Positions 1-64,000 of a stretch of DNA of 64,000 nucleotides are shown piece by piece. The notes under the pieces were generated by a model. It was not told where the DNA came from, ran no database searches, and worked only from the letters and a program-made list of their open reading frames with translations. This DNA comes from Aquimarina pacifica (lineage in GTDB: Bacteria; Bacteroidota; Bacteroidia; Flavobacteriales; Flavobacteriaceae): positions 1 through 64,000 of the forward strand of contig NZ_JACC01000012.1 of assembly GCF_000520955.1 (NCBI RefSeq), written 5' to 3'. The first letter of the stretch is position 1, and every line of letters begins with the position of its first letter. The translations under genes and the position numbers were made by a program.

Positions 1-1
1 A

Positions 2-34
2 ATTGTAACGCTATTTCAGGACAAGACAAAGTAA
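2..34 (+). CDS. Possible 3' end of a gene entering from the left edge
   Basis: One forward frame is open from base 2 and stops at a TAA at 32-34, just before a strong terminator hairpin. That is the arrangement expected for the last ten codons of a gene lying outside the window. The other two frames either stop at once or run through the hairpin. Ten codons are too few to identify a product. Confidence 0.3.
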   Translation: MVTLFQDKTK

Positions 35-38
35 TGAT

Positions 39-72
39 AAAAACCAGTTACAGCAATGTAGCTGGTTTTTTA
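39..72 (+). terminator. Rho-independent terminator
   Basis: A 12-bp stem (arms 40-51 and 58-69, one G-U pair) with a 6-base loop is followed by a T-run. It ends the transcript that enters from the left. Confidence 0.75.
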
Positions 73-675
73 TTATTAATACCACGAAATTTACCTAAAC
101 ACTGTTTAGCAAAAAAATATATGTCAACAATATTATATAATAAGTATCTATTGTCAAAAATTGTTCGCTATGTATGAAGTTCTTTAATAAAAACAGACAA
201 CGAAATTTGGAAAATATAGATGCGATCCTATTTGGGGTAAAAAACTCAATACATTCTTGTTATATTTTTTAAAAACTGCATCATATATATAGATTAAGTA
301 TAATCTTAAAAATATGAATACAGTATAATTTCTCTCTCGAGAGTAGAAAGTGTTTTGGGTAGGACGAAAGTGCTTATCTGCTCTCAGAGAAAATTATTAA
401 TAGTATTAAAAAGAGAATCACACCCTTAATAAAATTGCTTTTCCTTCCTATATTTAAATAGGGCACTGCTAAAATTATATTTTTTCATCTTCACATATAT
501 AAAAATAGTGCCTTTTGAGTTACTTCAAAAACTCAAATACCAACGAACAAGTATTAATATAACATCTCATTACCCCCGAATACCCATCCTTTTCTTCATA
601 GAAAATTTTTATTAAATATATTCTCTTTCACAACAACAACTTTTCAAAACACTCAAAATCAATTATTTAAATTTT
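73..675. other. Long AT-rich intergenic stretch, no gene seen
   Basis: About 600 bases without a credible reading frame. Two folded elements stand out: complementary TTCTCT/AGAGAA arms around 329-395 that enclose a CTCGAGAG self-complementary core, and GGCACT (462-467) pairing with AGTGCC (507-512) followed by TTTT. The second could end a small transcript, but this is only suggestive. Confidence 0.3.
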
Positions 676-690
676 TGGCACGCTGCTTGA
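676..690 (+). promoter_or_regulatory. Sigma-54-like -24/-12 promoter
   Basis: TGGCACG at 676-682, four spacer bases and TTGA at 687-690 reproduce the RpoN consensus TGGCACG-N4-TTGC with one mismatch (A for the final C). Exactly ten bases separate the GG and the second dinucleotide, as the family requires. It lies 60 bases before the ATG of the next gene. A sigma-54 role is inferred from the match; no activator gene is in the window. Confidence 0.5.
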
Positions 691-749
691 TACTATACAA
701 GTGAGTAACAAAATATAAAAATTAAGTTGCTCCTCTAAAATCAAAAATT

Positions 750-2003
750 ATGAAAAATCTTATAGTACTTTTTACTGGCTTCTTATTAGCTTCTTTTTCA
801 GCTACAGCCACAGAAACAAACAGCGAGTCTTTTACTCGATATAATAACAATGGTAACTCATTTATATTTACCGAAGGTGGGGTTGATTTCTCTGTTTATG
901 CAGATGGACAATTTGATTTTTACCTTAATGGATCAAGAGGTGGTGTTAACATCGGTGTCAATACCCCAAATGTAAACATAAGTTTTAATTCAGGATACAA
1001 CTATGACCCATATGTACAGTATGATGATTATGGAGCTGTTGTACAGATAGAAAATGTTCCTGTATTTTATGATTACTATGGTAGGATTATACAAGCCGGA
1101 GATATTTATATTAACTATAACAACTTCGGACGTGTATCTAGAGTAGGTGGTTTATATGTTCATTACAATAACTTCGGAAACTTTATCAACTTTACTGGAT
1201 ATATCAATGATTTTAACAGACATTATGTATACAGACCATTTCACGCCTATTTTAGAGCTCCGATAGCTGCCAGATGTATTGTATACAACAGACCATATAG
1301 AAGATATTATACACCTTATAGATGTTCTTATAATGTATACAGAAGAAACTATCATACTGGATACTACCAACGACCATATAGAAGTCGTACCTACTATAGA
1401 CCTAATAATAGAGTATCGAGTTATAATAGAGGATATAGAGTTTCTAATGCAAGAAATATAGCCTATAGAACTAGAAATCATAGAACTTCTATGTATAAAA
1501 GAAATGATCAAAATTTTAACAAAATAAACCGTAGCAGATCTCGTCAGTATACTACGAACAATGTAAACAGAAGTAGATCTCAACAACAGAATACAAACAA
1601 TGTAAACAGAAGTAGAAATTATACTACTCCTAATAGAACGGTTACTAAAACGAGAACAAATAATAACACGGGAAGAACGGTTAGTACTACCAGAAAGGTA
1701 ACTCCGAATACGAGAACCCGTACAATAAACCGAACTAATCAAAATAAGCAAGGTACGCAAACAACACAACGATCAAGAAATGTTGTATCTAATGGATCTA
1801 ATGCGAACAGATCAAGATATCAAGGAAATACAAATAGTAGAACTCAAAAATCTGTGGCAAGAGTAAGTCAGCCTCAAAAGAGTTCAAAAAACAACTATTC
1901 TAGAAATACGACAAGAAAAAGTTCTAATACAAGTAGTACAAGGAACACATCAAATAAAAGCAAACAAAAAAGCACATCTTCTACATATAGAAGAACTAGA
2001 TAA
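750..2003 (+). CDS. Secreted Tyr/Asn/Arg-rich protein with 16-residue tandem repeats
   Basis: I do not recognise a named family. Residues 1-20 are a signal peptide, so the protein is exported. Residues 91-154 form four consecutive 16-residue repeats, each opening Y-[DN]-x-[YF]-G followed by alternating hydrophobic residues, which suggests a beta-rich stack. Looser copies (Y-x-x-x-G) occur near residues 31 and 50. From about residue 165 the chain turns strongly basic and low in complexity (R, N, S, T, Y), including two copies of NNVNRSR near 270-285. Tyr- and Arg-rich tails of this type are common in flavobacterial surface proteins, possibly for polyanion binding or cross-linking; that is inference. 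It is a single-gene unit between a sigma-54-like promoter and a terminator. Confidence 0.8.
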   Translation: MKNLIVLFTGFLLASFSATATETNSESFTRYNNNGNSFIFTEGGVDFSVYADGQFDFYLNGSRGGVNIGVNTPNVNISFNSGYNYDPYVQYDDYGAVVQIENVPVFYDYYGRIIQAGDIYINYNNFGRVSRVGGLYVHYNNFGNFINFTGYINDFNRHYVYRPFHAYFRAPIAARCIVYNRPYRRYYTPYRCSYNVYRRNYHTGYYQRPYRSRTYYRPNNRVSSYNRGYRVSNARNIAYRTRNHRTSMYKRNDQNFNKINRSRSRQYTTNNVNRSRSQQQNTNNVNRSRNYTTPNRTVTKTRTNNNTGRTVSTTRKVTPNTRTRTINRTNQNKQGTQTTQRSRNVVSNGSNANRSRYQGNTNSRTQKSVARVSQPQKSSKNNYSRNTTRKSSNTSSTRNTSNKSKQKSTSSTYRRTR

Positions 2004-2070
2004 GCTTCTATTTATGTAAAAGAAAACTAGAAGTAGTATAAGAAATTTATTTTTTTGGTTGGTTAGTTGG

Positions 2071-2120
2071 AAAATCCCTCATAGTTGTATGCTTAGCACC
2101 TTGAGGGATTTTCTTTTTTT
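2071..2120 (+). terminator. Rho-independent terminator
   Basis: An 11-bp perfect stem (2071-2081 with 2102-2112) and a 20-base loop are followed by a T-rich run. It terminates the repeat-protein gene just upstream. Confidence 0.8.
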
Positions 2121-2282
2121 ATTATTATTTCTTTATTATGACATAGATATGAATCGTAATGAAACAACTGGAGATTAAAAGCAAAGTCATACAGCAGAAA
2201 TTGATTGTATTGAAAAAGACTTTTAAGAACTTAGAAAATAAATAGTACCAAAGGAATTAAATCAATTTTGAGAGCTAGCTAC

Positions 2283-3749
2283 TTACTTAACCCAAATTTT
2301 TTGAATGAAATTTTTGATAAGCACATTTACGTCTTCAGAAACTTTCAAGACATATAAAACTGCTGTATAGCATATTCCGATTAAGATACTTTTAATTGCT
2401 ATATTAACTAGAGGATAAAATGGCAGATCCCAAAAGTAAAACCCAAAAACAAATATCAAAACTATTAACAGTCCTAGCCAGGTCTTAGGCGAAAATGGAT
2501 GAATCCTAAACTTCGTATATACGATAAATAGTTTAATTATATTATAACATACGATCGTCAAAAAAGTAGCAATACCTGCTCCTGTAATTCCATATGTGGT
2601 GATAAAAATAGTATTTAATACAAAAGCCAAAACTGCGATACCAATTCCTATAAACAAAACAAGTCTATAATAATCAGAGCAAAAAAGAATAGAATTCGTA
2701 TTACCCAATGTATTATCAAAGAGTTTTGCGCTTCCTATCAAAATAATGATCCAAATTAATAACTCGTATTGGTCAGGAATAATTTCGAAAAGCTGATTCA
2801 CATTACACAAAATAAGAACAAACAACAAACCGCTAGTTATCAACAGGTTAATTGAACTTTTTTTATATAGTACATGCAACTGGTCCATCGATTTTTCGTT
2901 TATTAACTTTGCGGTTAAGGGATAGGTTATCTGATGCATTGCACGAGATGGAATTATAATTACACTTGCTATAAACCCACACATACCATATTTTGCTACA
3001 TTTTCTATAGGTAAATAATATCCTATCATAGTTTTATCCAAATCAAGTAATAAAGTGGCCACCGAACCAGCAATCAAAATCAGTAGAGAGTACTGCAGAA
3101 CAACCTTATAATTATTTGGCAATCTAAATCGTAATTTCAGTGGGTGTAATCTAAAAGCATAGAATTTCATAATAATCATTCTCACTACATAGGCACCTAC
3201 CATAAAATATATAAATTGACGTACAGACAATACTTGATAATAAAGTAACAGTAATAGAATACTAGTGCAGACTCTTAAAAACAATTCTTTCATCAGGTTT
3301 CCGAAAACACTTTTCAGTTTTACTTTTGACCATGCAAAAAATACTTCAAAGTAAGACATTGCAAAAGCCAAAACAAATATTGCCCAAACATAAGGTGCGA
3401 CGATAGTGTTTTTTTTGCTCAAAAATTCAAGAATACTCTTATAAAATAAAGTTCCAAAAACTCCTAAAAAAAGAGCCATACCAATAGGCAAAAAAAGAAC
3501 CAGGGTCAAAAATCGATCCTGCTGCTGTGTATCTGTATATGAAGAGAAAAACTTAACTAATGTATTATGTACCCCAAAAGCCATCAAAGGCCAAACAAGA
3601 CTAGCAGTAGATAAAAGGAACATTATCAAGCCATAATACTCTTCTTGCATAAAATTGGTAAACAAAAATAATGTATTGATAGCACCGATGCCAAATCCAA
3701 GGCAGGTGACAATGACATTTTTTATAGTTTGATTAACTACTACTCCCAT
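2283..3749 (-). CDS. Oligosaccharide flippase / polysaccharide export membrane protein
   Basis: A 488-residue integral membrane protein with about 12-14 hydrophobic segments spread over its whole length and short basic loops, the pattern of the Wzx/MATE-like flippase superfamily that moves lipid-linked saccharides across the inner membrane. The start is placed at the ATG at 3749, because the longer reading frame only adds four codons from a TTG. It follows a GT4 glycosyltransferase by about 50 bases on the same strand, and a YfhO-type membrane protein lies beyond that, so an envelope glycan role fits. The substrate cannot be told. A more general multidrug or lipid export function is less likely in this setting. 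Confidence 0.75.
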   Translation of the reverse strand: MGVVVNQTIKNVIVTCLGFGIGAINTLFLFTNFMQEEYYGLIMFLLSTASLVWPLMAFGVHNTLVKFFSSYTDTQQQDRFLTLVLFLPIGMALFLGVFGTLFYKSILEFLSKKNTIVAPYVWAIFVLAFAMSYFEVFFAWSKVKLKSVFGNLMKELFLRVCTSILLLLLYYQVLSVRQFIYFMVGAYVVRMIIMKFYAFRLHPLKLRFRLPNNYKVVLQYSLLILIAGSVATLLLDLDKTMIGYYLPIENVAKYGMCGFIASVIIIPSRAMHQITYPLTAKLINEKSMDQLHVLYKKSSINLLITSGLLFVLILCNVNQLFEIIPDQYELLIWIIILIGSAKLFDNTLGNTNSILFCSDYYRLVLFIGIGIAVLAFVLNTIFITTYGITGAGIATFLTIVCYNIIKLFIVYTKFRIHPFSPKTWLGLLIVLIFVFGFYFWDLPFYPLVNIAIKSILIGICYTAVLYVLKVSEDVNVLIKNFIQKIWVK

Positions 3750-3797
3750 AATATTACCCAAAATTAAGCATTAGGTCTTCAATAAAAAAGATATGAT

Positions 3798-5078
3798 TTA
3801 CAATGTTTTTATTAGGTCAGCGAGTTTCCTAGTGAGTTCCCTCCTACTGTACTTTTTGATGTCCAAAACTTGAGATGCTAATTCTCCTTCCTGAAAACTT
3901 TTAAAATAGTCAAGAATTTGATTTTTAATCTCTTCATATTCGTGATATTCAAAAAATGTCCCTGCATTGGTTTCTTTCAGAAGCCTTGACACATCAGCAT
4001 CTTTGGGTCCAAGTGCCAAAATTGGTCTTTGGGATACCATATATTCAAATAACTTACCCGGAATAATACATCTAGTATCCTCACTATCAATCTCTATTAA
4101 TACCAATACTTGCGAACTACGTTGAATTTTGATAGCTTCTGCATGCGCAACATACCCCTTAACAATTAAAAAATCAGACAATCCAGCTTCTTTGATTGAC
4201 ATCAATACATCTTCACTTACCGCTCCTACCAGTTGTAACCGAAATACATCAGCAAAATCAGGATATTCATGAGTTAATTCAAATAAAGCTTTCCAAAGTT
4301 TTTTAGGATTTCTACCAGATAGTAAAGACCCTATATGAGAAATAGTGAAGATACTGTCTAAGACATCACTTTCTACTTTCTCAATATCATATCCATTGGT
4401 AATAACAGATACATTGGTATTCGTTATCTCTCTAAATTCTTCTTGGGTTCTAAAACTGGTAACAATAATGTGATTTGCAGTATCCAGTACTTCTTTTTCG
4501 AGATTTTTATGTTTCTGTTGGGAGCTTTTGGTAAGTTTCAATTTTGACTGATAGCCTATGGTAGTCCATGGATCTCTAAAATCTGCTAGCCACTTTACTC
4601 CGGTTTGTTTTTTCAATTTCTCACCTATTAAATGTACACTATGAGGTGGTCCTGTTGTAATAATAGTCTGTATCTTATGATTAGAAATGTATTTTTCTAG
4701 ATACTTGACTGAGGGAGTAACCCAAAATTTTCGCGCATCAGGAATAAAAAAGTTCCCCCTGATATAGAGTAATACTTTTTGAATCCAGGACTGTCGTTCG
4801 GTATCTGAAATAATACCTTTACTAATTGTTTTGGTTTCCTTTCTTGAAAAAAACCGAGCAAAACTATACGGTTCAAAAATAGGATGTTTTAAAATTGTGA
4901 TCTCTTCATCAATTTCAGAAACCAACGACTCATCATGTAATGGATATGTTGGGTTTTCAGGAATATATAATACCGGTTCGATATCGAACTCTCTAAGGTA
5001 TTTTACAAACTTGAGCCATCGCTGTACTCCAGGGCCACCTGCTGGCGGCCAATAATATGTAATGATAAGAACTTTCAA
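3798..5078 (-). CDS. GT4-type glycosyltransferase
   Basis: A 426-residue GT-B enzyme. The N-terminus reads KVLIITYYWPPAGGPGVQR, the usual opening of flavobacterial family 4 transferases. The C-terminal donor-binding half carries the PGKLFEYM segment near residue 345, followed by a glycine/acid stretch that would hold the nucleotide sugar. It likely adds a sugar to an envelope polysaccharide on the cytoplasmic face. The start codon is TTG; homologues begin at this same sequence and no in-frame ATG precedes it. It begins 10 bases after the stop of the YfhO-like gene, so the two are probably co-transcribed with the flippase gene downstream. Confidence 0.85.
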   Translation of the reverse strand: MKVLIITYYWPPAGGPGVQRWLKFVKYLREFDIEPVLYIPENPTYPLHDESLVSEIDEEITILKHPIFEPYSFARFFSRKETKTISKGIISDTERQSWIQKVLLYIRGNFFIPDARKFWVTPSVKYLEKYISNHKIQTIITTGPPHSVHLIGEKLKKQTGVKWLADFRDPWTTIGYQSKLKLTKSSQQKHKNLEKEVLDTANHIIVTSFRTQEEFREITNTNVSVITNGYDIEKVESDVLDSIFTISHIGSLLSGRNPKKLWKALFELTHEYPDFADVFRLQLVGAVSEDVLMSIKEAGLSDFLIVKGYVAHAEAIKIQRSSQVLVLIEIDSEDTRCIIPGKLFEYMVSQRPILALGPKDADVSRLLKETNAGTFFEYHEYEEIKNQILDYFKSFQEGELASQVLDIKKYSRRELTRKLADLIKTL

Positions 5079-5088
5079 GACTATTCTC

Positions 5089-7524
5089 TTATTTCTCTTC
5101 AGCAGAACCTACTGGTTTTTGATTTCTATACTCAAAGAACAGACCTCCTAAAACCAAAAAAATCAACAATATAGAACTCATTAATGTAATTGCACTACCT
5201 GTTTTGACTACCTGTGGTTCGAAAGTAAATTCTAATGTATGCTTACCTTTAGGTACTTTGACTCCTCTAAGCATATAATCAACAGGATATATTGGCAACT
5301 CTTCTCCATCTATTGTGGCTTTCCATCCATCTTTGTAATAGGTCTCAGAAAAAACAAGAAAACCGGGTTGATTTGCATAGACGTTATACACAAGATGATC
5401 AGGTAAGGTCTTAGAAATAGATACCGTAGAAACACTATCTTTTAGTATCATGAAATCATTAAAATCACTTTGATATTTCTTACGTAATACCGCTGTCTTT
5501 TTTGAGTCTATAGTTTCTAATGACTCAAACTCAGACTTATAATCATCTACAAACTTTAATTCTTCTATAAACCAAGCTGCACCGTTGGCCGCAGGATTTT
5601 GCTGAACATCTAATTGCCCCTTTTCATTTTGTTGTATCACATATTTGACGTTGAGCATATTAATCACCTGCAAGTTTCCTTTGGCAATATGACCATAATA
5701 GATATCTTCCATTTTTCTCGGACGCACAGCTGTATATCCATTCACAGAATTAAAAAAGTAATTTGTATGAGAGTTATTAAATCCTCTTGCTTGATCAAGA
5801 ACTCTATAATACGACTTGTCTTTTAAAATTTCTTTATCGACCGCTGTCGCTTGAAAATAATTCTTATACTCACGCTTAGATATAAACCCCTCTTCATTAA
5901 CGCTTCTCCTATCAACACCAACCAAATCTACCACGATCAATACACCAATGCACACCAAGGCTATATTTTCTGAAAGTTTCTTTTTTAAAGTAAACCACAA
6001 AACACCTCCTGTTAGCAGTACAAACAAAAGAGAACGAAGGCTATCGCTTTTCATTATTGTAATTCTATCCTCCTTTATTGCGTCAAAAATCATTGGTTGC
6101 TCAATTGCTAACTGAACTTCTGATGGAGATTTAAAACCAAATAGATTTCCTCCAAATAACCAAAATATGGTACACAATCCTCCAAAAACACCTAAGGCAA
6201 TGAAAAACTTCTTTTGTTTTTCTTCAAAAGGGATTTTATCATTAAACAATCGATGTATCCCAAATACAGCCGCAATAGGTACTAGCAATTCTAAAATCAC
6301 CTGGATACTTGATACCGCCCTAAATTTGTTATAAAACGGCATATACTCTATAAAAAACCGAGTCAAAAACTCAAAATTCTTTCCCCAACTCAATGTTAGA
6401 GATAAGATCATTCCTGCCAATAACCACCAACGTAATCGACCTTCGACCAACAGTAATCCCAATAACGCCAAAAATACCACGGTAATCCCTAGATATGGCG
6501 GTGCCTCTACAAAAGGCTGTGCCCCCCAATATAATCCTGTTACATCACTATAATATTGTGCTTGTTCTCTTGGCTGCCCTAATGCTATTAATTTTTGATA
6601 AAAAGCAGACTCAGTACCCAAATCAGAAGCTCTACCTAATCCCATCAATTTGGGTACAAAAAGGTTTAAGGATTCTAATTTACCGTAACTATATTCTGTA
6701 ATATACTCATAATCGAGTCCATTTTTTTCTGAAGCAGTAGCATTAGCATCAACTAGAAGGTTTTTACCGCGTATACTCGTATCTACGTATTCTGACGTAG
6801 ATAATAAGGTAGTCGCATTGGTTGCCAACCCTAACAACGCTGCTCCAATCAAAACACCTACCGATTTAAAAAAATGAGGAAGCAGCTTTTTTCTATAAGC
6901 ATCTATAAAAAATGAAATCCCAATTACCAATGTTAATAGCCCCAGGTAATAGGTCATCTGATAATGATTTGCCTGTATCTCTAATCCCATGGCAAATGCT
7001 GTAAGTAAAAATCCCCAAATGTATTTTTTCTGAAAAACCAATAAAATTCCGGCTATAACCAACGGAAAATATGCAATTGCATGTGCTTTAGAATTATGGC
7101 CTACCCCTATGATAATGATGAGATAAGCAGAAAAACCAAAAGCCAGTGCTCCTAGAATAGCAATTTTCCATGGAATTCTCATAACCAGTAACAACACATA
7201 AAAAGAAACCAGATATAAAAACAAGTAATCTGCCGGTCTTGGTAAAAAACGGATTAAACGATCCAGTTTATCCATATAATCATGAGGAAATCTTGCTCCG
7301 AGCTGATATGTAGGCATTCCTCCGTAGGCAGCGTTATTCCAATATGTTTCTTCTCCTGTTTGTTCTCGGTGATCTTTTTGTTGTTTTGCCATTCCTTCAT
7401 ACAACTTTATATCACTCTGATACAACATTTTACCACTAAGAACAGGGTTAAAATATAATAAAGAAATAATAATAAAGCCTACAATTACAAGAATGTGAGG
7501 TAAAAATCTTTTGATTAAAGACAT
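5089..7524 (-). CDS. YfhO family membrane protein
   Basis: An 811-residue protein with about 12 transmembrane segments, a first helix at residues 8-28 and a last one near 780-800 just before the polar C-terminus. Between the last helices lies a large outer domain (about residues 540-770) with the YDGWKATIDGEE-like beta motif typical of YfhO proteins. In Firmicutes YfhO is tied to glycosylation of lipoteichoic acid; the flavobacterial members are of unknown function but resemble GT-C membrane transferases. The operon with a GT4 enzyme and a flippase supports an envelope-glycan role, which is inference. Confidence 0.85.
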   Translation of the reverse strand: MSLIKRFLPHILVIVGFIIISLLYFNPVLSGKMLYQSDIKLYEGMAKQQKDHREQTGEETYWNNAAYGGMPTYQLGARFPHDYMDKLDRLIRFLPRPADYLFLYLVSFYVLLLVMRIPWKIAILGALAFGFSAYLIIIIGVGHNSKAHAIAYFPLVIAGILLVFQKKYIWGFLLTAFAMGLEIQANHYQMTYYLGLLTLVIGISFFIDAYRKKLLPHFFKSVGVLIGAALLGLATNATTLLSTSEYVDTSIRGKNLLVDANATASEKNGLDYEYITEYSYGKLESLNLFVPKLMGLGRASDLGTESAFYQKLIALGQPREQAQYYSDVTGLYWGAQPFVEAPPYLGITVVFLALLGLLLVEGRLRWWLLAGMILSLTLSWGKNFEFLTRFFIEYMPFYNKFRAVSSIQVILELLVPIAAVFGIHRLFNDKIPFEEKQKKFFIALGVFGGLCTIFWLFGGNLFGFKSPSEVQLAIEQPMIFDAIKEDRITIMKSDSLRSLLFVLLTGGVLWFTLKKKLSENIALVCIGVLIVVDLVGVDRRSVNEEGFISKREYKNYFQATAVDKEILKDKSYYRVLDQARGFNNSHTNYFFNSVNGYTAVRPRKMEDIYYGHIAKGNLQVINMLNVKYVIQQNEKGQLDVQQNPAANGAAWFIEELKFVDDYKSEFESLETIDSKKTAVLRKKYQSDFNDFMILKDSVSTVSISKTLPDHLVYNVYANQPGFLVFSETYYKDGWKATIDGEELPIYPVDYMLRGVKVPKGKHTLEFTFEPQVVKTGSAITLMSSILLIFLVLGGLFFEYRNQKPVGSAEEK

Positions 7525-7557
7525 GATTTGTGTGGGTTTACAAAATAAAGGACCAAA

Positions 7558-7827
7558 TTAATCAATTTCCTCATAATCGATATACTCTCCCACATCTTTA
7601 TTCGAAGAAGTTGATTTTGATTTTTTTTCTATGGTTACTTCACCTTCTTGAGAATATTCGGGCTCTTGATACTGTTCAAATCGTTGTTTAAACTTTTCTC
7701 CAGCCTTCTTTGTTACATATTTAAGCAATAGAGGACCAAATATTCGCGTTACTACTTTAAGCCCATAATATATTAATGCTATAATGAGAATTATTTTCAA
7801 TACCCCCTGCAACGAAGCTTCTTGCAT
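7558..7827 (-). CDS. Small membrane protein, DUF4834 family
   Basis: An 89-residue protein with one hydrophobic segment at about residues 7-25, a basic amphipathic stretch, and an acidic C-terminal tail ending in D/E-rich residues. This matches the flavobacterial DUF4834 family, whose function is unknown. The ATG at 7827 is preferred over an upstream TTG that falls inside the -7 promoter element. It sits 34 bases before the yfhO-like gene on the same strand, so it probably leads that transcript. Confidence 0.75.
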   Translation of the reverse strand: MQEASLQGVLKIILIIALIYYGLKVVTRIFGPLLLKYVTKKAGEKFKQRFEQYQEPEYSQEGEVTIEKKSKSTSSNKDVGEYIDYEEID

Positions 7828-7839
7828 ATCATTTTTTTT

Positions 7840-7847
7840 CAAAAATA
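7840..7847 (-). promoter_or_regulatory. -7 element for the DUF4834-yfhO-GT4-flippase transcript
   Basis: TATTTTTG on the minus strand fits the Bacteroidota TAnnTTTG consensus and ends 12 bases before the chosen ATG. No clear -33 TTG was seen at the usual spacing. Confidence 0.45.
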
Positions 7848-7902
7848 ATGAACTCTATATACAATTACATAAAGACAACCTTAAAAAAATAATAAAATCT
7901 AC

Positions 7903-7910
7903 TATATTTG
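7903..7910 (+). promoter_or_regulatory. -7 element for the beta-barrel gene
   Basis: TATATTTG matches TAnnTTTG and ends 17 bases before the ATG at 7928. With the minus-strand element at 7840-7847 it makes a divergent promoter pair. Confidence 0.5.
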
Positions 7911-7927
7911 AAACAAATATTTTGACT

Positions 7928-9538
7928 ATGAGCCCTAAGTCTGTCCTATTACTCCTGCCTTTTTTTCTAGTCGGCATTACTCTTTCTGCGCAGTATACAG
8001 AAAAGATTAATACCAATAGACCAGGAACATCCCAAGGAGCTTTCTCTGTAGGTAATAATGTACTTCAATTAGAAGGTGGTCTTGGTTTTGGAAAAGAAAA
8101 ACACAAACTGCTAGATACTAAAACCAATGTTTTTAATTTTGATTATTCTGTTAGATATGGATTATTAATAGAACAATTAGAACTACGACTTAATGGTAAA
8201 TTTAGAGCTGACGGTATAACGCAAACAATAGGGGCTAACGAACAAAAAATAAAAAGGAGTGATTTTGAAGTCAATACTATTGGCGCTAAATACCTTATCT
8301 ATGATCCCTATAAGCGACCAAAAAAGGATTCTATAGACCTAAATAGCTGGAAAGCACAACATAAGTTTAAATGGAAAAGTTTGATTCCTGCTGTTTCTGC
8401 CTATGCAGGAGCTAATTTTGTATCGGCCGACAACCCATTTACCGCACCAGATGATGCCGCAATAAGTCCCAAAATAGTAATTATGACTCAGAATAATTGG
8501 TCTACAAGTATTAGTGGCGATTGGGTATTGGTAACAAATCTTATTATTGATAAAATAACTACCAATGACCCTATCATTGGATGGATCATCACTTCGACAC
8601 ATACTATTAATGACAAATGGGCGGCTTTTGGTGAATATCAAGGGCAAAAAAGTGATTTTTATAGTGATGACATTATGAGGTTTGGGGGTGCATATTTATT
8701 TAATAAAGACGTACAATTTGATGCAAATATTGCATTTAACTTTAAAGATACCCCGTCTTTATGGACACTTAGTTTTGGAGGCTCCTACAGATTTGATTGG
8801 CACAAAAAGGATGAGATTATTGAACAACCAGGATTAGAAGGTGGTGTAAAAGAAGGAGAGGCTGGAATAGAAAAAGATGATGTAGAAATTATTGACCCGC
8901 AGAATTCTTTAGGTATTCAGAAAATAGAAAGGATCGGAGGAAATGAAGAAAGTGATAGCCTTAAGTTAGAAAAAACTCCGTTTATTAATGAATTCGAAGA
9001 TAACAGCTTCAGAGATGCTCTAGAACAGGATTTAGACGAAAGAAGAACAGCAGAACGTTTGGAGCGTGAACGCATTGAAAACGAAAAAATAGCCAAAAAA
9101 GAAGGTAAGAAATTTAAAAAAGAAGAAGCTAGACGTCTCAAAAGTGAAGCTAAAGCAGCAAGACAAGCAGAGAAAGCTGCAATACAAGCAGAAAAAGAAA
9201 AACAAAAAATGATCGACGATATTGATGCAGAGTTAGATAAGATAGAAAAAGAACAAGGCGTTGATCAGGAACTTGATAATATTGACAAAGAACTCCAAGA
9301 GTTAGAGCAATTGGAAAGGGAACTGAATATGGAGGAAGAGCAAGAGAAGAAAAAGGCTGAAGCGGAAAAAGAGGAAGAGAAAGAAGAGGATGTAGATGCC
9401 GAGTACGATAAATATCAAAAAGAACAAGAAAAAGCTGCTAAAGAAGAAGAAAAACGTAGAAAGAAAGAAGAAAAGAAAAGAGCAAAAGAGGAAAAGAAAA
9501 GAGCAAAAGAAGAAAGAGACAATGAAGATAATGATTAG
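7928..9538 (+). CDS. Outer-membrane beta-barrel protein (PF13557-like) with charged coiled-coil tail
   Basis: A 536-residue protein. The start is the ATG at 7928, which puts a clean signal peptide (residues 1-20, ending LSAQ) at the N-terminus; the longer frame reads back across the promoter. The opening INTNRPGTSQGAFSVG and the following amphipathic strands up to about residue 300 match the outer-membrane family often annotated as phenol-degradation MetA-like or simply 'transporter'. From about residue 375 to the end the chain is almost entirely E, K, A, R and D with heptad periodicity, a long coiled coil. The tail could span the periplasm and contact peptidoglycan or partner proteins; that is inference. 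It is monocistronic, with its own terminator. Confidence 0.75.
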   Translation: MSPKSVLLLLPFFLVGITLSAQYTEKINTNRPGTSQGAFSVGNNVLQLEGGLGFGKEKHKLLDTKTNVFNFDYSVRYGLLIEQLELRLNGKFRADGITQTIGANEQKIKRSDFEVNTIGAKYLIYDPYKRPKKDSIDLNSWKAQHKFKWKSLIPAVSAYAGANFVSADNPFTAPDDAAISPKIVIMTQNNWSTSISGDWVLVTNLIIDKITTNDPIIGWIITSTHTINDKWAAFGEYQGQKSDFYSDDIMRFGGAYLFNKDVQFDANIAFNFKDTPSLWTLSFGGSYRFDWHKKDEIIEQPGLEGGVKEGEAGIEKDDVEIIDPQNSLGIQKIERIGGNEESDSLKLEKTPFINEFEDNSFRDALEQDLDERRTAERLERERIENEKIAKKEGKKFKKEEARRLKSEAKAARQAEKAAIQAEKEKQKMIDDIDAELDKIEKEQGVDQELDNIDKELQELEQLERELNMEEEQEKKKAEAEKEEEKEEDVDAEYDKYQKEQEKAAKEEEKRRKKEEKKRAKEEKKRAKEERDNEDND

Positions 9539-9602
9539 TAATAATAAAGTTTCTTCTACGTAACAAAATATAGACTAAATACCTTTTTTTTACGGTAAAC
9601 AA

Positions 9603-9637
9603 AAATAGGCGGGTTTCAAAACCCGCCTATTTTTTAT
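9603..9637 (+). terminator. Rho-independent terminator
   Basis: A GC-rich stem (ATAGGCGGGTT with AACCCGCCTAT, 9605-9630) and a short loop are followed by TTTTTT. It ends the beta-barrel gene. Confidence 0.85.
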
Positions 9638-9639
9638 TC

Positions 9640-10340
9640 ACACAATTTATGGGACATTACTTTATAAAAGTATTTTTTGGTGTTGGCCTTTTTCTTTACC
9701 CTACTAATAGAAAAAATTGCGTTCATTAAGAATACGTTCCATTTAATTTTAGGGTAAATAACCTACCTTCTCCCCATCCAATAAAAAAATATTAATTTCA
9801 AACAAAAAGCAGACAGAAAGTTATTTATTACCAAACCTTCATCACACAAACTATTAATATAACTAATCTTATGCGATTGGTCTTTTTAAGTTTTTACTTA
9901 ATAAACTTTTCATAACATCGACTCACCTAAAACGGGAAAAAAATATTAAAAGTCAGCATTTCTACTGCACATATACGCATTAAAAAATCAGCAGTTCTTC
10001 ACAAAACAATAAACACATAAGAAATTAACTGTTTAAAAATATTATCATCAATATTTTGTTTGTTTTCTGATTAAATTAACAATTATACGTAATAGAAATC
10101 ATAAAATCTACGAGAATATCATTTTCAAAAAACCACTACCCTATTAACAAAAACAAACATTAAACCTTAATTACTAACACATTACACTCTCAATTTTTCT
10201 TTAAAAAAACTACACTACACCAATTTGCAATAAAACATATGGATTATTAAAAAAATGATGAAATCGAATAAAAAATAACTTTTTTTTAATATTATCTTGG
10301 TTTTTTAACACTAAAGGTGTTTAGGTTAAAATAAATCTCT
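9640..10340. other. 700-base AT-rich intergenic region
   Basis: No reading frame, repeat or hairpin that I can defend. It separates the beta-barrel gene from the GntR-controlled glycan locus and may hold long upstream regulatory sequence. Confidence 0.4.
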
Positions 10341-10348
10341 TATATTTG
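10341..10348 (+). promoter_or_regulatory. -7 promoter element of the GntR regulator
   Basis: TATATTTG matches TAnnTTTG. Its last three bases overlap the left end of a perfect palindrome, so a bound regulator would block the promoter. Confidence 0.55.
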
Positions 10349-10383
10349 GTGGACCAGATTGGTTAACCAATCTGGTCCACCAA
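10346..10383. promoter_or_regulatory. 38-bp perfect palindromic operator for a GntR/FadR-type regulator
   Basis: Two 19-base arms (left arm TTGGTGGACCAGATTGGTT) are exact reverse complements with no spacer. Inside are three TGGTnnACCA units: 10347-10356, 10359-10370 (TTGGTTAACCAA) and 10373-10382. TGGT/ACCA half-sites are known targets of FadR-subfamily regulators such as FadR, PdhR and UxuR/ExuR. The element lies between the -7 box and the ATG of the regulator gene, so autoregulation is likely. A lone AACCAATC half-site recurs at 11301-11308 before susC. Confidence 0.75.
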
Positions 10384-10391
10384 CCAAAATT

Positions 10392-11114
10392 ATGAGAATC
10401 AATACACAAAGTAATCATTTGTCCACCAAGGATGAAGTTGAGGCTGTGATTTCACAAATAAGAGAACTCATTATCACCAGACAACTTGAACCTGGAGACA
10501 AATTACCATCAGAAAGAGCATTATCCCAAAAATTTGGGGTAAGTAGAAATCAATTGCGATTAGCTATACAAAAACTAGAATTCTATGGCTTAGTACAAAA
10601 ATTCCCGAAGAGTGGGACATTTGTTTCAAAAATTGGTGTCGATGCTATTAATCTAATGATTTCTAACATACTACACTTACAGGCACCAGACTTTAAGTCA
10701 CTTGTAGAAACTCGATTAATTCTAGAAACAAAAGCAATAAAGCTAGCAGCAATTCGAAGAACAGAAACACAATTATATCAAATAGAGAAAGCACATGAAG
10801 CCTATATTGAAAAATCCCTAAAAGGAGAAAATGCAGTTGATGAAGATCTTTTATTTCACCTTAAAGTATCAGAAGGCAGCTGTAATAGTGTGATCAATTC
10901 CTTGATGTTAATTATCACACCAGAAATTATAACAAACTTTGTTAGTAATAAAATATGTGACCCTGTAAATTATACAACTTTGGTTAACGAACATCAAAAT
11001 ATTGTAAATGCAATAAAAAATAAAGACCCAGAAGAAGCTACAGCCAGTCTTAAGACACATTTCAAAGATTTATATACCTATTGTAATACTAAATTAAACA
11101 CCACGCCTATGTAA
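10392..11114 (+). CDS. GntR-family transcriptional regulator, FadR subfamily (FCD domain)
   Basis: A 240-residue DNA-binding regulator. A winged helix-turn-helix spans about residues 15-80 and includes the signature PGDKLPSERALSQKFGVSRN. The C-terminal helical FCD domain carries the expected metal/ligand positions: an Asp and LFH around residues 145-150, then NEH near 200 and KTHF near 220. FCD regulators usually bind sugar acids or other carboxylates and release DNA. The ATG at 10392 is chosen because the longer frame starts from a TTG inside the operator palindrome. It lies directly upstream of a SusC/SusD pair and very likely controls it. Regulators of this type guard alginate and other uronate loci in marine Bacteroidota, so a uronate ligand is a reasonable guess. 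Confidence 0.88.
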   Translation: MRINTQSNHLSTKDEVEAVISQIRELIITRQLEPGDKLPSERALSQKFGVSRNQLRLAIQKLEFYGLVQKFPKSGTFVSKIGVDAINLMISNILHLQAPDFKSLVETRLILETKAIKLAAIRRTETQLYQIEKAHEAYIEKSLKGENAVDEDLLFHLKVSEGSCNSVINSLMLIITPEIITNFVSNKICDPVNYTTLVNEHQNIVNAIKNKDPEEATASLKTHFKDLYTYCNTKLNTTPM

Positions 11115-11374
11115 ATAACTAATAGTCAAACAAAAAGAATTAGGTAAGACCTCTTCTTTTTCATTATTCTTACATCATTTCTCGAGCAAAAAAGAGAAAT
11201 TATAGTACTTAAGAATAATAAACACTTTTGTTTAAAAAAAAGCACTTTGCAAAAACAACCATTCGAACATCATTTTTTTTGTAAATGTGAATGATGAACT
11301 AACCAATCGTGTACACAAATCAAAAAAAGTCTTAAACAAACTTTGATGTTTATGTCTAAAACAAAAACAAAACA

Positions 11375-14300
11375 ATGAAACAATTACACAAAAAGCAAAA
11401 GAACCTATGGAGTATACTATTACTACTATTTATATGTACTGGTTCTTACGCACAAGAAAACTATAATATTACAGGTACGGTAACCTCTGCCGGAAACAAC
11501 TCACCAATACCAGGAATCAGTGTCTTGGTTGTGGGGTCAAACACAGGGGCAGTTACAGATTTTGACGGAAAATATTCGGTAAGCGTAAAATCAGGAGATC
11601 AATTACAATTTTCTTATGTTGGATTCGCTACGCAAACGATTGCGATAACTGGACAACAAGTTCAAGATGTAGCTTTACAAGAAGATACTGAATCATTAGA
11701 TGAGATCGTAGTAGTTGGGTATGGTACACGTAAAAAGAGTGACATTACAGGATCTGTATCTTCTGTTACAACAGACGAATTAAATGCTTTTCCGGTATTA
11801 GATGCTGCTCAAGCTCTACAAGGTAGAGCTGCAGGTGTAGTAGTTCAGTCTAACAATGGTGGTGAACCAGGAGCTCCGATAAGTATACAAATTAGGGGTA
11901 ACACTTCTATTAATGCGAGTAGTAAACCACTTATTGTTGTAGATGGTTTTGTTGGTGCTACCCTACCCCAAGCAACTGATATTAAGTCTTTAGAAGTATT
12001 AAAAGATGCATCTGCAACTGCAATATATGGTTCTAGAGGGGCTAATGGAGTAGTTATGGTAACTACAAAAAAAGGTAGAAAAGGTAAACTAAGCGTAGAA
12101 GTTAATAGTACATATGCTGTACAAACTACTGCTAACGAAATAGATTTGTTAAATGCAGATGAGTTCGCACTTTATCAAAATTTGGTAAGAAGTAATGTTG
12201 CCTTAACAAATGGAGAAGATGCTGTACCATACACACAAGGACCTGCAAATACGGATTGGCAAGACCAAATATATAAGTCTGGTAATACTACAAATCATAA
12301 TATTTCCTTCTCTGGAGGTACAGAAAAGTCAAACTTTTATGCTTCTGCGAATTACTTTAAGCAAGAAGGTGTCTTGCTTAATTCAGATTTTGAAAGAGGA
12401 ACATTCTTGACAAACTTTGATGCTCAGGTTACAGATAAATTAAAATTAGGAATGAATCTTTTTGGTAGTAGAGGCGAAAAAAATGGAGCCGCTACACAAT
12501 CGAATGGTACCGTTTCTGTAGGTGGGGATGATGTAATTACTCTGGCTCTAAGATATGCGCCAGATCAACCTATATTCAATAGTGATCTTAGCTATAACTC
12601 TGGGAATACTGTAGGAGATCCAGTTGATAACCCATTCGCAGTTGCTACAGAAAGAATAGATGAAACTAAAACGGATAATTTTAGAGCAAACTTTTATGCA
12701 AATTATGATATATTTGAAGGTCTATCTTTTAAAACTACATTTGGTTTAAGTACTGAAAATAGAACAAGAGGGATTTATCTACCATCAATATTAGAACAAA
12801 CAGCGGGAGGTGTGTCCGGAAGAGCTTCGGTAGAACATGATAACAAAACAAGTCTTTTGAGTGAAAATTACTTGACCTATTCAAAGGAAATAGGAAAAGG
12901 TGATTTAACATTACTTGGGGGATATTCATACCAAAGAACGATTACTGAAAATTTTTATTCAGAAGCTACAGGGTTTCTGTCTGATGCATTTTCATTTTAT
13001 GGTTTAGGGAATGATCCAACAAATGTATTAAGACCAGATGCTTCTTTAGAAGAAGTAATCATTCAGTCTCAATTCGGAAGGGTGAATTATGACTATGATG
13101 ATAAGTACTTATTAACTGCTACAGTAAGAAGAGATGGTGCTTCTAATTTTGCTGCTAATGAAAAATATGCTATCTTTCCATCAGGTGCTATCGGTTGGAA
13201 AATATCAAATGAACAATTCTTAGCAGATAATGAAACTATTTCTAACTTAAAATTAAGAGCAAGTTATGGTGTTACAGGAAACCCATCAATTGGAGCTTAC
13301 GAATCTTTAGAAAAGTTTATAACTCTTTACGCTTCTAATAATGGGGAAACGGTTAGTGCAATTACAGCAGAACAACCTATTAATCCAGATTTAAAATGGG
13401 AATCATCATACCAAACAAACTTTGGTTTAGATTTAGGCCTACTAAATAATAAAATTGCTCTTTCTGTTGATTATTATAATATTGATACGAAAGACTTAAT
13501 TTTAATAAATAATAATTTATCTGAATATTTAGGTTTCACAGGTGATGACATCTTAGCCAATGTAGGAGAGATCAATAACAAAGGTATTGAAATTTCTTTG
13601 AACACTAGAAACATTACAAATGACAATTTTTCTTGGTCTACAGACTTTAACATAGCGTTTAATAAAAACGAAGTGGTAAGCCTAGCCAACGAAAGTGGTT
13701 CAGATTTATTTTTTAATGCTGCACCAAGTTATTTTAGTCATGATAGAACTTATGTACTAAGAGAAGGCGAAGAAGTTGGTCTTTTTTGGGGGTATGAATA
13801 TGCAGGTGTTTATCAGGGAGGTGCACTGCCAGCAGGTACTGCAACTATAGCTGGTGGTATAGCTGGTGATCCTTTATTTACTGATGTTCCTGATGAAGAT
13901 GGAGTTCTTGATGGTGAAATTACTGAAGATGATAGAAAAATCATTGGTAATCCAAATCCAGATTATACGTTTGGTATTACGAATAACTTTACCTACAAAA
14001 ACTGGGATTTAAATATATTCTTCCAAGGTTCTCAAGGTGGAGAAATTTTTAACCTGACCAATGTACAGTTGTTTAATGGAGATGCAAATACAACTAGAGA
14101 CTATTTTTATAGTGCGTGGACACCTACGAACACCAATACAAATGCTCCTCGTGTTGGAAACAATAGTAGTAGAGAAATTTCTTCTCGTTTTGTAGAAGAT
14201 GGTAGCTATATAAGACTTAAAAACATCGCCTTAGGGTATAATCTACCTTCAGACCTTATCAAAAACTTAGGGTTAGAGGGAGTAAGACTTACCGTTAGTG

Positions 14301-14479
14301 CGCAAAACTTATTGACTTTTACTGATTACTCTGGCTTAGATCCGGAAGTAAATTATTCTGGTGACGAAGGTGGAGATGATGGTAGTAGCAATGTATCAGA
14401 TAACACAGCCAAAGGGTTTGATTTTGGAAATTATCCAACAATCAAATCTGTGAATTTCAGTGTAAATGTAAAATTCTAA
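11375..14479 (+). CDS. SusC/RagA TonB-linked outer-membrane transporter
   Basis: A 1034-residue TonB-dependent transporter. A signal peptide ends near residue 26 (YAQ). A carboxypeptidase-regulatory-like beta domain (about 30-105, with GAVTDFDGKYSVSV) leads to the TonB-box region DEIVVVGYGTRKKSDITGSV, a plug domain, and a 22-strand barrel ending in the aromatic C-terminus NFSVNVKF. There is no N-terminal STN domain, so direct sigma/anti-sigma signalling is not expected, in line with control by the GntR gene upstream. It imports oligosaccharides across the outer membrane together with the SusD lipoprotein encoded 19 bases downstream. The substrate is not shown by the sequence. Confidence 0.93.
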   Translation: MKQLHKKQKNLWSILLLLFICTGSYAQENYNITGTVTSAGNNSPIPGISVLVVGSNTGAVTDFDGKYSVSVKSGDQLQFSYVGFATQTIAITGQQVQDVALQEDTESLDEIVVVGYGTRKKSDITGSVSSVTTDELNAFPVLDAAQALQGRAAGVVVQSNNGGEPGAPISIQIRGNTSINASSKPLIVVDGFVGATLPQATDIKSLEVLKDASATAIYGSRGANGVVMVTTKKGRKGKLSVEVNSTYAVQTTANEIDLLNADEFALYQNLVRSNVALTNGEDAVPYTQGPANTDWQDQIYKSGNTTNHNISFSGGTEKSNFYASANYFKQEGVLLNSDFERGTFLTNFDAQVTDKLKLGMNLFGSRGEKNGAATQSNGTVSVGGDDVITLALRYAPDQPIFNSDLSYNSGNTVGDPVDNPFAVATERIDETKTDNFRANFYANYDIFEGLSFKTTFGLSTENRTRGIYLPSILEQTAGGVSGRASVEHDNKTSLLSENYLTYSKEIGKGDLTLLGGYSYQRTITENFYSEATGFLSDAFSFYGLGNDPTNVLRPDASLEEVIIQSQFGRVNYDYDDKYLLTATVRRDGASNFAANEKYAIFPSGAIGWKISNEQFLADNETISNLKLRASYGVTGNPSIGAYESLEKFITLYASNNGETVSAITAEQPINPDLKWESSYQTNFGLDLGLLNNKIALSVDYYNIDTKDLILINNNLSEYLGFTGDDILANVGEINNKGIEISLNTRNITNDNFSWSTDFNIAFNKNEVVSLANESGSDLFFNAAPSYFSHDRTYVLREGEEVGLFWGYEYAGVYQGGALPAGTATIAGGIAGDPLFTDVPDEDGVLDGEITEDDRKIIGNPNPDYTFGITNNFTYKNWDLNIFFQGSQGGEIFNLTNVQLFNGDANTTRDYFYSAWTPTNTNTNAPRVGNNSSREISSRFVEDGSYIRLKNIALGYNLPSDLIKNLGLEGVRLTVSAQNLLTFTDYSGLDPEVNYSGDEGGDDGSSNVSDNTAKGFDFGNYPTIKSVNFSVNVKF

Positions 14480-14498
14480 TCATAATCATTTTTATAAT

Positions 14499-16064
14499 AT
14501 GAAACTATATAAATATTTAGTCCTTTTATTGATCGGTGTATCAATGGTTGGATGTTCGGATTTAGTAGAAGAACCCGTGGGTGTGCTATCACCAGAAGGT
14601 TTTTTTCAGACTACAGATAATATTCAACAAGCAGTTGATGGTTCGCTCACACATGCTATTAATGAAGAGATTTGGGGAAGGAAACTTTCTATAGCATTAA
14701 TGTTACGTTCTGACATGGTAGATCTTGCCTCTAGCCAAACAAGAAGAGTAGAACATAATGAATTGACTACACTAGCGAGTAATGGAATGATCGCTCCGTT
14801 TTGGCAAAGAATATATCAAGGTATTGCCGCGGCTAATCTAGCTATTTCGGGAGCTGAAGATGTAGTTACGGATGATGCTACTAAAAACCCAATAACGGCA
14901 CAAGCATATTTTGCGAGAGCATTTTACTATTTTCATTTAGTACGATTGTTTGGAGATATCCCTTATATTGGTGAAACAGTTACAGATGTAGACGCTGCAA
15001 TTTCTATCAGTAAAACACCTGCAGCAGAAGTATATGAGAACATTATTGCAGATTTAAAATATGCAAAAGAATGGTTACCAGAAACGGTAGATTCGAGAGC
15101 GCAACCTTCTAAAGCGGCTGCAAGTTCTTATTTAGCCTTAGTATACCTAACGCAAGGAGAATGGCAAAAAGCTTTTGATGAAGCAGAAGAAGTGATTGAT
15201 AATGCAGGGACTTATGGATTGGCTTTAGATACAAATTTCCAAAATTTATTTAATGCAGACGTTATAGACAGCTCTCCTGAACCTATATTCTCATTAGATT
15301 ATAATAATGTAGAAGCTGATGATAATGCATATGATCAAATAGCACCAATGACAGGTATTAGATCAGATGCAAGAAATGAAGGAGGAGGATGGTCTGTTGC
15401 TGTTCCTACTCTTGCTGTATATGAAACATGGGATGCGGGTGATTACAGAAGAGCTGTAAGTATGGATGACGAAGCGAATCTGATCATAGATGAAGATGGC
15501 GATGGAGAAGACGAAGAAGTGTACAAATTTTACACGGATTTTACAGCAAGTGGACATGAGCATGCTAAAAACAACCCATACATTGCAAAATATGCACGTT
15601 ACCCAGGAGCATTTGCACGTGGAAGCGGTAGAGCGACAAGTCATAACTATTCAATGATACGTTATGCAGAAGTGTTACTAATTGCAGCAGAAGCTGCGGT
15701 AGAATTAGGAGACAATGCATCAGCGCTTGATTATGTTAATCAAGTAAGAGCAAGAGCAAGAATGGGTGGAGCTACCAAAACAGGTGCTGATATCGAGGTT
15801 ACTATACCAGCTAGTGATGTACCAGCTGACCTTACAGGTACGGTTACTGTTGCTGACGTATTAGAAGAAAGAAGATTAGAACTTGCTTTTGAAGGTAAAA
15901 GATGGTATGATATTGCTAGAAGAAGAATAGGAGCAGAAGTATTTAGCGCTTCTGGTTTAGAAGGTGAAAAGCCTTTCTTTACCGAGGATGACTATTTATT
16001 ACCACTACCAGAAGATGAGTTAGAGAGAAACCCTAACTTATTACCTCAAAACCCTGGTTACTAA
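14499..16064 (+). CDS. SusD/RagB glycan-binding lipoprotein
   Basis: A 521-residue surface lipoprotein with lipobox MVGC (lipidated Cys19). The helical TPR-like SusD core is evident, with the conserved YFARAFYYFHLVRLFGDIPY block near residues 140-160 and the C-terminal EERRLELAFEGKRWYDI block near 455-475. SusD proteins cap the SusC barrel and catch the glycan. It is co-transcribed with the preceding susC. No glycoside hydrolase or polysaccharide lyase follows, which is unusual for such a locus, and what follows instead is the relic of another susD. Confidence 0.93.
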   Translation: MKLYKYLVLLLIGVSMVGCSDLVEEPVGVLSPEGFFQTTDNIQQAVDGSLTHAINEEIWGRKLSIALMLRSDMVDLASSQTRRVEHNELTTLASNGMIAPFWQRIYQGIAAANLAISGAEDVVTDDATKNPITAQAYFARAFYYFHLVRLFGDIPYIGETVTDVDAAISISKTPAAEVYENIIADLKYAKEWLPETVDSRAQPSKAAASSYLALVYLTQGEWQKAFDEAEEVIDNAGTYGLALDTNFQNLFNADVIDSSPEPIFSLDYNNVEADDNAYDQIAPMTGIRSDARNEGGGWSVAVPTLAVYETWDAGDYRRAVSMDDEANLIIDEDGDGEDEEVYKFYTDFTASGHEHAKNNPYIAKYARYPGAFARGSGRATSHNYSMIRYAEVLLIAAEAAVELGDNASALDYVNQVRARARMGGATKTGADIEVTIPASDVPADLTGTVTVADVLEERRLELAFEGKRWYDIARRRIGAEVFSASGLEGEKPFFTEDDYLLPLPEDELERNPNLLPQNPGY

Positions 16065-16088
16065 ACCTAATGGTATTTTAATTTAGTT

Positions 16089-16141
16089 ACTGTTCTTGTA
16101 TGTTTTTACATCTTATCATTTTTAAATACATACAAGACAGT
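16089..16141 (+). terminator. Large imperfect hairpin after susD
   Basis: Arms 16089-16103 and 16128-16141 pair over 14 positions with one bulge. There is no clean T-run, so it may be an mRNA-end stabilising hairpin rather than a true terminator. Confidence 0.4.
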
Positions 16142-16161
16142 ACTAGTTTAAATAATTATAG

Positions 16162-16434
16162 AAGCACAGTACATCTTGGTCAATAGAATTAGATAGTGAT
16201 ACAACTAGAATACTTAGTGAATCAGATGAAATTAGAACCAGAACTGGTCTCAACCAATAGACCCTGGTACAATAAATAAACAGGCATTAATTTTTTAATG
16301 CCATCAAACAAGAGCGACGAGTTGAATTAGCCTTCTAAAATCACCGCTAGTTTGGTCTGATACATTATGAAAATACAAAATCTATAATAGGCTTGTATAA
16401 TTCTAATTATCTTACATCAAATACCAAGAAGTGA
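16162..16434 (+). pseudogene. Decayed C-terminal fragment of a second susD
   Basis: A single frame with five internal stops reads a recognisable SusD C-terminus: DEIRTRTGLNQ, then about 14 codons later NAIKQERRVELAF, a stop in place of the usual Glu, NHR, a stop in place of the usual Trp, then FGLI. Intact SusD proteins read ERRVELAFENHRWFDL here, so the stops are explained by GAA to TAA and TGG to TAG changes. Internal stops lie at 16258, 16273, 16288, 16336 and 16348; the frame ends with TGA at 16432. The motif variant differs from the intact SusD just upstream (EERRLELAFEGKRWYDI), so it is not a recent duplicate. Nothing of its N-terminal three quarters or a partner susC remains. Confidence 0.75.
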
Positions 16435-16522
16435 AATAAATGTTTACAACAAACAAAATATTATTTCACTAATGAAGGATACTAATAGTTGTGCTTAATT
16501 TATGTAGAATTTGTATCCCTTA

Positions 16523-16566
16523 TATTCCACTGATCATTTATTTATGATCAGTGGAATATTTTTTTT
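16523..16566 (+). terminator. Strong rho-independent terminator
   Basis: A 15-bp perfect stem (16523-16537 with 16544-16558), a 6-base loop and eight T residues. It is the probable end of the GntR-controlled transcript, which would then include the susD relic. Confidence 0.88.
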
Positions 16567-16884
16567 ATATGCTCTCGATGCTCTACAAATTCTTAAAACC
16601 TCATTAAATAATTTATACCTAATGAAATAGAGAGTTGAATAAATACTTCTTTCTTATCTTTTAGAATTACACCTACTCCCCCATCCGCTCATATGCATAA
16701 AAGAGAAAAATAGATATAAAAATATGTACTACTAAAAGAAAATAAATATATAGCTATATCCTCCTATAAATAGCCTCATTTCATTTTATTAAACATATTA
16801 ACTAATAACGACAATATACATTAGTTACCACAATAGATCCATAAAATGATACACTTCTACTACCCATATTTTATAAAAGGGTTA

Positions 16885-16892
16885 TATATTTG
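16885..16892 (+). promoter_or_regulatory. -7 promoter element of the GNAT gene
   Basis: TATATTTG matches TAnnTTTG and ends 21 bases before the ATG at 16914. No -33 TTG is visible at the expected distance. Confidence 0.45.
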
Positions 16893-16913
16893 TGCTATTA
16901 GTAGATATGATAT

Positions 16914-18035
16914 ATGATTACGATTAAAGAAATTACTTCAAAAGGAGATTTAACCACCTTTGTTAAATTTCCTTTTACATTATATAAAGATTCCCCTTAT
17001 TATGTTCCGAGTATTATCAAAGAGGAGCGCGAGGTGATGAATCCCGACAAGAATCCCGTTTTTAAAAATGCAATTGCCAAATACTTTCTAGCCTACAAAG
17101 GCAATACAATTGTAGGTAGAATCGCAGCAATCATAAACTGGATAGAAGTAAAAGAACAAAAAAAACCAAAAGTACGTTTCGGTTGGTTTGATGTTATAGA
17201 TGATATAGAAGTTACCAAAGCACTTTTACAAAAAGTTACTGAATTTGGGGCTCAGCACAACCTCGAATATATGGAAGGTCCTGTTGGGTTTTCAAATATG
17301 GACAAAGCGGGAATTCTTATTAAAGGGTTTGAAGAATTGAATACCATGATTACCTGGTATAATTATCCATATTATGCAGAACATTTTGAACAACTTAATT
17401 TTGAACCAGCAGCAACTTGGGTAGAATATAAAATTAAGGTCCCTAAAGAGACTAAAGAAAAAGTAATAAAATTTGCCAAAGTAATCAAAGAGAGGTATGA
17501 GCTAAAACTACTTAAATTTAAAAAAAGCAAAGATCTTTTAGAGTATGCTGATGATATGTTTGATTTACTTAACAAAACATACAGCAGTTTACAAACTTTT
17601 GTACCAATACAACAGTATCAAATTGATATGTACAAAAAGAAATACTTGCCCTACCTAAATCCAGAATACATTACCTGTATTGCTGACAAAACGGGTAAAC
17701 TTATCGCTTTTTCGATTGTAATGCCATCATTCTCTAAAGCGCTAAAAAAAATGAACGGAAAAGTATATCCCCTTCGTTTTTTACACATCCTAAAAGCTCA
17801 ACGTCGAAATGACACTGCTGCATTTTATCTTATAGGTGTAGATCCTGAATACCAAAACAAAGGAGTAACTGCACTTATTTTTAAAGAAATGAATGAAGTC
17901 TTTTTACGCAATGGTATTGAGGTGGTAGAAACTAATCCAGAATTACAAGAAAACAAAGCAATACAAGCACTATGGAATGGATATGAGCATGAACAGCATA
18001 AAATGAGACGAACGTTCAGAAAACAATTAAATTAG
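16914..18035 (+). CDS. GNAT-like N-acyltransferase family protein
   Basis: A 373-residue cytoplasmic protein of a Bacteroidota family related to GNAT acyltransferases. The C-terminal part holds a GNAT-like core: YLIGVDPEYQNKGVTALIFKEM around residues 302-323 is the acetyl-CoA-binding beta-strand/loop/helix (motif A), followed by a region resembling motif B. The N-terminal half contains a second, degenerate GNAT-like fold (AKYFLAYKGNTIVGRIAAI near residues 58-76). The substrate is unknown. It is a single gene between its own promoter and the convergent regulator gene downstream. Confidence 0.7.
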   Translation: MITIKEITSKGDLTTFVKFPFTLYKDSPYYVPSIIKEEREVMNPDKNPVFKNAIAKYFLAYKGNTIVGRIAAIINWIEVKEQKKPKVRFGWFDVIDDIEVTKALLQKVTEFGAQHNLEYMEGPVGFSNMDKAGILIKGFEELNTMITWYNYPYYAEHFEQLNFEPAATWVEYKIKVPKETKEKVIKFAKVIKERYELKLLKFKKSKDLLEYADDMFDLLNKTYSSLQTFVPIQQYQIDMYKKKYLPYLNPEYITCIADKTGKLIAFSIVMPSFSKALKKMNGKVYPLRFLHILKAQRRNDTAAFYLIGVDPEYQNKGVTALIFKEMNEVFLRNGIEVVETNPELQENKAIQALWNGYEHEQHKMRRTFRKQLN

Positions 18036-18211
18036 TTAGAATTCTCTTATTTATTAAAATATCCATAGCCGTCAAGAGAATACGCATATAAAGTATAATC
18101 TGGTACAAAAATATTATATCTCATATAGACATAAAAATTTATGCATCAAGATTCTTGAAGTTACACAATGTAACTGAACATAAATATGTCATTTTTTAAA
18201 CAACATTATAT

Positions 18212-19990
18212 TTATACGGCAATTTTATCCACATTAGAATCTAAAATTTTATCCAAATAATCTTTTAGGGATACCTCTGCAGGAATTTCCATTTTCTTTT
18301 TTAATTTACTTCTTGCAACTTTTACTGTGTTGGGGTTTACATTAAGAATACCAGCCGTTTCTTTAATTGTCATATTCAACTTAGTAAGGGTACAATATCT
18401 AATATCAGCCTCGGTAAGTTCTGGGTGTAAACTCTTTAATCGCATTACCAATGACGGGTATTTTGATTCTGGACGATCCCGAATATCTGTTAAATCTGAA
18501 ATTGTAGAATTAATTAGTTGTCTTATTGTACTTTTTGTATCTGTAATATCCCTTACGTCTTCTATATCATCTAATTCCTTATTTATTTCATTAAGAATTT
18601 TGTAATTTCTAGAAATTGCAATCTCTGAAGCCCCTAATTGATTTTCTTTTAATCTAATTTGATCTTCTAAAAGCTTTTTTTCTTTACTTTTTAGATATAC
18701 AATTTCGCCTTTCCCTTTTTTATACCTTTTTCTAAAATATAATGCTACAAATAATAAAAAGGAACTAATCAATACAATACTAATTATCAAAATAATAAGT
18801 TTTTGCTTGCTAGTCTTCTCTTCTAATAATTGATTTCTATAAATGATCTCTTGATTTGCTCGTTTTTCTTCTAATAGCTTAATATTTGTGCTACTATATG
18901 TAATTAACAAAGATTGCTCCATCGATCGTAAACTATCTTCAATTTTGTCCTTTTTCTCTAAAATTTCTAATGCTGCCCCATATTCCTTTTGTTGTTTATA
19001 ATATTTGATGAGCTTATTATAAGTTCCAGGTAAATTCTGAAAAAAATCTGCATTTTTTGCTGCATCTTTTGCAAATATGATTGCTTTATTAATATCGCCA
19101 GTCGCATAATAATAATCACTTAGATTATTAGAGTTATTGAACAAAGCAGATATATTCAAATTTTTGGTGTAATAATCTCGCACCGCTAATGCAGAATCTA
19201 TTGCTTTTTGATAATCCCCTTGTAAAAAATAATCGTTAGCCATTTCATTTTTTGTCCACCAAATGTAATAGGGCTTATTATGCATCTTCGCCAATTCTAA
19301 AATTCTTTTGTTTATAGCGTAACTTTTCTCTACATTTTTTATGAGCCCATATGACCGTGCTGCATTTTGCATCAAATATAATTTTGTTCCTAGAGGTATA
19401 TGAGAAGTATCTTTGAGACGAGAATTCAATATTTTAACAGATAGGTCATATTGTTTTTTAAAACGATACACTTGAGACATATAAATGTCATAAACAGTAA
19501 GGAAATTAATTTCTTTTTTGGGAATAAAAGGATAGGCCGTAAAAAAAGCCTCTAAACCCTGCTCCGGAAAATCAAAACTATTTGCCAAAATATATCCCTT
19601 ATTAATATAGTGACCGGCTATTGAAAGACTATCAACAATAGAGACTACCCTATCAGTACCTAGTTCGTTAATTCTTGATTCGAAACGGTTAAAATAATAT
19701 AAAGTACTGTCTAAATTTCTATCACTATAAAACTGACCATGACCATGACACCAAGCTATTGATTTATAACCTTCTAGTTCTCCCTTTAAGTAGGACAACT
19801 TAATAGATTCTTTGAGAAGATAATGGTGATTAATATAGGCTTCTTCCGTATGTTTTCCCTGATAGTTCTTGAAAATACTATCAAGCCTATTGATAGCATC
19901 TGTATCTATCACAACCTGAGATTGCATAACCCCATAGAAATTAAGACAATACAGGAAAAAAACAAATTGCCAAATTTTCGCAGTTATCAT
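18212..19990 (-). CDS. TPR-transmembrane-LuxR-type transcriptional regulator
   Basis: A 592-residue membrane-anchored regulator. A signal or anchor segment (residues 1-24) is followed by helical TPR-type repeats (about 45-350), a transmembrane helix at 397-419, a coiled coil (425-475) and a LuxR-type helix-turn-helix at about 522-570. In the HTH, LTEADIRYCTLTKLNMTIKE and NVNPNTVKVARSKLKKKM are the scaffold and recognition helices. The layout puts the TPR sensor in the periplasm and the DNA-binding part in the cytoplasm. The ligand is unknown. It is divergent from an unrecognised gene, and three copies of an 8-mer lie between them. Confidence 0.85.
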   Translation of the reverse strand: MITAKIWQFVFFLYCLNFYGVMQSQVVIDTDAINRLDSIFKNYQGKHTEEAYINHHYLLKESIKLSYLKGELEGYKSIAWCHGHGQFYSDRNLDSTLYYFNRFESRINELGTDRVVSIVDSLSIAGHYINKGYILANSFDFPEQGLEAFFTAYPFIPKKEINFLTVYDIYMSQVYRFKKQYDLSVKILNSRLKDTSHIPLGTKLYLMQNAARSYGLIKNVEKSYAINKRILELAKMHNKPYYIWWTKNEMANDYFLQGDYQKAIDSALAVRDYYTKNLNISALFNNSNNLSDYYYATGDINKAIIFAKDAAKNADFFQNLPGTYNKLIKYYKQQKEYGAALEILEKKDKIEDSLRSMEQSLLITYSSTNIKLLEEKRANQEIIYRNQLLEEKTSKQKLIILIISIVLISSFLLFVALYFRKRYKKGKGEIVYLKSKEKKLLEDQIRLKENQLGASEIAISRNYKILNEINKELDDIEDVRDITDTKSTIRQLINSTISDLTDIRDRPESKYPSLVMRLKSLHPELTEADIRYCTLTKLNMTIKETAGILNVNPNTVKVARSKLKKKMEIPAEVSLKDYLDKILDSNVDKIAV

Positions 19991-20151
19991 AAGTAGTAGG
20001 ATTAAAAATTAAAAAGGTATTTACACATAAGAAAAGTACAATGCATCCCAAGAAGGTATAGTAAAAATCATAAAATAAAAGAACCATTTCTTGGTAAAAC
20101 ACAAATGAACCAAACTCTTAAAACCCTAATTAACAGGTTATTTTATCAAAA

Positions 20152-20228
20152 CTAACCTAAAACTAACCTAAAATTTTCAAATAACCAACCTTTTTCTTAC
20201 CTCCAAAAAAAATGAAATACCTAACCTA
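20152..20228. repeat. Three copies of CTAACCTA, candidate operator sites
   Basis: Exact CTAACCTA occurs at 20152-20159, 20163-20170 and 20221-20228. The first two start 11 bases apart (about one helix turn); the third lies just upstream of a -7 element. A looser ATAACCAACCT is at 20181-20191. Clustered direct repeats before a promoter that lacks a -33 box suggest activator binding, possibly by the divergent LuxR-type regulator. Confidence 0.5.
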
Positions 20229-20232
20229 GAGA

Positions 20233-20240
20233 TATATTTG
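20233..20240 (+). promoter_or_regulatory. -7 promoter element of the unrecognised 286-aa gene
   Basis: TATATTTG matches TAnnTTTG, four bases after the third CTAACCTA copy. A leader of about 105 bases would precede the ATG at 20353. No -33 TTG is visible. Confidence 0.5.
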
Positions 20241-20352
20241 CATATCGCTTTTAGCCATATAAAAAAAGAAGCTAAATACATGTGAGCGAACAAATTACCC
20301 CAAAATGAAAATATAATTTCAAAACAATTGAAAGACAATAAATTATATAATC

Positions 20353-21213
20353 ATGACAGCATTGAGTAAGTATTTTAATTCTATTACATATCCTATAATT
20401 GTAGGTATGACAGTAACTAATTGTAATATTAACAAGACAAGAGAAGAACTATTTCAAAAAAACATGGGGACTACAGATATACCAAAAAAATCTGATGGCA
20501 AAGTTTACAACAACTATGAAATTGCAGAGCGCTACGCGCCAAAATTTCATCAATATATTTTTAGTACTAATAAATTTAATTTTAAACATGATAACCGAAA
20601 TAATAACCACTATCCTGAGAAAAGTTATAACCCATATAACCTATGGAAAAGTAATAGCAATCCAAAAATTAAAAACAAAACAAAACCATTTGTATATTAC
20701 TATGCGGCCCAAACTAAAAAACACTTTTCCATATTATATGTAGCTTACCCTATAGACCATATAAAAGAATTACAAGGTATGTATACAAGTCAAAACATTT
20801 TTGACCCTGATATAGTAGCGGTATTGGTACTAGCAAATAGGAAAGAAGATGGTGGTTTTGGAACTGTTGAAAACATAAGACCCATATATAATGGAAATGG
20901 GAAACATAAAAAAGAATCCTTAGAAATAGTAAATAATGATCGCCCTAGCATTTATATACTACCTAAAAAAAATAACATTCAGACAAGCGATAAAAAATTA
21001 GACACGGCAATATCACATATAGTATATGAGCACAAAAACAGAAAAAAATCCTCAATCTTAAATCAGAAAAACGAACCGCAAAGTTGGGGTTACAAACTAC
21101 TAGAAATCGAATCCTTATTAACAAAAAAAGACAACTCGAAATTTCTTATCACAAATTCCTTTTTCGCTTTCCAAAACTCAAGTATAAAAAATCATAGACT
21201 TAATCCGCTATGA
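20353..21213 (+). CDS. Unrecognised 286-residue protein, probably exported
   Basis: I do not recognise this family. Residues 10-24 are hydrophobic and lead to TNC, which could be a weak signal peptide with an atypical lipobox. The chain is rich in Asn, Lys and Tyr. A block RYAPKFHQYIF near residue 60 and YYYAAQTKKHFSILYVAYPID near 113-133 faintly recall the Y-A-P and aromatic-strand pattern of Vps62-like secreted proteins, but the usual His-Glu-Asn-Asp motif is not present, so this is a weak hint only. It is more AT-rich than its neighbours and has its own promoter and terminator. It may be a target of the divergent regulator. Confidence 0.65.
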   Translation: MTALSKYFNSITYPIIVGMTVTNCNINKTREELFQKNMGTTDIPKKSDGKVYNNYEIAERYAPKFHQYIFSTNKFNFKHDNRNNNHYPEKSYNPYNLWKSNSNPKIKNKTKPFVYYYAAQTKKHFSILYVAYPIDHIKELQGMYTSQNIFDPDIVAVLVLANRKEDGGFGTVENIRPIYNGNGKHKKESLEIVNNDRPSIYILPKKNNIQTSDKKLDTAISHIVYEHKNRKKSSILNQKNEPQSWGYKLLEIESLLTKKDNSKFLITNSFFAFQNSSIKNHRLNPL

Positions 21214-21252
21214 CTTTTGTAAAATATCAAATATTGTATGTCCTTTACCTAT

Positions 21253-21280
21253 AACCAGTTGCTAAAAAGCAACTGGTTTC
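21253..21280 (+). terminator. Probable rho-independent terminator
   Basis: A 10-bp perfect stem (21253-21262 with 21269-21278) and a 6-base A-rich loop; only a short T-rich tail follows. It lies about 40 bases after the stop of the unrecognised gene. Confidence 0.6.
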
Positions 21281-21623
21281 TTATAAAATGATAAGAAACT
21301 TATTTGGGCATAACGGATATTTTAAAATCACATAATACTAATAAAGCAATCGGTATGATGTCTGAAAACAGTAATTTCATGATCTTATGCTATTACAAAA
21401 TTAGTGTTTATGTACATCTACTGAAAAGTACACTCTATTTACTGAAACGTAAGCCTCCTTTTATAACTTTTACAAAAATTTATAGTTATTTATATCAAAG
21501 TATTTTATCCCAAAAAAACGTGTCAAACGTTTAATGTATAATTGATATGATAAACCACATTATTAATAGCATTGTTACTTTTCTGACAAAAAAAGTAACA
21601 GGTAAATAATTCTTCTTACGTAT
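21281..21623. other. Intergenic region with a hairpin before the next start
   Basis: No convincing gene: a 76-codon frame at 21304-21534 begins with TTG and has no family features. A 10-bp inverted repeat (TGTTACTTTT at 21573-21582 with AAAAGTAACA at 21591-21600) ends 23 bases before the ATG at 21624. It could be a leader hairpin or operator. Confidence 0.35.
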
Positions 21624-22475
21624 ATGAAACGCCATTATATATTTATTTTAATCGTTAGCATCGCTAGTTATTATTCAAAATCAAATAGTCAATCCACTTC
21701 TGATCCAATAACAATTACCGAAAATGAAATTACTTATACTACGCATCGGGATCAACAATATCTTTATCTTGATATCAAAACGGATAATAAAAAAAACATG
21801 ATGTTAATGCTCAAGGAGGGAGTTACAGTGTATTTTGATATTAAGGGAAAAAAGAAAAAAAATGTATCTGTGCAATATCCCGAGAAAGAGGAAAGACAAA
21901 TAGGGGGAATGGGACAACAAAGACAAGAACGACGTCGTCCTCCAGAAGATATAGAAAATCAGTCGGAAAGAGAACTTGAGATAGAAGGTTTAGAACGCCC
22001 TAAAATACAAGAGATTATCGAGAACCTATCACAAAAAGGGATTTATACACACTTTGATCTTAAAAATACCTTTCATAGAGACCTCAACAATTTAGGCATC
22101 GATGTTTCTTTTTCTGAACATACTCTCGATAACGAGGAACGGGGCGGAATTATATATCGTTTACGTATCCCTAAAGAACAAATCAATTCTAACCCCAAAA
22201 AAGACCTATCCAAACTATCTATTGGAGTTATTATAGGTCGAGAAAAAAACAATACGCAAAATCAAGATAGACCCTCAGGCCGATCCTCTATGAGTATGGG
22301 AGGTGGCCAATCTAGAGGTGGTGGAGGCCCACCTGGCGGAGGTGGTGGCGGTGGACGCTCTCAAGGAGGATCCGGAGGTGGACCACCTAATAGAAATAAT
22401 ACCGATAGACCATCTAATGGTCAACAAACAACAAATACATTAGAATTTTGGTTTGATGCAGGTACAAAAATATAA
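21624..22475 (+). CDS. Secreted protein with glycine-rich low-complexity segment
   Basis: A 283-residue exported protein of no family I can name. A signal peptide (about 1-22) precedes a beta-rich domain (30-85), a charged Arg/Glu/Pro linker (90-125) and a second domain (about 130-200). Residues 215-265 form a disordered Gly/Pro/Ser/Arg stretch with runs of up to eight glycines. The C-terminus ends in an aromatic strand (LEFWFDAGTKI). The encoded run of GGN codons is the most GC-rich spot in an AT-rich region. It stands alone, with no sign of an operon. A structural or adhesive envelope role is a guess. Confidence 0.7.
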   Translation: MKRHYIFILIVSIASYYSKSNSQSTSDPITITENEITYTTHRDQQYLYLDIKTDNKKNMMLMLKEGVTVYFDIKGKKKKNVSVQYPEKEERQIGGMGQQRQERRRPPEDIENQSERELEIEGLERPKIQEIIENLSQKGIYTHFDLKNTFHRDLNNLGIDVSFSEHTLDNEERGGIIYRLRIPKEQINSNPKKDLSKLSIGVIIGREKNNTQNQDRPSGRSSMSMGGGQSRGGGGPPGGGGGGGRSQGGSGGGPPNRNNTDRPSNGQQTTNTLEFWFDAGTKI

Positions 22476-22682
22476 AGTAGAGCAAATGGTTATTATTCAC
22501 TATTCATCCATTTATAAACAATAAATCATTTGTTTTTTTGGTTCCATAACTAGGATTTATAGCTATGAAAGTATTATTTTTCGGATGTAGTTAGACATAT
22601 TTATTAAATTCGATATTACCATAAAGTTTATATACTGGTAGTATAATGATGTGTCATTATTATCATCCACAAAAAAATACTA

Positions 22683-23477
22683 ATGAAAAAAATAACATTT
22701 CTAGTAGCTCTTTCTCTATTATTACTATCATGTAAGAAAGATGTGAGCACCCACTCTAAAAATATTGCTGCCTCTATTGAAAAGAAGACAATACCCCAAA
22801 ACGTTAAAAAAGATCATCAAATTCGCGAAGTAAAAAAAGCGGTTATTGTTCCTAAGTTAGACGGTATTATGGATGACCCTATCTGGAAAGAAACAAAATG
22901 GTATGGTTTTGACCAAAAATGGTTAGGAGAACCCTATGAATTTTCTGATTTTTTTGGTCGATATAAAGTAGCATGGACTCCAGAAGCATTATACATATTG
23001 GCAGAAATTAAAGACCAAATGCTCTATGATCAAAATAAAGATCCATTAATACGCTGGTGGGATGATGATTGTGTAGAAATTTTTATTGATGCTGATAATT
23101 CTGGAGGAAATCATCAATTCTCTAATAATGCATTTGCTTATCATGTTGCTCTTGATGGTAATGTAGTAGATCTTGATGAATCAAAGAACCCTGTATTACT
23201 CAATCATCATGTAAAAACAAAAAGAGTAACCAATGGAGATGTCTCTGTTTGGGAATTTGAAGTTGTTATATACGATGACTCATATACCGAAGGAAAAGTA
23301 AATGATCCTGTTGTACTTGAGAAAGATCAAAAACTAGGTTTTGCCATTGCATATAATGACAATGACGGTAGTAAAGAGCGAGAAAACTTTATAGGTTCAG
23401 TATTTGTTCCTGGTGAAGAAAAAAACCTGGGATGGATAAATGCTGATGTTTTTGGAACGATTGTTTTGAAAGAGTAA
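22683..23477 (+). CDS. CBM9-like carbohydrate-binding lipoprotein
   Basis: A 264-residue lipoprotein (lipobox LLSC, Cys17). From about residue 55 the protein follows the family 9 carbohydrate-binding pattern: PKLDGIMDDPIWKETKW at the start of the sandwich, then RWWDDDCVEIFIDADNSGG and a final DVFGTIVLKE strand. Members bind sugars or sit on secreted enzymes; this one has no catalytic partner in the same chain. It converges on a GH15 gene with a shared hairpin between them. Surface or periplasmic sugar binding is the likely role; the ligand is unknown. Confidence 0.82.
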   Translation: MKKITFLVALSLLLLSCKKDVSTHSKNIAASIEKKTIPQNVKKDHQIREVKKAVIVPKLDGIMDDPIWKETKWYGFDQKWLGEPYEFSDFFGRYKVAWTPEALYILAEIKDQMLYDQNKDPLIRWWDDDCVEIFIDADNSGGNHQFSNNAFAYHVALDGNVVDLDESKNPVLLNHHVKTKRVTNGDVSVWEFEVVIYDDSYTEGKVNDPVVLEKDQKLGFAIAYNDNDGSKERENFIGSVFVPGEEKNLGWINADVFGTIVLKE

Positions 23478-23500
23478 TAGTACTTATTTCATAGAATAGG

Positions 23501-23538
23501 TAGGTTCTCTATTTTGTTATAATAAAATAGAGAACCTA
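23501..23538. terminator. Bidirectional hairpin between convergent genes
   Basis: A 15-bp perfect stem (23501-23515 with 23524-23538) with an 8-base loop lies between the CBM9-like gene and the GH15 gene, which face each other. T-runs are short on both sides, but its position supports a shared terminator. Confidence 0.65.
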
Positions 23539-23564
23539 ATTTATAATTACAGACGTACTCCGTC

Positions 23565-25370
23565 TTAATGAAGTGCATCTTTTAGTTTTTCTTCTTTCGT
23601 AATTCCGACACCCGAAAAATTGATTGCCGTTTCTATAAGCGCCAAATGAGAATACGCCTGAGGAAAATTACCCAACAATCTTTTGGTTTTAAAATCAATG
23701 TCTTCACTAAATAACCCCAAATGATTACTATATGACAATAGTTGATCAAAGAGTTTTCTTGCTTTTTCTTCCTCCCCTATTTTATGCAAACTATTAATAA
23801 ACCAAAAACTACAGATAGTAAACGAGGAAGAAGGTAATCCAAAATCATCTTTGTTTTTATAACGATACATTAAACCATCGTTGCATAGTTCTTTTTCTGT
23901 GGCCTTTACTGTACTTATAAAACGAGGGTCATGTGGTTTTATAAATCCATAAGACTCCATTAATAATGTAGATGCATCGAGATCAGAAGAACCATATGAC
24001 TGCGTATACGCTTTGATATCATCGTTCCATGCATTCTCATAAATGTCATTATAGATACGATCCCGAAGTTTTATCCATCTTGGGTTATTTTTGGTCTTAT
24101 TAATTAGCTCTCCTATTTTTATAGCTCTGTCTACCGCTACCCAACATAGAAGTTTAGAGAATGTAAAATGTCTTTCCTCAGTCCTAAATTCCCAAATACC
24201 TTTGTCAGGCTTTTCCCAATTAACATTAACTATATGAACAATACTTTTACTAATAGTCCATAAATTTTCACTGTTATCTAAATTACTATCAAATTTTACA
24301 AACTGTTGATAGATTACATTCATTAAAATACCATAAATATCATTCTGTTTTTGATGATATGCTGCATTACCAATACGAACTGGACTAGAATTCTTATACC
24401 CCTTTAAATGGTCTAATGTTTTCTCTGTTAATTTTTTTTCTCCATTAATACCATACATAATTTGGATCTTTTCATCTTTATCTGGTATAATATCTATTAT
24501 AAACTGAAGAAAACGTTGAGCCAATCTTTTATGTCCAAGATTTGAAATCACTTTGATAACCATTGAGGCATCTCGGATCCAACAAAATCTATAATCCCAA
24601 TTACGCACCTCACCAATGGTTTCTGGAAGCGAAGTGGTGGCAGCAGCCAATACTGCTCCTGATTTTTCATAACTGAGTAATTTAAGCACCAAAGCACTTC
24701 TGAGGATTTGATCATTATATACTGTATAAGAAGTGGTGTTTTCACTCCAATTCATCCAATATACTCTAGTTCGCTGCATTTTTAAATAACATCGCTCTAA
24801 TGATTGCTCTAAAATTTTCTCATGATAACTTATCAAAAAGTATGCATTGCCAGTAATCTGTATTTCTTTGCTCTCTAAAATTGTTTCAAGATCCAAATTT
24901 GAGTATAGATATAATGTATCATATTTGTCTTCATTGTTGATACTTTTTATATATCCAGAATTCAACTCATGTGTAGTTTCTCCTATGGCATACTCTAATT
25001 TCGGATCATATTTAATTTTAAAAGAAGGGTTTCCCGAAATATGTTTCACATAACGTACAATGTCTGGAGGTGAATAATAAGTACCATCATCATTTTTATA
25101 ACGTGGCATAAAATCAATAAACTCAAAAATGTCGGTACCGTTGCTAAACTCAGACACCAAAATATTAGTCTTAGCTATATACTTTTGCGACACTTTATAA
25201 TCATCAGTTACTTCTATCTCAAAACTTCCTCCTTTTTGTTCATCTAAAATTTTTGCAAAAACTGAATAAGAGTCAAAATTTGGTAAGCAACACCAATCTA
25301 AAGATCCATATTTAGAGATAAGAGCGGCACTCTGACAATTTCCTATAATTCCGTAATCAAGATTATTCAT
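23565..25370 (-). CDS. Glycoside hydrolase family 15 protein (probable trehalase or glucoamylase-type)
   Basis: A 601-residue cytoplasmic enzyme without signal peptide. The N-terminal domain opens YGIIGNCQSAALISKYGSLDWCCLP, the hallmark of bacterial GH15. The catalytic (alpha/alpha)6 barrel carries GEVRNWDYRFCWIRDASM near residues 253-270, the substrate-binding block of the family. GH15 members act on alpha-glucans or, in this subgroup, on trehalose. The divergent neighbour makes trehalose, so trehalose breakdown is the favoured job. The start sites of the two genes lie 88 bases apart, so their promoters must overlap. Confidence 0.88.
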   Translation of the reverse strand: MNNLDYGIIGNCQSAALISKYGSLDWCCLPNFDSYSVFAKILDEQKGGSFEIEVTDDYKVSQKYIAKTNILVSEFSNGTDIFEFIDFMPRYKNDDGTYYSPPDIVRYVKHISGNPSFKIKYDPKLEYAIGETTHELNSGYIKSINNEDKYDTLYLYSNLDLETILESKEIQITGNAYFLISYHEKILEQSLERCYLKMQRTRVYWMNWSENTTSYTVYNDQILRSALVLKLLSYEKSGAVLAAATTSLPETIGEVRNWDYRFCWIRDASMVIKVISNLGHKRLAQRFLQFIIDIIPDKDEKIQIMYGINGEKKLTEKTLDHLKGYKNSSPVRIGNAAYHQKQNDIYGILMNVIYQQFVKFDSNLDNSENLWTISKSIVHIVNVNWEKPDKGIWEFRTEERHFTFSKLLCWVAVDRAIKIGELINKTKNNPRWIKLRDRIYNDIYENAWNDDIKAYTQSYGSSDLDASTLLMESYGFIKPHDPRFISTVKATEKELCNDGLMYRYKNKDDFGLPSSSFTICSFWFINSLHKIGEEEKARKLFDQLLSYSNHLGLFSEDIDFKTKRLLGNFPQAYSHLALIETAINFSGVGITKEEKLKDALH

Positions 25371-25458
25371 AAATTTCTTTTAAGATCCCTGTTTTTTAAT
25401 TCTTCTTTTCCGTAATTTAACAAAAAACAAAAAAAACGCATCACCTTTAAGCCAATTT

Positions 25459-27666
25459 ATGAGTAAAACTATCATAATCTCAAATAGATTACCACTACAA
25501 TTACAAATTCTCGATAATACAATAGAGACCACCCCCAGTGTTGGTGGTTTGGCAACAGGAATGAAATCTGTGCACTCTGAAAAAGAAAGCGTCTGGATAG
25601 GCTGGAGTGGACTTACCGAGGAACAGCTCGATCCCGAACTTACAAACAAAGTAAATGATGCCTTAAAAAAGCATCAGTGCATCAGTGTCCCGCTTACCGA
25701 AAATGATATAGACGGGTTTTATTATGGATTTAGTAATAATACCCTTTGGCCCTTGTTTCATTATTTTATGGAATATGCCAAATTCGAAAAAAACACTTGG
25801 GAAACCTACAAATTAGTAAATCAAAAATTTGCAGAAGTAGTATTAGAAAATCTTACTGACGGAGATACGGTATGGATACATGATTACCAACTATTATTGT
25901 TACCTCAATTAATACGGCAACAAAGACCAAATGTATCTATTGGATTCTTTTTACACATTCCTTTTCCTTCTTATGAAGTTTTTAGAACACTTCCTTGTAG
26001 AGAAGAATTACTTAAAGGTATGTTGGGAGCAAACCTATTAGGATTTCACACCTATGATTACGAGCGTCATTTTTTGAGTTCTGTAGAACGAATTCTTGGT
26101 TATGAAATCAATTTTAATAATATTACGGTTGAAAATCGCATTGCAAAAATAGATTCTTTCCCTATGGGGATTGACTTTAAAAAGTTTCATGACGCTGCTA
26201 TACTTCATAATCAAAAATCAATTAAAGAACGTACAGAAATTCAGCAAGGAATTGATAAACATTTAAAAGAAGAACAAAATCAATCAAAGCTAATCCTTTC
26301 TATTGATAGATTAGATTATACAAAAGGTATTGCAAATCGTCTACGCGCATTTGAATATTTTCTTGAGAAATACCCAGAATTTAGAGGAAAAACAAGACTT
26401 GTAATGCTTGCAGTTCCTTCTCGATCAAATGTCCCACAATATCAGCTGCTTAAAAATGAAATTGACCAATTAGTAGGTCAAATTAATGGTAAATTTGCAG
26501 AAGTCAACTGGACTCCTATCTGGTATTTTTATAGATCCATGCCTTTTGAGAACCTTATAGATCTTTACACATCAAGTGAAGTTGCATTACTTACCCCTAT
26601 TCGAGACGGGATGAATCTTGTGGCCAAAGAATATATTGCCTCTAAAGTTAATAAAAAAGGTGTACTAATATTAAGTGAGATGACGGGAGCCGCAAATGAA
26701 ATGAGTGAAGCGCTTATCATTAATCCTAATAATTTTGAAGAAATAGCCGACACTATAAAAATTGCCCTAGAAATGCCAGAAGAAGAACAAATAAAAAGAA
26801 ATAGTGCATTACAGAAACGTCTTAAAAGATACAATGTAGAAAAATGGGCAAATGATTTTATGGATTCCTTAGGCACTACTATCAATGATTCTGAACAGTC
26901 CACACAAAAAAAAATAAACGACAGCGTAAAAACCGAAATGGCCACCAAGTTCTTGCAAGCAAAAAACAAAATAATGTTTTTGGATTATGATGGTACTATG
27001 GTACCTTTTGCAAAATTACCTGAAAATGCAAAACCTACACAACGTGTTTTTGATTTGTTAGACATGCTACATGCACAAGAAAACACAAAAGTTATTCTTA
27101 TTACTGGTAGAGACAGAGATACAATTCAGGAGTGGTTTGGCCATAAAGAATATACATTAATTACAGAACACGGTGCGTGGTTAAAGGAAACTAATAAAGA
27201 TTGGGAACTAATGGAACGTTTGGATAACCAATGGTTCGAATCAATTGCTCCCGTTCTAGAGTCGTTTACAGACCGAACTCCTGGATCACTGGTCGAAGAA
27301 AAGAGATATTCTCTTGCATGGCATTTTAGAAATGTAGATCCAGAACTTGGAAAGAAAAGAGCGAATACATTAAAAAGTACTATACAGCATTTGATTGCCA
27401 ATCATAATCTTGAAATTCTCGAAGGAGATAAAGTAATCGAAATAAAAGTAAGTGGTGTCAGTAAAGGGAAATCTGCTTCTAAAATGTTAACAGAAAAAGA
27501 CTACGACTTTATTTTTGCTATCGGCGACGATTGGACTGATGAACACATGTTTAAGGAATTACCAAATGAAGCATTTAAGGTAAAAGTTGGTATTAAAAAG
27601 ACCGTCGCTCCTTATTATGTAGAGGATATTGATCAAGTGTACGACTTACTTACTGCTTTTAAATAA
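25459..27666 (+). CDS. Bifunctional trehalose-6-phosphate synthase/phosphatase
   Basis: A 735-residue fusion. Residues 1-470 are a GT20 synthase (OtsA type) that joins UDP-glucose and glucose-6-phosphate. Visible motifs are SVGGLATGM, WIHDYQLLLLPQ, FFLHIPFPSYEVFR, SIDRLDYTKGI and the donor-loop DGMNLVAKEY. Residues 495-735 are a HAD phosphatase (OtsB type) with LDYDGTMVPF near 508 and GDDWTDEHMF near 690, which dephosphorylates the product to trehalose. Trehalose is a stress and osmotic protectant. The gene is followed by an MFS transporter 10 bases later and faces the GH15 gene, so synthesis, breakdown and transport sit together. Confidence 0.95.
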   Translation: MSKTIIISNRLPLQLQILDNTIETTPSVGGLATGMKSVHSEKESVWIGWSGLTEEQLDPELTNKVNDALKKHQCISVPLTENDIDGFYYGFSNNTLWPLFHYFMEYAKFEKNTWETYKLVNQKFAEVVLENLTDGDTVWIHDYQLLLLPQLIRQQRPNVSIGFFLHIPFPSYEVFRTLPCREELLKGMLGANLLGFHTYDYERHFLSSVERILGYEINFNNITVENRIAKIDSFPMGIDFKKFHDAAILHNQKSIKERTEIQQGIDKHLKEEQNQSKLILSIDRLDYTKGIANRLRAFEYFLEKYPEFRGKTRLVMLAVPSRSNVPQYQLLKNEIDQLVGQINGKFAEVNWTPIWYFYRSMPFENLIDLYTSSEVALLTPIRDGMNLVAKEYIASKVNKKGVLILSEMTGAANEMSEALIINPNNFEEIADTIKIALEMPEEEQIKRNSALQKRLKRYNVEKWANDFMDSLGTTINDSEQSTQKKINDSVKTEMATKFLQAKNKIMFLDYDGTMVPFAKLPENAKPTQRVFDLLDMLHAQENTKVILITGRDRDTIQEWFGHKEYTLITEHGAWLKETNKDWELMERLDNQWFESIAPVLESFTDRTPGSLVEEKRYSLAWHFRNVDPELGKKRANTLKSTIQHLIANHNLEILEGDKVIEIKVSGVSKGKSASKMLTEKDYDFIFAIGDDWTDEHMFKELPNEAFKVKVGIKKTVAPYYVEDIDQVYDLLTAFK

Positions 27667-27676
27667 TTAATTATTT

Positions 27677-28858
27677 ATTAAAAAAGATACGCTACTGAAA
27701 CCAAAACTACACATACTTCCGGTCATTATTATTTCGCAGTTTTTTTGCACCTCATTATGGTTCGCAGGAAATGCTGTTATTGATGATTTGGCTGCGCAAT
27801 TTAATGTTGGGTTTAATATACTAGGATACTTACTATCCTTTGTTCAATTTGGTTTTATTGTCGGGACACTAACTTTTGCATTATTAACCCTCGTAGATCG
27901 ATTTTCACCCTCGCGTATTTTTATGGTATGTGCTTTTCTCGGAGCTATTAGTAACTTATGTGTATTAATCCCCAACATAAGTATTATCAATTTGTTTACC
28001 GCTCGATTTGCAACTGGATTATTTTTATCAGGAATCTACCCTGTAGGTATGAAAATTGCTTCAGATTATTATAAAGGCGGTCTAGGTAAGGCTCTGGGAT
28101 ATCTGGTAGGAGCGCTTGTTCTCGGAACAGCATTGCCGCATTTGATCCATGAATTTTCTTGGAGTAGTGATTACAGAGCAGTGATAGTTAGCACTTCGAT
28201 CTTATCTATTATTGGTGGACTTGGGATTCGCTTTTTAGTTCCTGATGGGCCATTCAGAAAACCAGTACCAAAGTTTCAAATAGGTGTGATCACACAACTT
28301 TTTGAAATCCCAAGCTTCAGAAAAGCTGCTTTTGGATATTTTGGACATATGTGGGAACTATATGCCTTTTGGGCTTTTATTCCTATTATGTTAAAACGAT
28401 ATAGTGATTTACAATCTATTCATATCAAAACTTCCTTCTGGTCCTTTATAATTATAGGAGTAGGTGTTATTTCATGCATCTTAGGAGGATTTATTTCACT
28501 AAAAAGTGGAAGCAAAAAAGTAGCTTATTATTCTTTATTAATTTCCGGTATCTTGTGTATCACATCTCCTTTTCTTTTTGGACTCTCTCCAGAATTATTT
28601 ATGACTATTATGTGTATTTGGGGAATGGTAGTTATTTCTGACTCTCCGCAGTTCTCTACTATGATAGCGGCGGCAGCACCAGCAGAAAATCGCGGAACAG
28701 CACTTACCATAACTAATTGTATAGGATTTGCTATTACAATCATTAGTATACAGTTACTGACCTTCTTGGCAGAAAAAATAGATACTACCTTACTATTTCT
28801 TCCTCTAGTTTTTGGTCCGCTTTTTGGAGTATATTATTTGCGTAAAAAACTGATTTAA
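27677..28858 (+). CDS. MFS transporter with a probable non-ATG start
   Basis: A major facilitator with about 12 membrane segments. The first conventional start (TTG 27788) would cut into helix 1. The same frame stays open upstream to a TAA at 27668, and reads coding-like sequence including LPVIIISQFFCTSLWFAG, a convincing first helix. No ATG, GTG or TTG exists in that extension. The best candidate is ATT at 27677, where homologous proteins would begin M-K-K; CTG at 27695 is the alternative. The extended product is about 393 residues. It begins 10 bases after the TPS/TPP stop, so translational coupling may help. The substrate is unknown; a sugar or polyol is suggested by the context. Confidence 0.8.
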   Translation: MKKDTLLKPKLHILPVIIISQFFCTSLWFAGNAVIDDLAAQFNVGFNILGYLLSFVQFGFIVGTLTFALLTLVDRFSPSRIFMVCAFLGAISNLCVLIPNISIINLFTARFATGLFLSGIYPVGMKIASDYYKGGLGKALGYLVGALVLGTALPHLIHEFSWSSDYRAVIVSTSILSIIGGLGIRFLVPDGPFRKPVPKFQIGVITQLFEIPSFRKAAFGYFGHMWELYAFWAFIPIMLKRYSDLQSIHIKTSFWSFIIIGVGVISCILGGFISLKSGSKKVAYYSLLISGILCITSPFLFGLSPELFMTIMCIWGMVVISDSPQFSTMIAAAAPAENRGTALTITNCIGFAITIISIQLLTFLAEKIDTTLLFLPLVFGPLFGVYYLRKKLI

Positions 28859-28872
28859 AAAAATTTAAACTA

Positions 28873-29748
28873 ATGAGAACTGGCATACTTCTTTTTATTT
28901 TATCATATACTATAACGACCTTCTCACAAGGAAGTACAGAAATATATCTTTTTGAGATTATCAAAAATGAAGAGGGCATCAAATTAGAAAATCAGAAAAA
29001 TATCTCTAATAACGAAGGGTACGATAATCAACCATTTTTTGACTCAAATCAAAATATATTGTTTTCTTCTACACGAAATCAACAAACGGATATTGCTTCC
29101 TATAGTATTAATGAAGAAACCCTTAAATGGATAAGCGATACACCCAATGGAAGTGAATATTCTCCTAACAAAATTCCTGATTCAGATGGCATATCAGCAA
29201 TTCGATTAGACACCAATGGTAAACAACTACTATATTGCTATGATCCCGAAACCAGAGAATCTCAAGTTATATTAGAAGACCTAAAAGTTGGTTACCATGT
29301 TTGGTTTAATAATCATATCATTGTTTCCTCTGTACTTGAAGGAAGTTCATTATCATTAACTGTATCTGATATTAACAAAAATACCAATCAAATAATACAG
29401 AAAAATATTGGGAGGTCATTACATAAAATTCCGAATTCTGATTTAATAAGTTATATAAGCAAAGAAAATCAAGAATGGAAAATCAATTCTTTAGATCCAT
29501 TAACAGGAGTCACAGAAACTATTATCAATACTATTCCTGGAGCAGAAGACCTATGCTGGCTTAATGACGGAACTATTATTATGGGGAAATACAACAAACT
29601 ATTTAGTTATAATCCTAAAACAGATCAGAAATGGAAGACTTTCTATACATTTACTGGTGACGATGATAAAAATATAATAGCTATCACTAGGCTAGCAGCA
29701 AATGCAAAAGGAAATTTACTTGCCATAGTCTCAGACTTTGCAAATTAG
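28873..29748 (+). CDS. Secreted beta-propeller (TolB/PD40-like) protein
   Basis: A 291-residue exported protein with signal peptide 1-19 (TFSQ). Repeated strands of the type GYDNQPFFDSNQNILFSSTRN near residues 49-69 match WD40-like PD40 repeats as in TolB propellers, and later copies are weaker. It has no catalytic residues that I can recognise. It follows the MFS gene by 14 bases and probably belongs to that transcript. A binding or scaffold role in the periplasm is likely. Confidence 0.72.
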   Translation: MRTGILLFILSYTITTFSQGSTEIYLFEIIKNEEGIKLENQKNISNNEGYDNQPFFDSNQNILFSSTRNQQTDIASYSINEETLKWISDTPNGSEYSPNKIPDSDGISAIRLDTNGKQLLYCYDPETRESQVILEDLKVGYHVWFNNHIIVSSVLEGSSLSLTVSDINKNTNQIIQKNIGRSLHKIPNSDLISYISKENQEWKINSLDPLTGVTETIINTIPGAEDLCWLNDGTIIMGKYNKLFSYNPKTDQKWKTFYTFTGDDDKNIIAITRLAANAKGNLLAIVSDFAN

Positions 29749-30017
29749 ACTAATTACTAACATTATAATCCTTGAATCTAATCACTCTCCTATCATAATA
29801 TTGAACTAAATCTTAGGAGTTTATTAGTTAATATTTAGAGTGTGTAATTCAATAATACATCTAGAAAAGGGCATTTTTCATTCTAATTTGTAAAACTATT
29901 AATCAACCCTTTTCATACTTTTTTTAATCACACAATTCTAGGAACATCTTATAAATTTGTTAACTATTAACATGTCATACAGAGTTTTACCTAAATTCGT
30001 CTCTCAAACTCAATTTT

Positions 30018-31358
30018 ATGAAAAAAATCCTTACATGTTTAGTACTATTACTATCAGTGCTACTAAGTGCTCAGACTGACTCTAGAATATATGATATTAT
30101 TGATGCTATTTCTGCATCTAGGATAGAAAAAGACATAAATACCCTAGCTAATTTTGGCACTAGGCATACCCTTAGCGATACCTTGTCAAATACAAGAGGA
30201 ATTGGAGCTGCAAGACGTTGGATAAAGTCTGAATTTGATAACATCTCTAGAGACTGCAACAATTGTCTCAATGTCTTTTATCAGAAAGATATGGTAACAA
30301 AAGGAACAAATCAGCGTATCGTAAAAGATGTTATGGTCGTCAATGTTGTAGCGATACAAAAAGGTACTAAATATCCTAATCGCTATATTATAATGAGCGG
30401 CGATATAGATTCTCGAGTCACAGACCCCAATAATTATACATCAGATGCTCCTGGAGCCAATGATAATGCAAGTGGTATGGCGGGTACAATCGAAGCAGCA
30501 AGAATACTATCAAAATATACCTTCGAAAATAGTATTATTTATGTAGGATTATCTGGAGAAGAACAAGGATTGTTCGGAGGTAAAGGACTTGCTGGATATG
30601 CACAAAAAAACAATTGGGATATTATTGGAGTCATGAATAATGATATGATAGGAAATATCAAGGGCGTTGACGGTGTTATTGACAATCGAAGTTTTAGAAT
30701 TTTTTCTGAACCTGTTCCTCCTACTGAAACTGAAAAAGAACGAAAATCAAGACGTTTCTATGGTGGCGAAGTTGATGGTATCTCTCGCCAGCTTGCTAGG
30801 TACGTATATAAAACTACCAAGTTATATATGCCCGAAATGAACCCTATGATGATTTATCGTTTGGATCGATTTGGTCGGGGTGGGCACCATAGACCATTTA
30901 ATGATGTGGGATTTGCAGGAATTCGAATTATGGAAGCTCATGAAAACTATACACAACAGCACCAAGATATCAGAGAAGAAAATACAATTAAATATGGAGA
31001 CGTTGTAGAACATGTAAATTTTGAATATGCTGCAAAACTTACAGCCGTAAATGCAATAAACTTAGCTAGTATAGCTTGGTCTCCCCCTCCTCCTTCAGAA
31101 GTAAAGATAGGAGGAATCGTAGAACCTTCAACAAAATTAAAATGGAAAAAAAATAACGACCCCAACTGTATAGGATATAAGATCTATTGGCGTGATACCA
31201 CTTCACCTACATGGGATTATAGTCGTTTTGTTGGTGATATTAATACTTTTACACTTAAAGGCATTGTTATCGATAACTTCTTTTTCGGAATATCCTCAGT
31301 AGGAAAAGATGGCTATGAGAGTCCTGTAGTATTTCCTTCAGAAGTATTTAGAAATTAA
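30018..31358 (+). CDS. Secreted M28-family metallopeptidase with C-terminal FN3-like domain
   Basis: A 446-residue exported protein with a signal peptide ending at LSAQ (about residue 19). The M28 aminopeptidase core covers about residues 35-350: SGDIDSR (127-133), GANDNASG (147-153), GEEQGLFG (180-187), NNDMIGN (207-213) and EAHENY (306-311). The first zinc-ligand position, usually His in G-H-x-D, is Asp here (Asp129). A fibronectin type III-like domain follows (about 358-440). The M1 peptidase gene starts 36 bases downstream, so both may be co-expressed for peptide scavenging. Confidence 0.87.
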   Translation: MKKILTCLVLLLSVLLSAQTDSRIYDIIDAISASRIEKDINTLANFGTRHTLSDTLSNTRGIGAARRWIKSEFDNISRDCNNCLNVFYQKDMVTKGTNQRIVKDVMVVNVVAIQKGTKYPNRYIIMSGDIDSRVTDPNNYTSDAPGANDNASGMAGTIEAARILSKYTFENSIIYVGLSGEEQGLFGGKGLAGYAQKNNWDIIGVMNNDMIGNIKGVDGVIDNRSFRIFSEPVPPTETEKERKSRRFYGGEVDGISRQLARYVYKTTKLYMPEMNPMMIYRLDRFGRGGHHRPFNDVGFAGIRIMEAHENYTQQHQDIREENTIKYGDVVEHVNFEYAAKLTAVNAINLASIAWSPPPPSEVKIGGIVEPSTKLKWKKNNDPNCIGYKIYWRDTTSPTWDYSRFVGDINTFTLKGIVIDNFFFGISSVGKDGYESPVVFPSEVFRN

Positions 31359-31394
31359 TATTAATATTGCACCTTAAGAAATTACTATCAAAGA

Positions 31395-33017
31395 ATGAAG
31401 AAATCAATATGGGTATTCCTTTACCTCGGATTAACATATACGCTAATTGCCCAAGAATATCAGTTTACCAGACAAGATTCACTCCGCGGATCTATTACAA
31501 AAGAAAGAGCATGGTGGGATGTCACTTATTATCATTTGGATATAAAAGTTGATATTGATAAAAAAACTATTAATGGAAAAAACACCATCTATTATAATGT
31601 ATTAGAGGAACAACAGACACTTCAAATTGATTTACAACCTCCTCTAAGAATTGGTAAAGTAGTACAAGAAGGCAAAGAATTACAATTCATTTCTGAGGGC
31701 AATGCTCACTTTGTCAAACTATCAAAAAAACAAAAGAAAAATAGCATTAATACATTGGAAATTTTTTACCACGGTAAACCCAAAGAAGCTGTTAATGCTC
31801 CTTGGGATGGAGGAATTACCTGGAAAAAAGATCAAAAAGGAAATGACTTTGTTGCATCTGCATGTCAAGGACTAGGTGCAAGTATATGGTGGCCAAATAA
31901 AGATCATATGTATGACGAGGTTGATAGCCTCCTAATCAGTGTAAACGTCCCCGATAAACTTATGAATGTATCTAACGGACGATTACGCGCAATAGAGAAA
32001 CATGATAATAACACCAAAACATTTCATTGGTTCGTGAGTAATCCCATCAATAATTATGGTGTCAATATCAATATAGGAGATTATGCGCATTTTGGAGAAC
32101 AATATGAAGGTGAGAAAGGAACTCTAGACCTTGACTATTATGTGCTAAAGGATAACCTTACCAATGCAAAAGAACACTTCGAGCAAGTCCCTAAAATGAT
32201 GAAAGCCTTCGAGCATTGGTTTGGCCCCTACCCTTTTTATGAAGATAGCTATAAGCTGGTAGAGGTTCCTTATTTGGGCATGGAACATCAAAGTTCTGTT
32301 ACCTATGGTAATAAATATTTAAATGGGTATTTAGGAACCGATCTTTCAGGATCGGGATGGGGAACTAAATTTGATTTTATAATTGTTCATGAATCAGGGC
32401 ATGAGTGGTTTGCCAATAACATTACCCATAAGGATGCCGCAGATATGTGGATTCATGAAGGGTTTACAGCATACTCTGAAAGCCTATTTCTAGATTATTA
32501 TTATGGTGAAAAAGCAGCATCAGAATACGTTATTGGAACCAGAAAAAACATACAAAATGATCGCCCTATTATTGGTGAATATCATGTAAATCATGAAGGT
32601 TCTGCAGATATGTATTTTAAAGGATCAAATATGCTTCACACACTCCGCCAACTAATTAAAAATGATGAAGTATGGAGATCCGTTCTTAGAGGTATTAACA
32701 AAAAATTCTATCATCAAACCGTAACTACTAAACAAATAGAAGAATATATAAGTTCTAAAATCAATATAGATCTTTCTTCTTTTTTTGATCAATATCTTAG
32801 GAACACAAAAATACCAACATTAGAATATCGTTTTACGAATAACCAAATAAAGTATCGATATACCGATTGTATTACTGATTTTTCTATGCCAATACGAATA
32901 TTTGTTGACGGTTCCCCTATATGGATTCAACCAGAAAAAACATGGAAATCTAAGTCTATTGAAGGTAAAAAATTAAAGATTGATCCGAACTTTTATATCA
33001 ATATTAAATCTTTTTGA
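31395..33017 (+). CDS. Secreted M1-family metallopeptidase
   Basis: A 540-residue exported gluzincin with signal peptide 1-20 (LIAQ). The zinc site HESGH (332-336) and the distal Glu in HEGFTAY (Glu355) are intact. The exopeptidase motif GAMEN appears as GMEHQ (295-299), a variant seen in shorter bacterial M1 proteins. The N-terminal beta domain and catalytic domain are present, but the C-terminal helical domain of full-length aminopeptidase N is mostly missing, as in other short family members. It probably removes N-terminal residues from peptides in the periplasm or outside the cell, and lies just after the M28 gene. Confidence 0.88.
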   Translation: MKKSIWVFLYLGLTYTLIAQEYQFTRQDSLRGSITKERAWWDVTYYHLDIKVDIDKKTINGKNTIYYNVLEEQQTLQIDLQPPLRIGKVVQEGKELQFISEGNAHFVKLSKKQKKNSINTLEIFYHGKPKEAVNAPWDGGITWKKDQKGNDFVASACQGLGASIWWPNKDHMYDEVDSLLISVNVPDKLMNVSNGRLRAIEKHDNNTKTFHWFVSNPINNYGVNINIGDYAHFGEQYEGEKGTLDLDYYVLKDNLTNAKEHFEQVPKMMKAFEHWFGPYPFYEDSYKLVEVPYLGMEHQSSVTYGNKYLNGYLGTDLSGSGWGTKFDFIIVHESGHEWFANNITHKDAADMWIHEGFTAYSESLFLDYYYGEKAASEYVIGTRKNIQNDRPIIGEYHVNHEGSADMYFKGSNMLHTLRQLIKNDEVWRSVLRGINKKFYHQTVTTKQIEEYISSKINIDLSSFFDQYLRNTKIPTLEYRFTNNQIKYRYTDCITDFSMPIRIFVDGSPIWIQPEKTWKSKSIEGKKLKIDPNFYINIKSF

Positions 33018-33571
33018 GGCATGATCTGGACAAATATTCTTGTAAATTAAGCACGAAAAAGCATATTAGTATATATTTTAATAAATCATATACATGCAAG
33101 AAAAAGTACTAATACTTTAGTAATAGTATATTTTAATAAAAACTATTTAAAAACAAGTACTAAAGTTATATAAGGGTTCTCAAAGTAGCAACTAAATTTT
33201 TCATTTTATAAATAGACAAAAAACCATTGTTTTAGTTGATTATTAAATGTTTTTGTTAGAAAAAAAATATTTTATATACTTAATCATTGATATATTTCTT
33301 TTTTACAACTTTCCTTCTTAAATTTCTACTATGATTTTTTTTAAATCATCAATTTCTTGAATTCTTTTATTGTAAATTTAGAAGACAATAGTATATAAGA
33401 TTTTTGTACAAAATGAACTTCTAAAAAAAACAATAAACTAAAAAGTGTCCAAATTATACAATAAAAATGGTTAGAAGCTTATAAAAAAACATCTGTAAAT
33501 TACTGATAATTAAGAAGGTTCACAAACGTTAATAAAGTACAAAACCATATAAAAGTATATCAAAATTACAT
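33018..33571. other. AT-rich intergenic region with a degenerate direct repeat
   Basis: No gene seen. Two similar stretches, 33067-33114 and 33123-33166, share TAGTATAT, TTTTAATAAA and AAGTACTAA in the same order, an imperfect tandem duplication of about 50 bases. Its purpose is not clear. Confidence 0.35.
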
Positions 33572-33579
33572 GTATATTT
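33572..33579 (+). promoter_or_regulatory. -7 promoter element of the sugar-binding lipoprotein gene
   Basis: TATATTTG matches TAnnTTTG and is 51 bases before the ATG at 33631. No -33 TTG at standard spacing was seen. Confidence 0.5.
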
Positions 33580-33630
33580 GAAATAAGCGCAAACAAAAAA
33601 GTAAGTATCTCATTTAATAAATGTATTGTT

Positions 33631-34713
33631 ATGAAATTAAACGCAATTTTAAGACAAATGTTCAAAACTTTGCTAATCGTTGTAATTGTATTTAATATAG
33701 CCGGCTGTACCAATAAAACTAAAGAAGATATAAATAAATATAGCGTTACTTCATCTGCAGAAGTCAATCAAGATCAAGAAAATAGTTACATCAAAACTGA
33801 CAACAAAATTGATCTTAGCAAGATTAAGATTGGTTATTGCACACCATCACTAAATGCTCCTTATTATAAAGCTTTACTAACTTGTATACAAGAAGCCACA
33901 GAAAATTCAGGAATGACTTTTCTTTCTGCTGATGGCCAAGATAATATTGATAAACAAATTGCCGAAGTAGAAAAACTTATTGAGCAAGATATCGATGTAT
34001 TACTATTAAATCCGTTGGATCCTAATGGGTTAATTGGCGTTACACAAAAAGCAAAAGCTAAAGGAATTCCTGTATTCATTATTGATAGTTCAATAGATGA
34101 ATCTGCAGAGTTTATAACGACTATTCAATCAAACAATCTCAAAAATGGTGAATTAGTAGGTTCTTGGTTGGTAAAAAAAATGGGGTCTAGAAAAATGAAC
34201 ATAGCACTCCTAAGTGGTGCTCCAGGAAATCCAGTGGGTATTATGCGCAAGCAAGGATTATTTAGAGGGATAACCGAAGAGCAACTTAGAACTTTGGGGT
34301 ATGTTGATCTAAATATTACCACACAAGCCTTTACAAATTGGACATATGCAGGGGGACAAAGGGCAGTGCAAGAAATCTTAGAAACACATCCAGAGATTAA
34401 TGTAATCATTACTGAATCAGATGTTTGCATACTAGGGGCAATTGATATTATTGAAAAAGCAGGGAAAATTGACGAAATTCTTATTGTAGCAGCAGCAGAT
34501 GGACAGAAAGAGGCATTAAAGTATATTATGGACAGTGAGTTTTATGGAGCTACTGCAATGAATAATCCAGAACTAATTGGCAAGACTGCAGTAGAATATG
34601 CTGTACAATATTTAAATGGTAAGAGAAACTTTCTAAAAATATCACATACACCAGAACTGCTGATAACAAAAGAGAATGCTTCAGAATTATATGACCCACA
34701 TGCAGTTTTTTAG
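33631..34713 (+). CDS. Orphan periplasmic sugar-binding lipoprotein (RbsB-like)
   Basis: A 360-residue lipoprotein (lipobox IAGC, Cys26) with a linker to about residue 65, then a type I periplasmic-binding fold. The family pattern is clear: IKIGYCTPSLNAPYYKAL, DIDVLLLNPLDPNGL, AKGIPVFIIDSSID, and later NVIITESDVCILGAIDIIEKAG. This matches ribose/galactose-type ABC binding proteins (Peripla_BP_4). No ABC permease or ATPase gene lies nearby and the gene is closed by its own terminator. Instead of feeding a transporter it may present a sugar to a sensor, for example a membrane kinase; that is inference. The nearest sensor genes lie beyond the terminator and on the other strand. Confidence 0.85.
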   Translation: MKLNAILRQMFKTLLIVVIVFNIAGCTNKTKEDINKYSVTSSAEVNQDQENSYIKTDNKIDLSKIKIGYCTPSLNAPYYKALLTCIQEATENSGMTFLSADGQDNIDKQIAEVEKLIEQDIDVLLLNPLDPNGLIGVTQKAKAKGIPVFIIDSSIDESAEFITTIQSNNLKNGELVGSWLVKKMGSRKMNIALLSGAPGNPVGIMRKQGLFRGITEEQLRTLGYVDLNITTQAFTNWTYAGGQRAVQEILETHPEINVIITESDVCILGAIDIIEKAGKIDEILIVAAADGQKEALKYIMDSEFYGATAMNNPELIGKTAVEYAVQYLNGKRNFLKISHTPELLITKENASELYDPHAVF

Positions 34714-34800
34714 ACGCTTTCCTTTATTAACTACTCTATTCTTCTGATAATAAAATTTCGAAAAGCACACTATATAAGTAAGTTATTAAACGCTATAAAA

Positions 34801-34840
34801 AAAGGGCAATTACTTTTATAAAAGTAATTGCCCTTTTTTA
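34801..34840. terminator. Bidirectional terminator
   Basis: A 17-bp perfect stem (34801-34817 with 34820-34836) flanked by A-runs on the left and T-runs on the right. It serves the sugar-binding protein gene on one strand and the response regulator gene on the other. Confidence 0.85.
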
Positions 34841-34931
34841 GTGTTATAATTCTGCGTGAAGCTGAATTATATTTGAATTTATTCGATTTTTTATAATCTT
34901 TTTTCCCTTTAAAAATTATTACCGTTAATTC

Positions 34932-35645
34932 TTATGATTCTTCATTTCTAACTACTAATCTAAATCCTTCACCATGAATATTAAGGATTTCTACTTTTTC
35001 ATCCTTTTTTAAATACTTTCTAAGTTTTGCTATATATACATCCATACTTCGAGAAGTAAAATAATTATCATCTCTCCAGATCTTAGTTAGCGCCAATTCT
35101 CTAGGCATTAAATCGTTTAGATGCAATGCCAATAATCTAAGTAACTCATTTTCTTTAGGAGAAAGTTTAATTGGATCCTCATCATTAAATGTCAAAAATC
35201 TTAGTTTTGAATTCAAGTGAAAACCTCCTATTTTAAACTCAAATTGCTTGCTATCAGCAACCGACTCCGTACTTTTGCGCTGCATAATAGCCTGTATCTT
35301 CATTAATAACACCTCACTATCAAAAGGTTTATTAAGATAATCATCAGCTCCCACTTTATATCCTTTAAGCACATCTTCTTTCATAGCTTTTGCTGTCAAA
35401 AAGATAATAGGTACTTCTGAATTTTTTTCTCTAATCTCCTTAGCTAGTGTAAATCCATCTTTATAAGGCATCATGACATCAAGAATACACATGTCGTAAT
35501 CATCTTTTTTGAATTTTTCAAAGCCTTCCATACCATTTTTGGCATGAACAACATCATAATCATTCATTATCAGATAATCTTTCAGTACTGTTCCAAAGTT
35601 TGGATCATCTTCAACTAGCAAAATCTTTTTGTTTTCTGTTTCCAT
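34932..35645 (-). CDS. OmpR-type response regulator (RprY-like)
   Basis: A 237-residue regulator. The receiver domain (about 6-120) has the acidic pocket EDD, the phospho-acceptor Asp56 in CILDVMMP, and the Thr/Lys pair FLTAK and NKPF. The OmpR/PhoB winged helix fills about 135-232, with SRSMDVYIAKLRKYL as recognition helix. The kinase gene lies 3 bases upstream on the same strand, so the two form one two-component system. The pair resembles Bacteroidota RprX/RprY in order and size. The input signal is not known. Confidence 0.9.
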   Translation of the reverse strand: METENKKILLVEDDPNFGTVLKDYLIMNDYDVVHAKNGMEGFEKFKKDDYDMCILDVMMPYKDGFTLAKEIREKNSEVPIIFLTAKAMKEDVLKGYKVGADDYLNKPFDSEVLLMKIQAIMQRKSTESVADSKQFEFKIGGFHLNSKLRFLTFNDEDPIKLSPKENELLRLLALHLNDLMPRELALTKIWRDDNYFTSRSMDVYIAKLRKYLKKDEKVEILNIHGEGFRLVVRNEES

Positions 35646-35648
35646 ATT

Positions 35649-37217
35649 TTACGATATTAACGGTAATTTAATTATAAATGTGGAGCCTTTTCCCTTTTCG
35701 CTTTCCACCCATATTTGACCATGATGGTCGTCAATAATTCTTTTTACATAGGTTAATCCCAATCCATGACCTTTTACATTATGTAGATCTCCAGTATGTT
35801 CTCTAAAGAACTTTTCAAAGATTTTTTTCTGCGCAACCTTCCCCATACCAATACCTTGATCACGAATTTTTAACACTATACTATTTTTTACATTCTCTGT
35901 ATATATATCAATTTTTGGAGCTTCCTCTGAATACTTTATGGCGTTATCTAATATATTAACGATTACATTAGTTAAATGCGTATCATTCGCAAGTACCGTT
36001 TCATTGAGTGCTCCCAAATGTGTTTTAGTGTATCCTTCTCTATTTTCTACTATCAACGAAACATGTGTTATTGCCTCTTCGATAATCTCATGCAGCTCTT
36101 GTTTTTCTTTTTTGATATTAAGCTCATTCTTCTCTAATTGAGATATTCTGAGTACATTTTCTACTTGCGCATGCATCCTTTTATTTTCTTCACGAATCAT
36201 TTTCATGTACCTCTGCACCTTTTCTTGATTACCAGCTATTTTAGGATTCTTTATAGAATCAAGCGCTAGATTAATCGTTGCTATAGGTGTTTTAAGCTCA
36301 TGCGTCATATTATTAATAAAATCTGTTTTAATTTGTGATATCTGTCTTTGCTGCATTAACTGCGATAAGGCACTCGAATATGCAACAACAATAATTAATG
36401 TAAAAAGTATAGATAATATAGCCATACCTTTAATTGTAGATAATACAAATTGTTTTTTTCCAGTAAAATTAACATACAACTGATATTTACTGATACCTTG
36501 ATCGTTTACAAAAAGAGGTATTGCATAGGTTGTTGGGTAATCTAAACTAAAATCATCAGAACGCACTTTTGTTGCCAATGCATTGCTGTAAATAGCGTAC
36601 TCAAAATCTACTTTTATATCTCTCTCTGCTAACTCTCTTTTTAGCAAATACTGTATTTCCTTCTTTTGTACTCTTCTATGAATAGGTATAAAGCTTGCTA
36701 TTTCACCTATTACAATCTCATAATCCATCCTCTGAAGATCTGTCAAACCTCTTATTCTAAACAATTTAGACCTAGACCCTTCTCTACTAATTTCTTTCTT
36801 GTTTTTTTGAGCTTCTATATCAGCACTACGATTCATTATATTCTTAAGTCGTAGAGTATCGATATTGAAATTCATAAAAGATGAAAATAACTTATAGTCT
36901 TCTTCTAGTATACCATTCGCATAATCGAATGACTTTGTTGTATTATCAATGCTAATATTTAGAAGCCTCCTTAACGTTTTATTGTCGGGTGGCTCATTTA
37001 TGGTATCCAAAATTTCTTTAAGAGGAAAAAACATCTCCTCAAATTCTCTATATTGAATCTTATTAGATACAGATATTAATATTTGTTTAGCGTTAAAAGA
37101 AAATTGTTCCTCATTATTCTCAACAGTGTTGTTTATCCAATATCCCTGAACAAAAATAATCCCAATCAACGACAAACTCATCAGGAGTATCAGCAACACG
37201 AATAATCTTTTATTCAT
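35649..37217 (-). CDS. Sensor histidine kinase (RprX-like)
   Basis: A 522-residue membrane kinase. Two transmembrane helices (about 5-27 and 263-285) bracket a periplasmic sensor region of about 235 residues. The cytoplasmic part has the H-box MTHELKTPIATINLALDSI (phospho-acceptor His306), the N-box NILDNAIKYSEE near residue 420, and G-boxes DQGIGMG and GHGLGLTYVK. It phosphorylates the response regulator encoded immediately downstream. It follows coaE by 84 bases in a run of minus-strand genes, but functional linkage to coaE is not implied. Confidence 0.9.
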   Translation of the reverse strand: MNKRLFVLLILLMSLSLIGIIFVQGYWINNTVENNEEQFSFNAKQILISVSNKIQYREFEEMFFPLKEILDTINEPPDNKTLRRLLNISIDNTTKSFDYANGILEEDYKLFSSFMNFNIDTLRLKNIMNRSADIEAQKNKKEISREGSRSKLFRIRGLTDLQRMDYEIVIGEIASFIPIHRRVQKKEIQYLLKRELAERDIKVDFEYAIYSNALATKVRSDDFSLDYPTTYAIPLFVNDQGISKYQLYVNFTGKKQFVLSTIKGMAILSILFTLIIVVAYSSALSQLMQQRQISQIKTDFINNMTHELKTPIATINLALDSIKNPKIAGNQEKVQRYMKMIREENKRMHAQVENVLRISQLEKNELNIKKEKQELHEIIEEAITHVSLIVENREGYTKTHLGALNETVLANDTHLTNVIVNILDNAIKYSEEAPKIDIYTENVKNSIVLKIRDQGIGMGKVAQKKIFEKFFREHTGDLHNVKGHGLGLTYVKRIIDDHHGQIWVESEKGKGSTFIIKLPLIS

Positions 37218-37301
37218 ACTTCAAAAATAAGACTTTAACATTTAGCTGCTTTAGGGTTTAACCAAATGTTAACAAATTGCGATATCCAAATAAAGAGCCC
37301 C

Positions 37302-37880
37302 CTAATTGAGTATTTTTTTATTGATTTCACAAACTTTAAGCTCTGTTTTTGATAAATCAATATTATTTATAACAAAATCGGCTAAGGGTATTTTCTGTGC
37401 ATCTGTCCATTGGTTGTCAATTCTGGACTGTATTTGTTCTACAGTAACCATATCTCTTTTTAAAACCCGTTGAATTCTTATCTCTAACGGTGCGGAGACA
37501 AGTATAGTATAGTCACATCGCTTATAACCTCCATTTTCAAAAAGTATTGCGGCTTCTTTAATAACATAGGGACTTTTTTGTTTGTCCTTCCAATCATCAA
37601 AATGTTTAGCAACTGCAGGGTGTACAATTTTGTTTAATTTACTAAGGAGCAATTTATTACTAAAAACAATCTTGGAAATATAACTTCTATTTAAAACTCC
37701 ATCAACATATGCCTCTTTTCCGAATAATGAGATAATCTCTTTTTTTATGGTCTCATTAGTATTCATCATTTTTTTTGCTTCATCATCAGCAATATATATA
37801 GGAATTCCAAGTTTTTTGAACATTTGAGCTACTGTAGATTTACCACTACCAATACCTCCTGTGATCCCAACTACTTTCAT
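37302..37880 (-). CDS. coaE: Dephospho-CoA kinase
   Basis: A 192-residue P-loop kinase that phosphorylates dephospho-CoA in the last step of coenzyme A synthesis. The Walker A motif GGIGSGKST is at residues 8-16, the DDEAKK segment near 32-37, and HPAVAKH near 99-105, all family features. The length is typical. Its ATG overlaps the stop of the YbbR-like gene by one base (TAATG), so the two are translationally coupled. Confidence 0.94.
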   Translation of the reverse strand: MKVVGITGGIGSGKSTVAQMFKKLGIPIYIADDEAKKMMNTNETIKKEIISLFGKEAYVDGVLNRSYISKIVFSNKLLLSKLNKIVHPAVAKHFDDWKDKQKSPYVIKEAAILFENGGYKRCDYTILVSAPLEIRIQRVLKRDMVTVEQIQSRIDNQWTDAQKIPLADFVINNIDLSKTELKVCEINKKILN

Positions 37881-38848
37881 TACTGTTCTTGTTTTAAAAT
37901 CACAAATTGTACTTGTTTTTCTTGTAAGCGCACATCACGCACAAATTCTGGCTTACGAACCAATTCTAGTGTTAGATACGAACTTTCTTCGGAAGCCTTT
38001 GCATAATCAGCAATAACAACAAAATCTCTATGACTAATATCATTATACATATCTAGACCGACCCTGTAAACGACCGTTACTTCTTTGGGAAATATTTTTA
38101 TTTCTGCTTTCTCTGGTGTATTCTGGATTGTTATTGGAATTTTATGACTCCCCTCTGTAAACTTACTTACCAAAATATTAGCTGTTACTTGTTTAGGAAA
38201 TATAGAAGTATTTGATGGTAAACCATTATCATCAATATTGATTTCCTCACTGTAGTCGCTATTTAATCCTTCAAGACTTAGTTTTTCTGTACTTATATAT
38301 TGTATTGTGTCCACTAAATAAGAAGGACCGCTAATCGTAACGGAGTCGGGAGAAACAAGCACCCCTTTATCGCTTCCGTAACCACCGGCATATAAAATAT
38401 TATCTGTTATTCTTACCGGAATCTTTTTTTCTTGATTACGGTCTAATTTAAGCATCAAAGTATCTTTTTGAACAGACAAAATTCGACCTTTGAAATCTAA
38501 TTTATTTTTAACGGTAGAAAAAGTATTATCAATATGAAAATAATATGCGTCATTGCCACTAACTATTCCATCTTCTATATTAAACTTTAATACTGATCTC
38601 CTCCAGTTATGACCTAAAAGCCTAAAACCATTACCATTAAGGACCATCCTTAATGTTTGATCACTTTCTTCATTAAAAATCATACCCTCAGGAATATCCA
38701 TATATTCAACAGCTACTTCTACTTCTTTAGTATAATTCTTAGAAAATTGTATAAATAACCACAAAAGTGAAGTAAAAAGGAGGAAAAACAAGAAGGTTTT
38801 AACATTACTCCTTTTTAGGGAAAATTTGTTTCTTTTTCGAATGGACAT
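37880..38848 (-). CDS. YbbR-like domain protein
   Basis: A 322-residue membrane-anchored protein. The start is the ATG at 38848, because the longer frame overlaps the glycosyltransferase gene; from here an N-terminal basic stretch leads to one transmembrane helix (about residues 17-36). The rest is made of beta-rich YbbR repeats facing the outside. In Firmicutes the YbbR protein CdaR regulates the diadenylate cyclase CdaA; in Bacteroidota its partner is not established and no cyclase gene is in this window. It lies between a GT2 gene and coaE in a tight run. Confidence 0.8.
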   Translation of the reverse strand: MSIRKRNKFSLKRSNVKTFLFFLLFTSLLWLFIQFSKNYTKEVEVAVEYMDIPEGMIFNEESDQTLRMVLNGNGFRLLGHNWRRSVLKFNIEDGIVSGNDAYYFHIDNTFSTVKNKLDFKGRILSVQKDTLMLKLDRNQEKKIPVRITDNILYAGGYGSDKGVLVSPDSVTISGPSYLVDTIQYISTEKLSLEGLNSDYSEEINIDDNGLPSNTSIFPKQVTANILVSKFTEGSHKIPITIQNTPEKAEIKIFPKEVTVVYRVGLDMYNDISHRDFVVIADYAKASEESSYLTLELVRKPEFVRDVRLQEKQVQFVILKQEQ

Positions 38849-38858
38849 ATAATGTATG

Positions 38859-39851
38859 TTAAAAAAACAAGTTCTTAAATTGCACTTCAGGAACTTTTTT
38901 AAGAACATGAATATAATAATAAGATTTCAAGAATCCTTTTCCATATCCATAAAACTGAACAACAACAGCCAAAACTGACTGTAAACCAATAGATAAACTC
39001 TTATATTTATTTGTAGCACCAAAAAAAACAAGAGAAAAATATACTCCTAACAAGAACATAAAATGCCACAATCCCATAAAAGTCATTACGATAGAAAACA
39101 ATGCATATACAATAAACAATAGTGGAAACCAATATGTAAATTTAGCTGTTTCTGGGTGCCAAAAGTTTAGTATCGGACGCACCAAACCGAACTTATTGAC
39201 CTGTATATAGAATTTCTGCCAAGAAATCCTTCTTTTATGAAAAACACGTGCATCAGGAATTAATGCTGTATCATATCCTAATTTCCATAATCTAATAGTC
39301 AGATCTGGATCTTCACCCGGATGAATATTACCAAATCCCTTTGAAAGCAAGAATGCTTCTTTTGATAATCCCATATTAAAACTTCGGGGCTGAAACTTAC
39401 CAATAGTGCTTTTTCTGCCACGAATACCTCCAGTTGTAAGATAGGAAGTCATACTATAACTTATCGCTTTTTGAAGATTCGAAAAACTAGTATGCGCATC
39501 ATCTGGTCCTCCGTAACAATGAACAAAAGTTTTAGATAAAAACCTTTTTACTTCATATAAATATTCTTGTGGTAATATTACATCGCTATCTAAGATTATA
39601 AAATAATCCCCTTTGGCCCTATACATACCATAATTGCGAGAATCTCCTGGACCTGTATTTTCTTTAGGATAATAGCTTATGCGTAATTGATCTCTATATT
39701 TTTCGATGACAGCTTCTGATGTTTGAGAAGATCCATCTTCTACAATTACTATTTCAAAATTGTCTTCATACTTCATCGCCACCATACTTGCCAGCAATTC
39801 TTCTATTTCATTTGGTCTATTGTAGACAGGTATAATAAAGGAGAAGTACAT
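38859..39851 (-). CDS. Family 2 glycosyltransferase, membrane-associated
   Basis: A 330-residue GT-A enzyme. The N-terminus reads FSIIPVYNRPNEIEELLAS, followed by VEDGSS, the DXD-type motif in ILDSDVILP near residue 100, and GEDPDLTIRLW near 195. Two hydrophobic segments (about 240-290) anchor it to the inner membrane. It transfers a sugar from a nucleotide donor to an unknown acceptor, probably for an envelope glycan. Its stop is 10 bases before the YbbR start, so the four genes to the response regulator may share a promoter upstream of this one. Confidence 0.87.
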   Translation of the reverse strand: MYFSFIIPVYNRPNEIEELLASMVAMKYEDNFEIVIVEDGSSQTSEAVIEKYRDQLRISYYPKENTGPGDSRNYGMYRAKGDYFIILDSDVILPQEYLYEVKRFLSKTFVHCYGGPDDAHTSFSNLQKAISYSMTSYLTTGGIRGRKSTIGKFQPRSFNMGLSKEAFLLSKGFGNIHPGEDPDLTIRLWKLGYDTALIPDARVFHKRRISWQKFYIQVNKFGLVRPILNFWHPETAKFTYWFPLLFIVYALFSIVMTFMGLWHFMFLLGVYFSLVFFGATNKYKSLSIGLQSVLAVVVQFYGYGKGFLKSYYYIHVLKKVPEVQFKNLFF

Positions 39852-39956
39852 TTTTAAAATTTATTATTTAAAAGTATAAAGTTAGACAAACTAAGAAAAC
39901 AAAGAATCTAATTGACCGAACGTATAATTAGTCTACATATTTTCTTATACAAACAA

Positions 39957-39993
39957 AGTTAAAAATCCCATGCGTAAAGTAGCATGGGATTTG
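39957..39993 (-). terminator. Terminator of fabI
   Basis: An 11-bp stem (39963-39973 with 39982-39992) with an 8-base loop, followed on the minus strand by a T-run. It lies 34 bases after the fabI stop. Confidence 0.8.
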
Positions 39994-40026
39994 GTAATAT
40001 TAGTGTAAACTGTTGTCTTTATTAAT

Positions 40027-40845
40027 CTATTCGTCTTCAGTAAATTTTTCCATTACCATTTGGCTTACTCCCATATTAGAAAATCCACCATCATGATACA
40101 AATTCTGGAGCGTTACCTTTTTTGTCAAATCTGAAAACAATGTAATCGTATAATCGGCACACTCTGAAGCTGTAGCATTACCTAATGGTGACATTTTATC
40201 AGCATAGGCAATAAACCCATCAAAGCCTTTTACTCCTTTTCCTGCAGTTGTTGGAGTTGGTGATTGAGAAATTGTATTCACACGAACTTTGTTATCTCTT
40301 CCAAAAAAATACCCAAAACTACGTGCGATAGATTCTAGATATGCTTTATTATCCGCCATATCATTATAGTCAGGAAATACACGTTGCGCTGCCATATAGG
40401 TCAATCCTACAATACTTCCCCACTCACTCATTGCCTCCTTCTTATATAAAGTTTGCATGGTTTTATGAAAAGAAAGTGCCGAAACATCCCAACCTTTCTG
40501 ACTCCAACCATAATTGAGATCTGTATATTGTCGCCCTTTTCTTACGTTTACAGACATTCCTATAGAGTGAAGAACAAAATCGATTTTACCTCCTAAAATT
40601 TCCATAGCTTTATCAACGAGATTCTCTAGGTCTTCTAATGAAGTAGCATCAGCTGGTATTACTTGAGAATTGGTTTTTTCTGCCAAGGCATTAATTGTTC
40701 CCATACGTAAAGCAACCGGGGCATTCGTTAGAACAAAACTCCCTCCTTCTTCAAAAACACGTTCTGCAGTTTTCCAAGCAATTGAACTTTGATCAAGAGC
40801 ACCAAAGATTATACCTCTTTTGCCTTTTAATAAATTGTGTGACAT
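40027..40845 (-). CDS. fabI: Enoyl-[acyl-carrier-protein] reductase (NADH)
   Basis: A 272-residue short-chain dehydrogenase of the FabI class, which reduces the enoyl-ACP double bond in fatty acid elongation in the cytoplasm. The nucleotide-binding opening is KRGIIFGALDQSSIAW. The active-site tyrosines lie in SIVGLTYMAAQRVFPDYN (Tyr150 and Tyr160), with Lys167 seven residues later, the FabI spacing. The length and C-terminus are typical for flavobacteria. It is monocistronic, with its own terminator. Confidence 0.95.
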   Translation of the reverse strand: MSHNLLKGKRGIIFGALDQSSIAWKTAERVFEEGGSFVLTNAPVALRMGTINALAEKTNSQVIPADATSLEDLENLVDKAMEILGGKIDFVLHSIGMSVNVRKGRQYTDLNYGWSQKGWDVSALSFHKTMQTLYKKEAMSEWGSIVGLTYMAAQRVFPDYNDMADNKAYLESIARSFGYFFGRDNKVRVNTISQSPTPTTAGKGVKGFDGFIAYADKMSPLGNATASECADYTITLFSDLTKKVTLQNLYHDGGFSNMGVSQMVMEKFTEDE

Positions 40846-41423
40846 TTAATTGTTAATTAAGAAAATTATACAAGCTGTAAAGATAATAAAACACCCCATA
40901 TCATAACTATACAAAACCAATTTCAATACAATTAAATTAATAATAAATTATTAGAGAATTAGAAAGCTTTATTCTGAGTAGAAAATACATGATTACTTCG
41001 CTTCTTTAGAGATAAATTAACTCAACACAGAGAATTGGCATAGTGTGATACTATGTAGTTAGTCATTCATAAATTTAGTATACGTATACTCCTTATTAAT
41101 AGAGTGGTCATTTATTTTTTATGAATCTTCTTCTAATAATAGATAATTGTATCCAGAATTTTAGATTATATGCTTAGAAATATAGGCTCCTTACGTACAA
41201 ACCGATTCCTTAATAATCGATCACGAAATACTATTTTTGTTTTACCATCCTCTGTTCGGATACCTTTCATCAATTTTTAACCCCCTTAAACATTAATTTT
41301 GTTGCTATATTTATAAACTACTATTTTTCGAGATGACATTTGAACAACTAAATATGATTCGTTAAAAAAGTACCCCATTTAATTCAGGATATCAATAAAG
41401 TACTTTAAAAAAGAAAAAATCTT
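40846..41423. other. Intergenic region, 578 bases, no confirmed gene
   Basis: Between the divergent fabI and a forward unknown gene. A 34-codon minus-strand frame (41166-41270, ATG to TAA, many Arg and Lys) is the only coding-like stretch and has no recognisable relative. No clear promoter consensus was found. Confidence 0.35.
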
Positions 41424-42260
41424 ATGAAAAAAGGACATACGCTTAACGGAAGCGTGAAATCGATCAAAGAACTATCATACTTGCGCAAGTATGATCCTGA
41501 ACAATTAATAAAAGGAAATAGGGCTAGATTAACAGATGCGGATCTTCTATCGGTTAATGACAAATCCTACGACTATTATTCTGTATACGATACGAATGAT
41601 CAATTGACAGAACATCATGTCATATCTTCTAATGATCAAATACTCGAAAGGTCATCGCATACCCATAACAAAGAAGAAAATAAAAATGAGATTATCACCT
41701 ATGATGCGCACTCAAAACTAAAAAATAAAATACTCCTCTTTTATGACCTAAGCGGAAATACAATAAAAACTCACTATTATGATGCCAAAGAAGCTATGAC
41801 AATGGAGGAGATTTCTGAATATGACACTAAAGGAAACGGTATCAAATCTTCTTCATTTCTTATGCCAGATAAAGAATTATTTAGCCAAAGTATAAATGAA
41901 TATGACACTAATAGTAATAAAGTTGCTATGAAAATTTATTCCATTAATGGCTCTAGCACTACTCTTTTGGTAAATAATATATATATATATGACGATAATA
42001 ATTTACTAATAGAAGAATTAGAGTTTACAGATGAAAATGAATTTAATTTAGTAAAGAGAAAAACCTATACATATAATGAAAAAGGTGATAAAATCGAGGT
42101 GTGTTTTTTTAATTCAGAATTAGATGTAATTAAAAGGTCAAAAAATGAATATATATATGACGAAAAAAACAATTGGACTCAATGTGTTATTTATTTAGCA
42201 GAAGGCAAAGAAGAGGCATACCCATCATATATTATTGAAAGAGAAATCGAATATTATTAG
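41424..42260 (+). CDS. Cytoplasmic protein with YD-like repeats, function unknown
   Basis: A 278-residue protein without signal peptide. After residue 50 it shows repeating units of about 20-30 residues: YDTNDQL, YDAHSKL, YDLSGN, YDTKGNG, YDTNSNK, YDDNNLL, YNEKGDK and YDEKNNW. This Y-[DN]-x-x-[GN] spacing resembles YD/RHS repeats and the flavobacterial proteins that open with G-S-V-K-S-I-K-E, as this one does near residue 9. RHS proteins form beta shells around toxins, but this chain is short and has no toxin core. No partner gene is nearby. Confidence 0.7.
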   Translation: MKKGHTLNGSVKSIKELSYLRKYDPEQLIKGNRARLTDADLLSVNDKSYDYYSVYDTNDQLTEHHVISSNDQILERSSHTHNKEENKNEIITYDAHSKLKNKILLFYDLSGNTIKTHYYDAKEAMTMEEISEYDTKGNGIKSSSFLMPDKELFSQSINEYDTNSNKVAMKIYSINGSSTTLLVNNIYIYDDNNLLIEELEFTDENEFNLVKRKTYTYNEKGDKIEVCFFNSELDVIKRSKNEYIYDEKNNWTQCVIYLAEGKEEAYPSYIIEREIEYY

Positions 42261-42491
42261 TAATTACTACCTATGATCATTTAGAATATATTCCAACTTT
42301 TCTTTTAAATATATTTCTTTAATAAAAGCCCCTTTTTCATTTAGAAAGAAATCATATTTCTGTAAAGACATAAAAGGATCTCACTGTAATAAATCGTTTG
42401 AAAAATGCTCTTTGTCGAAAAAATATGCTTTTTATGGATAAACTGTAACTATTTGGTGTCCTTAACACCTTACGCTTAATTACAAAAAACA

Positions 42492-42499
42492 TAATTTTG
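42492..42499 (+). promoter_or_regulatory. -7 promoter element of the acidic lipoprotein gene
   Basis: TAATTTTG matches TAnnTTTG and ends 25 bases before the ATG at 42525. Confidence 0.45.
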
Positions 42500-42524
42500 C
42501 ATAAATATTAAAAACCTATTTACT

Positions 42525-43592
42525 ATGAACAACTTAATACAACTCAAATCATTAGCAATTCTAATGCTTATTGCACTATTTACGTTTAGCTGTGGTTCGG
42601 ATAATGATGCCATTACCATTAGTGATGATGAGGAAGAAGACTCTTTATATGACGGTGAACTTTCTGTTTTTGAGCAAGGAGGAGATAACAGAAATGTAAC
42701 AATTAATGCGTCTGGGCTTTCATCTACAGCCTTAGTTAAAATTGCTTTTGAAACGACTACCAATACAATGAGGAGGCTATATGTAACTCAAAATGTTTCA
42801 AACTTTGGAGAAGATCCTTATGAATTTTCTACTGGTGGAGTTACTGTTGATGATAAAAAAGATGGATCACTTGATTTATCTTCAGACAATGGAAATGGTT
42901 TTGAGTTTGCTATCCCATTTCCAATTCCGGCATCAGCTGACAGTAAAATAGTATATACCATTTGGGCAACCACTGGTAAAGGAGATTTTAGAGATATTAG
43001 TAAACGAAATGCTATAAGTGATACAGCGGTTGGTACTATAACTATAAACGGAAGTGGAACAAACGATGGTTCTGGTTTGAAAACATATGAAACTACCATA
43101 CTAGCTGCTCCTCTCAGTAGTCAAACATCACAAACATTTATGTCCGTATTTGATGGACTTAAATATAGAATTGATGAAGGCGAAGAAACAGCAGCATTAT
43201 GGGATTTTGGATATTACTATGGAGCAACGAACAATGCATCATTAGCTTCTGTAGCAAACTACCCTCCGCTTTTTGATACGACTGGTGATGGAAACGCTGA
43301 TTCTGCTATTGCTGGGGTATCTGGAGTTGCACAAGAAGAATTAAACAACTTCTATATTACTACGTCGACACTTGATTTTGATACGATAACGGAAAGAAGT
43401 GATTTAGATAACATTTCAATTCCAACTAGTGAAAGAGTTACAAATCTATCCGTAGGTAATGTATTAGAATTTGTAGATAGTTATGGAAATAAGGGATTAA
43501 TTAAAGTAACTGGATTAGTTCCTGGAGATGGATCTAGTGGACAAATTACAATCAGTATAAAAGTACAATCTTCAATTACTACACTTTTTTAA
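42525..43592 (+). CDS. Lipoprotein of unknown function
   Basis: A 355-residue lipoprotein (lipobox FSC, Cys23) with an acidic linker (SDDEEEDS, 33-40). The rest looks like two beta domains, about 45-165 and 185-350. A calcium-type loop DTTGDGNADS occurs near residues 250-259. I recognise no family. It has its own promoter and terminator. A surface or periplasmic role follows from the lipobox and the acidic residues after it, a pattern linked to surface export in Bacteroidota. Confidence 0.72.
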   Translation: MNNLIQLKSLAILMLIALFTFSCGSDNDAITISDDEEEDSLYDGELSVFEQGGDNRNVTINASGLSSTALVKIAFETTTNTMRRLYVTQNVSNFGEDPYEFSTGGVTVDDKKDGSLDLSSDNGNGFEFAIPFPIPASADSKIVYTIWATTGKGDFRDISKRNAISDTAVGTITINGSGTNDGSGLKTYETTILAAPLSSQTSQTFMSVFDGLKYRIDEGEETAALWDFGYYYGATNNASLASVANYPPLFDTTGDGNADSAIAGVSGVAQEELNNFYITTSTLDFDTITERSDLDNISIPTSERVTNLSVGNVLEFVDSYGNKGLIKVTGLVPGDGSSGQITISIKVQSSITTLF

Positions 43593-43634
43593 ATTTTAGA
43601 ATAAAGAATTTAGATTTATTTATTCAGATATATT

Positions 43635-43669
43635 GAAGACTACCTTAGAAAAGGTGGTCTTCTTTTTTT
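43635..43669 (+). terminator. Rho-independent terminator
   Basis: A 12-bp stem (43635-43646 with 43651-43662, one G-U pair) with a 4-base loop and a following run of seven T residues. Confidence 0.85.
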
Positions 43670-43701
43670 ATTTATATAGAATAACTAACTCCCTAAATCT
43701 T

Positions 43702-43709
43702 TATCTTTG
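43702..43709 (+). promoter_or_regulatory. -7 promoter element of rmuC
   Basis: TATCTTTG matches TAnnTTTG and ends 17 bases before the ATG at 43727. Confidence 0.5.
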
Positions 43710-43726
43710 AACAAACAAAATCAAGC

Positions 43727-45139
43727 ATGTCAGAATACATTTCTCTTATCATTGCCGCAATTGCAATTATAATAGGTTTTTTTATTGGTAAATATGTTGC
43801 TTCGCTAAAAAACAAGAGTGAACATAGTGCACTAAATGAACGCAACAATCAATTACAAATGCAATTTGATGAAGCCAAAAAAATGGGGAATCAACAGCTC
43901 GAATTTGCTAAACAGGAACACCAACAATATAAGGTAACTGTTGAGAATCAACTTTCTGAAATTACCAAAGAACGAGAAGAGATCCGTAGAGAAAAAGATT
44001 TTCTAAATACTGAACTTACACGACGTAATACAGAATTTGAAAATTTACAACTCAAAAATCAAGAACAAAAAAATGAAGTAGAAAAACTTCAGGAAAAATT
44101 TACCAAAGAGTTTGAAAATCTTGCTAATAAAATTCTGGACGAAAAATCGAACAAATTTACTGAGCAGAACAAAGAAAATATCAAAAACATCCTTAGTCCA
44201 CTTCAAGAAAAAATAAATACTTTCGAAAAAAAAGTAGAACAAACGCATAAAGAAAGTATTGATTATCATGCCGCGTTACGACAACAAATAGTAGGACTCA
44301 AAGATCTTAATGAACAAATGAGTAAAGAGACCACTAATCTAACCAAGGCCTTAAAAGGGGACAATAAAATGCAAGGGAATTGGGGAGAATTGGTACTCGA
44401 ACGGGTATTAGAAAAGTCTGGCCTAGAAAAAAACAGAGAATACTTTGTACAGCAGAGTTTTACAACAGAACATGGACAACGTATACTGCCCGATGTAGTA
44501 ATTCATTTGCCCGATAATAAAAAGATGATTATTGACTCAAAAGTAACACTCACTGCATACGAGCGTTTTATAAATGAAGAAGATGATGTACTGAAATCAA
44601 ACTACCTCAAGGAGCATATTACTTCTTTAAAACGTCATGTAGATCAATTATCCGAAAAAAACTATCAAGATATTTATGATATCGAGTCGCCTGACTTCGT
44701 CTTACTTTTTGTACCTATAGAACCTGCATTTGCAATAGCTATAAATGAAGATAATAAACTATACAATCAAGCCTTCGAGAAAAATATTGTGATCGTTACT
44801 CCGGCAACTTTACTTGCTACTTTACGAACAATCGATACCATGTGGAATAATGAAAAGCAACAGCGTAACGCTATTGAGATTGCTCGTCAAGCGGGAGCCC
44901 TTTATGACAAGTTCGAAGGACTAGTAAAAGATCTAACAGGAATTGGCAAAAAGATTGACGATACTAAGAAAGATTACTCAGCGGCAATGAATAAGCTTGT
45001 AGAAGGAAAAGGGAACCTTATCATTAGTGTAGAAAAGTTAAAGAAAATGGGAGCCAAAGCAAAAAAATCATTACCCGAAGTTATAATTAAAAGAGCTACC
45101 GATGAAGAAGATATCCAAAATCAAGATAAATTAATTTAG
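43727..45139 (+). CDS. rmuC: DNA recombination protein RmuC
   Basis: A 470-residue protein. An N-terminal membrane helix (about 4-22) is followed by a long coiled coil (about 25-190) and the RmuC nuclease-like domain (about 210-400), marked by MQGNWGELVLERVLEKSGL, LPDVVIHLPDNKKMIIDSKVTL and FVPIEPAFAIA. RmuC limits inversions at short repeats in Escherichia coli and is related to restriction-type nucleases. The DSK motif within the domain is the presumed catalytic core. Two small genes follow on the same strand. Confidence 0.94.
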   Translation: MSEYISLIIAAIAIIIGFFIGKYVASLKNKSEHSALNERNNQLQMQFDEAKKMGNQQLEFAKQEHQQYKVTVENQLSEITKEREEIRREKDFLNTELTRRNTEFENLQLKNQEQKNEVEKLQEKFTKEFENLANKILDEKSNKFTEQNKENIKNILSPLQEKINTFEKKVEQTHKESIDYHAALRQQIVGLKDLNEQMSKETTNLTKALKGDNKMQGNWGELVLERVLEKSGLEKNREYFVQQSFTTEHGQRILPDVVIHLPDNKKMIIDSKVTLTAYERFINEEDDVLKSNYLKEHITSLKRHVDQLSEKNYQDIYDIESPDFVLLFVPIEPAFAIAINEDNKLYNQAFEKNIVIVTPATLLATLRTIDTMWNNEKQQRNAIEIARQAGALYDKFEGLVKDLTGIGKKIDDTKKDYSAAMNKLVEGKGNLIISVEKLKKMGAKAKKSLPEVIIKRATDEEDIQNQDKLI

Positions 45140-45189
45140 TTTTTTTCTATTTCTTCTTTTATTAATCATATTTGTAAATTATAAATAAA

Positions 45190-45552
45190 ATGAAAAAGAC
45201 ACTCGCAATAATCCTTTTAAGTATCACGCTACTTTTTGCGATTTCCTATACAATAGTGTATTACGCATCATATAGCAAGGGTACCCGAAGTGGAGAGCTG
45301 ATTAAGTTTAGTCATAAAGGTGTATTTTTTAAAACCTGGGAAGGTGAAATTAGTCAGGGAATCTCTGGTGCGCAAATATTTAGTTTTTCTGTAGAAGATG
45401 ATATCATTGTAAAAAAGTTAGAAAAACTACAAGGCCGATATGTAAAACTCACTTATAAAGAACGCTTTACAAAAATGGCTTGGTTAGGTGATACTAAATA
45501 TTTCATTATCGAAGCCGAAGAAGAAGTATCTCCACATTTTAGAAATAAATAA
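45190..45552 (+). CDS. Small single-pass membrane protein
   Basis: A 120-residue protein with one N-terminal transmembrane helix (about 5-27) and a small beta-rich domain outside, including GTRSGELIKFSHKGVFFKTWEGEI near residues 31-54. It belongs to a conserved flavobacterial group of unknown function whose members are sometimes mislabelled as 6-phosphogluconate dehydrogenase; nothing here supports that name. The thioesterase gene begins 7 bases after its stop, so they form a pair. Confidence 0.78.
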   Translation: MKKTLAIILLSITLLFAISYTIVYYASYSKGTRSGELIKFSHKGVFFKTWEGEISQGISGAQIFSFSVEDDIIVKKLEKLQGRYVKLTYKERFTKMAWLGDTKYFIIEAEEEVSPHFRNK

Positions 45553-45559
45553 ACAAATC

Positions 45560-46102
45560 GTGAAAAAATACAAAACAAACACAGAGTCCAGAGTAATCAT
45601 CTCTGAATTAATGCTTCCCTCTCATTCTAATTTTAGTGGAAAAATACATGGAGGATACATCTTATCCTTAATGGATCAAATTGCTTTTGCCTGTGCATCT
45701 AAACACTCAGAAACCTATGCTGTAACTGCTAGCGTTGACAAAGTTGATTTTTTAAAACCGATAGAAGTTGGCGAATTAGTTACAATGAAGGCTTCTGTTA
45801 ATCATGTTGGTACTACCTCAATGGTAGTAGGTGTGCGAGTAGAAGCAGAAAATATACGTACAGGAACTATAAAACATTGCAATTCTAGTTACTTTACAAT
45901 GGTAGCCAAAGACGAAGAAGGAAAAAGTGTTCCTATCCCAGGTTTAATTCTAGAGAATAAAACGGCTATTAGACGTTTTGTAAGAAGTATTATCAGAAAG
46001 GAAGATGCAAAAGTTAGACGGGATCGTTTTAAGGCGTCAGAATTTGATGTAGAAGCTCACTTAGAAATCCTGAAAGAATACAACGTAAAAATAGAAATAT
46101 AA
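45560..46102 (+). CDS. Hot-dog fold acyl-CoA thioesterase
   Basis: A 180-residue protein with the hot-dog motif NFSGKIHGGYILSLMDQIAFACASKHS near residues 19-45; the HGG-x8-D pattern is the active-site hallmark of acyl-CoA hydrolases. A C-terminal extension of about 50 basic residues follows the fold. The start is GTG at 45560, since the longer frame runs back into the upstream gene. It cleaves acyl-CoA esters to free acid and CoA in the cytoplasm; chain-length preference cannot be told. Confidence 0.87.
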   Translation: MKKYKTNTESRVIISELMLPSHSNFSGKIHGGYILSLMDQIAFACASKHSETYAVTASVDKVDFLKPIEVGELVTMKASVNHVGTTSMVVGVRVEAENIRTGTIKHCNSSYFTMVAKDEEGKSVPIPGLILENKTAIRRFVRSIIRKEDAKVRRDRFKASEFDVEAHLEILKEYNVKIEI

Positions 46103-46194
46103 TTAAAGTAGATTCTAAGCGTTTAATAACTATATTTCGAGTTTTGGTATTCATTCAATCTTTTTTATAATTTATTATCTAAAACCCCAACAAC

Positions 46195-46605
46195 ATGTAC
46201 ATATATATCAAAAATGCTTTCTTAATTTTATCTTTCTTTATATGCTTTAGTTGCAATGATAGTGATGATTCAAGCACCATGGATGATGATTCTGAACAAG
46301 ATAATAATACTGATGACGATACTAATTCTGGAAATGAAAATCCTAATCCCGATAAAACTACTACTTATAATGCAGATGTAAAATCGATTTTTGACATGCA
46401 TTGTGTTTCTTGTCATGATGATCCACCAACAAATGGAGCACCTTTTGCCATGCGTACATATGCAGAAACTATAATTGGTGTCAATAGAGATCTCGTAAAC
46501 AGAATGCAATCAATAAACAATCCGATGCCCCCAGAGGGAAATTTATCTCAAGATATTATTGACATAATTTTGGATTGGGAAGCCGACGGATTTCTAGAAG
46601 AATAA
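46195..46605 (+). CDS. Monohaem c-type cytochrome lipoprotein
   Basis: A 136-residue lipoprotein (lipobox FSC, Cys20). An acidic, Asn-rich linker (about 21-55) is followed by a small cytochrome c-like domain with one haem site CVSCH (70-74) and the likely distal ligand Met111 in NPMPPEG. The haem-binding site with a later Met-Pro-Pro matches short cytochromes found in secreted Bacteroidota lipoproteins. It is probably periplasmic or on the outer membrane and carries electrons. It converges on the large FG-GAP gene with only 19 bases between the stops. Confidence 0.85.
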   Translation: MYIYIKNAFLILSFFICFSCNDSDDSSTMDDDSEQDNNTDDDTNSGNENPNPDKTTTYNADVKSIFDMHCVSCHDDPPTNGAPFAMRTYAETIIGVNRDLVNRMQSINNPMPPEGNLSQDIIDIILDWEADGFLEE

Positions 46606-46624
46606 AAAGGTTCTTAATCTGTTA

Positions 46625-49600
46625 TTATTCTAGAGTATTACTGACCACTGCTTCTGAATCAACTTTGTTTATTTTAGTAAACTGCAAAGAATCGTTATTT
46701 TTTGCTGCCACTATAAATGCACCCCTATTCGTTTTAATCAAAGACATATCTTTTACATCTCCTGATATGTACAATCCGCTTTGGGTAAAAGAAACAGGTG
46801 TAAAAGCTCCTTTTCCATTACCTTTCAAAAATAAACCATGTCCTGCATCATTTCTTGGTGTCTCAACCTCTGAAGCATATAAATTCCCTGCAACAACTGC
46901 ATCTAGGTGACCATCTTTATCAAAATCTTCTATTAAGATTTGATTAATTGATGAGACTTGGGCTTCCATAGGTAATTTATGCAAGGTAAATCCGTTTCCT
47001 GTGTTTTCCATATATACACTTGCAAATGACTTAATTTGATAATGATTAGATTCCTCTAAGGATTTTTCGGTGTATACATCTATTAAAGTCGCTTCAGAAA
47101 AACTTTCATAATCCTTAAATTTAGTCTTTATTGCAGATATCTGTTGCGAAGAACATTGTCTACCACGCACAGGAAACTGTTCTCCATCATTATAATAACT
47201 TAAAACAATATCATCACTATTGTTGTTATCAAAATCATTAACAAACATGTCAAAAGTTTCTTCTTCTGTGGCTTTATACTTGTAGTTCAATCCATTATTA
47301 CCAATTATATAATCCATATCTCCATCATTATCAAAATCCCCTTCTTTTATACTCCACCACCATCCAGCAGTATCTTTTGTGAGTCCTAAATCTTTAGATA
47401 CTTCTTTGAAACCTGTTTTTATGTTTTTAAAAACACGTATAGGCATCCACTCTCCTACAATAATAATATCTTGCCAATCATCATTATCAAAATCTGTTAT
47501 AACAGCACTAGTTGCCATTCCTAAAGCAGTTAATTCCTTTGCCCATTCATTTGTAACATTTTCAAATCTAGGAGCTCCATTTTCTGAAATATTTCTTAAA
47601 ATATAACTATCTGCCGAAGCTGGATAATGTTCTGGTATTTGTCTACCTAAAACTAACACATCCTGTTTACCGTCTTTATCAAAATCTGCATTATATACTC
47701 GTGAACCACTGGTCAACATTTCTGGTAAAACTTCTGCATCGGTTTTGGAGAAATTTCCTTTTCCATCATTGATATATAGTCGATCCTGCAGTTGATTTGA
47801 CTTTGGATTAAATTCATATCCCCCACTCACAACATATAAATCGTGATCACCATCGTTATCAGCATCAAAAATCATAGCGCCCACATCTTCACTCATTCTA
47901 TCTTTTTCAAAAATTTCTGCTGATTGTTTTTCAAAACCAACTTGATTTTGAAAAAACAATGCTCCTGGTTTTCCTAAAGCTCCACCGACAAAATAATCAT
48001 CACTACCATCGCCATTCAAATCTCCAACCGCCAATGCTGGTCCAAATGAAGACATTTTGTGTGGTAACAGTACTTGTTTTCTAAAATCATTGAACCTGTT
48101 TTCTTCGTGTTTATATTCAGGAAACAAATGATCATCGTCTTCAGAGAAAATATAAGAAGGTTCGTTCTCAACACTATTACTTACGATAGCATCTGTATAT
48201 TTGATAAGTAACTTTTGATTAACGGCAGGATTCTTTAGTATTTGTATTTTTCCATCTGACCAAACCACTTTTACCTCTTCTATCTCTTTGGATTGGTTAA
48301 TTCCAAAATGTAATTCTGGTGCTACAGAAGATTGAAACCCTCTGGACAAGGTAAGTTCTTGCATTTGCGTTTGATCACCTACTTTTACATACACTCGATT
48401 TCCTAGTCCCAAATTATTCTTTTCTGTCCCCTCAAAATGTATTTTAATATAATTATTGTTTTCAGAACTTTTATTCTCGAATACTGATGCGTAATCATCA
48501 ATGTTATTGGTTATAATTTCTAAATCACCATCATTATCTAAATCAGCATATACAACGCCATTAGAAAACCCTTCATATTGAATCCCCCATTGTTTATTTA
48601 CATTTTCGAAATCATAATCCCCTTTATTACGAAACATAAAATTATCGATCTTCTCTGAGGGTATACTCAGACTACGTTGCAATAAACTATCATTCCTGTT
48701 TTTTAGGCTACCTAATTCATTAAAAAAATCATTGTTATTAATCTCTCTACGTGTTCCATTACTTATGAATAAGTCTTTATACCCATCATTATCAAAATCT
48801 GCAAATAAAGGACCCCAACTCCAATCAGTAGAAGAGGTTCCTGTTATTCGCGAAACATTAGAGAACTTAGGAATACCATCTTTGGAGATTCCTGTATTAA
48901 GCTGCATACAATTATGCATATACTGATAATGAAAACCAGAATTGACTGTGCTCCAAAACAATTTTGGATTCATACTTGCCATATTTGATTTTTGACGACG
49001 ATTGGATTGCGCATCCATATCTACCTGAAATATATCCAAATATCCGTCATTATTATAATCCGATACATCAGCACCCATACCATAAAAAGCAGTATGTGAA
49101 GTTGCTTCTTTAACAACTTCTTTAAATGTACCGTCTCCATTATTAAGGTATAAAAAATCGGGTGTACTGAAATCATTAGACACATATAAATCGGGCCATC
49201 CGTCATTATTAAGATCCCCAACGGTAGCACTTAATGTTAGTCCAAAAGTTTTGAGTCCAGCCTCTTCAGTAACATCCACAAAGGTATTTCCATCGTTTCT
49301 GTATAAGTGATCAGACTCATGGTCTTTTACATTTTTCATCTTATGTTTATAATAGAAATTCGGAGATTTAAATGATGTAGGTGGATAATTAGCTGTATAT
49401 AAATCTAAGTCACCATCTTTATCATAGTCAAAAAAGGTTCCTTGTACACTATTTGCAAGATCATCAATACCATACTCTGATGCGCGCTCTGTAAAAGTAG
49501 CATCCCCATTATTAACAAATAATTGATTTTTTTTTGGTTTAAACAAACCTCCCACAGAACAATAAATATCTAAAAAGCCATCATTATTAATATCAATCAT

Positions 49601-49975
49601 GGTTACCCCTGTATACCATCTTTCGTCACCTGCAACCCCTGCTTTTTCACTAATATCTTCAAATTTCAAATCTCCTTTGTTAAGATATAACTTATTAGCT
49701 ACTTGATTTCCTGTAAAGTAAACATCAAGTAACCCATCATTATTAATATCTCCAGTAGCGACACCACCACCCATATACAAATAAGAATAAGTAAAGTAGT
49801 TTAGTGAATCATTTTCGGTTAGTATATTCTTAAACTCAATACCCGTTGAGGAAGGCTCTAAATTCTCAAAAATTTTTGTATCCAGAATAGCTACTTCTTC
49901 TTTAGAAGCCTCTTTTTTAGAACATCCAGTAACCAAAATTATACCAATAAAAAGTAAAAAACATTTATAAGCCAT
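46625..49975 (-). CDS. Large FG-GAP/VCBS-repeat lipoprotein with ASPIC/UnbV domain
   Basis: A 1116-residue lipoprotein; starting at the ATG at 49975 gives a lipobox VTGC (Cys18), while the longer frame adds 15 unlikely residues. The chain is built of FG-GAP blades with calcium loops of the type D-x-N-x-D-G-x-x-D (for example DINNDGLLDVYF, DYNNDGYLDIF, DLDNDGDLEI). An ASPIC/UnbV segment sits near residues 515-600, including SDGKIQILKNP. Such proteins are found next to SusC/SusD pairs in marine Bacteroidota and are thought to bind glycans or proteins at the cell surface. A hairpin separates it from the susD gene, so it may have its own transcript. Confidence 0.88.
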   Translation of the reverse strand: MAYKCFLLFIGIILVTGCSKKEASKEEVAILDTKIFENLEPSSTGIEFKNILTENDSLNYFTYSYLYMGGGVATGDINNDGLLDVYFTGNQVANKLYLNKGDLKFEDISEKAGVAGDERWYTGVTMIDINNDGFLDIYCSVGGLFKPKKNQLFVNNGDATFTERASEYGIDDLANSVQGTFFDYDKDGDLDLYTANYPPTSFKSPNFYYKHKMKNVKDHESDHLYRNDGNTFVDVTEEAGLKTFGLTLSATVGDLNNDGWPDLYVSNDFSTPDFLYLNNGDGTFKEVVKEATSHTAFYGMGADVSDYNNDGYLDIFQVDMDAQSNRRQKSNMASMNPKLFWSTVNSGFHYQYMHNCMQLNTGISKDGIPKFSNVSRITGTSSTDWSWGPLFADFDNDGYKDLFISNGTRREINNNDFFNELGSLKNRNDSLLQRSLSIPSEKIDNFMFRNKGDYDFENVNKQWGIQYEGFSNGVVYADLDNDGDLEIITNNIDDYASVFENKSSENNNYIKIHFEGTEKNNLGLGNRVYVKVGDQTQMQELTLSRGFQSSVAPELHFGINQSKEIEEVKVVWSDGKIQILKNPAVNQKLLIKYTDAIVSNSVENEPSYIFSEDDDHLFPEYKHEENRFNDFRKQVLLPHKMSSFGPALAVGDLNGDGSDDYFVGGALGKPGALFFQNQVGFEKQSAEIFEKDRMSEDVGAMIFDADNDGDHDLYVVSGGYEFNPKSNQLQDRLYINDGKGNFSKTDAEVLPEMLTSGSRVYNADFDKDGKQDVLVLGRQIPEHYPASADSYILRNISENGAPRFENVTNEWAKELTALGMATSAVITDFDNDDWQDIIIVGEWMPIRVFKNIKTGFKEVSKDLGLTKDTAGWWWSIKEGDFDNDGDMDYIIGNNGLNYKYKATEEETFDMFVNDFDNNNSDDIVLSYYNDGEQFPVRGRQCSSQQISAIKTKFKDYESFSEATLIDVYTEKSLEESNHYQIKSFASVYMENTGNGFTLHKLPMEAQVSSINQILIEDFDKDGHLDAVVAGNLYASEVETPRNDAGHGLFLKGNGKGAFTPVSFTQSGLYISGDVKDMSLIKTNRGAFIVAAKNNDSLQFTKINKVDSEAVVSNTLE

Positions 49976-50025
49976 TGTAGTGGAAGAATAAGTTATGATT
50001 TGACGATTTATACTATACAATTATA

Positions 50026-50060
50026 TGTAAAAAACAGCGTGTTTCCACGCTGTTTAAAAA
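50026..50060 (-). terminator. Terminator between susD and the FG-GAP gene
   Basis: A 10-bp stem (AAACAGCGTG with CACGCTGTTT, 50032-50055) with a 4-base loop and a T-run on the minus strand. It lies just after the susD stop, so much of the transcript would end here. Confidence 0.8.
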
Positions 50061-50080
50061 AAATAAATAAATTAAGTTGG

Positions 50081-51850
50081 CTAATATCCCGTATTTTGTT
50101 TGATTTCTCCATTACTTACTCCTATTACACTTTGTGCAATTGGATAACGTTCATTAGTACCTGGTGTAAACGAAGCACTAGTAAGGTGAGGTCGTTTAGT
50201 TACTTCTTCTGCCAAATATGCTGTAAGAACTTCTGAAGCAACTCCTCTTCGCACTAAATCGAAGAATCTGTGCCCCTCTAGAGCCGTTTCTATTCTATAC
50301 TCATGTGCAACTGCTTTTATTGCTTGATCTTGACTGGTAAAACTACCATATAAACCGACAACATAATTTGCAGCTGGATCATCCGTTGGTTCTCCATCAG
50401 AATCTAAGGCTTTCACAAAATCTTCTTCATTAGCAGCTCTCATACGAACCTGATCCACCAAAGAAGCTCCCATATCACCTTCTCCCGTTGCAGCCATAAT
50501 TTCTGCTCTCCATAGTAATACTTCTGCAAATCGAATAATATTGGTATCCATTGCGCTTAAACCAGGCCCCCAACCAGCTTGACTATCTATAGCTGGATCT
50601 TCAAATTGACTTGCTCTAAAAATAGTTATCTTTTGAAGGTATGGCCCTCCATAAGATGGACTTCTAATCCATGATTGTCCAGGCATAATACCCCAGCCAT
50701 TAAAATCTATACCTCTACGTCCTACTTTCCAATCTAATCTTGGATCTAATTCTCCAGTATATGGTGTAAAATCATCTTCAGAAGAGATACCATCATCATT
50801 AGTTACATCTGTGTCATTAAAAGTATCAAGTAAAGGCAACCCTGAAGCATCTGTTTTATATGCATTCACTAAATTTTGTGACGGCTGAAAAAATCCACAA
50901 CATGCTCCCCCTGTCGTACCTACGGGTGCTCCATTAGGAAAGTTAAGCACATCTCCCCAGTTAGCATTATCATCTTGTGATGCTCCGTCATCCGTAGTTT
51001 GCTGAATTGCAAAAACAGACTCAGCACTATTATCAGTTTCTGCATTAAAATTATCAGAATATTTAGGATTAAGACTATATGGACCATTATTAATAACATC
51101 ATCCAAAACTGGCGCTGCACTTGTATAATCTAATTGATACATATGCACTTTACCTAGATAGGCTTTTGCATTCCAGCTAGTTGCTCCTCCTTCCGGTAAC
51201 CTTGAATCATCCGACAAAACTGATGCTGCGTATGCAAAATCTTCTTCTATAAGAGTCCATGAATCTACATTTTCATTTGATTGAGAAACAGTTACGGTCT
51301 CATCAATAAAAGGAATATTATCCCACATTTTTTTTGCTTCAAAATGATAATGCCCTCTTAAAAATCTAGCTTCACCAATAAATTGGGCTGCCTGAGCTTC
51401 TGTCAAATTTCCTCTTTCTACACCTTCATTAACTCCTCGTATCGCTTCATTACATCTAGCAACTCCTTCATAAATAGCACTCCATTTATACCCATAATAG
51501 TTACTCTCTCCTGAGTTTGGCGTATAAAACTCCATATTATCTATACTTCCTTGATCACCAGCTTCACTACCCTTATATGCATTATCAGAAGGCACTTCTC
51601 CATATAGCCAGTTTGAAGGGGCAGAACGCCATGGATCACTTGTATCTAAATTCAAATCTAACATCCCATATGCAGCCACAAGTTGACCACTAATCCAATC
51701 TGCATCAAAAGGGATAACATCAGAACTAAACTCCCCTTGAAGAGGAACGTCTAATTCTTTTTGACATGATTGAAAAAAAATCACCATCCCAGAAAAAAAT
51801 GTCAGTACTAATATTCTTTTTGTTATTATATATTTAAATAATTCTTTCAT
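50081..51850 (-). CDS. SusD/RagB glycan-binding lipoprotein
   Basis: A 589-residue lipoprotein (lipobox FQSC, Cys29). SusD features are present: the RFLRGHYHFEAKKMWDNIPF block near residues 162-181, RFAEVLLWRAE near 442-452, and the C-terminal EYRIETALEGHRFFDLVRRG block near 525-544. It caps the SusC barrel encoded 12 bases upstream and would be co-transcribed with it. Length is at the upper end for the family. Confidence 0.93.
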   Translation of the reverse strand: MKELFKYIITKRILVLTFFSGMVIFFQSCQKELDVPLQGEFSSDVIPFDADWISGQLVAAYGMLDLNLDTSDPWRSAPSNWLYGEVPSDNAYKGSEAGDQGSIDNMEFYTPNSGESNYYGYKWSAIYEGVARCNEAIRGVNEGVERGNLTEAQAAQFIGEARFLRGHYHFEAKKMWDNIPFIDETVTVSQSNENVDSWTLIEEDFAYAASVLSDDSRLPEGGATSWNAKAYLGKVHMYQLDYTSAAPVLDDVINNGPYSLNPKYSDNFNAETDNSAESVFAIQQTTDDGASQDDNANWGDVLNFPNGAPVGTTGGACCGFFQPSQNLVNAYKTDASGLPLLDTFNDTDVTNDDGISSEDDFTPYTGELDPRLDWKVGRRGIDFNGWGIMPGQSWIRSPSYGGPYLQKITIFRASQFEDPAIDSQAGWGPGLSAMDTNIIRFAEVLLWRAEIMAATGEGDMGASLVDQVRMRAANEEDFVKALDSDGEPTDDPAANYVVGLYGSFTSQDQAIKAVAHEYRIETALEGHRFFDLVRRGVASEVLTAYLAEEVTKRPHLTSASFTPGTNERYPIAQSVIGVSNGEIKQNTGY

Positions 51851-51862
51851 CTTTCTTTCTTT

Positions 51863-54800
51863 TTAGAATGTAACATTTAAGCCTAAATTCACCGATCTTG
51901 AGATTGGATAAGCTCCTCTATCAACACCTATTTCAAGGTTTGCCGTTTCTTGATCTGTGTAGTTCACCAAGTTAATCTCAGGGTCAAGACCACTATATCC
52001 AGTAAATGTTAATAAATTTTTACCTTGCATAAAAATTCTAATTTTATCCACCTTCAATCTAGAGGTAATATCCTTAGGAAGAGAATAACCAAGAGAAATA
52101 TTCTTAAGTCTTAAATACGACCCATCTTCAATATAATATGAAGACCCTATAGATTCTTCACTCGCATTAGTAATAGATAATGCAGGTAATGTTCCCCCTG
52201 TATTGGTTGGTGACCAAGAATTTGCTATATAATCTACACTTTTACCTCCTTCGAAGTTTGCAAAATCCGTCCAAAACTTAGTCAAATTATAAATTTCATT
52301 TCCTTGTGACCCCTGAAAAAACAGAGACAAGTCAAAGTTTTTGTAATCAGCACTAAAGTTAATACCATATGTAAAATCAGGATGAGGATTACCTATTACA
52401 TCTCTTGGATCTCCTGTTAGAATAGCTCTTCCAGTATTTTGATCTATTCCCTCCCAAGTAAGACCAACGAATGAAGATATCGGATATCCTTCAACTGTAT
52501 TCGTTGTTTCAAAACCTGTTTGTCCTCCTAGAGTAGGATTAGGAATTGGTGCCGGATTCTCTTTATCTAAAAAGTCTACTTCATTTTTATAATGAGAAAG
52601 GTTTACTCCTACAGAATAATTAAAATCTTCTCCTGCACTACCCGCATATTGCACACTTACATCTATACCTTGATTTGTCATTTGACCCAAATTCTGGTAG
52701 ATAGAGCTAATTGTATTACCACTCACTGTAGGATCTAAAGGAGTAGCTAATAACATATCTTCTGTTACCGACTCATACAAATCTAAATTAACGTCAAGAG
52801 CATTATCAAAAAATGTTCCTGAAATACCAATATTGGTTGTAGTTGTAGTTTCCCAAGTCAAGTCAGGGTCACCTATATTTGTTAAATAATAACCGGTCTC
52901 TCCTCCATAAGTATAAAACTGCGTATCCGGACCATAAGATGTTATCGCTCTATTGGATGGAATTGCATTGTTTCCTAATTGTCCCCAACTAAGCTTCAAC
53001 ATTAAGTTATTAACTATTGAAGAATCTTCTAAAAAACTCTCTCCTGAGATTCTCCAACCTACACTTGCCGCTGGAAATGTAGCTACTTGATTATCTCCAA
53101 CAAATTTAGAGGATTGATCTCGTCTTAATGTCGCACTTATAAGATATTTATCGTCATATGCATAATCCGCTTTTCCAAATACAGAAAAACTCGAAGACTT
53201 AGACTGGCTGCTTCCTACAGTTGCAGTACCAGTACCTGCACTCAAATATGTTGCATTAGGACCTGTAAATAAAAAATCAGCGATATTAGCATAAAAATCT
53301 TCATAACTAAATTTCTTAAACTCTGTTCCTGTAAAAACATCTAAGCTATGAACATCATTAAAGGTTTTTGTATACTGAAGAATATTAAACCAGTTTGTGT
53401 TGTTTTCATTTATAGAAGTTTCTCTCAATTGACTTATTTGATTTCCTGAACCTGTTTCTGGTTCTTCTGGACTAAAATATGAAAACTTAGAGTTTCTTAA
53501 ATCCGCAGTATAGGTTGTCTTGAACATAAGGTCTTCGGTGATATCATATTCAGCATATATTGACCCTAAAGCTCTCAATGTTTCATTAACATTATCTTTA
53601 TTTCTTTCTACTTCTGCTACTGCATTATATCCATTACCTACACCACCAATGGTAGCCGTACCAGCATAATTACCTCCGATATCATATACAGGAATAATTG
53701 GATGCATACGATATAATGCTGCGATTATCCCTTCATTATCTTGATTATTATTAGACCCTAGAGGATCCGAAACACTCGTTCTATCCGAAAAAGAAACGTT
53801 TAACGTCTCTCCAATACGAAACTTATCCGTAACATTAAATTCAGAATTTAACCTCATATTATAACGATCATAACTAGTTGCCCTTGCAACACCTTCTTGA
53901 CTCAAAACACCAATACCCATGTAAAATTTAGAATTTTCATTTCCTCCACGCATACCAATATTATGTTGTTGTACAAAAGCGGCACTAAAGAATTCATCAA
54001 ACCAATCTGTACCAGCCTTATTTGCTCTTGTTATTCTATTATTAGGAAAACTATATGCACTTTCATCAATACTACCAACTGTTCCCGCTGGCAATATATA
54101 ATCTGGTAATACAGGATTAGCTCCAGATCCATATTGCGGGTGATTAGGTGCACTACCATCGTTTATAGTCGCTCCCCAAAAAGCATCGGCTAATTGTTGT
54201 GGTGTTGCCATATCTGGAAATACAGACTTAGGAATAAAATCTACACCCGTAAGTCCATCATAGGTAAACGTAACTTTGTTATTTTTTCTTCCTCCTTTGG
54301 TTGTGATTATTATCACCCCATTTGCTGCACCAATACCATAAATAGAAGCAGCTGCAGCATCCTTAAGCACTTGTATAGAGGCAATATCATTTGGATTAAG
54401 ATCACTAAGTCCTTGACCCGTTTGAACACCATCAATTACATATAAGGGATCATTTCCATTAATGGTACCATATCCACGAATACGAACTGCTGCATTTCCT
54501 CCAGGTCCTCCTTCTGACCCTACAGTAATACCAGAAGCTTGTCCTTGCAATGCTTGCTCTATTCCTGTCGGTGTAGTTGCAGCTATAACTTCAGATTCAA
54601 TAACAGTTACTGCTCCAGTAATATTTCTCGTATTTTGTTTTGTATATCCAGTTACAACAACTTCACTCAAAGCCGCTGCATCTTCTAATAACTGAACATC
54701 TACAGTGGCTTGCCCATTATAAGTAACCTCTTTATTAGCAAATCCAACATAAGAAAACACTAAAACATCTCCATTTGAAACTGATATTTCGTATTTACCA

Positions 54801-55318
54801 TCAAAATCTGTTTGAGTTCCGCGATCTGTACCTTTAACCAAAACACTTCCTCCTGGTAAAGGAGTACCATCTTCTGTTACCACTGTACCGCTTACAGAAT
54901 TTTGTATAGGCTCCTCTTTTTTTGAAAACGATTTCGGAAGAATTTCTTTTTTTGATTTAGAAATTACGATTTGTCTATCTGATATTGAATAAGTCAAATC
55001 TGTACTCAAAAATGCCTTATTCAAAATCTTCATGACCGTAGAGTTCTGAAGATTAATCGTGATTTTCTTATCGTCCTCTATAATATTATCGTTATAAAAA
55101 AAGATATACTCACTCTGAGAATGTATCTGCTCAAATAACTCTTCTAGAGTTGCATTTTTGAGATCAACATCGAGTTTTGTTTGAGAGTATGAATTGTTGG
55201 CATAGGCACTTGACAATCCAAAACACAGAAATAAAATAAAAACTCTCATAATGGTTAACAACACATTGGAGGCTCTTTTTTCGGAGAAAAAAGACCACCA
55301 GTTCGCTTTTTTATTCAT
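51863..55318 (-). CDS. SusC/RagA TonB-linked transporter with N-terminal STN signalling domain
   Basis: A 1151-residue outer-membrane transporter starting at the ATG at 55318; the longer frame adds 18 residues before the basic N-terminus. After the signal peptide (ending near AYA) comes an STN domain (about 45-115: LDVDLKNATLEELFEQIHSQ), then the carboxypeptidase-like domain (GTQTDFDGKYEIS), a TonB box region (LSEVVVTGYTKQNTRNITGA), plug and barrel. STN domains of SusC and FecA-type transporters contact FecR-like anti-sigma factors in the periplasm. The FecR and ECF sigma genes lie directly upstream, so substrate passage should signal to this sigma factor. Confidence 0.94.
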   Translation of the reverse strand: MNKKANWWSFFSEKRASNVLLTIMRVFILFLCFGLSSAYANNSYSQTKLDVDLKNATLEELFEQIHSQSEYIFFYNDNIIEDDKKITINLQNSTVMKILNKAFLSTDLTYSISDRQIVISKSKKEILPKSFSKKEEPIQNSVSGTVVTEDGTPLPGGSVLVKGTDRGTQTDFDGKYEISVSNGDVLVFSYVGFANKEVTYNGQATVDVQLLEDAAALSEVVVTGYTKQNTRNITGAVTVIESEVIAATTPTGIEQALQGQASGITVGSEGGPGGNAAVRIRGYGTINGNDPLYVIDGVQTGQGLSDLNPNDIASIQVLKDAAAASIYGIGAANGVIIITTKGGRKNNKVTFTYDGLTGVDFIPKSVFPDMATPQQLADAFWGATINDGSAPNHPQYGSGANPVLPDYILPAGTVGSIDESAYSFPNNRITRANKAGTDWFDEFFSAAFVQQHNIGMRGGNENSKFYMGIGVLSQEGVARATSYDRYNMRLNSEFNVTDKFRIGETLNVSFSDRTSVSDPLGSNNNQDNEGIIAALYRMHPIIPVYDIGGNYAGTATIGGVGNGYNAVAEVERNKDNVNETLRALGSIYAEYDITEDLMFKTTYTADLRNSKFSYFSPEEPETGSGNQISQLRETSINENNTNWFNILQYTKTFNDVHSLDVFTGTEFKKFSYEDFYANIADFLFTGPNATYLSAGTGTATVGSSQSKSSSFSVFGKADYAYDDKYLISATLRRDQSSKFVGDNQVATFPAASVGWRISGESFLEDSSIVNNLMLKLSWGQLGNNAIPSNRAITSYGPDTQFYTYGGETGYYLTNIGDPDLTWETTTTTNIGISGTFFDNALDVNLDLYESVTEDMLLATPLDPTVSGNTISSIYQNLGQMTNQGIDVSVQYAGSAGEDFNYSVGVNLSHYKNEVDFLDKENPAPIPNPTLGGQTGFETTNTVEGYPISSFVGLTWEGIDQNTGRAILTGDPRDVIGNPHPDFTYGINFSADYKNFDLSLFFQGSQGNEIYNLTKFWTDFANFEGGKSVDYIANSWSPTNTGGTLPALSITNASEESIGSSYYIEDGSYLRLKNISLGYSLPKDITSRLKVDKIRIFMQGKNLLTFTGYSGLDPEINLVNYTDQETANLEIGVDRGAYPISRSVNLGLNVTF

Positions 55319-55453
55319 AATTTTGTTTTTGATGTAGTTTAATATTGCTTTGTCGGTAATGTTTACTATCACGTAGTCAGGAGATGTTCCCGCATTTTCT
55401 GACTTTTTTGTGATATATTCTCTTGTTTGATTATATCATATATTCTTATTTTT

Positions 55454-56467
55454 TTAATTAATTACAATTTTGTTATTCTCAATTTTATATCTTAAATCTG
55501 AAGTTTGTTTAATAATATCCAATACTTCTTCAATATTGTTTTTAAGATCCAAATGTCCTGAAAATGTTTCCCTATTTAGTTCTTCACTAACAACTTCTAT
55601 TTCAATATTATAATAGCGCGACAGCTTTTTTAATATCCCATCTAATCGCTGTTTCTTAAGTATAAACTTACCATCCCTCCAAGACATATATTTTGCAACA
55701 TCAACTTTTCGACTACTCATATTTTTAGTCTTCACATCATATACCGCCAGTGTCCCTGGAGTAATCTTCATACTCGATTTTCCAAATATAGATCCTCCGT
55801 TATATTTTATCTCTACGCTTCCTCTTTCTAGTGCCGTACTTGCATAAGAATCATCCTGATAACTACTAACATTAAATACAGTTCCTAAAACTTTTACGTC
55901 ATATTGATTGGTAACTACATAAAATGGCTTCTTTTTATTATGTTTTACATCAAAAACACCTTCACCTGTGAGATAAACTTCTCTTTGTTTACCCGAGAAA
56001 ACAACAGGATACGTAAGTTTTGATCCTGAATTAAGCCAAACTTTAGTTCCATCAGAAAGTGTTAGTTTAGTTCTTTTCCCATAAGGAACAATAATCGTAT
56101 TAAAACTGTTTTCTGAGGATTGTGCTACTTTCTTCGAATTATTTATAGCAACCTGTCCTCCAGAACTTGAATACTTAATCTCAGACATCTCATCAGCTAT
56201 ACGCACTTCTTCTTCTTTATTGAGAACTAACTTAATATCTCCATCTGTATCAACATCTAAATTTGTAGTATTCACATACTTTTTGATATTAGAAGTTGAG
56301 TTATTAAACCCAGTATAAGGTACTATCAAAAAAACTACAACTATTATAGCCGCAATACTTCCTATCAAAAATTGTCTTTGCCTTTTCCTCCTGACACTTT
56401 TTTGATGTTCATTTATAGAAGTATTAATTCTATATTTTAGAAAACTCTTTTCTTCTTCTGTTAACAT
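55454..56467 (-). CDS. FecR-family anti-sigma factor
   Basis: A 337-residue inner-membrane protein. The short cytoplasmic N-terminus (1-32) would hold the sigma factor, a transmembrane helix spans about 33-50, and the periplasmic part has a FecR domain (about 122-215, with IIVPYGKRTKLTLSDGTKVW and GEGVFDVKHNKKKPFYV) and a C-terminal DUF4974-type domain (about 260-337, with RLDGILKKLSRYYNIEI). It relays the signal from the STN domain of the SusC transporter to the sigma factor encoded upstream. Confidence 0.92.
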   Translation of the reverse strand: MLTEEEKSFLKYRINTSINEHQKSVRRKRQRQFLIGSIAAIIVVVFLIVPYTGFNNSTSNIKKYVNTTNLDVDTDGDIKLVLNKEEEVRIADEMSEIKYSSSGGQVAINNSKKVAQSSENSFNTIIVPYGKRTKLTLSDGTKVWLNSGSKLTYPVVFSGKQREVYLTGEGVFDVKHNKKKPFYVVTNQYDVKVLGTVFNVSSYQDDSYASTALERGSVEIKYNGGSIFGKSSMKITPGTLAVYDVKTKNMSSRKVDVAKYMSWRDGKFILKKQRLDGILKKLSRYYNIEIEVVSEELNRETFSGHLDLKNNIEEVLDIIKQTSDLRYKIENNKIVIN

Positions 56468-56631
56468 TTTGAGGGCTTTATTTATTCTTTGGTATTACAA
56501 CCAAAACACTAATATTAATCCAAGTATTTCGTTTTAAAAACTAAATACTACTATTGTGAATTTGACTTACTATATTATTAAGAGAAACATTGTTACTAAA
56601 CGTAGACAAAAAAAAATACTTTTTTTAATTT

Positions 56632-57189
56632 TTATTTAACTTCTATTTCATTTCTCATTTTTTTCATTGCACGATAAATAAGGGTTCTTACTGATTCAAT
56701 AGAAATTCCTAAAATAGAAGCTATTTCTTCATAGGATTTTTCTTCATTAAATTTAAGTAAAACACCTCTTCTTTGTCGATTCGAGAGTGAAGTTAAGGCA
56801 TCAGAAAGTTTGGTTGTGATTTCAGAAAAATTTTCTTTTTCTATGATAGCATCTTCAGCAGATTGATAGACAGACACTATATCATCTTTTTTGTCTTCAG
56901 AGGAAAATAATTTAATTTTTGATTTATATTTTTTATTAATTTTTCTTTTCAAGGAAGTAAAAAGATAATATTTTACATTATCTACATCAGAAAGCTTTTT
57001 TCTGTATTTATAAATATCCAAGAAAAGATCATGAATACAATCTTTTATGTAACCTGTATCTTGAGTATACTGCCTGCCAAACAAGAATAAGTCATCAATA
57101 TACTTATCATATAATTCATTAAAAGAATCTAGATCCCCTAATTTTAGTTTGGTCCATAATATAGAGTCTACAGATTTAAGAGGTTGCAT
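56632..57189 (-). CDS. ECF-type RNA polymerase sigma factor
   Basis: A 185-residue sigma factor of the Bacteroidota FecI-like class. Region 2 (about 22-90) contains DLFLFGRQYTQD and IKDCIHDLFLDIYKYR; region 4 (about 130-180) contains LSNRQRRGVLLKFNEEKSYEEIA and the HTH ILGISIESVRTLIYRAMKKM. It directs RNA polymerase to the SusC/SusD operon when FecR releases it. The anti-sigma gene begins about 165 bases downstream. Confidence 0.93.
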   Translation of the reverse strand: MQPLKSVDSILWTKLKLGDLDSFNELYDKYIDDLFLFGRQYTQDTGYIKDCIHDLFLDIYKYRKKLSDVDNVKYYLFTSLKRKINKKYKSKIKLFSSEDKKDDIVSVYQSAEDAIIEKENFSEITTKLSDALTSLSNRQRRGVLLKFNEEKSYEEIASILGISIESVRTLIYRAMKKMRNEIEVK

Positions 57190-57235
57190 GTGTGATTGTG
57201 ATTTGTGTATTTATGATTTCGTAAAAAATAGCTTA

Positions 57236-57285
57236 AAAACTATTTATAGTCACATTAATTTAACATTAATATGACTATAAATATA
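57236..57285 (-). terminator. Terminator of the GH3 gene
   Basis: An 18-bp stem (57242-57259 with 57265-57282, one G-U pair) with a 5-base loop; on the minus strand it is followed shortly by TTTTT. It separates GH3 from the sigma factor gene, so the latter needs its own promoter. Confidence 0.7.
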
Positions 57286-57298
57286 AAACAAAAAACAA

Positions 57299-59593
57299 TT
57301 ACAATTCTTTTTCTAATGCAAATTTTTTAACAACTCCACCAATTATCGCCTCAAATTCCCCGTCCTCAGACACCCAATTACCCTCTGTATCAACAAAGCT
57401 CAAGTCTCTATTATCAATAACAAACGACACTTTTTTTGTTTCTCCGGGTTGCAATTCTATTTTCTTAAATCTTTTTAACACTTTTACCTCTGGTGTAACA
57501 CTCGCAAACATATCTCTAACATATAATTGCACCACTTCTTTTCCTTTTCTTACTCCCGTATTCTGAACATCAATGGTTATTTTTATTGAATCTTTCTTTT
57601 TAATGAATACTTTATCAAAACCTAAATTTCGATACTCAAAAGTGGTATAAGATAATCCATATCCGAATTCATATTGAGGATCATAATTTTTGGCATATCC
57701 AGTATCATCATTTTGCTCTTCACTCCCAATACTTTCAGTATATTTTCTATTATATTTTTGCAAGGAGTTAGCATATCTAGGATAATTGTAAGGAAGTTTA
57801 CCACTTGGATTAACATCTCCATACACAATATCTACCAAAGCTCTCGCTCCTTCATTTCCTGGAAGATAACACTGTAAAACAGCATCCATTTCAACCTCAA
57901 ACTCATTAATGATTCGAGGACGACCTTCATTTAACACCAAAATTATCGGCTTATTCAATTTAGCTAATTCTTTTGCCAATTTGATTTGAGGTTTTGTGAT
58001 ATTCAAATCATTAATATCACCGGGGGTTTCTGTATAGTTGTGCTCCCCGAGACACAAAACTATATAATCCACATTTCTAGCTAGTAAAGATGCTTTGGCA
58101 ATATCAATTTCCTCAAAGATTGAAACACCTGGAGTATATAGCACTCTATCTTCCCCTATTTTATTCTGAAAAGCTTCTAAAACCGTAAACTTATCCTTGG
58201 CAAATTCGTCACTTTTTTCCCCTTGCCATGTGTACGACCACCCACCATTAAGAGACTTCATACTATTAGCAGTAGGCCCAGTAACTAATACCTTACTATC
58301 TTTAGAAATTGGCAATACATTATTCTCGTTTTTCAATAATGTTATAGACTCAGATGCAGCTATATAAGCCAATGCTACAGAAGAGTCTGATCCAAAATCA
58401 GGATAATCTTTTGGATCTGTAACTGGTGTTCTAAATAGATCTAATTCATATTTTACTCTTAATATTCGTCTAACGGCATCATTAATTCTAGACAAAGGAA
58501 CCTCCCCGTCATGGACTAACGAGAGTAATTCATCACAAAAAACATAATTATAAGGAACCATACTCATATCAACACCTGCCATTACTGCTTTTTTCACAGC
58601 TTCACGCATTGTAGCAGCTACTTTATGACGTGTATTCAAGTACACAATATCTTCCCAATCTGTTACCACAAACCCCTTAAAACCAAGCTCTCCTTTTAAA
58701 ACATTGGTTATTAATTTTTTATTCACATGCACCGGGACACCATTAATTTCTCCCGAACTAATCATAACACTCTTTACACCTGCATCAATACTTTTCTTGA
58801 AAATAGGAATATCATATTGCTTTAAAACCCTATCCGGAATGATACTTGGCGTTCTATCTTTACCAGTAGTATTGCTTCCATACCCTATAAAATGCTTAGC
58901 ACAGGCGGCTACTTTACTCATAGCACCAATATCCTCACCTTGAAAACCTCTTACCATAGCCACTCCCATTTCTGAAGACAAATAAACATCTTCTCCAAAG
59001 GACTCCCAAAACCTTGACCAAACTGGATTCCTAGGCAAATCCAAATCTGGAGAAAAAACCCATGGTATAGATGATGCTCTGGTTTCATATGCAGAAACTT
59101 CGGTACATTTCTCAACAAGATCGGGATCCCAAGTTGCTGCCAATCCGATTTGTTGAGGAAAAAGAACTGCCCCATTTGTATAACTTGATCCATGAATAGC
59201 ATCTATACCATACATTAGAGGAATTTTTTTATCGGTTTGATTCGTCTGATCTAAAACTTGACTTAATATTTTATTCCATTCTTGAGGAGTTGGCGCTCCA
59301 CTTGTGGGAGTATTTAAAATAGACCCTATTTTATATTTATGAATTGCTTCCTTAAGTTTTGCCGTATCTAATTTGCCTTCTGTTTCTAATACCTCAAAAG
59401 TGATCTGAGTCATTTGGCCAATCTTTTCTTCAAGGGTCATCGTAGACAATAAAGCCGAAACTTTGGCCTCTATTGGATCCGATACATTATCATTTTCTGA
59501 AGATGCAATATCAACATTTTCTTTGTTTGAAAAAAAACAAGAAGATAATATAATTGTAAATAGAAGTATGGTTAATGTTGAATTGATTCTCAT
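57299..59593 (-). CDS. GH3 family beta-glucosidase-type lipoprotein
   Basis: A 764-residue lipoprotein starting at the ATG at 59593 (lipobox LSSC, Cys19). The N-terminal TIM barrel has the nucleophile in GFVVTDWED (Asp312), with KHFIGYG near residue 233 and a substrate pocket at GIDAIHGSSY. The alpha/beta sandwich follows (about 430-600), then a fibronectin III-like domain to the end. GH3 enzymes release terminal beta-linked glucose or xylose. It lies just upstream of the sigma/FecR/SusCD genes on the same strand, so it is probably part of that glycan locus, acting on products imported by SusC. Substrate preference cannot be read from sequence. Confidence 0.92.
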   Translation of the reverse strand: MRINSTLTILLFTIILSSCFFSNKENVDIASSENDNVSDPIEAKVSALLSTMTLEEKIGQMTQITFEVLETEGKLDTAKLKEAIHKYKIGSILNTPTSGAPTPQEWNKILSQVLDQTNQTDKKIPLMYGIDAIHGSSYTNGAVLFPQQIGLAATWDPDLVEKCTEVSAYETRASSIPWVFSPDLDLPRNPVWSRFWESFGEDVYLSSEMGVAMVRGFQGEDIGAMSKVAACAKHFIGYGSNTTGKDRTPSIIPDRVLKQYDIPIFKKSIDAGVKSVMISSGEINGVPVHVNKKLITNVLKGELGFKGFVVTDWEDIVYLNTRHKVAATMREAVKKAVMAGVDMSMVPYNYVFCDELLSLVHDGEVPLSRINDAVRRILRVKYELDLFRTPVTDPKDYPDFGSDSSVALAYIAASESITLLKNENNVLPISKDSKVLVTGPTANSMKSLNGGWSYTWQGEKSDEFAKDKFTVLEAFQNKIGEDRVLYTPGVSIFEEIDIAKASLLARNVDYIVLCLGEHNYTETPGDINDLNITKPQIKLAKELAKLNKPIILVLNEGRPRIINEFEVEMDAVLQCYLPGNEGARALVDIVYGDVNPSGKLPYNYPRYANSLQKYNRKYTESIGSEEQNDDTGYAKNYDPQYEFGYGLSYTTFEYRNLGFDKVFIKKKDSIKITIDVQNTGVRKGKEVVQLYVRDMFASVTPEVKVLKRFKKIELQPGETKKVSFVIDNRDLSFVDTEGNWVSEDGEFEAIIGGVVKKFALEKEL

Positions 59594-59775
59594 GTTGATT
59601 TTGTATGTTGCATGCAATAAACTCCAGAATATGAGTAGACTTAATGCATCTAAATTTTATTTATTTCCTTAGCTCAGTATATTCTATACACTATAGTTAA
59701 AAGAGCACAACACCATAAAAACATAGACATAATTCTAAATTATTTTTGCATCTTACCACAAACAAAAAAACACAA

Positions 59776-59817
59776 AAAAGCCTTCTTACTTTATTTAAAT
59801 AAAGTAAGAAGGCTTTT
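59776..59817. terminator. Bidirectional terminator, 42-base perfect palindrome
   Basis: Arms 59776-59796 and 59797-59817 are exact reverse complements with no spacer, flanked by A/T runs. It ends carB on the minus strand. Confidence 0.85.
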
Positions 59818-59847
59818 GCTTATTCTGCCATCTATTTTCGAGTAAAA

Positions 59848-62700
59848 TTATTTACTCAAATACATTTTTCGTCTTGAGTATAAGTCGTAAAACTGATCAT
59901 CCTTAAGATCATCTATAAACAGTATACTTTCTCCCGTACTTTTCATCTCTGGTCCTAATTTTTTATTAACGTTAGGAAATTTATTAAAAGAAAAAACAGG
60001 TTGTTTAATCGCATATCCCTCTAAATAAGGTTTGAAATCAAAATCTGTAACTTTATTTTCTCCCAACATTACCTTAGTCGCATAATTAACATAGGGTTCC
60101 CCATACGCTTTTGCTATAAATGGCACAGTTCTAGAAGCTCTTGGATTGGCCTCTATGATGTAGACTTTATCATCTTTTATAGCAAACTGAATATTAATTA
60201 ATCCAACTGTATTAAGAGCCAGTGCTATTTTATGCGTGTGGTCTTTAATTTGTTGCATTACAAATTCACCCAAATTAAATGGTGGCAATGTCGCATTAGA
60301 ATCTCCTGAGTGAATTCCACATGGCTCTATATGCTCCATTATACCAATTATATGAACATTTTCTCCATCACAAATAGCATCTGCCTCTGCCTCAATAGCT
60401 CCATCTAAATAATGATCTAGAAGCAACATATTATTTGGTATTTTACGTAATAGATCAACAACATGCTTTTCTAATTCTTCCTTGTTAATTACAATCTTCA
60501 TTCCTTGACCTCCTAACACATAAGATGGTCTAACCAAAATAGGGAAATCCAACTTATCTGCAACAGCTATAGCCTCATCAGCTGTCTCTGCAGTATCAAA
60601 CTCTGGATAAGGAATATTGTTTTCTTGCAATAACCTAGAAAAGTGCCCTCTATCCTCTGCCAGGTCAAGAGACTGGTAGCTTGTACCTATAATCTTGATA
60701 CCATATCGATCTAGTTTCTCTGCAAGCTTAAGAGCCGTCTGCCCTCCTAGCTGCACAATCACACCTTCTGGCTTCTCATGTCTTATAATATCATAAATAT
60801 GCTCCCAAAAAACTGGTTCGAAATACAGTTTATCAGCAACATCAAAATCCGTAGACACTGTTTCTGGATTACAATTAATCATAATTGTTTCGTAACCGCA
60901 TTCTGAAGATGCCAACACACCATGCACACAACAATAATCAAATTCTATTCCTTGACCAATTCTATTGGGTCCTGACCCTAGAACAATAATTTTCTTTTTA
61001 TCAGAAACAACACTTTCGTTAGAAACGTACACTTCTCCTTGAGGAGTCGCAACTTCTGCTTCAAAAGTAGAATAATAATATGGTGTTTTAGCTTTAAATT
61101 CTGCAGCACATGTATCTACAAGTTTATACACTCTTTTTATTCCTAACTCATCTCTTTTATTGTATACCTCGCTCTCATAACAAGATACCATATGCGCTAT
61201 CTGTCTATCTGCAAAACCTTTTTGTTTTGCTTCTAGAATCAACTCTTTAGTAAGTGATTGTATAGTATATGTTGATATTTCTTTTTCGAGATTATAAAGC
61301 TCTTCATACTGCTTAAGAAACCACATATCAATTTTGGTGATCTCATGTATCCTACTTAAAGGAATCCCCATTTGAATAGCATCATATATCACAAAAACCC
61401 TATCCCAACTTGCGTAGGTAAGCTTTTTTATTATTTGATCATAATCTTTATACCCCTTACCATCTGCGCCTAGTCCATTTCTTTTTATCTCTAAAGACTG
61501 AGTTGCCTTATGTAGAGCTTCCTGAAAAGATCTTCCTATCGCCATTACTTCTCCTACGGACTTCATTTGAAGGCCTAAAGTACGGTCAGACCCTTCAAAC
61601 TTATCAAAATTCCATCTTGGTATTTTTACAATTACATAATCCAATGTCGGCTCAAACAATGCCGAAGTCGATTTTGTTATCTGATTATCCAACTCATCCA
61701 AATTGTACCCTATAGCAAGTTTTGCTGCTATTTTGGCAATTGGATATCCTGTTGCCTTTGATGCCAAAGCTGAAGAACGTGAAACACGAGGATTGATCTC
61801 AATTGCTATAATATCTTCTTTATCATCAGGGCTCACAGCAAACTGAACATTACATCCTCCCGCAAAATCCCCTATGCTACGCATCATATGGATTGCCATA
61901 TCACGCATTCGCTGAAAAGTCTTATCACTCAAGGTCATTGCTGGTGCCACCGTAATAGAATCACCAGTATGAATCCCCATAGGATCCATATTCTCAATAG
62001 TACAAATGATAACTACATTATCATTATTATCTCTAAGTAACTCGAGCTCGTATTCTTTCCAACCAATTAAGGCTTTATCTATCATTACCTCATGAATCGG
62101 AGAAATCTCTAATCCTCGAGTAAGTAATTCATCAAAATCTTCTTCTTTATAAACGATAGATGCACCATCACCACCCAAAGTATAGGACGCTCTGATTACT
62201 AAAGGAAACCCAAACTGCTGAGCAATTTCTTTCCCTTTTAAATAAGAATTAGCTGTAGCCTGAGGAGCCATTGGAATTCCAATTTTGATCATCAACTCTC
62301 TAAATTGCTCACGATCCTCAGTAATATTAATTGCATCGATATCCACTCCTATGATTTCTACATCAAAATCTTTCCAGATTCCTTTTTCATCAGCTTCGAT
62401 ACAAAGATTTAATGCTGTTTGCCCTCCCATAGTTGGCAACACTGCATCAATTTGCGGATGCTCTTTCAAAATCTCAATGATAGATTTTGTGTTCAATGGC
62501 TTAAGATACACATGATCTGCCATTGAAGGATCCGTCATAATTGTAGCTGGATTCGAATTAATTAAAATCGTTTCTATCCCATCTTCTCTCAAGGAGCGTA
62601 AAGCCTGTGTTCCTGAATAATCAAATTCACATGCTTGACCAATAACAATTGGTCCCGATCCGATAATTAGTATACTCTTTAGTTTTTTGTTTTTAGGCAT
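59848..62700 (-). CDS. carB: Carbamoyl-phosphate synthase large subunit
   Basis: A 950-residue enzyme that makes carbamoyl phosphate for pyrimidine and arginine synthesis, with ammonia supplied by CarA. Two homologous halves each hold an ATP-grasp domain. Visible motifs are IGSGPIVIGQACEFDYSGTQ and LPTMGGQTALNL in the first half, and LGSGPNRIGQGIEFDYC with VQLGGQTALKLAEKL in the second. The enzyme is about 120 residues shorter than Escherichia coli CarB and ends right after the second ATP-grasp unit, so the C-terminal MGS-like allosteric domain is missing, as in other flavobacterial CarB. No carA gene is adjacent. Confidence 0.95.
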   Translation of the reverse strand: MPKNKKLKSILIIGSGPIVIGQACEFDYSGTQALRSLREDGIETILINSNPATIMTDPSMADHVYLKPLNTKSIIEILKEHPQIDAVLPTMGGQTALNLCIEADEKGIWKDFDVEIIGVDIDAINITEDREQFRELMIKIGIPMAPQATANSYLKGKEIAQQFGFPLVIRASYTLGGDGASIVYKEEDFDELLTRGLEISPIHEVMIDKALIGWKEYELELLRDNNDNVVIICTIENMDPMGIHTGDSITVAPAMTLSDKTFQRMRDMAIHMMRSIGDFAGGCNVQFAVSPDDKEDIIAIEINPRVSRSSALASKATGYPIAKIAAKLAIGYNLDELDNQITKSTSALFEPTLDYVIVKIPRWNFDKFEGSDRTLGLQMKSVGEVMAIGRSFQEALHKATQSLEIKRNGLGADGKGYKDYDQIIKKLTYASWDRVFVIYDAIQMGIPLSRIHEITKIDMWFLKQYEELYNLEKEISTYTIQSLTKELILEAKQKGFADRQIAHMVSCYESEVYNKRDELGIKRVYKLVDTCAAEFKAKTPYYYSTFEAEVATPQGEVYVSNESVVSDKKKIIVLGSGPNRIGQGIEFDYCCVHGVLASSECGYETIMINCNPETVSTDFDVADKLYFEPVFWEHIYDIIRHEKPEGVIVQLGGQTALKLAEKLDRYGIKIIGTSYQSLDLAEDRGHFSRLLQENNIPYPEFDTAETADEAIAVADKLDFPILVRPSYVLGGQGMKIVINKEELEKHVVDLLRKIPNNMLLLDHYLDGAIEAEADAICDGENVHIIGIMEHIEPCGIHSGDSNATLPPFNLGEFVMQQIKDHTHKIALALNTVGLINIQFAIKDDKVYIIEANPRASRTVPFIAKAYGEPYVNYATKVMLGENKVTDFDFKPYLEGYAIKQPVFSFNKFPNVNKKLGPEMKSTGESILFIDDLKDDQFYDLYSRRKMYLSK

Positions 62701-62741
62701 GTAATAAAAGTATTGGCGTTGTATTAAATTTTGTACCAGAT

Positions 62742-62776
62742 ATAAAAAAAGGCGTTACTTCTAAAAGTAACACCTT
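62742..62776 (-). terminator. Terminator of rpmH
   Basis: A 12-bp stem (62749-62760 with 62765-62776, one G-U pair), 4-base loop, and a minus-strand T-run. It separates rpmH from carB. Confidence 0.85.
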
Positions 62777-62799
62777 AAATATTTTAATCCACACTTGCA

Positions 62800-62958
62800 T
62801 TAGTGCTTATGTCTTAACTCTGAAGAAACAGATAGCTTCTTTCTTCCCTTTGCTCTTCTACGAGCTAACACCTTTCTACCATTTGCAGAAGCCATACGCT
62901 CTCTGAAACCGTGTTTGTTTTTTCTCTTTCTCTTCGATGGTTGAAACGTTCTTTTCAT
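62800..62958 (-). CDS. rpmH: 50S ribosomal protein L34
   Basis: A 52-residue, strongly basic protein. It opens [20 protein letters not shown] and continues through [21 protein letters not shown], the invariant L34 sequence. L34 is part of the large ribosomal subunit. It has a clear promoter and terminator and forms its own short transcript ahead of carB. Confidence 0.97.
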
Positions 62959-63032
62959 TGCTATCTATATTTGTATATCTTCTTGAAATATCTAAACTTA
63001 ATCTTTCGAGAACTTCTTCTCAAAACTGCGGG

Positions 63033-63063
63033 CAAATATACAAAGAGTTTTTACTTTGACAAA
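63033..63063 (-). promoter_or_regulatory. Promoter of rpmH
   Basis: On the minus strand, TTTG (63060-63063) and TATATTTG (63033-63040) are 19 bases apart, a full match to the Bacteroidota -33/-7 consensus. The leader to the rpmH ATG is about 75 bases. It is the best promoter match in the window. Confidence 0.75.
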
Positions 63064-63096
63064 CGTAATTATGAAATTATTTTTATTTGTTTTTAT

Positions 63097-63104
63097 TACC
63101 TTTG
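63097..63104 (+). promoter_or_regulatory. -7 element of the DUF2892-like gene
   Basis: TACCTTTG matches TAnnTTTG and ends 27 bases before the ATG at 63132. It is divergent from the rpmH promoter. Confidence 0.45.
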
Positions 63105-63131
63105 CGCCTACTTAATAAATAATCCTTTTCA

Positions 63132-63647
63132 ATGTACAATAAAAATATAAAACTAGTATTAGCAACAATCGTTTTTGGAGTAGCCATATGGCAAATAATA
63201 GACGGATATGTAGGTAATGGCATCCTCTTAATTTTTCTAGCTGCTATTTTTGTATTTTTATATTTTAAAAACGAACTCATCTTAATGTCTTTTTTACGTT
63301 TACGAAAACAAGATATGGATGGCGCTCAGAAATGGTTGAATAAAATTAAAAATCCAAAAAGCGCTCTTGTTACTAAACAAGAAGGATATTACAACTACCT
63401 TCATGGCATTATACTTTCACAGACAAATATCACACAAGCAGAAAAGTATCTTAAAAAAGCTGTCAAATTAGGATTATCTATGGATCATGATCTTGCTGCC
63501 GCAAAACTTAATCTAGCTGGCATTGCTATGACAAAAAGACGTAAAAGAGAAGCGCAAATGCTGCTAACAGAAGCAAAAAAATTAGATAAAAATAATATGC
63601 TAAAGGATCAAATAACAATGATGAAACAGCAAATGAAGAAATTTTAG
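63132..63647 (+). CDS. DUF2892-like membrane protein with TPR-type helices
   Basis: A 171-residue protein. Two hydrophobic segments (about 5-22 and 26-45) form a small membrane hairpin as in DUF2892 proteins. The cytoplasmic remainder is helical with TPR character: DGAQKWLNKIKNP near 65-77, ITQAEKYLKKAVKLG near 101-115, and AAAKLNLAGIAMTKRRKREAQMLL near 122-145. It is common beside rpmH in flavobacteria. The function is unknown; protein-protein contact is the safest guess. Confidence 0.82.
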   Translation: MYNKNIKLVLATIVFGVAIWQIIDGYVGNGILLIFLAAIFVFLYFKNELILMSFLRLRKQDMDGAQKWLNKIKNPKSALVTKQEGYYNYLHGIILSQTNITQAEKYLKKAVKLGLSMDHDLAAAKLNLAGIAMTKRRKREAQMLLTEAKKLDKNNMLKDQITMMKQQMKKF

Positions 63648-63798
63648 GCATACTAATTGCACCAGAAATTACGTTAAACTATTTTACAATAGCTATTTAC
63701 CTTTAAAAGCGTTAATTAATGGTGTAAACTTAAATTTCATACCTGAAAAATGTTTTTTTGAAGGCATTGTAGTATTTTAGCTACCATAATATATCCCA

Positions 63799-64000
63799 AT
63801 GAAGAAATTTTTAATATCAGGAATACTTATTTTTTTTACCATTAATTCTTTTGCTCAGGAAGAAAGAAAAATACCATTTTCAGTCGCTATTTCCTCACAT
63901 ATTGTAAAATACAATCAAAAAATTGATGCTGCATATCAGGATAAAGATCTTGAAAGAGCTGAATTTCTTTTTGACTCATTGGTAGTAAACCATTTAAGTG
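63799..64000 (+). CDS. Start of a secreted protein, cut by the window edge
   Basis: An open frame of 67 codons runs off the right edge. The first 20 residues are a typical signal peptide ending SFAQ, and the mature part begins EERKIPFSVAISSHIVKYNQ, with helical character. Too little is visible to name a family. Confidence 0.75.
   Translation, partial: MKKFLISGILIFFTINSFAQEERKIPFSVAISSHIVKYNQKIDAAYQDKDLERAEFLFDSLVVNHLS

Follow-up and report, generated by a model that had tools for sequence, protein, structure and literature searches.

What does a 38-bp perfect palindrome do directly in front of a regulator gene? This question was raised by a 64,000-nucleotide stretch of the Aquimarina pacifica genome (contig NZ_JACC01000012.1, positions 1 to 64,000; referred to here as the window), in which the gene of a GntR-type regulator is preceded by two arms of 19 nt each (10346–10364 and 10365–10383) that are 100% complementary and loop-free. 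The palindrome is composed of three TGGTNNACCA units with an exact period of 13 bp (Table 1), its first three bases are at the same time the last three of the −7 box TATATTTG, and the ATG of the regulator at 10392 lies 8 bases past its end. The two 19-base arms, the three stacked TGGTnnACCA units, the start inside the −7 box and the end 8 bases before the ATG, all proposed in an earlier note on this DNA, were thereby confirmed. TAnnTTTG is the −7 consensus of Bacteroidota promoters, and we infer that the conserved blocks further upstream serve as the −33 region. With a probability of roughly 0.85, we read the palindrome as a predicted three-unit operator of AusR-type GntR repressors, which would silence the regulator's own gene and the susC–susD pair until alginate products release it.

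Table 1. Coordinates of the operator array, its promoter and the genes behind it in the window.
Feature	Position	Strand	Remark
Three-unit operator array (38-bp perfect palindrome, 13-bp period; predicted)	10346–10383
Operator unit 1, TTGGTGGACCAG	10346–10357		overlaps −7 box
Operator unit 2, TTGGTTAACCAA	10359–10370		palindrome centre
Operator unit 3, CTGGTCCACCAA	10372–10383		reverse complement of unit 1; missing from 11 two-unit orthologous promoters
−7 box, TATATTTG	10341–10348	+	box at same offset in 21/21 multi-unit GntR promoters (best 80 of 451 loci)
Conserved upstream promoter region (TTTTTTAACA ... AGGTTAAAATAA)	10301–10334	+	near-invariant blocks in alignment of 12 orthologous upstream regions
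GntR/FCD regulator, 240 aa, AusR-like accessory paralogue	10392–11114	+	Pfam GntR 9.1e-19, FCD 1.9e-19
SusC-type TonB-linked outer membrane protein	11375–14479	+	TIGR04056, 894.7 bits
SusD-type outer membrane lipoprotein	14499–16064	+	Pfam SusD_RagB 5.1e-35

The symmetry had been called rare in the earlier note, which is true when compared with 20 mononucleotide shuffles of the window, whose longest perfect palindromes reach only 14–20 bp, but not within the window itself, where two longer perfect palindromes of 42 bp each were found (34798–34839 and 59776–59817). Judged by eye from their A-run/T-run ends, these two are probably bidirectional terminators. A transcription terminator or the end of a mobile element was also considered for the 38-bp palindrome, as it is likewise a long inverted repeat and shares the window with two terminator-like ones; however, it lacks directly flanking runs of T or A, it shares bases with the −7 box of a promoter and its units recur as dispersed single sites. 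Its position and this recurrence at dispersed promoter sites largely exclude such an origin, which we regard as extremely improbable.

Triple arrays, with one mismatch allowed, were found 62 times in 55 of 397 genomes of the family, and not once with the reversed control. Exact cores were present in 20 of these triples, three of which are perfectly symmetric over 36 bases, namely the window array and one array each in two other genera (G401 and G410), while about 3% would be expected to be so if halves were paired randomly and about 5% from the product of column frequencies. The 38-bp symmetry is thus mostly the result of stacking palindromic units at equal spacing, and largely needs little explanation beyond three such units at equal steps. 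If symmetry as such were selected, be it as one long binding site of a higher-order oligomer or as a cruciform, three perfect arrays among 20, against about one expected, would be in keeping with it, but the other 17 exact triples deviate from perfect symmetry, and the two-unit arrays of the 11 orthologous promoters described below fall short of a perfect palindrome. Selection for symmetry itself was rejected on the 17 imperfect triples, and we consider it highly unlikely. That unit 3 became the exact reverse complement of unit 1 by template-switch correction of an imperfect palindrome is speculation.

The regulator behind the array has a GntR helix-turn-helix, with a Pfam match beginning at residue 17, together with an FCD domain, as expected of the cognate regulator of an AusR-type operator. 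It is followed by a SusC–SusD pair, and no lyase or catabolic genes were found in the window locus itself; the alginate genes sit at the locus of a paralogue in the same genome. Downstream of the intact susD, 16195–16410 contains what is left of another SusD-like gene, interrupted by several stops, which matches SusD from the second type of locus dealt with below (tblastn E 1.5e-5). The 8-mer AACCAATC is present 75 bp before susC and had been noted earlier as a recurring half-site; as neither this 8-mer nor any ACCAA/TTGGT was found in the matching pre-susC interval of the eight orthologous loci checked, its role as a regulatory site was abandoned.

Within the window, TTGGTNNACCAA with at most one mismatch gave 10 matches compared with 2.44 expected, the largest number in a shuffle being nine. 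A scan of the whole genome for the motif, as had been suggested in the earlier note, revealed exact TTGGTNNACCAA at 20 places in 5.26 Mb, against seven for the reversed control. Six of these lie inside long open frames, five are intergenic without a clear alginate link, and nine fall into seven promoter-like places, which comprise the window promoter, a second GntR gene with a unit pair 13 bp apart, three Alginate_lyase2 genes (one of them again with a unit pair 13 bp apart), one Chondroitinas_B gene and the gene of a secreted CBM6/PA14 protein. From the Pfam names, we take Alginate_lyase2 to be PL7 and Chondroitinas_B to be PL6-type. The CBM6/PA14 gene, located on contig C3 after a single site, matched none of the lyase families of Pfam or NCBIfam. 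The second GntR (contig C1) is 66% identical to the window regulator over 215 residues and heads genes for SusC, SusD, a PL6-type lyase, a TIG-domain protein and a PL17-type lyase, at a locus that also carries MFS, SDR, two PfkB kinases and KDPG aldolase. Presumably these families make up an alginate pathway, the PL numbers and the pathway roles being read from the family names. A palindromic TTGGTNNACCAA-type unit, as defined in the present genomes and not taken from a published AusR operator, is common to the regulator gene and to alginate genes, as an AusR-type operator should be. Two TTGGTCAACCAA sites 22 bp apart, and hence off the 13-bp step, were observed between convergent genes on contig C27 (C27:44281–44314, corresponding to L025:6082–6115), with no obvious gene behind them; two sites on C29 and one on C65 were looked at without an explanation being found.

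The window-type regulator and its upstream neighbour are present in 11 other Aquimarina genomes, eight of which show SusC, SusD and the next gene behind the orthologous regulator; the remaining three loci (L122, L124 and L129) are cut by contig ends. The 11 orthologues within the genus all share one 25-bp array of two units, placed at the same box, and among these promoters only that of the window genome has three. The earlier note had held that absence of the motif in front of the orthologous genes of relatives would speak against an operator; it was found there, at the same place, in every case. In units 1 and 2, five of the nine non-core positions differ from the orthologues, compared with none of the 16 core positions (Fisher p 0.002), and the distance from array to ATG is nearly kept, with 9 nt in the orthologues and 8 nt here, despite the added unit. 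In a tree containing nine of the 11 orthologues, the window regulator is placed inside the clade (support 96/77, not a starred branch), with an end branch of 0.26 compared with 0.003–0.074 for the nine. This internal position together with the length of the branch favours a gain of the third unit in the window lineage. It was also observed that the long end branch of the regulator (10392–11114) coincides with a rewritten operator.

The same branch length would suit a different occupant of the array, namely the C1 alginate-locus paralogue as its main ligand, with the window GntR having another target or acting as an accessory partner. Both regulators are present in one genome, units of one kind stand in the two promoters, the helix-turn-helix residues are nearly the same in an alignment of four sequences, and the window-type regulator is always accompanied by the second one (12/12 genomes). 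In all 12 loci, however, the array lies right at the promoter of the window-type regulator itself, which is the usual sign of self-regulation, and we therefore consider binding mainly by the paralogue unlikely.

The orthologous promoters also bear on a possible role of the palindrome in the RNA, as a 5′ leader hairpin controlling how the gntR message is translated or how stable it is. A 50-nt stretch starting at 10346 folds at −31.3 kcal/mol (z −8.46), but the start inferred from the −7 box would drop part of the left arm; from the presumed start at 10355, the value is −10.8 (z −2.16), matched by four of 200 shuffles. The two orthologous leaders that were folded, out of 11, showed no advantage over shuffles (z −0.03 and −0.01), whereas the DNA units are kept in all 11 orthologues and the motif recurs as single copies before other genes. 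A hairpin as the main function was rejected on the two orthologous leaders, and its likelihood appears very remote.

Like the regulator, the window SusC and SusD have diverged, with identities of 63% and 53%, compared with 97% for two further species that have this type of pair. Among loci L119–L128, two SusC–SusD pair types, about 39% and 26–27% identical between types, were observed in different species, filling one syntenic position downstream of the orthologous regulator. The locus is best described as one of putative SusC–SusD cassette exchange behind a fixed switch.

In a survey of 199 genomes of the family, representing 198 genera, the regulator (called at E <= 1e-40) was encoded in 50. 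Unit pairs with a 13-bp period, one mismatch being allowed, were found in 51 genomes, comprising all 50 with the regulator and only one of the 149 without it (reversed control, one genome; Fisher p 1.5e-46 with kinship ignored). The sole exception, G061, has a match to Alginate_lyase (PF05426) and may perhaps carry a more divergent regulator. PF05426, a family that also takes in lyases from outside the regulator loci, was matched in 39 of the 50 regulator-bearing genomes (11 being without it at 1e-10) and in 10 of the 149 regulator-lacking ones. Regulator, motif and alginate lyase genes are linked across genomes by these counts.

When the gap between units was left free from 0 to 30 in 20 of the 50 regulator-bearing and 20 of the 149 regulator-lacking genomes, 43 pairs were obtained in 19 of the former, with 39 at 13 bp, three at 26 and one at 21, and no pairs in the 20 regulator-lacking genomes searched. 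Each of the 26-bp pairs encloses a middle unit, whose core is exact in G076 and has one mismatch in G026 and G091, and thus these three fit the 13-bp step as well. The best 80 of 451 related GntR loci gave a similar picture: where exact units followed one another within 60 bp, they were spaced by 13 bp in 42 cases, by 20 in two and by 22 in one. Singles, pairs and triples were all found, corresponding to the one, two or three copies per promoter of an AusR-type operator. The 13-bp lattice is family-wide and is the most useful additional result of this analysis, and we do not claim it as unpublished; the relevant passages of PMC8286568, PMC7874173 and PMC8073546 do not give the sequence or spacing of the AusR operator.

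The position of the units relative to the −7 box was examined in the same best 80 of 451 related GntR loci, none of which is from Zobellia. An exact unit was present between −400 and +60 of the start of the GntR match in 55 of the 80 and absent from this interval in 25 (reversed control, 0 units). Strict TAnnTTTG was found near the first unit in 30 of the 55 loci, 22 times at offset −2 and eight times at +11, compared with 7% of random positions. With the relaxed TAnnTTT[AG], which was chosen after the promoters had been seen and to which the 7% control of the strict form does not extend, the box lies at −2, overlapping the first unit, in all 21 multi-unit promoters among these 80 loci; in the 34 single-unit promoters it lies at +11 in 18, at +12 in five, at +10 in three and only at +20 in one, with none in range in seven. 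Shared ancestry has to be considered in reading the 21 of 21, as 17 of these promoters are from Aquimarina (nine window-type and eight main-type), the other four being three Sinomicrobium triples (L197, L203 and L209) and one of Mesonia (L227). The two main offsets, −2 and +11, differ by 13, and a degenerate right half-site is seen 13 bp upstream in the single-unit promoters, with 2.26 of 4 bases matched, the highest score of 40 offsets (the next being 2.00 at −17). A more general interpretation, which we offer tentatively and at somewhat less than even odds, is that alginate repressors of flavobacteria recognise a lattice of 13-bp steps fixed to the −7 box, in which one to three filled steps tune repression via cooperative dimers lying side by side, and that promoters evolve by gains and losses of whole 13-bp steps, here from two to three.

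The sites, their 13-bp phasing, their position on the −7 box and their conservation in orthologues are established, and the window array would belong to a known kind, an AusR-type operator array, here at the gene of an accessory repressor. In the model that we favour, one repressor dimer would dock on each TGGTNNACCA unit. The array overlaps the −7 box and would extend over the site where transcription probably starts and over the leader almost as far as the start codon; repressor bound there should block RNA polymerase and thereby shut off its own gene and the susC–susD pair downstream. Most likely, by analogy, the regulator keeps its own gene repressed until it is released by alginate breakdown products, and the window locus would then open at the same time as the main alginate locus, where the promoter has the same sites; the occupant of the array may be the window regulator, its paralogue or both. 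Binding, repression and effector are in this model extrapolated from review statements on Zobellia AusR, and the simultaneous presence of three dimers, their cooperativity and the co-transcription of susCD are what we infer only. The DNA helix has 10.5 bp per turn, and a 13-bp step therefore brings the next unit about 86 degrees past a full turn, which would place neighbouring dimers side by side. A window locus without an obvious substrate would in this way become tied to the alginate regulon. Furthermore, the sequence rule of unit, 13-bp step and fixed offset from the −7 box provides a tool to seek alginate-controlled promoters in Flavobacteriaceae, and two versus three units at orthologous promoters offer a natural comparison of copy number and repression.

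Among the known systems, UxuR and ExuR had been brought up in the earlier note, in which the palindrome centre was likened to hexuronate sites of this type. According to the relevant passages of PMC4494728, UxuR sites have a 2-nt GT-NN-AC spacing and ExuR is among the regulators with 3-nt spacing. The earlier note agrees with our reading in an operator at a GntR promoter, in three stacked sites and in a link to uronate metabolism, and TGGT–ACCA half-sites whose GT and AC are 2 nt apart are shared with UxuR and GntR sites of the FadR subfamily, but the ExuR spacing does not agree, the units here stand in 13-bp arrays unlike UxuR sites, and the regulon points to an alginate/AusR-type system. The window regulator was rejected as UxuR or ExuR, being far below both NCBIfam cut-offs (51.4 of 442 bits and 51.1 of 396 bits, respectively). 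E. coli NanR is one of four solved-structure matches of the window regulator at E <= 1e-10. As described in the relevant passages of PMC8012715, three NanR dimers bind cooperatively and next to one another on a (GGTATA)3 operator, whose direct repeats are less than half a turn apart, and cooperativity needs an N-terminal extension of 32 residues. Unlike this arrangement, the units here are palindromic and 13 bp apart, and with a GntR match from residue 17 cooperativity is a prediction; on these grounds and with 99.4 bits, below the NanR cut-off of 260, NanR was rejected as well. The likeness to AusR of Zobellia galactanivorans is drawn from published descriptions of that system. In the relevant passages of these sources, AusR binds promoters via single, double or triple operator copies and the AusR/DNA complex is inhibited by intermediates of alginate degradation (PMC7874173), AusR represses most alginate-using genes (PMC8286568), and a duplicated AusR is noted at a Zobellia locus (PMC8073546). 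The system predicted here resembles it in combining a GntR repressor, alginate genes and single, double or triple operators, as far as described in PMC7874173, and differs from it in that the array of the window is located at an accessory paralogue with a bare SusC–SusD pair.
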